Shown here piece by piece: positions 1-43,526 of a stretch of DNA of 43,526 nt. The translations under genes were made by a program, and so were the position numbers. Position 1 is the first letter of the stretch. Every line of letters begins with the position of its first letter. Origin of the DNA: Bacteroidia bacterium (GTDB lineage Bacteria; Bacteroidota; Bacteroidia; J057; JANWXU01); contig JANWXU010000023.1 of the NCBI GenBank assembly GCA_025057395.1, forward strand, positions 1-43,526, written 5' to 3'. The notes beneath the pieces were generated by a model. That model was not told the DNA's origin. It made no database searches and worked only from the letters and a program-made list of their open reading frames with translations.

Positions 1-126
1 TGGGGGAAAGGTTAGGGGGAAGCAAGGGCAAGAGGAAGGGGAAGAAGTAATGCAGGCAATCGAGGAAATAAGCTTTGCATAGGAACAGCAATAGTTGCTC
101 GGGCGTGGGTGAAATGGGAGGCATAA

Positions 127-498
127 TTAGGAAGGGGAATTATTATTCTGTATTTTTTCTTTAATTTTTTGCACGTATTGCAAGGTTACTTCGAAAGTTT
201 GAGCGATTTCTTCTTCGGTATATTTTCCTGCCTTAAGCATGTTGATAATGCCCTTTTGTAGTCCTTTTTGTAATCCCTTTTCGAGTCCCTTTTGTAGTCC
301 TTTTTGTAATCCTTGTTTTCTGCCTTTTTGTAATCCTTTTTGCAGACCTATTCGGAGTCCTTGTTGTTGATACCACTGTTGGAGTTGTTCTGTGAAGCTA
401 GTCATTGTAGCAAAGCCAAAGATTTGTTGAACCATGGTTTCTAGCGCCTGATGAGAGGCTCTTAGTTTGAATTTCGAAATTTTGAGGATAACATGCAA
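127..498 (-). pseudogene. C-terminal remnant of an Rpn-family (PD-(D/E)XK transposase/nuclease-like) protein
   Basis: The 123-residue frame is dominated by a four-residue repeat of the GLQK type (about nine units, roughly residues 46-85). A short helix-turn-helix-like end follows, containing KYTEEEIAQTFEVT. This repeat plus tail is typical of the C-terminus of Rpn-family recombination-promoting nuclease/putative transposase proteins in Bacteroidota. Family members are normally about 250-320 residues, and the nuclease domain is missing here. The frame stays open upstream only to a stop at 583-585, and the only available start is a TTG at 498. I therefore read it as a decayed or truncated copy. 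It could instead be a short expressed protein of its own. It has no operon partner. Confidence 0.55.
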
Positions 499-1065
499 GA
501 GTTCCTTTTGTTTTTGAGCGGGGAAGTTGCATTGGTGAATGTGTGGCTTAGCTATAAACTGTTTGGATAGGATTTCGTTATTTTATACAGCAAAAGTATG
601 TACTTTGTAGTAAAACTTTTATCTACGTAACTTTGAAATTCCAAGTGAAATTAAAAGCTAGTTAGTAATTTCCTTAAGGTTTACTTCTATAGGCATATCT
701 CGCTACCCTTTAATTTTTTTATCAAGTAAAAGCACCTCAATTAGAAGTAAGGTAAAATGTTTCAGTCGATTAAAACTAACTAAAAGTAGTTGCTTCATTC
801 TTCAAAGTAGGTTTTGCTTTGCAAAAAAGGACAAAGATTTGGTTTAAACGGTAAAGCATTTAGTAGATTTTTGAGTTTATATTTCAGTATTTAGCTAAAG
901 GTATATGGGGGCAATAATATTTTTACGTACGTGCCAAGCTACTTTATTAATCTGGATAATAAAATTTTTGTTAAAACTTTTTAACAAAAACCAACATTAT
1001 ATTTTGCATTTGTAAAATATGTATTCGACATACTAAGCAAATTAGATATAATACAAAGAAATCAC
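499..1065. other. AT-rich non-coding spacer
   Basis: This is 567 bases with no convincing coding frame on either strand. It lies between the Rpn remnant and the ATPase gene. The left part may hold decayed Rpn sequence, but translation of the minus strand upstream of the remnant gave no recognisable nuclease domain. The right part holds a strong palindrome (listed separately) and probably the ATPase promoter. Confidence 0.5.
965..990. promoter_or_regulatory. 26-bp inverted repeat upstream of the ATPase gene
   Basis: The arms TTTTTGTTAAAA (965-976) and TTTTAACAAAAA (979-990) are perfect reverse complements separated by two bases. The element ends 75 bases before the ATPase start. It could be an operator, a hairpin in a leader RNA, or a terminator-like structure for the region to its left. 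No T-tract follows on the plus strand. The perfect symmetry is seen; the role is inference. Confidence 0.4.
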
Positions 1066-2376
1066 ATGATTATTCATTTTGAATACTTGGGACCTATTCA
1101 GGAAGGGAAGGTTGAGCTGGGAAGTGGCTTAACAATTTTTACAGGTCCAAACCAAACAGGAAAGACATGGGCAAGCTATTGCATTTATGCATTGCATAAT
1201 AGACACTTGTTCAAGGTTTACCATTCTGAACTGCGTACAGCTTGCGAAAATTTTATTGCGAATAGCATTGTGGAAATTGATATTTGGGAATGGTGGCAAA
1301 ACTATAAAGAAATATTATGTGAGCAACTGGCTCTACAGTTCAAAGATAAACTTCCTACGCTTTTTTCACTTCCTGCCTATTTTTTCGAGCGCACTAAAAT
1401 TCAACTTTTCCCTAGCGCCGAGGATGCTACACGTTGGCAATCGCTACCTAAGTTTGAGTGGCTACGTGTATTTGAAAAAGCGCATCGAATTCAATTAGAG
1501 AAGGCTGCCAGAAGTAGCATTATAAGGCTACGCCTAGTAGATAGTCAGGCCCCTTTACAAGAACTAGATAAGGAAACCCAATCCCGCATGCTACTTTTTT
1601 TGCAAGAGCAACTAAGTGATTGTATTCTAAGAATTTTTTTACCTGAGGTATATTTTGCTACCGCCGAACGAGCCGCTATTTATATTTTTACCAATGAACT
1701 TTCCTTACTTAATCGCAATTTGAGCTTAGAAACCAGAATTTTGCATAAACTGAATCGTCAATTACCTGTTTATTCCCTTCCTCTTGCTGATGCACTAAAC
1801 TTAGTAGACTTTGCTTCTGCTACAGAGCCGGGACCTTGTTTAGATTTAGCTACTATGCTGGAAAAAGAAATTGTACATGGACACTATACTTTTAAGCCTG
1901 AAGGGAGTATTTTTTTTGTGCCAGAAGAAGAAAGCAATATAGAAATTCCTTTGATGGCTGCTGCAGGGGGTATTCAACAAATGGCAGGGATAGTGTGGTT
2001 GCTTAAGTATGTAGTTAATCCTGGTGATTATTTAATTATTGACTCTCCCGAACTGATGCTGCATCCAGAAAAACAGCGCCTACTAGCAAGGTGCATCGCT
2101 CGCATGGTAAACGCAGGAATTAAATTGCTAATAATAACTCATAGCCTTTCTATCTTGCAAGAGCTAACACATCTTGCTTTACCTGCCGAACCAGGAACAG
2201 ATTTGTATCAAGTTCGCAAGACAGAATTTTTAAAAAGCAAAGAAATTTTGCCAGATATGATCTTAAACGCTGCTAATATTCGTTCTTATATTTTTCGAAA
2301 TGGTAGTATTTTCCCCTTACCTATTGGACCTTCAGGACCCTTAGATATGGTAGGCTACAGTTCTACCATTTTATGA
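1066..2376 (+). CDS. AAA/ABC-type P-loop ATPase (RecF/OLD-like), function unknown
   Basis: The 436-residue protein starts with the usual ABC-ATPase beta hairpin. It carries a Walker A motif GPNQTGKT at residues 27-34, a glycine-rich signature-like stretch AAAGGIQQMAG around residue 300, and a Walker B and following segment, DYLIIDSPELMLHPE, near residue 325. A conserved LLIITHS switch histidine comes next. This order matches AAA_15/AAA_21-type ATPases related to RecF and OLD. The middle (about 40-290) is a helical insert without a zinc hook or long coiled coil. No Toprim or nuclease domain is visible at the C-terminus, so it is not a complete OLD protein. Such ATPases occur as standalone proteins, in toxin-antitoxin pairs and in phage defence. 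The next gene is a heme lipoprotein, so no partner is evident. The ATP-binding fold is secure; the role is unknown. Confidence 0.8.
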   Translation: MIIHFEYLGPIQEGKVELGSGLTIFTGPNQTGKTWASYCIYALHNRHLFKVYHSELRTACENFIANSIVEIDIWEWWQNYKEILCEQLALQFKDKLPTLFSLPAYFFERTKIQLFPSAEDATRWQSLPKFEWLRVFEKAHRIQLEKAARSSIIRLRLVDSQAPLQELDKETQSRMLLFLQEQLSDCILRIFLPEVYFATAERAAIYIFTNELSLLNRNLSLETRILHKLNRQLPVYSLPLADALNLVDFASATEPGPCLDLATMLEKEIVHGHYTFKPEGSIFFVPEEESNIEIPLMAAAGGIQQMAGIVWLLKYVVNPGDYLIIDSPELMLHPEKQRLLARCIARMVNAGIKLLIITHSLSILQELTHLALPAEPGTDLYQVRKTEFLKSKEILPDMILNAANIRSYIFRNGSIFPLPIGPSGPLDMVGYSSTIL

Positions 2377-2473
2377 AAGCTTGGGTTATTGAGCTACAAA
2401 GTTTAAATTGTTGGGTAATAATTTGAGTGCTTAAAATCATTTGTATATTTTTGTCTGCATAAAAGCTGTTAAT

Positions 2474-2821
2474 ATGCACAATAGTTTTATTATAATTTTT
2501 TACTGCCTAATAGTAATAATTTTAAATGCTTGCTCGAAAAATAACGAAGAAGAAATAAAGCCTCCTACTTGTGATACAAGTAATGTAACCTATTCTGCTA
2601 CCATAAGACCCCTCTTTGAGCAACACTGTACAAGCTGCCATTCCTCAGGGAAAATAAACTTAACCGACTATGAAAGTACGCGAAACCTAGCCATAAGAGG
2701 AGACTTAATGGCAGTAATTAGTTATAACGGTCCTAAAAAAATGCCGCCTAGTGGTAAATTACCTGACTGCGACATTGCAAGGGTTAGAACTTGGATAGAA
2801 AAAGGGGCTAAAAATGATTGA
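2474..2821 (+). CDS. Small mono-heme cytochrome c lipoprotein
   Basis: I chose the ATG at 2474 (115 residues) because the protein then begins with a compact lipoprotein signal ending LNAC. The earlier TTG at 2441 would add 11 unneeded residues. After the lipid-anchored cysteine comes an acidic linker, then a heme c motif CTSCH in SATIRPLFEQHCTSCH. A MPPSG segment may give the axial methionine. The pattern resembles the small cytochrome domains found in many Bacteroidota lipoproteins. It probably sits in the periplasm or on the outer membrane and moves electrons or acts as a heme sensor. The barrel gene begins 45 bases downstream on the same strand, so the two are likely co-transcribed. Confidence 0.8.
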   Translation: MHNSFIIIFYCLIVIILNACSKNNEEEIKPPTCDTSNVTYSATIRPLFEQHCTSCHSSGKINLTDYESTRNLAIRGDLMAVISYNGPKKMPPSGKLPDCDIARVRTWIEKGAKND

Positions 2822-2866
2822 GGTAGCCAAGAGGTCTACATTGGCTACAATTTTTAAGCAGATTTT

Positions 2867-3823
2867 ATGAAAAAATTTCTTCTAGGGTGTATGTTTTGGG
2901 GCATAACTCTTTGTTGTTATGCGCAAGAGGATGAAATGAACCGGCTATTAGAGGAGATGTCGCAAGAGCCCACCTCTTACACTTTTGCTACCTTTAAATC
3001 TACAAGGGTGATAAATGGACATTCGATAGAGACTTTGCGCCCTCGGCACTTAGATTTTCGTATTTCTCACCGCTTTGGTAGGCTTAATCAAGGCTTGTAC
3101 GATATATTTGGTTTAGATAATGCTGTAATACGTTTAGGCGTGGATTTTTGTCCTGTTGAAGGGCTCCTGGTGGGTATAGGCAGAAATACTATCGAAAAGA
3201 CTTACGATGGTTTTATTAAATATAAGCTGCTACGTCAGGCTAAAGGACAAAAAAATATACCTATTACCTTAGCAATCCTGGGAACTATGAGCTATAATAC
3301 GCTAAAGTATTCTCAGGAAGACCCCAAAAGCTGGCTAAGCTCACGCATTACTTATACTTTACAGTCCCTAATAGCTCGAAAGTTTAATGAGTGGTTTTCT
3401 TTGCAACTTTCGCCTACATATATACATCGCAATTTAGTATTAAGAAAAAAAGACGCTAATGGTATTTGGGCTTTAGGTATAGGGGGGCGTATTAAAATTA
3501 CTAAGCGAATTGCCTTCAATGCTGAATATTTCTTACTTGCTCCTTGGCAAGAAATAGATGCTCCCGATTTTGATGGCAATTCTCGTAAAAAACATAATTC
3601 TTTATCTTTAGGGTTTGATATAGAAACTGGCGGACATGTTTTTCAGTTGCACTTTACTAATTCTCGAGCAATGATAGAAAAGGCTTTTATTGCCGAAACT
3701 ACCGAAAGTTGGGGGCAGGGGGCCATTCACTTTGGTTTTAACATTTCACGTGTTTTTTCTTTTGATAAGTCTTTTAATAAAGATCAGATCAAAGATAAAA
3801 GTAGTGGGGAAAATAAATGGTAG
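2867..3823 (+). CDS. DUF5777-like outer-membrane beta-barrel protein
   Basis: The 318-residue protein has a clear signal peptide (MKKFLLGCMFWGITLCCYAQ, cleavage after the AQ). The mature part opens with a phrase typical of the DUF5777 family, residues about 40-80, containing STRVINGHSIETL and LDFRISHRFG. The remainder alternates polar and aromatic residues in short strands (for example LQLSPTYIHRN, ITKRIAFNAEYFLLAP), as expected for an outer-membrane barrel. It follows the heme lipoprotein gene at short distance, a pairing that suggests a shared redox or envelope role. The family function is not established. The gene ends 11 bases from the convergent cdaA end. Confidence 0.75.
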   Translation: MKKFLLGCMFWGITLCCYAQEDEMNRLLEEMSQEPTSYTFATFKSTRVINGHSIETLRPRHLDFRISHRFGRLNQGLYDIFGLDNAVIRLGVDFCPVEGLLVGIGRNTIEKTYDGFIKYKLLRQAKGQKNIPITLAILGTMSYNTLKYSQEDPKSWLSSRITYTLQSLIARKFNEWFSLQLSPTYIHRNLVLRKKDANGIWALGIGGRIKITKRIAFNAEYFLLAPWQEIDAPDFDGNSRKKHNSLSLGFDIETGGHVFQLHFTNSRAMIEKAFIAETTESWGQGAIHFGFNISRVFSFDKSFNKDQIKDKSSGENKW

Positions 3824-3834
3824 TAGATTTAAGC

Positions 3835-4614
3835 TTAAAACAAATCGAGTGAATGCAGATATTGAATAAGCTCCTTTTCTGATACATTTCGTTTAAGTCT
3901 ACCCCCCTTCGCAAAGGAAACTTTACCCGTCTGCTCAGATACTACAATAGCAATTGCGTCTGTGACTTCAGTTATTCCTAAGGCTGAGCGGTGCCTAAGT
4001 CCTAATTCAGCTGGTAGATCGGGATCATCGCTAACAGGTAAGACGCAACGAGCAGCTATAATTTTATCATCCTTTATAATTACTGCCCCATCGTGCAGAG
4101 GCCCTGATTTATAGAAGATGGTTTGCAATACTCTTTTGGAAAGTCTAGAGTCCAAAATATCTCCCGTCTTGATGATTTCATCTAAGTCGTCTTGGCATTG
4201 CACTACAATAATAGCGCCTGTTTTAGTTTCTGCAAGCTCAAAAACTGCCTCTACTAGTTCTTGAGTATGGGCCTGGATTTCACTTTTCATTCTTTCGGAA
4301 AATTTTTTTTGCAAACGGCTTAAAAATTCAAATCGTTGAGTAATTAAAATTCGGCGAATATCAGGAGAGAAAACTACTAATAATCCAATGGTAGCAATTT
4401 GTAAAAATTTATCTAAAAGGGTTTTTAGTAAAATTAAATTAAAAAGTTCTACTATTCGCCAAATAATAAATGCAAAGAACAGTAAATAAAGTGCTTGAAT
4501 GAATATGCTACGTAAAAATATTTTGTGGACTTTATAAATGATAAAGGCTACAATGAGAATATCAACTATATCAATCAGAGTAACTTCTACAAATCCAATT
4601 GAAAATATTTCCAT
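3835..4614 (-). CDS. cdaA: Diadenylate cyclase CdaA (c-di-AMP synthase)
   Basis: It makes cyclic di-AMP from two ATP at the inner membrane. The 259-residue protein has about three N-terminal membrane helices (roughly residues 12-28, 38-60, 70-84), then the DisA_N/DAC domain. Both catalytic motifs are intact: DGA at residues 175-177 (in LHDGAVII) and RHR at 207-209 (in GLRHRSALG). Length and layout match CdaA rather than DisA. It starts 13 bases after folP ends, the last gene of a minus-strand run. No CdaR-like regulator or phosphodiesterase lies next to it. Identification is secure. Confidence 0.96.
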   Translation of the reverse strand: MEIFSIGFVEVTLIDIVDILIVAFIIYKVHKIFLRSIFIQALYLLFFAFIIWRIVELFNLILLKTLLDKFLQIATIGLLVVFSPDIRRILITQRFEFLSRLQKKFSERMKSEIQAHTQELVEAVFELAETKTGAIIVVQCQDDLDEIIKTGDILDSRLSKRVLQTIFYKSGPLHDGAVIIKDDKIIAARCVLPVSDDPDLPAELGLRHRSALGITEVTDAIAIVVSEQTGKVSFAKGGRLKRNVSEKELIQYLHSLDLF

Positions 4615-4627
4615 AGGGATTTATAAG

Positions 4628-5500
4628 TTAGTTTACTTGCCATTGTTCGTAAATAGTGATAATTTGAGCTGCTTCTTTTACATCGTGAACTCTTAGTATC
4701 TTTGCCCCCTGTAATAGAGCTTGCAGGTGCAAGGCTGAGGTAGGAGCAAGAGTTTGCGTAGGAGAAACTCCTAGTACTTTCCACATAAAGCTTTTTCTAG
4801 AAATTCCTACTAGTAAAGGGCACCCTAGGCTTGCAAAAAGCCGAAGATTTTTTAGCAGGGTATAATTATGATTAATGCTTTTGCCGAAGCCAAAACCAGG
4901 ATCTATAATAACATCCATAACTCCTTTTTGACGAGCAGCCTGTATTCTTTCTATTAAAAATGTCCTAATTTCTTCTAGTAGGTCTTGGTAATAAGTAGTT
5001 TGCTGCATGGTTTGAGGGGTGCCTTGCATATGCATAACAATATACGGAGCCCTTAACTGCGCCGCTAATTCAAAAAGTCCTTCTTCATACCTTCCTGCGT
5101 AAATATCATTAATAATATGTACGCCCATGGATAACATTTCTTTAGCTACCCTAAGCCGAAAGGTATCTACAGAAAGAATGGCTTCAGGAAATTGGAGTCT
5201 TATTTTTTCAGTAATAGGAAGGACTCTTTTAAGTTCTTCCTCTTCTGAAATATGAGTAGCGCCTGGACGAGAAGAATAGCCACCAATATCAATAATACTT
5301 GCGCCTTCTTGTAACATTTTTTCCACGTGCATAAGGGCTTTATCGGGCAGAAGATAATTACCTCCATCTGAAAAGGAGTCAGGTGTAAGATTTAGAATTC
5401 CCATGATAATGGGCTTTTGTAAGGAAATGAGTCTGCCACGACAATTTAGGGTAATAGGACTTTTTTCTAATAATAAAGACGAGTCATCTATTTTTTGCAT
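4628..5500 (-). CDS. folP: Dihydropteroate synthase
   Basis: It condenses p-aminobenzoate with dihydropterin pyrophosphate in folate synthesis, in the cytoplasm. The 290-residue TIM-barrel protein shows the family motifs in order: MGILNLTPDSFSDGG at 33-47, DIGGYSSRPG at 71-80, NDIYAG at 131-136, the DPGFGFGKS loop at 200-208, SRKS at 234-237 and VHDV at 271-274. These include the pterin- and sulfonamide-binding loops. A 13-base gap to cdaA indicates co-transcription. No other folate gene is present. All key residues look normal. Confidence 0.96.
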   Translation of the reverse strand: MQKIDDSSLLLEKSPITLNCRGRLISLQKPIIMGILNLTPDSFSDGGNYLLPDKALMHVEKMLQEGASIIDIGGYSSRPGATHISEEEELKRVLPITEKIRLQFPEAILSVDTFRLRVAKEMLSMGVHIINDIYAGRYEEGLFELAAQLRAPYIVMHMQGTPQTMQQTTYYQDLLEEIRTFLIERIQAARQKGVMDVIIDPGFGFGKSINHNYTLLKNLRLFASLGCPLLVGISRKSFMWKVLGVSPTQTLAPTSALHLQALLQGAKILRVHDVKEAAQIITIYEQWQVN

Positions 5501-5569
5501 ATTCTTCGACTAGCTATTATAATTTAGCAAGAAATTTTGGATTCGCAGTAATCTTAAGGGCTAATTTTT

Positions 5570-6718
5570 TTAGCGAGCTATGGAATAGGTACCCTTTTCT
5601 TTAGGAATCTGGATAGCATACAAATTGCCATCGTGGCAGCCTACGTAAATAGCATTTTTATAAATAGCAGGTGCTTTTTCTACTTCTGCACTTACTTTAA
5701 TGCGCCAGGCTAAAGTACCTGTACTGTGCTCAAGAGCATAAATATAATTATTATTATGCATTCCTCCATTGGCTACTACAATATATTTTTGATAGCGTAG
5801 TGGAGAAGCATTAAACCACCCATCGCCTTGGTAGCGCCAGATAATAGTGCCATCTGTAGCATTAAGTCGATAAACCCTTCCATTACTAGCAGCAATAAAT
5901 AAGGTATTATTTTCTAATAAAGGCTGGGCATTGAGCCAAGCGGCGTTGTCTAATTTCTTTTTCCATAAAAGTTTACCAGAACTTTTAATAATAGCATAAC
6001 AAAAGCCATCTTCACAGCTCACGTAAATGGCGTGCTTACCTATAGTTACGCCGCTTTCGATAGGCCCACTTACTGCAAATGTCCATCGAAGTTGACCACT
6101 TGTTATTTCTATAGCGTATAGTTTGTAAAGTGAATCATTTCCACTATTGCCTATATAAATGTATTTGCCATCCGAACTTGCAGGAGCTCGAAGCCATCCT
6201 TGCGCTTTGAATTTCCAAAGTACACTTCCTGTTTTAGTATCTAAGGCGTATAAATGGCAGTCATTACTACCTATAAAAACCCAATTTCGTACGCAAAGTG
6301 GTGAAGACCATATTTCTCTACGAGTAGGAAAATGCCATAAAAGCTTTCCGGTTCGATAATCGAGAGCATACACGTTTCCATCGGTACTTCCACAAATCAG
6401 AACCCCCTTATGGAGGGCTAAAGAATTATAAATTGCACCCCGGGTTTTATATCGCCATAGGAGCATGCCACTTTGTGCTTTAAGAGCATAAATATATTGG
6501 TCTTCGCTAGCAAAATAGAGCACTCCATTATGGATTATAGGAGTATTTATTATCCGACCCTGGGTTTTAAATTTCCATAATAATAAAGAACTACTTTCGG
6601 GGCAAACTTCACTTTTTGCCCAACAAAAACTCCAGGCTACGGGAAAAGTACAGAAACATAAAACTAGAAGGGCAAAAGGCTTAAAGTTAGAGGGTATAAA
6701 TTGTAGTATAGCTTCCAT
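5570..6718 (-). CDS. PQQ-type (BamB-like) beta-propeller protein, exported
   Basis: The 382-residue protein has a hydrophobic export signal at about residues 16-34. About eight repeats follow, each roughly 40 residues, with the PQQ/BamB signature of a YIYALD-like strand followed by G-x-LLW. Examples are YIYALKAQSGMLLWRYKT, VYALDYRTGKLLWHF and LYALDTKTGSVLWKF. The fold is an eight-bladed propeller, probably periplasmic or envelope-bound. It lacks dehydrogenase motifs, so it is more likely a structural or binding protein than an enzyme. It starts 15 bases after the helicase-nuclease stop and lies 69 bases ahead of folP. The specific role is unknown. It lacks a clear lipobox, unlike BamB. Confidence 0.82.
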   Translation of the reverse strand: MEAILQFIPSNFKPFALLVLCFCTFPVAWSFCWAKSEVCPESSSLLLWKFKTQGRIINTPIIHNGVLYFASEDQYIYALKAQSGMLLWRYKTRGAIYNSLALHKGVLICGSTDGNVYALDYRTGKLLWHFPTRREIWSSPLCVRNWVFIGSNDCHLYALDTKTGSVLWKFKAQGWLRAPASSDGKYIYIGNSGNDSLYKLYAIEITSGQLRWTFAVSGPIESGVTIGKHAIYVSCEDGFCYAIIKSSGKLLWKKKLDNAAWLNAQPLLENNTLFIAASNGRVYRLNATDGTIIWRYQGDGWFNASPLRYQKYIVVANGGMHNNNYIYALEHSTGTLAWRIKVSAEVEKAPAIYKNAIYVGCHDGNLYAIQIPKEKGTYSIAR

Positions 6719-6733
6719 TCTTAGACTTAGCTA

Positions 6734-9700
6734 CTAACTTACTTGCACCTGTTGAATAGGTGGGTGTAAAGAGGTATATACTAAAAAAGCATTTACTTCT
6801 TGATAGCCCATATTTCTAAGGGTATGGGCGTAATTTTTAATTTGTGTTTGATGGTAGGGCGCAGGAGAACCGGTTTTGTAATCTATCACAATTGCTTTTT
6901 CCAGTCCCTGCGTTAAGACTCTATCAGGGCGATAAATTTCGCCGTTGGGCGTTATTATAGAATGCTCTGTTTTTACCTGCCAAATGGGGGCAAACCATTC
7001 CTGAAATTGAGGTAAACTGAATAGAAAGTTAATTTTTTCTTTTACTTCTTGTTTTTGTGCTAGCGTAATATGCCCTTGTAAGTATTGCTCTTCTATTAAC
7101 TTTTCTAGGTCTTCTAGATTTTTCATTTGAGCTAGGATATCATGCAGCACTCGTCCAAAATTAAGTTTTTTTTCATATGCAGAGCCTAGTAGTTCTTCCA
7201 GGTCGCTACTACAGCGTTGAATAGTAACAATTGAGCGCCAGTAACTTCTGGGAAAATTAGTGAGCCCTTGAATGTTTGTTTTTTTCTGTTTCTCATCTAA
7301 GGGTAACTCTTCTTCGTTTCCAAAATAGAAGATATTTTTTGCAGCATTCCAATGCTCTGAAAGCATAACATATTTTTCATTATCATCAAAATGTGAAATG
7401 GTTGCAGCGCATTTGACAAAGAATGAATACAATAGCGCACCCACTTCTTGGGAGAAATTTTCTTCTTTGGGTAAGGGAGCATAAAGGTAGAGTTTTTCTA
7501 TAGGACGAGTGAAAGCTACGTATAATAAGTTGAGATTATCTAATAATTCTAGGAATTGTTCCCGTTGGTACTGTTGGGCAAAACGTGTATTGCATAATAT
7601 TTTTTTATAGCGTAAAGGAAAATAAGAAAAAGGGTGGTACTCTTCGATAGTTTTTACTTCGTACCACTTTAAGGTGCCACTTTTGGGCTTAAAGGACCAA
7701 TCTATGAAAGGCACAAAGACTATACCAAATTCAAGTCCTTTGGATTTATGAAAAGTCATAATGCGAATAGCGTCTTTTTCCTTAGGTGTGATGATAGACT
7801 GGTGTTTTCCTTGTTTTTCCCACCAGTTTAAAAAAGACTGTAAGTTAGTACCATGTTGCTGTTGAAATTCTAGTACTTTATCTTGGAAAAAAAGTATAAA
7901 AGCATCATTAAAGTGAGCAATATTAAACGTGACAATTAGCTCCTGCACAAGTTCTATTAGAGATAAGTGCTTTAAAAAGTCTAGTTTTTTGAAAAAATCT
8001 AAAGGAAGAATGTTATTCCATTCGTTTTTTTCTAGGTGATGCAAAAGGGTAGCTTTTTTTTCTTCCTCCGAGGAAAAAGGATAGATATATTCCAGATAAA
8101 GGAGGTACAGTTCGATTTTCTGTATAGGCTCAATTTGGTTAGCTATCCAAGCAATAAGTAATACTAAGAAGCGTACTGGTGGAGAATTTTTAAGTTGTAA
8201 AGATTCAGGGGTAACCACAGCCACGCCTTTATTAAGAAGATACTCTGCGCAAGCTTGTGCTTCTTCGTTTCGCCTTACTAAAAGAACCATATTTGAATAA
8301 GTATAACCTAATCCAAGTAGCTTTTGTATTTTTTGCCATACAAGGCTAAGTATAGGAGCATATTTTGAATTATCTTCTTCACTTTCAGATTTAGAATAAT
8401 CTTCTTCTACTGAGTTAGAATCATTTTTTTCTTCTTTCCAAAAACTAAGTTCTACATATCCTTGCGCTGTATTTTTGTGATGAGGAGCAATATTTTGGGT
8501 AGCTGCTTCAAAAGCTTTTATGATTGCTGAGGTATACTTCTCTAATCCACTATACTGAGCAGCAAACTTAGGCAGGTGAGAAAAAAGGGTGTTATTGAAA
8601 CGAACAATATTAGCTAAACTACGGTAGTTGGTATCTAAATGTAGGTTGATAATTCCGTCTTGAAAATGTTGTAGGTCTTGCTCTACTTCGCTTGCTAAAA
8701 GTTGATAGCGTCCTCCTCTCCAGCGGTAAATAGCCTGTTTCACATCTCCTACAATAAGGCTTGAATAACCCTGCGCCATACTATTTTCTAGTAATGGTAA
8801 TAAATTTTCCCACTGCAAGGCGGATGTATCTTGAAATTCGTCTAGGAGGAAATGATAGAATCTACTTCCTGTTTTTTCATATAAGAAAGGAGTACTACTA
8901 TTTTGCAAAATATGTTTTACTTTTGCGTTGGTCTGTGCAATCAAAAGTAAGTTATTTTGATCTAACCAATTTTCAATATTTGTTTCTAGGTCACTTAGGA
9001 TACCAAAGGCATATAAGTTATCTTCTACTTCTTGGTATTCTTGAATAAGGGTGTAGGCATTATATATTTTTTCTAAGCGTTTTTTTATGCTTTCTTTATC
9101 TACTCTTTCAAGGGCTTGAGCCTCACTTTTTTTTAGTGATTTCTTGAACCAGTTATCATCATTACTTAGCAAATCTTTTAGGTTATCAAAAATTTTGAGT
9201 TTACGTTCATCTTCTAGGTGTAAAAAATTTTTTGATTGAAAGCTTTCAATTTTTTCTAGAAATTCTCTTTTTTTACAAGCGGATTCTGCTCTTGCTTCAT
9301 AAATAGAGTTTAGAATACACTGCGCATTAGATTCAATTTCGGCAGTAAGGCTACTAATTCTTTCTCTGAGTTGTATAATTAATTTGTGCAGAAGTTCTCT
9401 TGTTTCAAATTGATTTTGAGTCGGAAATACTTTTGCGGAGATTTGCTGGAAGTTTTCGTTAAAAAGCTCCTTTGCTAATTGCATTAATGATTCTTTGATA
9501 TTCCAATTTCCATCTTTGTAGATTTTGTAACGAATGTAAGATAGGAGCCAGTTAGTTAATTCTGGATCTTTTTCTTTTCCTACTCCTACTTTTTCAATGA
9601 GCATTTGCAACCCGTTTTGGATAGCAAAGTCAAGTTCAGTTTGTAGTTCAAACTGTAGCGGCAGGTTAATTTCTCGAGCAAAAGCTCGAATTACTTTTTG

Positions 9701-10051
9701 AAAAAAACTATCGATAGTACTAATGGCAAAATCCGGGTACTGGTGCAAAATAAGGCGTTGAAGAGATAGAGCATTTTCTTCTAGCTTTTGCGCACTTATT
9801 GTGTTTTCTAATGCTGCTAGCAGTCTTTCTTTCATTTTAGTGGGATTTTTACTTATTATATCTGCTAGCTCTCGAAGAATGCGCATTTTAATTTCTTCAG
9901 TAGCTTTAACTGTAAAAGTAATGGCTAAGATGTGTTTAAACTCTTGTGGCTGGGCAAGCGCAATTTTCAAATATTCTCGTACTAGGGTAAAAGTTTTTCC
10001 CGAGCCTGCCGAAGAGCGATATATAGTTAATAAGGGAGGTGCTGTAAGCAT
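6734..10051 (-). CDS. AddA/RecB-like UvrD-family helicase with C-terminal nuclease
   Basis: The 1105-residue protein has superfamily 1A helicase motifs: Walker A SSAGSGKT at 13-20, motif II LLDEFQDTS near 402, motif III GDVKQAIYRWRGG shortly after, motif V FHKSKGLEF near 765 and motif VI YVAFTRP near 848. A PD-(D/E)XK nuclease of the RecB type ends it, with a histidine at GRVLHDIL (about 967), then RPDRV and VIDYKTG (about 1040-1055). This layout is that of AddA or RecB, which resect double-strand breaks for RecA-dependent repair. No AddB-like partner lies in this window; it may be elsewhere on the chromosome. The gene is 16 bases downstream of the dehydrogenase gene and 15 bases upstream of the propeller gene. 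Confidence 0.9.
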   Translation of the reverse strand: MLTAPPLLTIYRSSAGSGKTFTLVREYLKIALAQPQEFKHILAITFTVKATEEIKMRILRELADIISKNPTKMKERLLAALENTISAQKLEENALSLQRLILHQYPDFAISTIDSFFQKVIRAFAREINLPLQFELQTELDFAIQNGLQMLIEKVGVGKEKDPELTNWLLSYIRYKIYKDGNWNIKESLMQLAKELFNENFQQISAKVFPTQNQFETRELLHKLIIQLRERISSLTAEIESNAQCILNSIYEARAESACKKREFLEKIESFQSKNFLHLEDERKLKIFDNLKDLLSNDDNWFKKSLKKSEAQALERVDKESIKKRLEKIYNAYTLIQEYQEVEDNLYAFGILSDLETNIENWLDQNNLLLIAQTNAKVKHILQNSSTPFLYEKTGSRFYHFLLDEFQDTSALQWENLLPLLENSMAQGYSSLIVGDVKQAIYRWRGGRYQLLASEVEQDLQHFQDGIINLHLDTNYRSLANIVRFNNTLFSHLPKFAAQYSGLEKYTSAIIKAFEAATQNIAPHHKNTAQGYVELSFWKEEKNDSNSVEEDYSKSESEEDNSKYAPILSLVWQKIQKLLGLGYTYSNMVLLVRRNEEAQACAEYLLNKGVAVVTPESLQLKNSPPVRFLVLLIAWIANQIEPIQKIELYLLYLEYIYPFSSEEEKKATLLHHLEKNEWNNILPLDFFKKLDFLKHLSLIELVQELIVTFNIAHFNDAFILFFQDKVLEFQQQHGTNLQSFLNWWEKQGKHQSIITPKEKDAIRIMTFHKSKGLEFGIVFVPFIDWSFKPKSGTLKWYEVKTIEEYHPFSYFPLRYKKILCNTRFAQQYQREQFLELLDNLNLLYVAFTRPIEKLYLYAPLPKEENFSQEVGALLYSFFVKCAATISHFDDNEKYVMLSEHWNAAKNIFYFGNEEELPLDEKQKKTNIQGLTNFPRSYWRSIVTIQRCSSDLEELLGSAYEKKLNFGRVLHDILAQMKNLEDLEKLIEEQYLQGHITLAQKQEVKEKINFLFSLPQFQEWFAPIWQVKTEHSIITPNGEIYRPDRVLTQGLEKAIVIDYKTGSPAPYHQTQIKNYAHTLRNMGYQEVNAFLVYTSLHPPIQQVQVS

Positions 10052-10067
10052 AGAAAAATATTAGATT

Positions 10068-10922
10068 TTATAGACTCCAGCGAGTATGAGGAAATTCTTG
10101 CCAAAAGTTAGGCTCTGAAAATCGACGCAGCTTATCTTTCCAATAGGCAATCCCTTCATCTCCAAATACCATGTGTAGAGGTGGTGAGGTATCACTTTGG
10201 GCTGCTGCAATTAATACCTTTGCAATTTGTAAGGGGTCACCTGGCTGTTTACCGCTATTGCCGCTAATTTGTTGCTCTAGTAGCATATTAAGCTCATAAT
10301 AAGGACTTTGAGTATCTTGTTCTCGAATAGCTCTAGATTTTTGTAATGAACGGCCTGCCCAGTCGGTCCGATAGGGGCCAGGTTCTATTACGCTCACCCG
10401 TATGCCAAAAGGAGCTAGTTCTTGCGAAAGTGCTTCAGAAAGGCCTACTACTGCAAATTTAGAAGCGCAATACATGCTCATACCTCGAAAGCCCCTTAGC
10501 CCCGCTACTGAAGATATATTTATAATATAACCACTTTTTTGTTGGCGCATAATAGGAATACAGGCTTGAGTTAGGAAAACTAGTCCAAAAAAGTTAGTTT
10601 CCATCTGTAATCGAATTTCTTCTTCTGTAAGTTCTTCTAAGGCACCCTCTAAGCCGTAACCGGCATTATTGACAAGAATATCAATCCCTCCAAATTTTTG
10701 AATAGCCGCATTTACAGTCTGCTGGATTTGCTCCCTTATAGTTACATCCAGACGAGTAATTAGTAGCCGATTTGAGTCGACTTCCTCAAAAAGGGGCTCT
10801 ATTGAATTAGGTTGCCTTGCTGTGGCTATTACTTGTGCCTGTGGGCAACTTCTTAAAACTTCTTGGGCTAGTATTAGACCGATTCCTGTAGAGCAGCCCG
10901 TAATGAGCCATACTTTTTTCAT
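10068..10922 (-). CDS. Short-chain dehydrogenase/reductase (SDR), classical type
   Basis: The 284-residue Rossmann-fold oxidoreductase has the cofactor motif TGCSTGIG at residues 8-15, NNAGYG around 87, the catalytic serine in ISSVAG and the YCASK catalytic Tyr-Lys pair. An arginine shortly after the glycine loop region (TARQ) suggests NADP preference, but this is an inference. It resembles the broad group annotated as oxidoreductase or SDR family. The substrate cannot be told. It heads the minus-strand run that continues into the helicase-nuclease gene. Confidence 0.9.
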   Translation of the reverse strand: MKKVWLITGCSTGIGLILAQEVLRSCPQAQVIATARQPNSIEPLFEEVDSNRLLITRLDVTIREQIQQTVNAAIQKFGGIDILVNNAGYGLEGALEELTEEEIRLQMETNFFGLVFLTQACIPIMRQQKSGYIINISSVAGLRGFRGMSMYCASKFAVVGLSEALSQELAPFGIRVSVIEPGPYRTDWAGRSLQKSRAIREQDTQSPYYELNMLLEQQISGNSGKQPGDPLQIAKVLIAAAQSDTSPPLHMVFGDEGIAYWKDKLRRFSEPNFWQEFPHTRWSL

Positions 10923-11077
10923 CTCTGCTTACGTTAAGTATTTTTTAAGCTTGTATTAGTATATATATATAATTGTATTTCATGTACTTACCCTAAGTAA
11001 GTATTTTCTCTTACTTCGGATAGAATTTTTTAGTTTTTCAAAAATAAGTATTTTTGTACTATACAAAAAACTTACTT

Positions 11078-12826
11078 ATGCGGCAGAAATTTTTGACTTT
11101 ACTATTTTTCACTCTTCTTTCTTGCTCTTTGTGGGGGCAGAATTGTACACCTCCTACAAACTTAGCTTTAGTAACACGTGATGCCACAAGTGCTACTTTT
11201 AGTTGGAGTGCCCAAAGTGGTATTATTGGCTATGAGGTTTCTTGGCGCGACGTAAATGCTAGTACTTGGCAGGTAGGATATACTACTTCTCCTATCTTTG
11301 CAATTACTAACTTAGTGCCTGGCACAGTGTATGAGGTGCGGGTACGTACAGAATGTCAAAGAGGAGGAGTATACTCAAGTTATACTAACCCTGTAATGTT
11401 TGCTACACAAAGCAGCGGTAATAATCGGTGTGAAATGCCCTCTAATTTTAACTTTAGTCAGATTACAAGCAGTTCTGTTACCTTAAGCTGGCAACCTGTG
11501 AATGGTGCAGTAGGCTACGAATTAAGCTACCGTATTATAAATGGTACGTGGTCTACTATTACTACTACTTCTACTAGCTATACGCTTTCGGGCTTAAATC
11601 CTAGCACTACGTATGAAGTTCAGGTTCGGGCCCAATGTCCTAATAATCAAGTTTCTACTCCTACTAAGCCCTTGCAATTTAGTACACAAGCAGCGAGTAG
11701 CAATGAAAATTGCGGCACCCCTACAGGCTTAAGGGCTTATAATGCTACGGAAAGTTCGATAACTTTAAATTGGGTACCTAGTTCGGGAGATGTTTGGTTT
11801 TATGAAATCCAATATCGGCGAGCAGACAGTGATTTTTGGTTTTTAGCTTTTACCACCTCCACTACTCGAGTATTAAATTTTCTACAACCTAGTACCAATT
11901 ATGAGGTGCGGGTACGGGCAATTTGTGGTCTCAATTCTTTTTCTTCTTTTACGCCTATAGTTAGTTTCTCTACTACTGAGCGTTCTAGCACTTGTGAGGT
12001 GCCGCAAAATATTCGGATTCGTGAGGTAGATAACCTTTTAGTCACTATAGAATGGGATGGCGTAAGCAGTAATTACTGGTTATATGAGGTTCAGTATCGC
12101 CGCAGGGGCAGTGACTTTTGGATTCCTTTCTTTGCCTTTAGTAATCGGGCTACCCTTCTCCTATGGAGCCGGAATGAAGATTTTGAAGTAAGGATTCGCA
12201 CTATTTGCAACTTTGGTTTTAATTCTGAGTGGAGTAATATTACTACTGTTTCTACTAATTCAGTTAATCCTAATTGTTCTGTGCCGGCTTCTGTTTCTGT
12301 AAATAATGTTACAAGAAATAGTGCTGTAGTTAGTTGGAGCCCAGTTTCGGGGGCTAATGAATATACCATTCGCTATCGCTTGGCAGGGAACTGGTGGTGG
12401 TGGTACGAGAGTACCAGTGGTACAAGCTTTTCAATTGGTGGCTTGCAGCCTTTGCGCACTTACGAATGGCAAGTACAAGCTCGCTGTGGCAGTAATGGCA
12501 ATAGTAGCTGGACGCCGCTCAATTTATTTGCTACTCTAAGTGGCAGGATGGGTGAGCTTGAAAGTAGTACTCAACCCATAAGTCTCAGTATCTTCCCTAA
12601 TCCAAATAATGGCTATTTTGTTGCTTCTTACTTTGCCAATGCTTCTGGAGAGGTGAATCTTACTATTACAGACCTTAATGGAAGACTTCTTTTGAAGGAT
12701 ATCTTTGTTGTAGAGCCAGGTATTAATGAAATTCCGATTCGCCTTACTCATGTACAGCGGGGTATTTATATTCTACAGGCTGAGCAAAATGGATATATAA
12801 CCTATCAGAAGTTGATAGTAGAGTAG
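11078..12826 (+). CDS. Secreted FnIII-repeat protein with type IX sorting domain
   Basis: The start at ATG 11078 (582 residues) gives a clean signal peptide, MRQKFLTLLFFTLLSCSLWG. A TTG 24 bases upstream is less likely. Five fibronectin type III repeats follow, each about 90 residues. They share a C-x-x-P opening, a SATFSW / SVTLSWQPV-like B strand and Y-E-V-R-V-R-x-x-C near the end of each repeat. The last about 75 residues form a T9SS type A sorting domain, with IFPNPNNGYF, ITDLNGRLL and a terminal QKLIVE. The protein should cross the outer membrane by T9SS and be attached or released at the surface. The conserved cysteines at the repeat ends are notable. A terminator hairpin follows the gene. 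Confidence 0.92.
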   Translation: MRQKFLTLLFFTLLSCSLWGQNCTPPTNLALVTRDATSATFSWSAQSGIIGYEVSWRDVNASTWQVGYTTSPIFAITNLVPGTVYEVRVRTECQRGGVYSSYTNPVMFATQSSGNNRCEMPSNFNFSQITSSSVTLSWQPVNGAVGYELSYRIINGTWSTITTTSTSYTLSGLNPSTTYEVQVRAQCPNNQVSTPTKPLQFSTQAASSNENCGTPTGLRAYNATESSITLNWVPSSGDVWFYEIQYRRADSDFWFLAFTTSTTRVLNFLQPSTNYEVRVRAICGLNSFSSFTPIVSFSTTERSSTCEVPQNIRIREVDNLLVTIEWDGVSSNYWLYEVQYRRRGSDFWIPFFAFSNRATLLLWSRNEDFEVRIRTICNFGFNSEWSNITTVSTNSVNPNCSVPASVSVNNVTRNSAVVSWSPVSGANEYTIRYRLAGNWWWWYESTSGTSFSIGGLQPLRTYEWQVQARCGSNGNSSWTPLNLFATLSGRMGELESSTQPISLSIFPNPNNGYFVASYFANASGEVNLTITDLNGRLLLKDIFVVEPGINEIPIRLTHVQRGIYILQAEQNGYITYQKLIVE

Positions 12827-12852
12827 TTTACATTTTTTATTTATCTATTCAG

Positions 12853-12890
12853 GGTGCAAGTATAATAAGGCTAATACTTGCACCTTTTTT
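12853..12890 (+). terminator. Rho-independent terminator after the FnIII gene
   Basis: The arms GGTGCAAGTAT (12853-12863) and ATACTTGCACC (12874-12884) are perfect reverse complements. They are separated by a 10-base loop and followed by a run of six T. Confidence 0.85.
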
Positions 12891-12964
12891 ATTTGATTTA
12901 AACCGTTGATTGAATTTTAAATTTAGCTGGCCCGTTGATCCTTTCTGTTTACTGGACTAATGTT

Positions 12965-12972
12965 TATATTTG
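12965..12972 (+). promoter_or_regulatory. Candidate -7 promoter element (TATATTTG)
   Basis: TATATTTG exactly fits the Bacteroidota TAnnTTTG -7 consensus, and it precedes the thioredoxin-like gene by about 100 bases. No good -33 TTTG is found at the right spacing, so this is tentative. Confidence 0.35.
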
Positions 12973-13073
12973 TATAAGCTTTTAGAATAATGAATAATCA
13001 AAAAGTTTCGGTTATTAGCTAAACAACTTATGCAGAAATATTGAAGATTTTTGAAAGGATTCTATCTAGAGTT

Positions 13074-13580
13074 ATGAGTCGAATTAGGAAGGGGGTGTGG
13101 ATATTTGTAATATTACTTTTTTTATCTTCAAAAAATATGCAAGCTCAATCTAGCTTGTACAAGCTGTTTACTTTTTCTGAATTGGAGCAATATTTACAGC
13201 AGTATCAGGGCAAGGTGGTAGTTGTGAATTTTTGGTCTACATGGTGTAGACCCTGCATAGAAGAATTGCCTTACTTTGAGAGACTTAATGAAGAGTGGAA
13301 AGAGCGAAAAGTAAAAGTAATTTTGGTTTCAGTTGATTTTCTCAGTGAGATAGATTCTCGGCTTGTGCCTTTTTTACAAAAGAAGCAGCTCAAAAGTGAA
13401 GTAGTAGTGCTTAATGAAAAAGATCCTAACGAGTGGATAGATAGGGTGAATTCACAGTGGTCAGGGGCTATTCCTGCCACATTACTCGTAGATTCTGCGG
13501 GGAAACGAGTAGCTTTTGCTGCTAAGCCTTTTACTTATCAAGAATTACAAAAATTTGTTCAACCTTTTTTACAACCCTAA
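13074..13580 (+). CDS. TlpA-type thioredoxin-fold protein, exported
   Basis: The start at ATG 13074 gives 168 residues. An upstream TTG (13041) is possible but adds a charged extension. An N-terminal hydrophobic signal (about residues 8-20, ending near MQAQ) sends it to the periplasm. The redox motif WCRPC is at residues 57-61 (C58, C61) inside VVNFWSTWCRPCIEELPYF, typical of TlpA/ResA-like proteins. A cis-proline-like GAIPATLLV occurs near the C-terminal half. These proteins reduce or exchange disulfides, for example during cytochrome c maturation. The next thioredoxin-fold gene starts 10 bases later. The two likely form an operon. Confidence 0.88.
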   Translation: MSRIRKGVWIFVILLFLSSKNMQAQSSLYKLFTFSELEQYLQQYQGKVVVVNFWSTWCRPCIEELPYFERLNEEWKERKVKVILVSVDFLSEIDSRLVPFLQKKQLKSEVVVLNEKDPNEWIDRVNSQWSGAIPATLLVDSAGKRVAFAAKPFTYQELQKFVQPFLQP

Positions 13581-13589
13581 AGTAATTTA

Positions 13590-14204
13590 ATGAATATGAA
13601 GTTAATAAGTTTAATTTTATTAGTATTAGTTTGTATGACTGAAAACAATTTGATAGAGGACGTTTCGGCGGGTCCTAAGGTAGGAGAAAAGGCCCCTTCT
13701 TTTAAGTTAAAAAATGTAGATGGTAAAATGGTAAGCCTAAGTGACTATGCGGATAAAAAAGGATTAATAGTGGTATTTAGTTGTAACCACTGTCCTTATG
13801 TAGTGAAGTATGAGGATCGTATTAATGAGCTTAATAAGAAATATGCGCCTTTAGGCTTTCCATTGGTAGCTATTAATCCAAATGCGCCAAAAGTGGCGGA
13901 AGATTCTTATGAAAAAATGATAGAAAGGCACCGCGAAAAGGGTTTTACGTTTCCTTATTTATTAGATGAAACTCAAGAAGTAGCTAAAAAATACGGTGCT
14001 GAAAGAACGCCCCACGTCTATATTTTAGAAAGGAAGGGTAAAGATTTTTTTATTCGATATATTGGGGCTATTGATGATAATGCAGGTGACCCTAATGCTG
14101 TAACAAAGCGCTATGCAGCTGATGCTATAGATGCTTTACTAGCAGGTAAGGAAGTACCAGTAAAAGAAACTAAAGCAATAGGGTGCACAATTAAATGGAA
14201 ATAA
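13590..14204 (+). CDS. Redoxin/thioredoxin-like protein, exported
   Basis: The 204-residue protein has a short hydrophobic N-terminal signal (about residues 4-15). A redoxin (AhpC/TSA-like) fold follows, with PKVGEKAPSFKLKNVDGK and FSCNHCPYV, in which cysteines 65 and 68 form a CxxC active site. A cis-proline context appears later (AERTPHVYI). The CNHCP variant is characteristic of the 'thioredoxin family' proteins annotated next to TlpA-like genes in Bacteroidota. Activity is likely periplasmic thiol-disulfide exchange or peroxide reduction; which cannot be decided. It is the second gene of a pair. Confidence 0.85.
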   Translation: MNMKLISLILLVLVCMTENNLIEDVSAGPKVGEKAPSFKLKNVDGKMVSLSDYADKKGLIVVFSCNHCPYVVKYEDRINELNKKYAPLGFPLVAINPNAPKVAEDSYEKMIERHREKGFTFPYLLDETQEVAKKYGAERTPHVYILERKGKDFFIRYIGAIDDNAGDPNAVTKRYAADAIDALLAGKEVPVKETKAIGCTIKWK

Positions 14205-14256
14205 GAAAATAGTTCTTTTCTATTTTCCTTATTCTTGTTTTAGTAGATATTAATAG

Positions 14257-14288
14257 GGCTGCCTAATAAGAAGGGCAGCTATTTTTTT
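14257..14288 (+). terminator. Rho-independent terminator after the thioredoxin pair
   Basis: The arms GCTGCC and GGCAGC (14258-14263 and 14274-14279, extended by G-T wobble) have an eight- to ten-base loop and are followed by a run of seven T. A weaker A/T-rich hairpin sits at 14203-14229, immediately after the stop. Confidence 0.65.
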
Positions 14289-14360
14289 CTTAAAAGAATT
14301 TTGAATAATAATTTTTTGAAGTTTAATTATCAAGTTTTTATTTTGAAAAAAAATTGAAAT

Positions 14361-15551
14361 ATGTACGAGACTTTAAAGCCACAACTAGAAGCCGAGCTTC
14401 AGTCGATTCGAGAAGCTGGTTTGTATAAGAAAGAAAGAATTATTATTTCACCGCAAGGGGCAAAAATAACTTTAGAAGGGGGCAAGGAGGTACTTAATTT
14501 TTGTGCTAATAATTATCTGGGGCTTTCTTCACACCCGGAAATTATTTCTGCTGCTAAAAAAGCTATTGATGAATATGGGTATGGACTTTCTTCCGTACGA
14601 TTTATTTGTGGTACACAATCCATTCATAAGAAACTAGAAAGGAAAATTGCGGAGTTTTTGCAAACCGATGATACGATTCTATATGCTGCTTGTTTTGATG
14701 CTAATGGGGGGGTTTTTGAGCCACTTTTAGGACCTGAAGACGCTATTATTTCGGATGCTCTTAATCATGCAAGTATTATTGACGGTATACGTCTTTGTAA
14801 AGCACAGCGTTACCGTTATGCTCACAATAATATGGATGAATTAGAAGAGCACTTGAAAGCTACTCAACATTGTAGACACCGGCTTATTGTGACTGATGGT
14901 GTTTTTTCGATGGATGGCACAATTGCGCAATTGGATAAAATTTGTGATTTAGCAGATAAATACAAGGCTATAGTAATGGTAGATGAGTGCCATTCTATGG
15001 GATTTATGGGTAAAACAGGAAGAGGAACCACAGAATATTGCAACGTAATGGGAAGAGTGGATATTATCACAGGTACTTTAGGTAAGGCTTTAGGAGGGGC
15101 TCTAGGAGGATTTACAAGTGGACGCAAAGAAATTATAGAAATTTTAAGGCAACGTTCTCGTCCTTATTTGTTTTCAAATACGCTTCCACCAGCAGTAGTA
15201 GGTGCTAGTATAAAAGTTTTTGAACTTTTAAGCAGTACTACAGAGCTCAGAGACCGCCTGGAAAAAAATACTCTTCTTTTCCGCCAAAAGATGACCGAAG
15301 CAGGGTTTGATATTAAGCCGGGTACACATCCGATTGTTCCTATCATGCTGTACGATGCACGTCTTTCTCAAGAGTTTGCAGATAGGCTTTTGGAAAAGGG
15401 AATATACGTAATAGGGTTTTATTATCCTGTTGTGCCGCAAGGACAAGCACGCATACGAGTACAACTATCGGCTGCGCACACGGAGGATCAAATTTTACAA
15501 GCAGTACAGAGCTTTACGGAGGTAGGGAAGGAATTAGGTGTTCTTAAATAG
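14361..15551 (+). CDS. kbl: 2-amino-3-ketobutyrate CoA ligase (glycine C-acetyltransferase)
   Basis: It is a pyridoxal-phosphate enzyme that splits 2-amino-3-ketobutyrate with CoA into glycine and acetyl-CoA, the second step of threonine breakdown. The 396-residue length is exactly usual. Features include [14 protein letters not shown] at 47-60, the PLP aspartate in DECHSMGF (208-215), and the Schiff-base lysine K242 in [13 protein letters not shown]. No threonine dehydrogenase is adjacent, and no other kbl/tdh gene is in this window. It is preceded by a terminator and a likely own promoter in the AT-rich upstream gap. Confidence 0.95.
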
Positions 15552-15568
15552 TTTAGAATATTCTGTTT

Positions 15569-18484
15569 TTATACATCACTTTCCTTAGGGAAAAGGAGTC
15601 TAAGAAAATAAGGAGTTGTAGCATCGGGCATTAGTGGCGTAATTTTTTGATTTTGTAGCAAAAACAAGCAAAATTGAATAGGAAGATTCCAGTTAAAATT
15701 AGTTGTTTCTAGGTCGGTGGGATACTTATCTAATTTTAGAGGAGGCAAGCTAGGAGTAAGGCAAATGCAGAGCACTAGTTGGCTTTGGTGAGGGCTAAGG
15801 TGTAAGTTTATAATTGTAGTAGGATCAAGTTTTTCCAACAATATCGATAGTAAAGAATAGATAGGAGGAAATAATGTGGAAGAAGGAATTGGTAAGAGGT
15901 AAGAAGTGGGGAGTTGAGAAGCATCGAGTAAAATGCGTGAAGTATTTTCTGTTAGTTGCGAAATTACGATTTGAAAAAAGGTAACACAATCTATATTATT
16001 TGCGAAACTCGGTTGGGGAAAATGGGCAGGGGGCTTAAATTCGCATAGCTCGTTTATGAGATTTTGTGCAAGTAGGCAGCTTCTCTGCATAGTCCCTATT
16101 TGTATGATACAATTGAGAACATTTTCTGCTAACTGTAAAGAAAATAATTCCAGGTAGGGGCTAAGGTCAAAACAGAATCCGACTTGAATAAGTTTTTTGG
16201 CAGCTTCTAGAGGCTTGGTTATACGAGTGTTGGAGAGTGCAGTAGCATAAATTTGGGTAAGTTCTTGAGGGTTATGCGCCTGAGGATGAGGAGCAATTTC
16301 TTGAATTTGTAGGATTGCCTCCAGCATTTGTATTAAAGTTTGCCTGCTATGGTAGGAGAGCTGTAAAAATAGAGTAGGGAGTTCCTGGTAAAGTTGCAAA
16401 AAAAACTGGGTTAAGAATTTTAATTTTTCTTGTAGGAAAAGCAAATAGTTTTTGTAAAATGAATATAACAAAGGTAGCTTTTCTTGTTGAATTGGCAGCG
16501 TTAAATTTGGATGCATGTTTTTGTTGCCAAGCTGATCGCTTAAAATTACTTTTTGTGAAGTTGTTACTAGGGCGGAGGAGTTATTTTGAATAATTACTAA
16601 AATTTTTTCAACATTTCCCTGTATGTCAAAAATAGGGAACTGAAAAACATTTATGAGTATACGCTTGGAAGATTGTTGAAAGTGGAGTGCGTATTCAAAA
16701 GGCTCTCCTTTAAGGGACTTTTTTATGTTTTTGGTAATAATTTCTATTTCAGGCTCAGAAAGGGAAGCTATCTTTTCTAGTAAAGCGAGAAGGGGTGGAT
16801 TAGGAGTAGACAGAGAAAGTTGAAATTGTTTTTCCAAAAGGGCTTGTAATGAAGTATTAGAGTTGATGATGTGGAGATTGGGGTCTAATACTAAAATAAA
16901 ATCCGAGCTGGAATCAGTGATGGTTTTTAGTAGATTTTCAAATTGATGGAGGCTACGGTAAAGAGTTTGATAATTTGCTTGTAGTTCGTGGAAAAGATTC
17001 TCTTTTTCCTGCAACTGCTCCTTAAATGCAGTGATATCGAGTGTAGTACCTATTAACATATAGGGCAAGCCATTTTCGTCGAGTAAAGGAAGCCCCTGGG
17101 TACGCAAATATTTGGTTTCTCCATTCGATAACTGTACTCTATGCTCTATCTCAAATGGCTGTGCGAAAGCAATGCCTGTCACGAAAAGAGTATTGAAAAA
17201 CAGGCCGCTATCCCTTAGAGGGATTTTTTCTAACATTTGGGCAAGCGTAGGAATTTGTGGAGGGCGTATATCAAAATTTTCAAACATTTGCTTGCTCCAA
17301 TACACTTGGTGGGTAATAAGGTGATAAGACCAATAGCCAATTCTTGCTTCAGAAGAGGCTTTTTGCCAAAAATTAAATATTTCCACTTGAGCGAGTTTTT
17401 CTTGTAAATTATCATTAGTAGTAGAGAGAGAAGTAATATTTTCAAAAGCTGTTAATAAAAAGAGTATTTTGCCGCAGGGGGCAGGATGTTTGCTAAACCA
17501 TGCTGTAATTTTTTTAGTACTTATTTTGGGCGATTGCAGCAGTATAGCCTTGTTCTCTACTTTAGGGCCTTGAGACAAGTTTTCCCAAAAAATAGGACCC
17601 CAATCACTACCGTTTGCAATAAATTTACTTATAGGCATCCCTATTACTTCCTCTAAACTTAAGTTTAGGCAGTACAAGAAATATTCATTAGCATTTGCTA
17701 TTTTTCCTTCAGCATCTAGTTCTACTAAAAAGGGAGCTGTTACTTTATAATTGGTGTGAGAAGGTAAAAGATCTTCTCTTGGGACTGGATTGTGGAGTAT
17801 TTCTTGAGAAAAGAGAGGAATTTGAGCTAAAGCATTCCAATAAGTTTCAAAAGGAAGAGAAGCTTGAATAAATTGGATAGCTAGCTTTTCATATAAAAGT
17901 AGGCGATTTTTTAGAAAGTATTGTATAGCTTCTAGTTGCTGCGCTATAAAGGGCACCAACATTTCGATAAATTGCAAAACTGATTTTGAAAAGGGAACTA
18001 AAGCTGTGAGCTCTATTACGCCTACTACTCTAGTATTTTTTTGTAAGGGGGCTATATAAAAAGCATTATTCTTTAAGGAAAGTAAAGAAGTTTCTAGGTA
18101 AGTATCAACCTCGTCGAAAGTTTGGTAAAAAGTTATTTTTTGCTTAACCACTTGGCTTAAGGTGTTGTTATTGTGAGCTATCCATACGTGGCTAAGAGAC
18201 TGGGAAGTGCTTCCTATGATGCTCAAAGGTACAAGTAAAAGTGGAACCTGCTTATTACTCTGAGCGTATACCAAATGTAAGGCTCCTTTATTGGCGCCAC
18301 AGTAGACTAATAACTTAGTCAATAACTTTTCTCCCCATTCTTGGGGACTAAGGGATGGATCCCAATTATGGTCATGGCTAAGGTGGTAAAAGCTTTTATA
18401 CAAGTCTATTTCCTCCCTTATAATGGGAATAGAATCTTGGAGGGAGGAAGTAGGATTAGAAGTAGCGTGTAAATCTTTTTCCAT
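15569..18484 (-). CDS. Large GAF/PAS sensor protein with a degenerate kinase-like C-terminus
   Basis: The 971-residue protein has no signal peptide or clear membrane segment. An N-terminal GAF-like region (about 40-200) contains IAPLQKNTRVVGVIEL. Three PAS-type segments follow: PFLVELDAEGKIANANEYFLYCLN (about 245-340), a PAS with a PAC tail at about 370-490 containing GIGYWSYHL / KYLRTQGLPLLDENG / MLIGTTLDITAF, and ITDSSSDFILVLDPNLHIINSN (about 520-640). The end (about 640-971) has secondary structure reminiscent of a histidine kinase core. The N, G1 (DxGxG) and G2 glycine motifs are absent, and only a weak HSRQTL stands where an H-box might lie. It may be a sensory scaffold or pseudokinase. 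No response regulator is next to it. Confidence 0.75.
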   Translation of the reverse strand: MEKDLHATSNPTSSLQDSIPIIREEIDLYKSFYHLSHDHNWDPSLSPQEWGEKLLTKLLVYCGANKGALHLVYAQSNKQVPLLLVPLSIIGSTSQSLSHVWIAHNNNTLSQVVKQKITFYQTFDEVDTYLETSLLSLKNNAFYIAPLQKNTRVVGVIELTALVPFSKSVLQFIEMLVPFIAQQLEAIQYFLKNRLLLYEKLAIQFIQASLPFETYWNALAQIPLFSQEILHNPVPREDLLPSHTNYKVTAPFLVELDAEGKIANANEYFLYCLNLSLEEVIGMPISKFIANGSDWGPIFWENLSQGPKVENKAILLQSPKISTKKITAWFSKHPAPCGKILFLLTAFENITSLSTTNDNLQEKLAQVEIFNFWQKASSEARIGYWSYHLITHQVYWSKQMFENFDIRPPQIPTLAQMLEKIPLRDSGLFFNTLFVTGIAFAQPFEIEHRVQLSNGETKYLRTQGLPLLDENGLPYMLIGTTLDITAFKEQLQEKENLFHELQANYQTLYRSLHQFENLLKTITDSSSDFILVLDPNLHIINSNTSLQALLEKQFQLSLSTPNPPLLALLEKIASLSEPEIEIITKNIKKSLKGEPFEYALHFQQSSKRILINVFQFPIFDIQGNVEKILVIIQNNSSALVTTSQKVILSDQLGNKNMHPNLTLPIQQEKLPLLYSFYKNYLLFLQEKLKFLTQFFLQLYQELPTLFLQLSYHSRQTLIQMLEAILQIQEIAPHPQAHNPQELTQIYATALSNTRITKPLEAAKKLIQVGFCFDLSPYLELFSLQLAENVLNCIIQIGTMQRSCLLAQNLINELCEFKPPAHFPQPSFANNIDCVTFFQIVISQLTENTSRILLDASQLPTSYLLPIPSSTLFPPIYSLLSILLEKLDPTTIINLHLSPHQSQLVLCICLTPSLPPLKLDKYPTDLETTNFNWNLPIQFCLFLLQNQKITPLMPDATTPYFLRLLFPKESDV

Positions 18485-18725
18485 TGAATGCGTGTATTAG
18501 CATTGGATGCTATTAAAAATAATAATAAAGGAAAAGACAATTTAATATACTTGAAGAAAGTAAAACAAAGATTCTTACCCTCGCAAAATAAAAAAAAATT
18601 GTTGCTATTATTTGTTAGGTTCGATAAAGTCTAAAATTTACTTGAATAAAGGTTTAATTAAGATGATAAAAGCTCTGTATTACCAGTAAAGTTAATGAGA
18701 TATAGTATTTACATTTAGGAATTAA

Positions 18726-20225
18726 TTAAAAAATGTGGTTAATCTCATACGTGTCTAAAAATTTTTTAGCGACTGTAATATCGTGCGAAAAAATTCGGTC
18801 TGTACTTGCTATAGGTACTTGTTGGCGAAAGTCATCTAAAATGGCTTCGAGAAGGGGAGAAGTTTTTTGTGGAAGTCTAAAGTAAAGAGCCTGGGATGCG
18901 TGCATGAGCTCAATAGCCAAAATAGTTTTCAGATTCTCTAATATAGTATAGGCTTTTGTAGCACTATTGGCCCCCATACTTACATAATCTTCTTGTCCAT
19001 TGGAAGAGGGGATGGAAGCTACAGAACTAGGGTAGCAGAGGTGTTGGTTTTGATTGACCAAGGCAGCAGCTGTATATTGCAAAATCATAAAGCCGGAATT
19101 TAAGCCCGGTTTAGGAGATAGAAAAGGAGGTAAATTACGTGTTCCAGAAAGTAATTGGTAAATACGCCTTTCTGCAATACTTCCTAGGTAAGTCATAGCT
19201 ATTGCTAAGGTATCAAGTGCCAGAGCTAGCTGTTGCCCATGGAAGTTTCCGCCAGCAAGGACTTGCCTTTCTTCAGGGAAAATACTAGGGTTATCACTAA
19301 CACTGGCAGCTTCTGTCTGCATAATAGTACTTACCCACTCTAAGGCATCTTTTACAGCACCATGTACTTGGGGGATGCAACGAAATGAATATGGATCTTG
19401 TACGTGTACAGAGGGGGCGTTAGCAATCGAGGAGGCTGCGCGTAAGATACGAATACGGTGAGCAGTTATTTGCTGTCCCTTATGGGGACGAATGCGATGC
19501 AATGCTTCTGCAAATGGTTCTTGGCAGCAAGCAAACGCATCTAGGCTAAGGGTAGCAATGATGTCTGCCCATTTTTCTAGCTTATTAAGATGTAAAAGAA
19601 TGTAGTACCCATAGGCAAGCATAAATTGCGTTCCATTTAAAAGAGCTAAGCCTTCTTTAGGTTCTAATTGCAAGGGCTCTAGATTCATTTGGGCATAGAT
19701 TTCTGCAGTAGAGTATAAATTGCCATTGCTCCAAATCTTACCTTCTCCTATTAACGGTAAGCAAAGATGAGCTAAGGGAGCAAGATCTCCGCTTGCGCCT
19801 AAAGAGCCCTGCGTGTAAACAACAGGCAAAAGATTAGCATTATAGAGGGTAATTAAGCGTTCTACTACTTCTTTGCGTACGGCAGAGTAGCCATAGATAA
19901 GAGCTTGAATTTTTAGAAGAAGCATTATTTTTACTATTGGCAAAGGCACCCACTCCCCCGTACCGCAGGCATGAGAAAGCAACAAATTATGTTGTAGCGT
20001 ACTAAGTTCGGTATCTGATATTATAGTATTACATAGAGACCCAAATCCGGTATTAATACCATACAAAGCATTAGGATTTTTTTCTAAACATTCTTTGAGA
20101 AAGAGATAGCTTTTTTCTAAAGCTTGTACCGCTTCGGTGCTTAAAGCGAGTTGCGCGTTTAGAATATCTGTAAGTTTATCAATAGTAAGGTGATTAGCAG
20201 GATGAAGATAGTATAGAGCAGGCAT
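18726..20225 (-). CDS. hutH: Histidine ammonia-lyase
   Basis: It releases ammonia from histidine to give urocanate, the first step of histidine degradation. The 499-residue protein carries the MIO-forming Ala-Ser-Gly at residues 144-146 in GSLGASGDLAPLAH and the YGINTGFG motif at 55-62. A downstream QDPYSFRCIPQVHGA (near 285) and a FHGQ (around 330) are as in HutH. All catalytic features look intact. It stands alone: no hutU, hutI or ftcD gene is in the window. A TTTTTAATT-rich spacer separates it from the sensor gene. It starts five bases after the stop of the upstream DUF697 gene, which suggests co-transcription. Confidence 0.95.
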   Translation of the reverse strand: MPALYYLHPANHLTIDKLTDILNAQLALSTEAVQALEKSYLFLKECLEKNPNALYGINTGFGSLCNTIISDTELSTLQHNLLLSHACGTGEWVPLPIVKIMLLLKIQALIYGYSAVRKEVVERLITLYNANLLPVVYTQGSLGASGDLAPLAHLCLPLIGEGKIWSNGNLYSTAEIYAQMNLEPLQLEPKEGLALLNGTQFMLAYGYYILLHLNKLEKWADIIATLSLDAFACCQEPFAEALHRIRPHKGQQITAHRIRILRAASSIANAPSVHVQDPYSFRCIPQVHGAVKDALEWVSTIMQTEAASVSDNPSIFPEERQVLAGGNFHGQQLALALDTLAIAMTYLGSIAERRIYQLLSGTRNLPPFLSPKPGLNSGFMILQYTAAALVNQNQHLCYPSSVASIPSSNGQEDYVSMGANSATKAYTILENLKTILAIELMHASQALYFRLPQKTSPLLEAILDDFRQQVPIASTDRIFSHDITVAKKFLDTYEINHIF

Positions 20226-20230
20226 TATTT

Positions 20231-20818
20231 TTAATACCGGCTTATAATTTCATTTTTTAGTTTCTGGAATTCTGTTTCAGTGATAATTCCTGAGTCTCTT
20301 AGTTCAGCAAGCTCTTTTATGCGTGCAATTAAGTCATCTTCAGGTACAGATGTAGAAGATTGGGAGGTTGGATTTTTACCTTCTTTTTTTATATTCTGGG
20401 CAAATTTCTTACCAATTTCTAATTGTTCTTGAAAGTACTCTTTAAAATTTTCAGCATTTAAGTTAGAAAAGTCACCACCGCTTTCAAAGTGCTTGCAAAG
20501 TACTTGGCCAATTGCAAAAGTAGTAGCTCCGGCAAGAATTATCATAGAAACACCCCCTAATAAAGTGCCAATACCTGGTATCATTTTAATAGCACTTGCA
20601 CCCAGCGTAGTAAAGACTCCGCCTGCCAATGCAGTAATGAATTGCTTGCTTTGATTTTCAGGGTAAGGTTCTTTCCCATAGTACTTAGCAAGAGCGTTCA
20701 TCATTTTTACCTGTACACCTGTCAGCGCAACGGTATCTAGCAAAGGTAAAGGGATAGCGCCTGCCCCCATTGAAAGAAGTACATAATTTTGAATAATTTC
20801 TTTTGCGCCCTGTCCCAT
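20231..20818 (-). CDS. DUF697-like membrane protein with C-terminal SHOCT domain
   Basis: I use the ATG at 20818 (195 residues). The open frame continues upstream, but the sequence there is not protein-like and runs into the divergent methyltransferase gene. The start MGQGAKEIIQNYVLLSMGAG and the LPLLDTVALTGVQVKMMNALAKYYG stretch match the DUF697 region known from YcjF-like proteins. Hydrophobic segments lie at about 20-40 and 80-120. The last about 35 residues, DDLIARIKELAELRDSGIITETEFQ, form a SHOCT short helical domain. It may act in membrane stress or oligomerisation. The gene ends five bases before hutH. Confidence 0.8.
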   Translation of the reverse strand: MGQGAKEIIQNYVLLSMGAGAIPLPLLDTVALTGVQVKMMNALAKYYGKEPYPENQSKQFITALAGGVFTTLGASAIKMIPGIGTLLGGVSMIILAGATTFAIGQVLCKHFESGGDFSNLNAENFKEYFQEQLEIGKKFAQNIKKEGKNPTSQSSTSVPEDDLIARIKELAELRDSGIITETEFQKLKNEIISRY

Positions 20819-20951
20819 AATTTTGTTTATTGTACTACTCTTCAAATATATATTCTTTCTTATCCTAAAACAAATTGTAAGGCATGGGGGAGAGCAGAAA
20901 AAGACTTGTATTTTATGGATTTTGCGGTATTTTGGTCTACAATTTTGGCTT

Positions 20952-21692
20952 ATGAAAGTAAATATTTTGGGGTTGGCTGTTTTTAGCTGGGGGCTAGTAA
21001 TAATAAGCTGTAAAGGTCCTGCTTCTGAGCCTGCTGCAGGCACTGTTAGCCCTAAGCAGATGCAAAATACTGAGCATTTACATAATGAAACAGACGCAAA
21101 TGCTTATATGCATCAAGCACCTTTTGATACTTTAGTCAAAAGGTTTGAAAATCCTTTACGCCAACGTTGGCAAAAACCTGATAAAGTTATTCAAATGTTG
21201 CAGCCCTTGAACGGTGCTGTAGTTGCAGATATTGGTGCGGGCACGGGTTATTTTAGTATTCGCTTAGCAAGTCGTGCTGAAAAAGTGATTGCTATTGATA
21301 TTGATCCGCAATTTATTGAGTATTTGCAGAAGGAAGTATCCAAAAATAACTATAAAAATATAGAAATTCGTCAAACTACGTCCGATAATCCTGGTCTTAA
21401 GCCTAATGAGGTTGATAAAGTTCTAATTGTAAATACTTATCACCATATTCAAAAAAGAGAGGCATGGTTAAAGCTGCTAAAGAATGGTATGAAGAGGAAT
21501 AGCTCTTTATATATTGTAGATTTCAAAAAAGGTAAATTGCCCGAAGGACCGCCAGATTCTCACAAAATAACTTACCAAAAGGTAATTGAAGAGTTAGAAA
21601 AAGTAGGTTTTGTAAATATTTTTGTGGATACTACTACTTTAGCCTATCAATACATTATAATGGCTTCTACTAGTTTTTCAAAGGATGCATAA
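20952..21692 (+). CDS. Lipoprotein with a class I SAM-methyltransferase domain
   Basis: The start ATG at 20952 (246 residues) yields a lipoprotein signal, LGLAVFSWGLVIISC with the lipid cysteine at 20. Upstream sequence in frame is not protein-like. After a spacer, the methyltransferase core begins with motif I VVADIGAGTGYF (about 91-101). It continues with VIAIDIDPQF (the acidic residue that binds the SAM ribose), VDKVLIVNTYHH and a C-terminal beta strand. Only a SAM-dependent methyltransferase fold is certain; the substrate is unknown. The signal is odd, as SAM is not normally available outside the cytoplasm. Its stop overlaps the next gene start by eight bases, so the two are translated together. 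Confidence 0.85.
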   Translation: MKVNILGLAVFSWGLVIISCKGPASEPAAGTVSPKQMQNTEHLHNETDANAYMHQAPFDTLVKRFENPLRQRWQKPDKVIQMLQPLNGAVVADIGAGTGYFSIRLASRAEKVIAIDIDPQFIEYLQKEVSKNNYKNIEIRQTTSDNPGLKPNEVDKVLIVNTYHHIQKREAWLKLLKNGMKRNSSLYIVDFKKGKLPEGPPDSHKITYQKVIEELEKVGFVNIFVDTTTLAYQYIIMASTSFSKDA

Positions 21693-22695
21693 AAAGACTT
21701 ATGGTTCTATTCTTATTAGTCGAACTGATAGTATTGGAGATGTTATTCTTACGCTACCGCTATGTGGCTTTTTAAAAGAACTTTTTCCTAGTTGCAATAT
21801 CCTCTTTTTAGGAACAAGTTATACGCTGCCCATTTTAGAGCGTTGCAAGTATATTGATATGCCCCTAGATTGGCAAGAAATCAAGCAAAAACCTTGGAGG
21901 GAACAAGTTGAATACATGCGTTTCATGCGAATAGCCCAGGTAATACATGTATTTCCAAGATTTAGTATTGCTAAGTTATGCTACCAAGCCAGTATTCCTA
22001 TTCGTATAGGCACTAGCCATCGTCTGTATCATTGGTGGTATTGCAATCGTTTAGTTCCCTTAGGAAGGAAAAATTCTTTTTTGCATGAAGCAGAGCTTAA
22101 CATTCAACTTTTAAAACCCCTCACGAAACAGCGTCCCACTCGCCCTTTGTGGCATTATTATGGAATTATTTCCTCTACTACTACTTTTACTTCTCTCTTT
22201 GAAAAAAATACGCGTCCTAAAATTATACTTCATCCTGGTTCTCGAGGAAGTGCAAAAAATTGGCCTCTTAACTATTGGCATGCACTAATAGAGCTTTTGA
22301 TAAAAGCGGAGTATCAAGTGATTCTTACAGGAAGTGCTGCAGAAGCTGATATCCTTGCAAGTTGGGTATCGAATTTGCCCTCCACTATTTATAACCTTAT
22401 GGGCAAGCTTACTCTTAGTGAACTTATCGACTGCATTGCAGCAAGCGACCTACTTGTGGCAGCAAGTACCGGTCCTTTACACATTGCTGCGGCACTTGGA
22501 AAATTTACCGTAGGCTTATATGTACCATTAAAACCTTTGTATCCTCAACGATGGGCTCCCCTGGGGGAAAAAGCATATTACCTAGTAAGTTCACAAACTT
22601 GTAGAAAATGTACTCAGAAGGAATGCCCGTGTATGCTTGCTCTTACTCCAAAAGACGTTTTTGCGCAAATTCAAAAATTGTTACTGAAAAACTAG
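21685..22695 (+). CDS. Glycosyltransferase family 9 (heptosyltransferase-like)
   Basis: The 336-residue protein begins ILISRTDSIGDVILTLPL, the usual start of ADP-heptose:LPS heptosyltransferase family members. It has the second-half donor-site features ILHPGSRGSAKNWP (about 185-200), ILTGSAAEADIL, and AASDLLVAASTGPLHIAAALG (about 250-270). The fold is GT-B. It likely adds a sugar to lipopolysaccharide or another surface glycan. A cysteine cluster at the C-terminus (CRKCTQKECPC) is unusual for a plain heptosyltransferase and may bind a metal. It overlaps the methyltransferase gene, so both may serve one surface modification. Confidence 0.9.
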   Translation: MHKKTYGSILISRTDSIGDVILTLPLCGFLKELFPSCNILFLGTSYTLPILERCKYIDMPLDWQEIKQKPWREQVEYMRFMRIAQVIHVFPRFSIAKLCYQASIPIRIGTSHRLYHWWYCNRLVPLGRKNSFLHEAELNIQLLKPLTKQRPTRPLWHYYGIISSTTTFTSLFEKNTRPKIILHPGSRGSAKNWPLNYWHALIELLIKAEYQVILTGSAAEADILASWVSNLPSTIYNLMGKLTLSELIDCIAASDLLVAASTGPLHIAAALGKFTVGLYVPLKPLYPQRWAPLGEKAYYLVSSQTCRKCTQKECPCMLALTPKDVFAQIQKLLLKN

Positions 22696-22802
22696 GAACT
22701 AGAAATTAGCATATAATTCCTTGAGTAATTATTCTCCTTTTCAGATTCCTGAGTCGATAAATTTTAAGCTTGAATTGTTATACTAAATTGAATCTTTATA
22801 TT

Positions 22803-22810
22803 TATATTTG
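22803..22810 (+). promoter_or_regulatory. Candidate -7 promoter element (TATATTTG) upstream of the large adhesin-like gene
   Basis: TATATTTG fits TAnnTTTG exactly, and a start of transcription about seven bases later would leave a leader of about 15 bases to the ATG at 22832. A -33 TTG is not well spaced. It overlaps the alternative TTG start at 22808, which argues for the ATG as the real start. Confidence 0.4.
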
Positions 22811-22831
22811 ATAACTAAAGCTTTTAAAAGG

Positions 22832-25800
22832 ATGGGGAAAAGATTAACAATATTTTTACTTGCTTGCTTTTTAGGATACTTTTCAAACTTGAAGGGACAA
22901 AGGCCAGAATGTAGGCCTACCATAGAAGTATGTCGACCTACTCCTACTGTGCCCGTTTGTTTAACTCCTAAGGTACTTGATGAGGGAACTGTGGGGATTC
23001 CCTACAGCAGTAGCTTAAACCTCAATATAGGCTTGCAGGCAATTTCACAAGGACGAACTTTTAATATAACTGCGGTAGAGATTTTAGGAGTTACTAACTT
23101 ACCCGCGGGCTTAAGTATCGCTTTCTTGAGTGCTAATTCTAACCATGGAAATAATGGTGTGATAAGTAATTTTCCTGCGCGGCTGGCTGCTGCTAATACG
23201 CCCTATGCTCTATGCGCTTCCATTACTGGAACTCCTTCGGCGCCTACGCAGCCTACCGATTCTGTTACAATCCAGTTACGTCTAAATCTCTCTATTGGTA
23301 CGGGAGGACCAAGTATTGGCATACCGGTTCCAGTGAATGTTAATTTTCATGTTCCTATAAAAAATGGAATTATTGTGCCAGTATTCAGAGTAGACGCTGG
23401 TGCTGATAGAACAATCACGTGTGGTGCACAAACGCAATTGCAGGCAACAGTTACTCCCCCTCAAACTCAGGGTGTGACTTTTTCTTGGTCCCCTACTACA
23501 GGACTTTCTAATCCTAACATAGCGAACCCAGTAGCTAGACCTACCGTCACTACTACTTACGTAGTAACAGCTGCAAGTGAGACTTTAGGCCTTAAAGCAT
23601 CAGATACAGTGGTAGTATTTGTTAATAAAGCCAATTTTAATCTAAATTTTACGGCGAATCCTACAGTGATTACTGAAGCTCCATATACTACTACTTTTAC
23701 GATTGCTAATTTTAGTAGAGGCTTGCAATATACTCTGTTCCCAGGCGATGGAAATAGTATTCCGCTGTTTACTAATACCTTTGCATATACCTACTCTGAT
23801 ACGGGCGTATATTCCCCTATGCTAGTAGCTAGAAATTTGATAGGGTGTACTGATACTTTACTTCGTAGAGACTACATTCGTGTAGAATCTCCACTTCTTG
23901 TTTTTGTGAATCCTAGCAGTACCACAATTACGTGTGGTTCAATTACACGAGCCACAGCTACAACTAATAAAACAGGTAATATTGAGTGGAGTTGGGAACC
24001 TACTACAGGAGTAAGTAATCCTAATATTGCTAACCCTTCACTATCTCCAACCCAAACTACTATTTATACAATAACAGCTCGTTTGGATAATCAAAAGGCT
24101 TCCACTACTATGAAGGTAGTAGTAGAGGGAGCAAACTTTAATGTAAATTTTACTGCTAATCCCACTAATCTTACTACACGCCCTTTCACTGTAAATTTTA
24201 CTAACTCAACCCCTTCTTCCTCAAATTATACCTATACATGGGACTTTGGAGACGGTAATACATCTAATCAAGTAAACCCAAGGCATACTTATCAAAATAA
24301 CGGTACTTATACAGTTCAGCTGATTGCTACAGATCCCAATACGGGCTGTAAAGATACCTTAACGCGTGTAGGGTATATTGTTTGTGATGATCGCACGAAT
24401 GCTCCCTTAACTGTAACTGTAACAAATGACACAGCTATAAACTGTGGCGACCGTGTTCAGCTGGAAGCCAAAGCTAATTTACCTAATACTACTTTCCAAT
24501 GGGCCCCTACTACAGGTTTAAATAATCCTAATATTGCTAACCCCGTAGCTACTCCTCCTGCTACTACTACCTACACTGTTACTGCTCGTAATGGTATCCA
24601 ATTAGCAAGAGCAGTAGTAGTTGTGACTATAAAGCCAGTTGAAATTACTAATTTGGAGGCTGAGTATTGTACCACTTCTCCAGCTTTTCAGATAACAGCT
24701 AGTGTACCAGGGGGTACTTATTCGGGTCCTGTTAATGGATTGACACCGCAAGGACTTTTTACACCTAGCCAAGCAGGACCAGGTAATTATACTATTCGTT
24801 ATAGTGGTACACGTAATGGCTGTAGTTTCACTACTAGCAAACCTGTGAGAGTAGTTGCTCCCCCAACAGCTACTATAGAAGGGCTTGCTAATCGGTATTG
24901 CAATAATTCACCTGATGTTCCGCTCAAGCTTAGCCCCGAGGGAGGACGCTTAAGTGTAGAATATGCTTTTTCTATTCCGGGTGCTCCCCCAATTTCTGGT
25001 GGTATTAATGGTACTAGTTTTTCACCCTCTACTCTTGCACCAGGAAACTATAGGGTTCGCTATACGGGTACTTCGGGTATTTGTACTTATAATACTGTGA
25101 GCAACCCAGTCCTTGTTGTTGCTGCACCGCAAGTGAGAATTTCAGGTCTTAATTCTACGTATTGCCAGAATGATCCTCCATCCACTATGACGGCAGAGCC
25201 TGCAGGCGGTGTATTTTCAGGTAGCGGCGTTAGTGGAAATACTTTTAATCCTGCGGAGGCTACGCTAGGGAAGGTCGATATTATTTATAAGAGAGACCCC
25301 ACTAATCCCAATGAATGTCCCGCTATAGATACAGTTACAGTAACTGTTTTCCCTACGCCAGACTTTGTTTTTATTTTTACTCGTCCATCGCCGGGTCAAA
25401 GTAATGGCTCAATTACTATAAATGCTACAGGAGGCACCCCTCCTTTCCAGTATAAGTTAAATGATGGTAATTTTCAGAATAGTAATGTGTTCAACAATTT
25501 ACCTGCAGGCACTTATGAGGCTACTGTACGTGATGCAAATGGCTGTACTCACACACGTACGTTAAACCTTACTCCCAACTGTCCGAGCTTCACCATTCGA
25601 GCGAGCGGGCCCACTTCTTTTTGCAGTGGTCCTAATAACTTTGTATTGCTAAGCTTGAATCCGCCGCCAGCTCCTGCTAATACTACTTATCAGTGGCAAA
25701 GAGATGGCGTAAATCTTCCAGGCCAAAATGCAGCAAGTACGCAAGCTAGGCAAAGTGGTGCTTATCGTTTAATTGTTCGAGTACCCTTTTGTCCTGACAC

Positions 25801-27301
25801 AGCTACTAATGTAATTAATGTTACAGTGCATCCTTTGCCGGTAGTAAGTGCTACAGTAACTGATGCTACTGGGGCCAATAATGCTGACGGACAAATAGTA
25901 GCTAGAGCCTCGAATGGGCAAGCGCCCTATCAGTTTCGTTTAGGTACTACAGGCAACTTTCAAAATGATTCTGTTTTTCGAAATCTAAGACCTAATACCT
26001 ATACAATTACCGCTAGGGACGCAAGAGGATGTACCAGTACGGCTGTTACCTTTACTGTTTCTGTAAAAATTATCTGTCCTAATCCTACCATTACCACTGA
26101 AAATGCCCTAGAATTTTGTGCGGGGGGAGAAGCTATTCTGCGAGCAGATATTGGGGAAGGTTTTAGTTATCAATGGTTAAAGGATAATACTCCTATTAAT
26201 GGTGCTACAAATCAAACTCTTAGGGTTACGGAAACAGGTAACTACAGTGTAATTATAAAAAAGAATGGATGTGAAGATGTAAGGAGTGAGGGGGTAATAG
26301 TAAGCGTCTCGCCTGTGCCGGGCTTAACATATACGGTAGAAAATCCATTGGGTAATTTGCAAAATGGAAAAATTGTAGCTAGAGCAGTGGGCGGCACAGA
26401 ACCGTATGAGTATGCTTTAGGGAATGGTAGTTTTACCCCTAATGGTACTTTTGATAATTTAGGAGCGGGTTCTTATGTCTTAAGGGTAAAAGATAGCAAA
26501 GGTTGCCAAGCAGAAACCACTGCCGTTTTAAACAGTACTCCCGTGAACTGTCCTACTAGCGCGCAAATTACTGCCTCAGGACCTCTTGCTTTCTGCCAGG
26601 GCGGAAATGTTGAGCTAAGCGCTAATACCGGTACTGATTATATTTATGTTTGGCGCAGAGATGGGCAGCTAATTAGTGAAGCTAGAGGCAGCCGCCTTAC
26701 AGTTGCCCAAAGTGGAAGTTACAGTTTGTCAATCACGCGTCTAGGATGTGCTGATTCTGCATACGCAGCTCCGGTAAACGTAGCAGTGCATCCATTGCCA
26801 CAATTAAGCACAACAGTTACAAGTGCTGTAAATGGTAATAATGGTGTTATACAGGCAGCCGCTACAGGTGGAACAGCCCCTTATCAATTCCAACTCAATA
26901 ATCAAGCTTTTCAGAGTAGTGGAACTTTTAGAGACTTGGCACCGGGTAATTATATTGTAAGAGTACGTGATAGTAAAGGGTGCCAGGCGCAGGCTCAGGT
27001 TACTGTGGAGAGTACTACCGTTACAGAGTACACTGTTTGGCCAGGTGATGCAAATAATGACGGCGTAGTGGATGTAACAGACTATTTTATTATTGCTAGT
27101 GGCTTCGGCAAAACCGGACCTCCACGTACTGAAAAAGGCTCAGAATGGAGAGGCTACAAAGCAAATATTTTATGGCCTTCTACTACTAATTATAGGGGAA
27201 CAACGATTAACGACCTTTACCTAGATGCTAATGGCGACGGTGTAATTGACATGCAGGATGTAGATTTAACTAAGCAATATCGCGGTAGAGAAAGGCGCTA
27301 A
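22832..27301 (+). CDS. Large adhesin-like repeat protein with PKD and SprB-type repeats and dockerin-like end
   Basis: From ATG 22832 the protein has 1489 residues and a signal peptide (MGKRLTIFLLACFLGYF). It is modular. A putative Ig-like N-terminal region (about 30-200) comes first. Three units then carry the recurring motif W-x-PTTG-x-x-NPNIANP (DNA near 23486, 23993, 24500). A PKD domain with WDFGDGNTSNQVNPRHTY lies near 465-510. Four SprB-like repeats follow (each ending Y-x-x-x-V/A-R/K-D-x-x-G-C), alternating with Ig-like units such as YQWQRDGVNLPGQ. The end (about 1400-1489) holds two EF-hand-like loops, GDANNDGVVDVTD and LDANGDGVIDMQD, resembling dockerin type I. No T9SS sorting domain is visible. 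The role is probably adhesion or gliding-surface structure. Confidence 0.85.
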   Translation: MGKRLTIFLLACFLGYFSNLKGQRPECRPTIEVCRPTPTVPVCLTPKVLDEGTVGIPYSSSLNLNIGLQAISQGRTFNITAVEILGVTNLPAGLSIAFLSANSNHGNNGVISNFPARLAAANTPYALCASITGTPSAPTQPTDSVTIQLRLNLSIGTGGPSIGIPVPVNVNFHVPIKNGIIVPVFRVDAGADRTITCGAQTQLQATVTPPQTQGVTFSWSPTTGLSNPNIANPVARPTVTTTYVVTAASETLGLKASDTVVVFVNKANFNLNFTANPTVITEAPYTTTFTIANFSRGLQYTLFPGDGNSIPLFTNTFAYTYSDTGVYSPMLVARNLIGCTDTLLRRDYIRVESPLLVFVNPSSTTITCGSITRATATTNKTGNIEWSWEPTTGVSNPNIANPSLSPTQTTIYTITARLDNQKASTTMKVVVEGANFNVNFTANPTNLTTRPFTVNFTNSTPSSSNYTYTWDFGDGNTSNQVNPRHTYQNNGTYTVQLIATDPNTGCKDTLTRVGYIVCDDRTNAPLTVTVTNDTAINCGDRVQLEAKANLPNTTFQWAPTTGLNNPNIANPVATPPATTTYTVTARNGIQLARAVVVVTIKPVEITNLEAEYCTTSPAFQITASVPGGTYSGPVNGLTPQGLFTPSQAGPGNYTIRYSGTRNGCSFTTSKPVRVVAPPTATIEGLANRYCNNSPDVPLKLSPEGGRLSVEYAFSIPGAPPISGGINGTSFSPSTLAPGNYRVRYTGTSGICTYNTVSNPVLVVAAPQVRISGLNSTYCQNDPPSTMTAEPAGGVFSGSGVSGNTFNPAEATLGKVDIIYKRDPTNPNECPAIDTVTVTVFPTPDFVFIFTRPSPGQSNGSITINATGGTPPFQYKLNDGNFQNSNVFNNLPAGTYEATVRDANGCTHTRTLNLTPNCPSFTIRASGPTSFCSGPNNFVLLSLNPPPAPANTTYQWQRDGVNLPGQNAASTQARQSGAYRLIVRVPFCPDTATNVINVTVHPLPVVSATVTDATGANNADGQIVARASNGQAPYQFRLGTTGNFQNDSVFRNLRPNTYTITARDARGCTSTAVTFTVSVKIICPNPTITTENALEFCAGGEAILRADIGEGFSYQWLKDNTPINGATNQTLRVTETGNYSVIIKKNGCEDVRSEGVIVSVSPVPGLTYTVENPLGNLQNGKIVARAVGGTEPYEYALGNGSFTPNGTFDNLGAGSYVLRVKDSKGCQAETTAVLNSTPVNCPTSAQITASGPLAFCQGGNVELSANTGTDYIYVWRRDGQLISEARGSRLTVAQSGSYSLSITRLGCADSAYAAPVNVAVHPLPQLSTTVTSAVNGNNGVIQAAATGGTAPYQFQLNNQAFQSSGTFRDLAPGNYIVRVRDSKGCQAQAQVTVESTTVTEYTVWPGDANNDGVVDVTDYFIIASGFGKTGPPRTEKGSEWRGYKANILWPSTTNYRGTTINDLYLDANGDGVIDMQDVDLTKQYRGRERR

Positions 27302-27318
27302 GCTTAGCTATTAGTCTT

Positions 27319-27348
27319 AAAAGACCCGGCTTGTAGCCGGGTCTTTTT
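27319..27348 (+). terminator. Rho-independent terminator after the adhesin-like gene
   Basis: The stem AAAAGACCCGGC (27319-27330) and GCCGGGTCTTTT (27336-27347) is perfect, with a five-base loop and a run of five T. It is the strongest terminator in the window. Confidence 0.95.
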
Positions 27349-27518
27349 ATTAAAAGGGATTTGTTTTTCAATGAAATTGATAGTATGTTTACTTTGAGAT
27401 AATTTTAAGTTTATCAATTTTTAATTCTAAATTAGAAGAATAAGTGAAGTATTAGAAGGTATTAAAGTTACACAGGGTAAGGGCTTTAATTTCTAGAAAG
27501 GGCGGATAACAATTAAAT

Positions 27519-28715
27519 ATGATTAAAAAATATATTTTTTTACTTATAATTCTTTTTTTTAGCTTAGGGTGTAAGGAATCTAAAGAGGATGCAACTAAAT
27601 CCAGGGCTTCTGCATCAAATCCTAATTTTCCAGTAGCTCAGTCCAAACCACAACCTATTTATGATAGGCAAATCAATGATTGGGCTCGCTACTTGGCAGG
27701 CTTACCTCCCTTGCCCGGCAGTCAATTAGATAGCATAGACTATCGCATGGAAGCTAAAAAACATCAGGAGTTTTTCGAAAAGGCGTGGGCATGGAAAGAA
27801 AAAAAATTATTGCAGCCCCTTGCAGAATGGGCAAAAGTAGAACTAGCTGCAGAGCAACAGCGAGCCAAAACAGTTTTTTATCCTTTTAGTGGTCCCGATT
27901 TTATGACTATCCATGCTCTTTATCCTAATGCTGAACGTTATATTTTGATGGGTTTAGAAAATGAAGGTCGTATTCCTCCCTTGGAGCAAATTCGAAGAAG
28001 AGAATTAGCTGCAACTTTAGAAAACCTACGAATTTCGTTAAATGATATTCTCAATTATTCCTTTTTCAAGACCAATGACATGCGGGCAGAATTAAATCGT
28101 TTTCAAATTCGAGGTACTTTGCCTATACTACTGGCTTTTATTGCGCGAAGAGGAAATACAGTTTTAGAAGTAGAGCATGTTCAGTTAAGTGCTAATGGGG
28201 AAATAAAGCTTGGTAATCCTAATGCTAACCAACAACCAGAAGACAGTACTGTAACAGGGGTGCAGATTTTATTTCGAGCCTCAGAAGATGCGCCAGTGCA
28301 GAAAATCATTTACTTTTCTGCTAATATTAATAACACTTATATAAAAAAGTTAAAAGGTATGGTGCCCTACATACAAAGCTTAGAGCCTGCTTATACTTAT
28401 TTAAAGTCGGCTTCATATTTGATGCATGCCGACCATTTTTCCATTATTCGTGATTTGATACTAAAAGTTAGTCGCAGCCTTTTGCAAGATGACTCAGGTA
28501 TTGCTCTTCGCTTTTTTGATAGGCAAGTGTGGGACCTTACATTTTATGGCACTTATACCGCTCCTATACCCTTATTTGCCGCTCGTTATCAGCCAGAACT
28601 TCGTAAAATTTATGCTCAAAAAGAAGGAGTGAAGCCCCTTACCTTTGGAATTGGCTATCAATTCAGAGAAGGAACCTCTAATTTGATGTTAGCAAGGAAA
28701 AAAATAGCTCAATAA
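27519..28715 (+). CDS. Lipoprotein of unknown function
   Basis: The 398-residue protein has a lipoprotein signal with a lipobox SLGC (cysteine 18). After a polar linker with KSRASAS, the body is mostly helical and moderately conserved-looking, with the phrases VFYPFSGPDFMTIHALYPNAERYILMG (part only, about 120-145), YSFFKTNDMRAELN (about 185-197) and a C-terminal FGIGYQFREGTSNLM. I do not recognise a named family with confidence. The ATG start has a short AT-rich spacer after a terminator, so it likely has its own promoter. The purB gene begins seven bases after its stop, so both may share a transcript. Proteins of this shape occur in many Bacteroidota. Confidence 0.75.
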   Translation: MIKKYIFLLIILFFSLGCKESKEDATKSRASASNPNFPVAQSKPQPIYDRQINDWARYLAGLPPLPGSQLDSIDYRMEAKKHQEFFEKAWAWKEKKLLQPLAEWAKVELAAEQQRAKTVFYPFSGPDFMTIHALYPNAERYILMGLENEGRIPPLEQIRRRELAATLENLRISLNDILNYSFFKTNDMRAELNRFQIRGTLPILLAFIARRGNTVLEVEHVQLSANGEIKLGNPNANQQPEDSTVTGVQILFRASEDAPVQKIIYFSANINNTYIKKLKGMVPYIQSLEPAYTYLKSASYLMHADHFSIIRDLILKVSRSLLQDDSGIALRFFDRQVWDLTFYGTYTAPIPLFAARYQPELRKIYAQKEGVKPLTFGIGYQFREGTSNLMLARKKIAQ

Positions 28716-28722
28716 ATATGCT

Positions 28723-30099
28723 ATGGAATTAAGTGCTCAGGCATTATATGCTTTATGTCCTCTGGATGGAAGATATTATGAAAAGGTAAGAGTCTTAAGA
28801 GAGTATTTTTCGGAATGGGCTTATTTTCAATACCGTTTGTTGGTAGAGGTAGAGTATTTAATAGCGCTTAGTACGTATAAAGTGCTACCAGCTTTATCTC
28901 AAGAGGAGGTAGCTTCTTTGCGTACAATTTATCAAAATTTTGATGTAGCGGGTGCACAAAAAATTAAGGAATATGAAAAAAGCACCAATCACGATGTAAA
29001 AGCTATTGAATATTACTTGCGTCAAGTATTGGCTCAGAAGCTGTTAAATACTCAAAAATTGTCAGTCTATCAAGCGTTTGTGCATTTTGGTCTCACTTCG
29101 CAGGATATTAATAATACGGCTATTCCTCTGATGCTTCGGCAAGCTCTACATGATTGCTATATACCTGCTCTAGAAAAGCTACTTAGCAAGCTTACTGAAG
29201 TGGCAATTGCTTGGCGTAAAGTACCTATGCTAGCTTTTACTCACGGACAGCCAGCTAGCCCTACTACTTTAGGCAAGGAATTTTTGGTTTTTGTAGAACG
29301 TCTTCAAAATCAGCTGCATTTGCTTCAGCATTTAGAATATCCAGCTAAGTTTGGGGGGGCAACAGGTAATTTTAATGCTCATTTGTTTGCCTTTCCTAAT
29401 GTAGATTGGCTAAGTTTTGCAAATTATTTTGTAGAGCAAATTTTAGGTTTACGGCGTAATCAAGTAACTACTCAAATTGATCATTACGATGGGCTAGCCG
29501 CTATTTTTGATAATCTTCGTAGAATTAACATAATATTATTAGATTTTTGTCAAGACTGCTGGCTATATATTAGTAAAAATTATTTCAAACTTAAGATAGT
29601 AGAAAGTGAGGTGGGCTCTTCCACTATGCCCCACAAAGTAAACCCTATTGATTTTGAAAATGCGGAAGGTAATTTGGGGATTGCCAATGCCTTGCTAGAG
29701 CATATGAGCCGGAAATTGCCCGTTTCGCGCTTGCAACGTGACCTTTCAGATTCTACGGTGCTTAGAAATATCGGTTTACCTGTGGGCTACAGTTACTTAG
29801 CTATCCTTTCTATTGTTGCGGGTCTAAGCAAATTAGAAGTGAACTTACCAATTTTACAACAAGAATTAGAACAACAGTGGGTAGTTCTTGCAGAGGCTAT
29901 TCAAACCGTACTTCGTAAGTATGGAGATAACCAAGCCTATGAAAAACTTAAGGCTTTAACGCGAGGAGTAGATTCAGTTTCAAAAGAATTATTCAGTAAA
30001 TTTATAGAGGAACTTGCTGTCCCTAAAGAGGAGAAAGATAGGCTTTTAGCACTTACTCCTGATACTTATTTGGGGTATGCGCCCGAATTAGAACACTAA
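28723..30099 (+). CDS. purB: Adenylosuccinate lyase
   Basis: It catalyses two fumarate-releasing steps in purine synthesis (SAICAR to AICAR and adenylosuccinate to AMP). The 458-residue protein has TSQDINNTAIPLML (near 125), THGQPASPTTLGKE (near 170) and the superfamily signature SSTMPHKVNPIDFENAEGN near residue 298. The start MELSAQALYALCPLDGRYYEK is the classical N-terminus of the longer (gammaproteobacterial-type) PurB. All active-site motifs look intact. It converges with the ABC transporter ATPase, sharing four bases at the stops. Confidence 0.97.
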   Translation: MELSAQALYALCPLDGRYYEKVRVLREYFSEWAYFQYRLLVEVEYLIALSTYKVLPALSQEEVASLRTIYQNFDVAGAQKIKEYEKSTNHDVKAIEYYLRQVLAQKLLNTQKLSVYQAFVHFGLTSQDINNTAIPLMLRQALHDCYIPALEKLLSKLTEVAIAWRKVPMLAFTHGQPASPTTLGKEFLVFVERLQNQLHLLQHLEYPAKFGGATGNFNAHLFAFPNVDWLSFANYFVEQILGLRRNQVTTQIDHYDGLAAIFDNLRRINIILLDFCQDCWLYISKNYFKLKIVESEVGSSTMPHKVNPIDFENAEGNLGIANALLEHMSRKLPVSRLQRDLSDSTVLRNIGLPVGYSYLAILSIVAGLSKLEVNLPILQQELEQQWVVLAEAIQTVLRKYGDNQAYEKLKALTRGVDSVSKELFSKFIEELAVPKEEKDRLLALTPDTYLGYAPELEH

Positions 30100-30773
30100 T
30101 TAATAATACACCCATCCTTTAAAGTGATAATTTTATCAGCTTGAGCAGCAAAATGATTATCGTGAGTTACTATTAAAAAGGTTTGTCCTTGTTTTTGGTT
30201 GAGTTCTCGAAAAATTTGATACACTAAAGTGGCATTCTTTGAATCGAGGTTACCAGTGGGTTCGTCTCCCATGATAATTTTAGGTTTATTAATAAGTGCT
30301 CGTGCAATGGCTACACGCTGTTGCTGTCCGCCTGATAATTGATTAGCTTTTTTATAAGCAATACCGGATAAATTTAGCATTTCCAAGATATTGAGCGCCT
30401 CTTTTTCAATTTCTTGCTTAAGAGAATGATTGAGCTTAAGAGCCGGTAACATAACATTTTCTAAAACTGTAAATTCTGGAAGTAAATAATGAAATTGAAA
30501 TACGAAGCCAATATGTTCATTTCTTAGCTGGGCAAGGTCTCGAGCTGATTTATTTTTTAGTAATTCTCCTGCAAAATAAATTTCTCCGGTATAGTCGGTA
30601 TCCATAGTGCTTAGTACATATAACAAAGTGGATTTACCACTTCCTGAAGGACCTACAATGGCAATAAATTCACCCTCGTGAATCTCAAGCGTAATATCTT
30701 TTAACGCTTGAAATTCTACAGGTTTGTGGTAAAATTTATTAAGGTGAAAGGTTTGAAGAATGGGTAAGGGCAT
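30096..30773 (-). CDS. ABC transporter ATP-binding protein (LolD/MacB-like)
   Basis: The 225-residue ATPase has Walker [10 protein letters not shown] at residues 41-49, signature [15 protein letters not shown] from 146, Walker [13 protein letters not shown] with the catalytic glutamate at 171, and the switch histidine at 204 (VTHDN). A LolD-type N-terminus and the companion FtsX-like permease make it the energiser of a MacB/LolCDE-type exporter. It is encoded two bases downstream of the permease gene. Confidence is high for the class. The substrate (lipoprotein, antibiotic or peptide) is not known. Confidence 0.95.
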
Positions 30774-30775
30774 AG

Positions 30776-32038
30776 CTACTTGGATCTTAAAATTTCAATA
30801 GGGTCAATTTTTGCTGCTTTGCGTGCGGGCAGGTATCCGGCTATAGCTGTTACAAGCAGGGCAAATAAAAAGGCAAACGCAAAAAGTTCGGGTGAGGTAT
30901 TAAATTTTAAGTATTCCACAGAGATAAATCCCTGTACATTCATGCGAATAGAACCTACTATCTTTTGAAGTAAAAAGCCCAAGCCTAAACCTCCTATTCC
31001 TCCAACTGTGCCAATGATAAGCGATTCAGCAAGAAAAATTTTTGTAATCTCTTGACTTGTAAAACCGATAGCTTTAAGAATAGCAATATCTGAAAATTTT
31101 TCATAGATAATCATCATCAAAATATTAAAAATTCCAAATCCTGATACAATTAATATTGTTGTAATTACTAAGTAGGTTACCATATTTTGAATTCGAAATA
31201 TGCCAAAAATATTAGCATTGGCTTCTTTCCAATCCAGAGCTTTATAGCCCCACTTCTTTTGTAACTCAGAGGCTACCTGAGAAGATTGTTCGATATTTTT
31301 TAACTTGAGATTGATATCTGTAATAAAGCTATGATCTACTCCTAGCAGTATTTGGGCATTTCGAATGTTTACATAAGCTCTAGATTTATCTTGCTCCACG
31401 ATTCCTGTTTTATTGATAGCTACTACTTTCATTTGTAGGCTAATACCTGAGGGTGTAATTACCATGATATTATCATTGAGTTGTACACCTAACAGCTGCG
31501 CAAGACCAGCGCCAATAATAATTCCATTGGGTATTGTTTGGAGTTGTTGAATAGAACCCGCTATGTTATTTTTTTCTACATTGAAAAGCATATTTTCTTT
31601 TTCTATATGTACGCCCACTATTCTACCGCTAACCTGTGCTGTGCCCGATTTAAAGATAGCTTGCGTACTAAGGCTAGGAGAGACACCCTCTATGCGCTTA
31701 TCCTTTTCTAATAGGCGTACAATTTCGGAGGCAGCACGAATCTTGTTTATTTCATCTTTAGGCTTAGGATTATTAATTACTATCCAATGATTTTGGTAGT
31801 CGGAAGCTTGAGATAAGATGCTGGACCGCGAAGCTGAAGTTTCTTGATAAATTCGAATGTTAGCACTGGTATTGATGGTTTGCTCAATAAATAGTTGCTG
31901 GAAGCCCGTCATAAGACCCCCTTGAAAAAGAAAGATAGCAATTCCAAAGGATACTCCTAGGGTAGCCACTAGCGTTTGCCGCTTTTTAGAAAATAAATGT
32001 CGCAGGGCAATAGAAAGAATAAGATTAGAGGTTTTCAT
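30776..32038 (-). CDS. FtsX-like/MacB-type ABC transporter permease
   Basis: The 420-residue protein has one N-terminal membrane helix (about 20-42), a large periplasmic domain (about 43-275) typical of MacB_PCD, and three C-terminal helices (about 285-310, 335-360, 385-410) ending with the GYLPARKAAKIDPIEILR cytoplasmic tail. This is the canonical FtsX arrangement. The ATG overlaps the preceding adaptor stop as ATGA (32035-32038). Its substrate is unknown. Confidence 0.93.
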   Translation of the reverse strand: MKTSNLILSIALRHLFSKKRQTLVATLGVSFGIAIFLFQGGLMTGFQQLFIEQTINTSANIRIYQETSASRSSILSQASDYQNHWIVINNPKPKDEINKIRAASEIVRLLEKDKRIEGVSPSLSTQAIFKSGTAQVSGRIVGVHIEKENMLFNVEKNNIAGSIQQLQTIPNGIIIGAGLAQLLGVQLNDNIMVITPSGISLQMKVVAINKTGIVEQDKSRAYVNIRNAQILLGVDHSFITDINLKLKNIEQSSQVASELQKKWGYKALDWKEANANIFGIFRIQNMVTYLVITTILIVSGFGIFNILMMIIYEKFSDIAILKAIGFTSQEITKIFLAESLIIGTVGGIGGLGLGFLLQKIVGSIRMNVQGFISVEYLKFNTSPELFAFAFLFALLVTAIAGYLPARKAAKIDPIEILRSK

Positions 32039-33138
32039 GGTTTTATAATTTCTGTTTTTTCGTCTATTCCCCCAAGGATTTCTACGTATTCCAAATCTTC
32101 TATTCCTTTAATAATTTTTATGGTATCTTGTTTTTCTTTACGTATCACGTTTTCGTTATTGAATAGGAAACTTTTGGGTATTACTAGTGCATTTTTTCTC
32201 TCTGAAATAATAATATTGGCTTCAAGACTTAAGCCTGCATAAAATTCGAAATCTTGAGTGTGAATTGTTGCAATGATTTTGCAAGTTTTGTTAGTAGGAT
32301 TAATTCGCGGATAAATTTTCTGAACTTGCCCTTCAAAGAATTTGCCGCGGTAAGCGCTAATCTCGTAAATTACCTTTTGTCCAGGTTTAACAAAGCTAAT
32401 ATCTTTTTCATCGATGTATAATTCAGTCTCAAAGTCTTGAGCATTGCCAATGACTAGTAAGGCTGTATTTGTCGTTACAAGTTCGCCTTCTTGAGCCATT
32501 AAATCGTAAACTTTTCCATCAATTGATGAAAGTATGGTAAATTCATTAAGATTGCTTTGTTGAGATTCTAGTAAAAGTTTCGCATTCTGATACTCGGTTT
32601 GTACCTGATTTTCTATCTGACGTAGATTATGTAAACTTTTCTGATAGTTGCGTTTAGCAATTTCAAATTGGGTTTTTGCTTGCTCATATTGTTGTGTAGT
32701 AACTACCTTTTGGCTCCAGAGGGTTCTGTAACGCTCAAAATTGATGGAATCTAATTCATAGCGAATTTTGGCTGATTCTTTTTCCTGACGAGCAGCATTG
32801 ACTAAAGGAGATTGCTCTGAAAGGTTTTTTTGTGCTAAAAGGAATTGATTTCTAGCTATTTCTAAATTTTTTTCATTGGTTTCGCTGCGAATAACCACTA
32901 AAGGTTGCCCTGATTTTACTATTTGTCCTACTTCTACGAGTATTTTGCTTACATACCCCGATATTTTAGGGACTACGTTATAAATATGTTTAGGATTTAT
33001 TTTTCCGGAGGCAAAAACTGCGAAAACAATATCCTTTCGAAAAGGATGGATACTTTGCTCATTTTTACTATTACAGCTGTTATTACCAATAGCTAGCAGT
33101 AGTAAGGTTAAAATCAAACTTATTTTTTGAATATCCAC
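32035..33138 (-). CDS. HlyD/MFP-type periplasmic adaptor of the ABC exporter
   Basis: The 367-residue protein has a hydrophobic N-terminal segment and a possible lipobox at GNNSC, which is weak. Then come a lipoyl-like hairpin (VPKISGYVSKILVEVGQIVKSGQPL, about 40-65), a long coiled-coil hairpin (about 75-180) and a beta-barrel part with VIGNAQDFETELYIDEKDISFVKPGQKV. The start is a GTG at 33138. No in-frame ATG lies upstream before a stop, so GTG or a nearby TTG is the start. It couples the inner-membrane MacB-type pump to an outer-membrane channel. No TolC gene is adjacent. Confidence 0.9.
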   Translation of the reverse strand: MDIQKISLILTLLLLAIGNNSCNSKNEQSIHPFRKDIVFAVFASGKINPKHIYNVVPKISGYVSKILVEVGQIVKSGQPLVVIRSETNEKNLEIARNQFLLAQKNLSEQSPLVNAARQEKESAKIRYELDSINFERYRTLWSQKVVTTQQYEQAKTQFEIAKRNYQKSLHNLRQIENQVQTEYQNAKLLLESQQSNLNEFTILSSIDGKVYDLMAQEGELVTTNTALLVIGNAQDFETELYIDEKDISFVKPGQKVIYEISAYRGKFFEGQVQKIYPRINPTNKTCKIIATIHTQDFEFYAGLSLEANIIISERKNALVIPKSFLFNNENVIRKEKQDTIKIIKGIEDLEYVEILGGIDEKTEIIKP

Positions 33139-33162
33139 GATATTACTTTTGATTAAATTTTT

Positions 33163-33178
33163 TTGAGCAATTGCTCAA
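33163..33178. promoter_or_regulatory. Perfect 16-bp palindrome in the exporter/coiled-coil divergent region
   Basis: The sequence TTGAGCAATTGCTCAA is a perfect palindrome. It lies 24 bases upstream of the adaptor start and about 160 bases upstream of the coiled-coil gene. The length and symmetry resemble operators of TetR- or MarR-type regulators. On the minus strand a TAATTTTA sits just upstream of it, so it could overlap the adaptor transcription start. No regulator gene is adjacent. Confidence 0.45.
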
Positions 33179-33259
33179 CCTAAAATTATTATTTTTCGCA
33201 TAACAAAGCATTCGAAAAAATAAAAGCAAGTGAAAAGTAAAAAAATAAATTAAAAAGTA

Positions 33260-33288
33260 TTGACAAAACTTTAATCTTATTCTATACT
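33260..33288 (+). promoter_or_regulatory. Promoter of the coiled-coil gene pair
   Basis: TTGACA (33260-33265) is followed after 17 bases by TATACT (33283-33288), an unusually good general sigma-70 match for a Bacteroidota genome. The TTG and TACTTT also partly fit the Bacteroidota pattern. It lies 50 bases upstream of the ATG. Confidence 0.55.
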
Positions 33289-33303
33289 TTAACTACAAAT
33301 TAA

Positions 33304-33325
33304 TTTTATCACGTTCACGATAAAA
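33304..33325. promoter_or_regulatory. Inverted repeat in the coiled-coil gene leader
   Basis: TTTTATC (33304-33310) and GATAAAA (33319-33325) are perfect arms with an eight-base spacer ACGTTCAC. It lies between the promoter and the ATG at 33338, where an operator or 5'-leader hairpin would act. Confidence 0.4.
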
Positions 33326-33337
33326 AATATATCTCCA

Positions 33338-34534
33338 ATGGAAGCAATTATACCACATAATTATACTCTTTTATACGAAGATATTTTTTTGTTAAAAACC
33401 CTCGAATCTATGCAATTAAGTTATGATGTCCAAGAGTCGATGGGCAGGGTCACGATTATTGTGAAGGCCGTGGACGATTTGGGGCAGGCTCAGAATTTGG
33501 AATTTATTCAAGTTGATGAAGTAGACGGGCAATCTAAGGAGGATGAAACTTATTTTGTGGTATATCATCAGTCTGTATCTCTTTTTAATAATTTTTTAGC
33601 TAAGTTAAGAAAGAAGTATGATGAGCTGCACTCTAAGGGGCTAATCCATTTATTTGCAGACGACCCCGAAGTGATGCGTCGTGAAGAAGTAATTAGTTAT
33701 AGAAAGAAGCAAGCGAAGCGGCAAATAAAGAATTTAAAACGCCGAAAAAAGAAATTAAATGAAAAACAAGAAAGTCTCTTGAAGAAAAAAAAAGAGCTAT
33801 ATGTACAACGGAGTATACTAGTTGACGAAGCAGAAAAACTAGAACAAGAAATAGACTCTAAGACAAAGCAGGCATTGCAAGAGAAGCAAAAAGAATTTGA
33901 GCAGCAAATAGCAATGTTCAATCAAAAGGAAGAAGAAATAACCAACTTAATTGAACAAAAGGTAAATGAAAGTTTACCTAGTGCATTGGAATCTAGCTCC
34001 ACAATAAGGAGAATAGAGCAAAAGAAGAAGCTTATTGCAGAGCAAATGAAAGTTTTAGAAGAATATTTTTCCAAAAGGCTCAAAATTTTGGAAGATGAAT
34101 TAGAAATGCTTATTAACGAACGTGAACTCCTTGAAGTGAAGGAGGAAAGTATCAACTCTCAGGAGCAAATTTTAAGTGATGAAATGTCACGAAAAATAAA
34201 TCTAGGGCGTCAAGAACTAGAAAAATGTATAGACGAACAGCTAGCTGAAGACGAAGAAAGTTTGAAGCAGATGGAGCATAGAACTAATGAAATAAAAGAA
34301 AAAATTAGGTTTATGCAAGATGAAATGCGAATAGGGGTAGACTATAAGGTTCGGCAAGAATTTAAGATCCTTAATATTCGAGAAAGAGAATTAGACCGTG
34401 AAAGTAAATGCCTTAAAGAGTTGGAGGAAAAAATTAACCAAGAGCTGCAAAAAAATCCTGAAATTAAGCAGCAATTAATAATTGAGTTAGCTAAGGAAAA
34501 TAGTAAAAACAATAATAATAAAAAACAGAAGTAA
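33338..34534 (+). CDS. Coiled-coil protein with a small N-terminal head, member A of a tandem pair
   Basis: The 398-residue protein has no signal peptide or membrane helix. A head of about 100 residues shows an alternating beta/alpha pattern, with YEDIFLLKTLESMQLSYDV, GRVTIIVKAVDD and a YFVVYHQS strand. From about residue 108 it is one very charged Lys/Glu-rich coiled coil with heptads, for example KKLNEKQESLLKKKKELY and ELEMLINERELLE. It ends NNNNKKQK. I do not recognise a named family. Member B (64 bases downstream) has a head with the same order of hydrophobic residues, so they are probable paralogues. Coiled coils can resemble SMC, KfrA or cytoskeletal proteins, so similarity in the coil alone means little. 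Confidence 0.75.
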   Translation: MEAIIPHNYTLLYEDIFLLKTLESMQLSYDVQESMGRVTIIVKAVDDLGQAQNLEFIQVDEVDGQSKEDETYFVVYHQSVSLFNNFLAKLRKKYDELHSKGLIHLFADDPEVMRREEVISYRKKQAKRQIKNLKRRKKKLNEKQESLLKKKKELYVQRSILVDEAEKLEQEIDSKTKQALQEKQKEFEQQIAMFNQKEEEITNLIEQKVNESLPSALESSSTIRRIEQKKKLIAEQMKVLEEYFSKRLKILEDELEMLINERELLEVKEESINSQEQILSDEMSRKINLGRQELEKCIDEQLAEDEESLKQMEHRTNEIKEKIRFMQDEMRIGVDYKVRQEFKILNIRERELDRESKCLKELEEKINQELQKNPEIKQQLIIELAKENSKNNNNKKQK

Positions 34535-34598
34535 TCCTTAATTTTTTATTACCAAAAGTTTATTCTTATTAACATAAACTAAAAAACTACTATAACAG

Positions 34599-35825
34599 AT
34601 GGCTAATACTACCCTAGCAAACAATCCACAGAACAGCAAACTATCAAAACAAGTTATCGGCATTTATCAGGATGCTATTCTGAAGGCTTTAGCTTACCAT
34701 AATATTGAATGCGAGGTTCGTGAATCCTTGCAAGAATCCAAAATTATTGCAAAGGTAGAAAGTTTACAAAATACTAAAATAACTATAGAGTTCATTTTTG
34801 AGCGAGGGCAATATGTTTTTTATGCACCTTCTGATATTCTGGATATATTTGTTCATGTATCGCATTTTAGTAGGGGAGGATACAAATTCCCTTCTACGCT
34901 TTCCGATCTTTTATCACTGATTTCGTGTACATATGATGAAATTTGTAATGTTCCTGCTGTTTTTTATAAACAAAGTTGGAAGGAAAGAGTATTAAATAGA
35001 AAGTTTAAGCATATTAGAGAGCAGGAGGAGGAATTATACGAGCTAGAAACAGAAAAAATAGAGTTACAAAAGCAATTAAACAAGGAATCTGGGCTTTATG
35101 AGCGAATATTGCAAAAAGTAAAGTCCAAGGAGAAGGTATTATTGCGAAAGATTCGAAATATTCAAAAACAAAGAGAACAAATGGATCAGGAAGTTATCGG
35201 AAGGGTAGGGCAAGCTCTATTAATAAAGGAACGCGAGGTTTCGGTTTTTGAAGCGGCACAGGAATATAGAAAACAAAATTTTTCTCGAGAAGTAAAAGAA
35301 AAACTTGATCAGCAAATAGAATCAGTAATAGCCCTAGGTAAAAAGGAGATTGAAGAGAAAGGGCAGTTAGTGGAGCAAAAAAAGAAAGAATACGAGGAAA
35401 AATTAGCGCAGAAAGAAGAAGTAGTAAAGCAAGAGCAGTTAACTGTGGAAGTCAAGGAAAATTTACTTGCTTCTAGAGAGGCAGCAATTGGGAATAGAGA
35501 GAAATTCATGAGTGAGGAAGTTGCTCAAAGGATTGCACATGAGTATATTGAAAAATTAACTTCTAGAAAACGTGCTATAGAATTACGTAAACAAACTTTG
35601 CTGATAAAGGAGAGAGTAATAGAGCAGGAATTTCAAGCAGTAAAAAGTGAGTATGAATGCTTTGAAAGAGAGGTTCTTGCTCAAATTTCACCCAGGTTGA
35701 ATAAAATCATTCAAAAACAAAAGAGGCTAGAAAAATGGAGGCAACATTTAGAGGAGCGCAAGAAGATAATTGATGAAATTAAACGAAGAAGGCTACAAAA
35801 AGGCTATAAAAAGGATAAACTTTAG
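34599..35825 (+). CDS. Coiled-coil protein with a small N-terminal head, member B of a tandem pair
   Basis: The 408-residue protein is cytoplasmic by sequence. Its head (about 15-130) includes YQDAILKALAYHNIECEV, SKIIAKVESLQNTKITIEF and FPSTLSDLLSLISCTYDEI. The first two align by eye with the corresponding part of member A. Residues about 135-400 are a charged coiled coil with repeated E/K heptads (EEELYELETEKIELQKQL, REKFMSEEVAQRIAHEY). The tail is strongly basic (KRRRLQKGYKKDKL). The stop codon sits inside a hairpin that likely terminates transcription, so the pair is a closed transcription unit. The function is unknown; filament, scaffold or DNA/membrane organiser are all possible. Confidence 0.75.
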   Translation: MANTTLANNPQNSKLSKQVIGIYQDAILKALAYHNIECEVRESLQESKIIAKVESLQNTKITIEFIFERGQYVFYAPSDILDIFVHVSHFSRGGYKFPSTLSDLLSLISCTYDEICNVPAVFYKQSWKERVLNRKFKHIREQEEELYELETEKIELQKQLNKESGLYERILQKVKSKEKVLLRKIRNIQKQREQMDQEVIGRVGQALLIKEREVSVFEAAQEYRKQNFSREVKEKLDQQIESVIALGKKEIEEKGQLVEQKKKEYEEKLAQKEEVVKQEQLTVEVKENLLASREAAIGNREKFMSEEVAQRIAHEYIEKLTSRKRAIELRKQTLLIKERVIEQEFQAVKSEYECFEREVLAQISPRLNKIIQKQKRLEKWRQHLEERKKIIDEIKRRRLQKGYKKDKL

Positions 35826-35842
35826 AGTTTATCCTTATAGCC
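35802..35842 (+). terminator. Terminator-like hairpin overlapping the coiled-coil B stop codon
   Basis: The left arm GGCTATAAAAAGGATAAAC (35802-35820) and right arm GTTTATCCTTATAGCC (35827-35842) pair with a three-A bulge. The six-base loop contains part of the stop codon, and a short T-rich stretch follows. Confidence 0.7.
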
Positions 35843-36097
35843 TAGACTATATTTTTGATAGAACTAATCGGCAATATTAATAATATCGTACTTGCTCCCT
35901 AAGATTCTCTAAGATCGTAGATTAGAATATATAATAGCTTTGATAATTCGAGAAAGACTTTTAATCTTAGTGACGCCCAAGATAGTGATTGCGTATAGCA
36001 TGAAGGACAATCTTTGAATGAGGACTCCCAATCAAAATAAACACCTGCAGGAGGGATATAGAGTCTGAAATTAAACTTAAAAATAAGTACTAGATAA

Positions 36098-36859
36098 CTA
36101 AATAACTAACTCTAGTTCATCATAAGCTAATTCGATATTTGGAGGGAGTTTACGGTTTTCTTCTTCGTGCTTTCCAAGTAGGTGGGAGATATGGGTAAGG
36201 TAAGCTTTTTTAGGTTTTAGAAGTTGAATAATTTCTATAGCCTCAGAGACAGTAAAGTGAGAAATATGCTTTTCATGGCGCAGGGCATTAAGTACTAAGA
36301 TATCCAAATTTTGCAAAAGTTCCATGGAGGAAGGAGGAATATAATTAGCGTCTGTTACGTAGGCAAAGTTATGGATACGGAAGCCTAATACAGGCATTTT
36401 ATGATGGAGTACAGGAACAGGTGTAATGAGGAGATCTCTTAAATAAAAAGGACGATGATCAATTATGTGTATTTCAAGTTGAGGAATACCTGGATATTTA
36501 TTATCCTCGAAAATATAAGAAAATTCTTGCTCTATGCCACTTAAAGTGAGGGCATCAGCATAAATAGGCATAGCTTGAGCTTGTCGAAAATTAAAAGCCC
36601 GAACATCGTCTAACCCTGCTGTATGGTCTTTGTGTTTATGTGTAAAAAGGACGGCATCTAGCCTTTTAACTTTTGCTCGCAGCATCTGTTGCCGAAAGTC
36701 TGGGCCAGTATCAATTACAAAAGTTAGATTATTATCTTCTACAAGGATAGAACTCCTTAGCCTTTTGTCTTTAGAGTCTGTTGAGGTGCAAACAGCACAA
36801 TTACAAGCGATAACAGGTATGCCCTGAGAAGTACCAGTGCCTAAGAAAATGACTTTCAA
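36098..36859 (-). CDS. PhnP-like metallo-beta-lactamase-fold hydrolase
   Basis: The 253-residue enzyme has FLGTGTSQGIPVIACNCAVC with a CxCxxC-type cluster (about 19-24) like that in PhnP, a structural zinc site. The catalytic metal motif HKHKDH is at 74-79, followed by a later ALRHEKHISHFT and a final HISHLLGKHEE. This set is that of MBL-fold phosphodiesterases such as PhnP and YcbJ-like proteins. The likely substrate is a cyclic phosphate or similar small ester. No phosphonate gene is nearby. It starts 14 bases after the stop of the small hypothetical gene upstream, which suggests a shared transcript. Confidence 0.88.
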   Translation of the reverse strand: MKVIFLGTGTSQGIPVIACNCAVCTSTDSKDKRLRSSILVEDNNLTFVIDTGPDFRQQMLRAKVKRLDAVLFTHKHKDHTAGLDDVRAFNFRQAQAMPIYADALTLSGIEQEFSYIFEDNKYPGIPQLEIHIIDHRPFYLRDLLITPVPVLHHKMPVLGFRIHNFAYVTDANYIPPSSMELLQNLDILVLNALRHEKHISHFTVSEAIEIIQLLKPKKAYLTHISHLLGKHEEENRKLPPNIELAYDELELVI

Positions 36860-36873
36860 GACTTTATTATTTT

Positions 36874-37179
36874 TTATGTTTGAGGAGGTTCTTGTTGCAA
36901 ATTTAATTGAGCTTTGAGGTCATTAATTTTTCTTATTTCTTTTACGAGTTTTTTTTGTTCCTCGGTAAGAGCTTCCCAGTTCAAATTAATGTTATTAATT
37001 ACATCAATTAGTACATTTACTCTTCCTTCTAGTGTATAAAATTTATTCACCATCACTAAGTTTTGTTTTTCCAGAACACAATAGCCTCCCTTAAAATTTC
37101 CTTTTTCGTATCTTACTCTAAATCCAAGTTGCTCTAGTAGTTCTTCTAAACGTTCCTGTACGCGTTTAGTTACTTTCAT
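36874..37179 (-). CDS. Small conserved hypothetical protein
   Basis: The 101-residue protein begins MKVTKRVQERLEELLEQLGFRVRYEKG with a helical start, then contains KGGYCVLEKQNLVMVNKFYTLEGRV. This looks like the small proteins of unknown function common next to MBL-fold genes in Bacteroidota. The last part is helical (WEALTEEQKKLVKEIRKIND) and ends with a proline-rich tail. No signal or membrane segment is seen. No function can be given. Confidence 0.7.
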   Translation of the reverse strand: MKVTKRVQERLEELLEQLGFRVRYEKGNFKGGYCVLEKQNLVMVNKFYTLEGRVNVLIDVINNINLNWEALTEEQKKLVKEIRKINDLKAQLNLQQEPPQT

Positions 37180-37295
37180 AAGTGAATAAAACAGAAGGTA
37201 TTTGAAGGTATTTAACGCCTAAACATCGCAAAGTTAAGCGAAACCACCTAGCTCTTTTTGTTAGTTAAGAACAGATGTTGAATTGAGCAAGAGCT

Positions 37296-37321
37296 TTTGT
37301 GTAAAAATATTTTTGCACAAA
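37296..37321. other. 26-base palindrome between the TMTC-like gene and the small hypothetical gene
   Basis: The outer arms TTTGTG and CACAAA and the core AAAAATATTTTT pair across the centre with one T-G wobble. It may be a terminator for the TMTC-like gene, but no T-run follows on the minus strand, or an operator for the following genes. Confidence 0.4.
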
Positions 37322-37370
37322 TCCTTAATGCTGAACTAAGTAGAATTTGTGAAAAGATAAAAACTAAGAC

Positions 37371-39386
37371 TTACAAAATTTCTAACGCTGCTTTTGCCGC
37401 CGCATGTTTAGGATTAAGCTCTAAAGTTTTTTTCCATGCATTTTGAGCTTCTATTTTTTTCCCCGCCTCTTTGTACATAACTCCTAAATTATACCAATAA
37501 TCCGGAAGGGTAGGATTATTTTGAATAGCTTTTTGCAAATATGAAATGCTTTTATCATACTGCTTGTATATAGCACCATGAATCATTCCTAAGTTAAAAA
37601 GAGCAAAGTGGTTTTGAGGCGAAAATAATAATACGTTTTCAAAAGCTGCTTGTGCTTGCACTGGATTTTGTTGTTGTAAAGCTTTTTGACCTTTTTGAGT
37701 ATAAATAAAAGTCATTTGCTCTGCTACCTGTTTAGCTAGGGGCTTGAGGGGCTCATATTGATAGGCTTTAGCCCAATAATGAGTAGCTGTTGTTGTATCT
37801 TTTTGTAGCCAATAAATTCTTCCTAGCCATAAGTAGGCATCAGCATAAGTAGGATGTACCTGTATAGCTCTTTCAAAAAGAGGCTTAGCTAATTGTAGCG
37901 TATCAATTTGGGGTTTATCTTCTCCTCTCTTAATAGCAAGATTTACTAAGGTTTCTCCAGCAGCATAAAGTATTCGAGCACTTTTAGGTGCAGCATCAAT
38001 ATCTGCTAAAAAAAGGGAAGTATTATTTTTCCAAACTGGATTTCGCTTTATAGTTTGGGTAGCTAGTGGAATGCAAAAGACGGCACAAATACTAATTACC
38101 ACAAAACGGAAATATTTTTCAGATTTTGAGAATAGTTTTTGTGCAAAGTTTACTAGGGCTGTAGCTAATAATAGAGAGCTTCCTAATGAAGCATGATATA
38201 GAAAGCGCTCCGCCATGAAGGCTCCGCCAATATTCACCGCTAAACCCGAAACAATAAAAATAGAAAAGAAATAGTATAGAATGCTGTATCCTATGATATT
38301 TTGCCTATTAAGATTTTTTATGCCTAACAGTAAAAATCCCCCATTAATGAGTAGTGCAGCTATTACTTGAGATTCTAGAAAAGTATGGTAACCAATTTGG
38401 TTATAGCCATAATCCCAAGAGAGGGGAAAAGGAAAAAGGAATAGCTTAAGGTATTGGCTTAATATATACACTATCGTAGCATATCTTTCGGTAAAAGAAG
38501 CATATAAGAAAGCATTATTCATTACATCAGTGCTATTTTTAAGGCTAAAGCCCGTAACGCCCACGCGGACGAATATATAAAAACCAACAACTATAGCATA
38601 GGGCAAAGTAGCACTTAAAAGTTTTTTTTGAGGAGTTTGGCTCAGGCAATAAAGAGTAAGGGGTAAAATTCCTAAAAGCATTAAGCCATTTTCTTTTGCA
38701 AGGAGAGCTAAAGAAAAAGAAATTAAACTTAAAAATAGCCATAGAGTAGAGCGCAAGGGCTGCTCTTGTTTTTTGAGTGCAAAAATGAGAGTTAGAGTAA
38801 TAAGCAAGAAAGAAAGAATTTCATCTCTTCCTTTTATATTAGCAACAGCTTCAACATGAGTAGGATGCACTATAAAAATAAGGGTAGCTATTAAAGCTGG
38901 CCAGAAACTTGTAACATATCGGTAGAGCCAATACCACAGAACAAAGGCTGTCGTACAATAAAGCAATACGTTGATAAAATGGCTAATTTGAGGTATGTCT
39001 CCCCACAATGAGTGTTCTATAGCAAAAGTAATAATTGAAAGAGGACGATAGCGACCGCCAGGTAAGTATTCGTATTGAACATTATGTTGTTGGGTATAAT
39101 AGCTATAGTAGCCATGAAAGCTATCTTTTGTAAGTAAAGCTCCTATCCCCTTTATTCCTTTTTGGGTATGAATATTCTCGCCTATTACTACTCCATCATC
39201 AAGTGCATAATCATAACTTACTGTTTGAATGTACAGTAAGAAAGCTGCTAAAACCACAAGGATAGTGCCCCATTGAAATAACCTTTTATCCCAGTTACTG
39301 TTTAGTAAAGATCCTAGGGGTAATGCTTTGTTTGAAGCTGTGGTATTACTGTTAGTAGTATAGCGAGCAATTTTTGCTTTTGCCAT
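37371..39386 (-). CDS. TMTC-like polytopic membrane protein (putative glycosyltransferase, GT-C) with TPR C-terminus
   Basis: I use the ATG at 39386 (671 residues); a GTG one codon earlier is possible. The first about 430 residues carry many membrane helices, with the loop SYDYALDDGVVIGEN (about 50-62) whose paired Asp and downstream Asn are typical of GT-C TMTC-type mannosyltransferases. HVEAVANIKGRDEILSFL is near 175. About 480-671 are tetratricopeptide repeats (AYLWLGRIYW, HFALFNLGMIHG, PDYWYNLGVMYKEAGK). The protein probably transfers a sugar from a lipid carrier in the envelope. It is not close to another glycosylation gene, and substrate and donor are not known. Confidence 0.8.
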   Translation of the reverse strand: MAKAKIARYTTNSNTTASNKALPLGSLLNSNWDKRLFQWGTILVVLAAFLLYIQTVSYDYALDDGVVIGENIHTQKGIKGIGALLTKDSFHGYYSYYTQQHNVQYEYLPGGRYRPLSIITFAIEHSLWGDIPQISHFINVLLYCTTAFVLWYWLYRYVTSFWPALIATLIFIVHPTHVEAVANIKGRDEILSFLLITLTLIFALKKQEQPLRSTLWLFLSLISFSLALLAKENGLMLLGILPLTLYCLSQTPQKKLLSATLPYAIVVGFYIFVRVGVTGFSLKNSTDVMNNAFLYASFTERYATIVYILSQYLKLFLFPFPLSWDYGYNQIGYHTFLESQVIAALLINGGFLLLGIKNLNRQNIIGYSILYYFFSIFIVSGLAVNIGGAFMAERFLYHASLGSSLLLATALVNFAQKLFSKSEKYFRFVVISICAVFCIPLATQTIKRNPVWKNNTSLFLADIDAAPKSARILYAAGETLVNLAIKRGEDKPQIDTLQLAKPLFERAIQVHPTYADAYLWLGRIYWLQKDTTTATHYWAKAYQYEPLKPLAKQVAEQMTFIYTQKGQKALQQQNPVQAQAAFENVLLFSPQNHFALFNLGMIHGAIYKQYDKSISYLQKAIQNNPTLPDYWYNLGVMYKEAGKKIEAQNAWKKTLELNPKHAAAKAALEIL

Positions 39387-39507
39387 CACATAGAGGCAAT
39401 GAATTTTTGAGCTATCCAGCTGATAGCAAATTTAAATAAAAATCTTAGTGGCAAATTAAAAAGTTAAAGTTGAAGTTGGGTAACTTGAAAAATTGGGTTT
39501 AGTTAGC

Positions 39508-39529
39508 CCTAAATTTAGGATGTCCTAAA
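39508..39529. promoter_or_regulatory. Overlapping palindromes upstream of nuoN
   Basis: CCTAAATTTAGG (39508-39519) is a perfect palindrome, and its right half overlaps a second, TTTAGGATGTCCTAAA (39514-39529). They share the half-site CCTAAA in three copies. The site lies in the spacer between the divergently transcribed TMTC-like and nuoN genes, about 125 bases from each start. Confidence 0.45.
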
Positions 39530-39654
39530 ATTTTTGGGTAACACTGCTGTTCCTACAAAGTGAAAAATTATTATTTTGCACTGAAATAAGAGTAGCCAGG
39601 CTAGTAAAGCCCTTGAGCAAAAACAGTAAGACTTAAGAACTTGAATGTGTTTTT

Positions 39655-41151
39655 ATGGATATTTCTACTTTAAACATAGCTGCTGACCTACAAAATTCTA
39701 TACCCTTATTGTTGCTTTTGTTAGGAGGCTTAGTGCTAATGTTAATAGAGGCTTTTGGAGGCAGAAAAAGCTTGCCCCTATTAACGGCATTAACCTTAGT
39801 GGTATCTATAGTAAGTGCTCTTATTCCCCTAGGTGCGGGAAATACTGAATACAAGTTAGGCTATAGTAATAGTATTGCCTTTGGGGGAGTTGCTTCCTTG
39901 TTTCATATTTTTTTATGTGCTTCTGCTTTATTTGCTTTATTTTTTATAGATGATTATCTCCAGCGAAATGATAGGGTTAGGCAAGGAGATATTTATCCTC
40001 TTCTGCTCTTTTCTACGATTGGCATGGTTATGTTAGCCAATGGTAATGACCTGATTGTACTTTTTATTGGCTTGGAGATAATGTCTATTTGCTTATATAT
40101 TATGGCGGGTATGTTTCCTAAAAGCCTACAATCGAATGAAGCGGGCTTGAAATATTTTTTACTTGGTTCATTTGCAAGTGCTTTTCTCCTATATGGCATA
40201 TCTCTTATCTATGGTATTTCTGGCTTAAATTCCACTTTGGGCCCTACGACGCAACTGGATAAACTGAGTCAAATTTTACCTCAGCTTTCTCTAAGCCCTA
40301 TGCTTTATACTGCTATGGGGCTCATTTTGATAGGTTTTTTATTCAAGGTGGCAGCCTTCCCTTTTCATAATTGGACGCCTGATGTTTATACAGGTGCTCC
40401 TACTCCTTTAGCAGGCTTTATGGCAACAGGCGGTAAAATGGCTGCTTTTATTGCCTTTAGCTTTTTTATGATGAAAATTGTTCCCTCAAGTGATTCTAAA
40501 ATAACTACTCTTCTAGTACTCTTTTCTGTTATCTCTATGTATTACGGTAACATTACTGCCCTTATGCAAAATAATATTAAAAGAGTTCTTGCTTACTCGA
40601 GTATTGCGCATACGGGTTATATGTTACTAGGGCTTTGTTCTGGCATGCTGGGGTATAAGGCTGTGATATTCTACATGCTAGTTTATACTTTTATGTCAAT
40701 AGGGGCTTTTGGAATAGTGGCTATGGTAGAAAATAAACCTGAAGATGCTGATTTAAGTAATTGGAAAGGGTTAGGTATGCAAAAGCCCTGGCTAGGCATT
40801 GCAATGAGTACATTCTTATTTTCTTTAGCCGGTATGCCTCCGCTGGCAGGCTTTATGGGCAAGTATTTCATTTTTGCCTCTGCCGTTAAGCAAGAATTAT
40901 ATGTAGCTTCTGTGTTAGGAATACTATCTTCTGTAATAGGTGCTTACTACTACTTAAGAATTCTAGTGTACATGTATTTTTATAAGCCTGATTCTCAAAC
41001 AATTACTTATGAACCCAAAATTGTTCCTATGCTTGGAGCAATTGTTTTAGTAGTTGTTATTTTGTTAATCGGTATTTTCCCTTCTCAGATTACGATGTTT
41101 CTAGATGGGTTATATACAAAAGCAGGATTTATGAGTAGTGTAACCCCTTAA
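39655..41151 (+). CDS. nuoN: NADH-quinone oxidoreductase subunit N
   Basis: This is a proton-pumping membrane subunit of respiratory complex I. The 498-residue protein is nearly all membrane helices (about 13-14). Its family motifs are intact: KVAAFPFHNWTPDVYTGAPTPLAGF (about 220-245), NNIKRVLAYSSIAHTGYMLLGL (about 300-325) and FSLAGMPPLAGFMGKYF (about 385-400). It is not preceded by nuoM or any other nuo gene. The upstream neighbour is on the opposite strand, so it is an isolated nuoN with its own promoter. In many genomes it closes the nuo operon, so this arrangement is unusual or reflects a rearrangement. Confidence 0.95.
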   Translation: MDISTLNIAADLQNSIPLLLLLLGGLVLMLIEAFGGRKSLPLLTALTLVVSIVSALIPLGAGNTEYKLGYSNSIAFGGVASLFHIFLCASALFALFFIDDYLQRNDRVRQGDIYPLLLFSTIGMVMLANGNDLIVLFIGLEIMSICLYIMAGMFPKSLQSNEAGLKYFLLGSFASAFLLYGISLIYGISGLNSTLGPTTQLDKLSQILPQLSLSPMLYTAMGLILIGFLFKVAAFPFHNWTPDVYTGAPTPLAGFMATGGKMAAFIAFSFFMMKIVPSSDSKITTLLVLFSVISMYYGNITALMQNNIKRVLAYSSIAHTGYMLLGLCSGMLGYKAVIFYMLVYTFMSIGAFGIVAMVENKPEDADLSNWKGLGMQKPWLGIAMSTFLFSLAGMPPLAGFMGKYFIFASAVKQELYVASVLGILSSVIGAYYYLRILVYMYFYKPDSQTITYEPKIVPMLGAIVLVVVILLIGIFPSQITMFLDGLYTKAGFMSSVTP

Positions 41152-41193
41152 ATTTGAGAAATTGAATTCATAGACATACAAAAGCAAAAAAAT

Positions 41194-42570
41194 ATGCACC
41201 AAGAGGTATTAGAGTACATTCAAAAAAACCGCGATCGCTTTCTAGAGGAGCTTTTATGTTGGTTGCGAATCCCAAGCATTAGCACGGATAGACAATACAG
41301 AGAAGAAGTATTAAATTCCGCCCGCTATCTTAAAGAACAACTTGCAGCAATAGGCATTGAAAATATACAACTTATTCCTTCTGAAGGCTTTCCTGTAGTA
41401 TATGGTGAAAAAATTATTAATCCAGCTTTGCCTACAGTGTTAATATATGGCCACTATGACGTGCAGCCCCCCGACCCTCTAGAACTTTGGAATTCTCCCC
41501 CCTTTGAGCCTGTTATAAAAGATGAAAAAATCTATGCTCGCGGCGCCTGTGACGATAAAGGGCAAGTGTACATGCATATCAAAGCTGTAGAAACTTTATT
41601 AAAGCTAAATAAATTACCATGCAATGTTAAATTTTTTATTGAGGGGGAAGAAGAAATAGGAAGTGCTAGTTTGCCAGGAGTATTGGCTGCGCACAAAGAC
41701 CTTTTGCAGTGTGATACTATTTTGATTTCCGATACTTCCATGGTTAGCTTAGAACAGCCCTCTATCACTACTAGTCTTCGTGGACTTGCTTACGTGGAAG
41801 TAGAAGTTACAGGACCCAATCGAGACTTACATTCAGGGGTTTATGGAGGCGCCATTGATAATCCTATCTTTAGGCTTTGTAAGATGATTGCGAGCCTCAA
41901 AGACGAAAATGAGCGTATAACCATTCCTGGTTTTTATGATGATGTAAAAGAGCTTACTTTACTAGAGCGCCGAATGTTAGCAGAAGTACCCTTTGATTAT
42001 GCTAACTATCTTTTAGAACTAGATATACGAGCTACGCGAGGAGAAAGTGGTTATACTGCCTTAGAGCAGCTTACTATTCGACCCACTCTAGAGGTGAATG
42101 GTATATGGGGGGGATATACGGGGGAAGGATCTAAAACTGTTATTCCCTCTAAGGCATATGCTAAAATTTCTATGCGTTTAGTTCCCTATCAAGATTCTGA
42201 AAAAATTACTGCACTTTTTAAAAAACACTTCGAATCGCTTGCTCCTCCCTCTGTTAAAGTTGAGGTTAGGCCCCATCATGGTGGTAATCCTTATATTTCA
42301 GATATTAATTCTGTAAGTTATAGAGCTGCGGCTGCTGCTATTAAACAGTCTTTTGGTAAAGAACCTATTGCTTCTCGTGAAGGAGGGTCTATTCCCATCC
42401 TTGCAGAATTTGATAAGGTGCTCAAAAAGCCAATTGTGTTATTAGGCTTCGGATTAGATACTGATGCTATTCATAGCCCCAATGAGCATTATGGGGTTAA
42501 GAATTACTTTAAGGGAATAGAAACTATTTGTCTATTTTACTATCATTTTGCTATTCTTTCTAGAAACTAA
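41194..42570 (+). CDS. M20-family metallopeptidase (dipeptidase)
   Basis: The 458-residue zinc peptidase has YGHYDVQPPDP (about 84-94, metal-binding His), RGACDDKGQ (about 115-123, bridging Asp), the catalytic EGEEEIGS near 150 and the later dimerisation domain with RDLHSGVYGGAIDNP. These match the CNDP/DapE-like dipeptidases often annotated as 'M20 family dipeptidase' in Bacteroidota. No signal peptide is seen, so it is likely cytoplasmic. It starts 42 bases after nuoN and shares its strand; co-transcription is possible. Confidence 0.93.
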   Translation: MHQEVLEYIQKNRDRFLEELLCWLRIPSISTDRQYREEVLNSARYLKEQLAAIGIENIQLIPSEGFPVVYGEKIINPALPTVLIYGHYDVQPPDPLELWNSPPFEPVIKDEKIYARGACDDKGQVYMHIKAVETLLKLNKLPCNVKFFIEGEEEIGSASLPGVLAAHKDLLQCDTILISDTSMVSLEQPSITTSLRGLAYVEVEVTGPNRDLHSGVYGGAIDNPIFRLCKMIASLKDENERITIPGFYDDVKELTLLERRMLAEVPFDYANYLLELDIRATRGESGYTALEQLTIRPTLEVNGIWGGYTGEGSKTVIPSKAYAKISMRLVPYQDSEKITALFKKHFESLAPPSVKVEVRPHHGGNPYISDINSVSYRAAAAAIKQSFGKEPIASREGGSIPILAEFDKVLKKPIVLLGFGLDTDAIHSPNEHYGVKNYFKGIETICLFYYHFAILSRN

Positions 42571-42607
42571 GTTTCATCCATGAAGCTATTTACCGAGTTC
42601 TATTAGT

Positions 42608-43306
42608 ATGCTTAAGCAAAAGTTCTACTATGGAGTTTATGGCTTAAAAAGTCTACTTGTGCTACTCTTGATTATTACCGATACTGCGTGTTCCCCCCCA
42701 CCAAAAAGAGAGGATGGAAATTATAATACCGCAACCGAAGAACTAGCAAATCTGCCTACTTTAGACTTAGAAAGTTATGAAGCAGATTCTGTTATATTGA
42801 AAAAAGAGGTGGCTGACTCTTTGTTTCACAAAGGTAAGCGTCTAGTTCAAATAAGTAGTTCTACTTTGCTACAAACGCTTTTACAAGCTATTGAAAAACA
42901 GAAAGTAGCAGGCGCTATTCAGTATTGTAATGTGCGTGCGATACCACTAATTGACTCGCTATCTCGAGCTCATAAAGCAGTATTTAAAAGAGCGGCTTTA
43001 CTAGTAAGAAATCCCAAAGATGCTCCTGACGCTCAAGAAAAAGAAGTTCTACAAACGTATTTATATCAAGCACAAAAAGTGCGGATACTAAGGCCTATAC
43101 TGAAAAAGCGAGAGAAAGATACAATTGCTTACTATCATCCTATTCTTATAACAATGCCCCAGTGTTTATCCTGCCATGGTAGAGTAGGTGAAAATATTAA
43201 TGTGGAAGATTACCAGTTAATCAAGTCTCTTTATCCTAACGATAGAGCTATTGGTTATAATAAAGGAGACTTAAGAGGAATTTGGAGCATTAAGTTTTAT
43301 AACTAA
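42608..43306 (+). CDS. DUF3365-type heme c lipoprotein
   Basis: The 232-residue protein has a lipoprotein signal ending DTACSPPP (lipid cysteine near residue 28). The body has the Tll0287-like (DUF3365) domain, with LQAIEKQKVAGAIQYCNVRAIPLIDSL near 97-124. The heme c motif CLSCH is near residue 195 in ITMPQCLSCHG. The domain is found in sensors and in periplasmic c-type cytochromes of unknown role. It follows the M20 peptidase gene after 37 bases. A CHAT-domain gene runs towards it from the right edge. Confidence 0.87.
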   Translation: MLKQKFYYGVYGLKSLLVLLLIITDTACSPPPKREDGNYNTATEELANLPTLDLESYEADSVILKKEVADSLFHKGKRLVQISSSTLLQTLLQAIEKQKVAGAIQYCNVRAIPLIDSLSRAHKAVFKRAALLVRNPKDAPDAQEKEVLQTYLYQAQKVRILRPILKKREKDTIAYYHPILITMPQCLSCHGRVGENINVEDYQLIKSLYPNDRAIGYNKGDLRGIWSIKFYN

Positions 43307-43316
43307 ATTAAACTAT

Positions 43317-43526
43317 TCATCCTCCCACCAACACAAATGCCCCCCAATAGTACGGATGCGCATAGCTGCCCTTGCGTAACTCCTCCTTCGCCATCTGTAA
43401 TGCTCTATGTTTGCTCACACCATGTAATAAATGCTCATAAAATATTTGCATCAACTTATTGGTTGCCTCATCCGGCACTTTCCATTGCGATACCACCACC
43501 GCACGAGCGCCACTATAAAGCAAACC
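43317..43526 (-). CDS. CHAT-domain (caspase-like) protein, C-terminal fragment at window edge
   Basis: The visible 69-residue end contains GLLYSGARAVVVSQWKVPDEATNKLMQ (start of the fragment), FYEHLLHGVSKHRALQMAKEEL and AHPYYWGAFVLVGG. This is the standard end of CHAT domains, with the conserved GAR, W-x-V and HPxYWxxFVLxG. The catalytic His and Cys would lie upstream, outside the window, so activity cannot be judged. CHAT proteins are peptidases or their inactive relatives, often with TPRs and in some cases in anti-phage systems. The reading frame continues beyond base 43526. Confidence 0.8.
   Translation of the reverse strand, partial: GLLYSGARAVVVSQWKVPDEATNKLMQIFYEHLLHGVSKHRALQMAKEELRKGSYAHPYYWGAFVLVGG

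Follow-up and report, generated by a model that had tools for sequence, protein, structure and literature searches.

Two adjacent genes of a Bacteroidia bacterium (assembly GCA_025057395.1), which we call P1 and P2, may encode a lineage-restricted, tandem-duplicated pair of coiled-coil-rich, intermediate-filament-like structural scaffold proteins, a reading to which we assign a probability of roughly 40%. In the mechanism that we propose, each protein would be a cytoplasmic rod made up of a small, alpha/beta-looking head and a segmented coiled coil of about 40 nm. The rods would pair in parallel as homodimers, heterodimers or both, and the paired rods would then assemble laterally or end to end, with the diverged heads and the basic tail of P2 determining what the assembly binds. 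P1 and P2 may also assemble with one another. The pair lies within the 43,526-nt window analyzed here, the forward strand of contig JANWXU010000023.1.

The gene pair and its probable transcription unit

The first gene, P1 (33338–34534, + strand), encodes a protein of 398 residues with a head (residues ∼1–114), a coiled-coil rod (∼115–392) and an Asn/Lys-rich tail, and the second, P2 (34599–35825, + strand), encodes a protein of 408 residues with a head (∼1–126), a coiled-coil rod (∼127–404) and a basic C terminus. Both open reading frames are found where an earlier note on this DNA had placed two adjacent genes for proteins of about 400 residues, and their codon usage is host-like. The mean log relative codon frequency is −1.006 for both, compared with −0.87 to −1.10 for the neighboring genes and about −1.24 for random synonymous codons. 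Because their synonymous codon usage equals that of their neighbors, we regard P1 and P2 as genuine, resident genes. The GC content of the pair, 33.8–34.6%, is slightly under that of most neighbors.

On the 5′ side lies a divergent MacA/B-like export operon (30096–33138, − strand) encoding an HlyD-type adaptor, a MacB/FtsX-type permease and an ABC ATPase, and on the 3′ side a convergent gene for a metallo-beta-lactamase-fold protein (36098–36859, − strand). With both flanking units on the − strand, the pair does stand alone in its unit, as had been claimed. The spacer between P1 and P2 is 64 bp long and contains no structured element, and a single transcript probably encodes both proteins. The good promoter that had been reported is recovered as a putative sigma-70-like element, TTGACA-17-TATACT (33260–33288, + strand), which matches the consensus at 11 of 12 positions and is located ∼50 bp before the P1 start codon; an equal match occurs in ∼1.4% of shuffled 200-nt upstream regions when one strand is considered.

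The terminator described in the earlier note is borne out in part. A very stable 18-bp hairpin with a 3-nt bulge (35801–35843; −21.8 kcal/mol, z −6.0) surrounds the end of P2, whose stop codon sits in or beside the loop, but inspection of the + strand after P2 revealed no canonical intrinsic terminator. The + strand T-tract is weak, with TATATTTTTG occurring only ∼5–15 nt past the hairpin, and T-rich sequence directly follows the stem only when the − strand is read. Because this T-rich run abuts the stem on the − strand, the hairpin may serve the convergent gene as well or instead, and it may constitute a candidate, possibly bidirectional, transcript end between the convergent genes. The 250 bp beyond it contain no open reading frame of at least 60 codons.

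Several other genes were noticed in the window. Next to the metallo-beta-lactamase gene lies one for a 101-residue protein with no Pfam match (36874–37179, − strand); several families of the order keep it at this position, at 42–50% identity. In PADLOC, an AAA ATPase-like protein (1066–2376, + strand) strongly matches PD-T4-4_A (E 3.6e-59); the next open reading frame (2441–2821) encodes a small exported-looking protein with a CTSCH haem-binding motif and is not an evident PD-T4-4_B partner. Further along are an aromatic amino acid lyase of the histidine/phenylalanine ammonia-lyase family (18726–20225, − strand; E 4e-174), a 1497-residue protein (22808–27301, + strand) whose PKD and SprB repeats occur together with a dockerin-like match and which may be a gliding/type IX-type secreted adhesin and, just upstream of adenylosuccinate lyase, a 398-residue protein with a lipoprotein-like N terminus and no Pfam match (27519–28715, + strand).

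Rods, heads and the origin of the pair

The architecture agrees with the head and long charged coil described in the earlier note. Heads of ∼115–125 residues are followed in each protein by ∼280 residues of coiled coil, in which 43–44% of residues are Asp, Glu, Lys or Arg and hydrophobic positions recur with a period of ∼3.6 residues. The heptad register scores are 68.8 for P1 and 62.9 for P2, against 42.1 ± 6.2 and 45.9 ± 5.6 for the respective shuffles, and each rod contains eight or nine register discontinuities. No internal rod repeats rise above a pattern-keeping null, and direct repeats at the DNA level are not collinear. In single-sequence AlphaFold2 models of the full-length proteins, the rods form a near-continuous helix, with pLDDT values often of 75–94 in P1 and lower in P2. 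The heads are poorly determined in the same models (pLDDT mostly 25–55). At this low pLDDT, the predicted elements of the P2 head are a helix, three or four strands and a helix, and those of the P1 head are strands and one helix, so that the element order shared by the two heads is suggestive only. Judged by composition and predicted strands, the heads look folded and of an alpha/beta kind. Neither protein has a signal peptide that we could find, and no hydrophobic segment of either has the length and strength that a membrane helix requires (maximal 19-residue hydropathy of 0.69 and 1.19), in keeping with the cytoplasmic location that had been assigned to them. The net charge is −11 in the P1 head region, +15 in the P2 rod and +8 in the last 30 residues of P2.

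We consider it likely, from sequence comparison, that P1 and P2 are diverged paralogues that arose by tandem duplication. In the rods, residues 139–287 of P1 (33752–34198, + strand) are collinear with residues 173–312 of P2 (35115–35534, + strand) at 25% identity over 151 columns (BLASTP E 1e-4; in the reverse direction E 2e-5 over residues 143–287). A banded alignment of the rods scores 182 at a protein offset of +24 to +27, compared with 149 ± 12 for pattern-keeping shuffles (maximum 165 of 25), 156 for reversed rods and 93 ± 25 (maximum 156) in 42 comparisons with natural coils, namely MukB and SbcC of E. coli and the SMC protein of this genome; these are small samples, and coiled-coil statistics are prone to inflation. 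Against these natural coils, neither P1 nor P2 gives a BLASTP E value lower than 0.026. Full-length global alignment scores 179 against 114 ± 14, with none of 300 shuffles as good. The fact that the rods are collinear, above shuffled, reversed and natural-coil controls, supports an origin by tandem duplication. The earlier proposal of a paired, diverged coiled-coil system is supported as well.

The heads add a shorter stretch of likeness. Residues 12–57 of P1 (33371–33508, + strand) align with residues 22–66 of P2 (34662–34796, + strand), and BLASTP of head against head returns 34% identity over 47 residues with E 0.012 in a single comparison; the shuffle p value is 0.007–0.008 for local and 0.06–0.17 for global alignment. 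The motifs that had been described as common to the heads do occur in the same order, with less identity than was claimed: Y-E-D-I-F-L-L-K-T-L and II-V-K-A-V in P1 correspond to Y-Q-D-A-I-L-K-A-L and II-A-K-V in P2, and V-x-E-S is present in both, as DVQES and EVRES. The offset changes from +9 in the head to +25 in the rod, which amounts to an extra stretch at the head–rod junction of P2.

An unlikely alternative to duplication is that two unrelated rod proteins became neighbors by chance and resemble one another through common coiled-coil composition. Coiled coils do yield spurious matches, the likeness of the heads rests on 47 residues with a global alignment that does not stand clear of shuffles, and an ungapped, pattern-keeping comparison of 40-residue rod segments found nothing. 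Against this, the 150-column collinear rod match beats all three kinds of control, and the adjacent genes are alike in head/rod order, length and strand.

Family searches and distribution

No known domain was found in P1 or P2 above the cut-offs of the family libraries (Pfam, NCBIfam and PADLOC), so the earlier statement that the head matches no known family holds for these libraries. The nearest candidate, DUF6579 (PF20219), was rejected since residues 25–112 of P1 score 18.9 bits against a curated cut-off of 27.2 and P2 has no match; the 396 genomes of our phylum sample contain no member of this family over the cut-off, and we found no mention of it in the literature. An SMC-type ATPase (NCBIfam SMC match, E 0.034) and DndD (PADLOC, E 1.7e-5, residues 102–395) were likewise set aside, as both matches cover coiled coil only and Pfam shows no ATPase domain. 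The remaining PADLOC matches of the pair have E values above 0.001. A sequence search of solved structures returned no meaningful match, and Foldseek searches with the low-pLDDT single-sequence models gave no E value below 0.001; XisI-like, frataxin-like and adenylate-sensor entries, at E values of about 1–3, were not counted as evidence.

No credible relative was found when each full-length protein was compared with 60 relatives, each head with about 395 relatives, or a two-head profile with 396 genomes of the phylum. The genome matches in these searches were weak (E 3e-4 or worse): the two P2 matches inspected are response regulators, and others are stop-containing, short, or at E 0.002–0.006. 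The organism's own genome yielded no third copy, and searches of phages and plasmids by tblastn no credible relative. Peptide-pattern scans of genome contigs from 84,980 species and of viral contigs gave no confirmed match, although these scans would miss distant relatives because they require near-exact stretches of eight residues. Of 22 genomes of the order, 20 carry the metallo-beta-lactamase gene, and none of the 11 neighborhoods read has a comparable pair beside it; of two high-charge open reading frames there, one resembles a transposase by eye and the other a protein that is exported or sits in the membrane. Within the genomes searched, the pair looks orphan and lineage-restricted. Orphan here refers to absence, among the relatives sampled, at the level of the order and above, because this genome was the only one of its family searched.

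This distribution also bears on the possibility, which we think improbable, that the genes are a recently acquired or fast-evolving accessory pair, such as cargo of a mobile element or a defense system, with heads that act in sensing or as effectors and coils that are only a side feature. Their occurrence in this genome only among those searched, their absence from the metallo-beta-lactamase neighborhoods read in relatives and their slightly low GC content would all suit such a history. Their codon usage is nevertheless host-like, neither a tRNA nor a gene of a mobile element adjoins them, no terminal repeat beside them is convincing, the PADLOC matches cover coiled coil only (DndD) or lie above E 0.001, and no viral, phage or plasmid relatives were found.

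A possible scaffold and its counterparts

Bacterial rod-domain proteins have been defined by more than 80 residues of coiled coil together with the lack of a signal sequence, transmembrane segment and known functional domain (PMC2680258). Register scoring, periodicity and helical models give ∼280 such residues in each of P1 and P2, both lack the excluded features, and under this definition they would count as rod-domain proteins. Several proteins chosen in similar ways form filaments (PMC2680258, PMC7002697, PMC2776988), and the function of a rod-domain protein must be demonstrated case by case (PMC2680258). As judged from its sequence, the pair appears to belong to a known architecture class and to no named sequence family. 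Rod proteins without known function are frequent in bacteria, many coiled-coil proteins are not cytoskeletal, and orphans among coiled-coil proteins are numerous and evolve fast.

The genome of Helicobacter pylori is likewise reported to encode a set of cytoplasmic rod proteins, Ccrp58, Ccrp59, Ccrp1142 and Ccrp1143, which polymerize without a cofactor (PMC2776988, PMC4379086). The consecutive numbers of Ccrp1142 and Ccrp1143 suggest that their genes, like P1 and P2, are neighbors. The Ccrps are not known to have a small alpha/beta head, no sequence relation to P1 and P2 is shown, and their filament formation is experimental, whereas that of P1 and P2 is proposed. The actinobacterial FilP/AbpS rod-domain family and crescentin share with P1 and P2 a segmented rod and the lack of any other known domain or transmembrane segment (PMC2680258, PMC10873595). 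FilP proteins have N-terminal motifs, at the borders of the first two coils, that are conserved across actinomycetes (PMC2680258, PMC10873595), and this family description sets them apart from P1 and P2, which form a diverged tandem pair without detected relatives. The cyanobacterial CCRPs Fm7001, Slr7083 and Syc2039 are similar in kind, being hypothetical proteins of 280–650 residues of which some are taxon-restricted and some form filaments, but they are encoded by single genes in another phylum and were chosen for unstructured heads and tails (PMC7002697). By comparison, the heads of P1 and P2 have low pLDDT yet are predicted to contain strands and helices in single-sequence models, a suggested difference that would count against the scaffold reading.

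The eukaryotic kinetochore rods Ndc80/Nuf2 and Spc24/Spc25 each combine two diverged subunits with small heads and long coils. Their likeness to P1 and P2 is a mechanical analogy only, with no sequence or structural match. A comparable arrangement underlies the main functional rival to the scaffold, namely a discrete, parallel P1–P2 heterodimer in which the paired heads hold one partner and the P2 tail contacts nucleic acid or lipid. We judge this two-headed tether rather unlikely, though it accommodates the paired, diverged heads with their similar predicted element order, the near-equal rods of ∼280 residues, and the acidic P1 head region (net −11) and basic P2 rod (+15) and tail (+8). On the other side, head pLDDT values mostly below 50 allow no fold to be assigned, Foldseek found nothing below E 0.001, the unit contains no partner gene, and the heterodimer gains no advantage over homodimers in a crude g/e′ charge count. 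In-register stutter positions common to the two rods are not significant in number (p 0.05–0.18), which, like the charge count, also speaks against the scaffold reading.

The scaffold is still the simplest account of the pair. Its most elaborate form, in which tandem-duplicated rods with a head fold new to structure libraries assemble obligatorily into a cytoskeletal or organelle-organizing heteropolymer, seems to us very improbable. The probable duplication in place and the head that matches no family are mildly unusual. If P1 and P2 do assemble together, they would illustrate cleanly how in-place duplication of a bacterial rod protein can supply it with a heteromeric partner, whether obligate or optional, as happened in eukaryotic intermediate filaments and kinetochore rods, and would show the speed at which structural coiled-coil genes can arise or diverge beyond recognition within one bacterial lineage.
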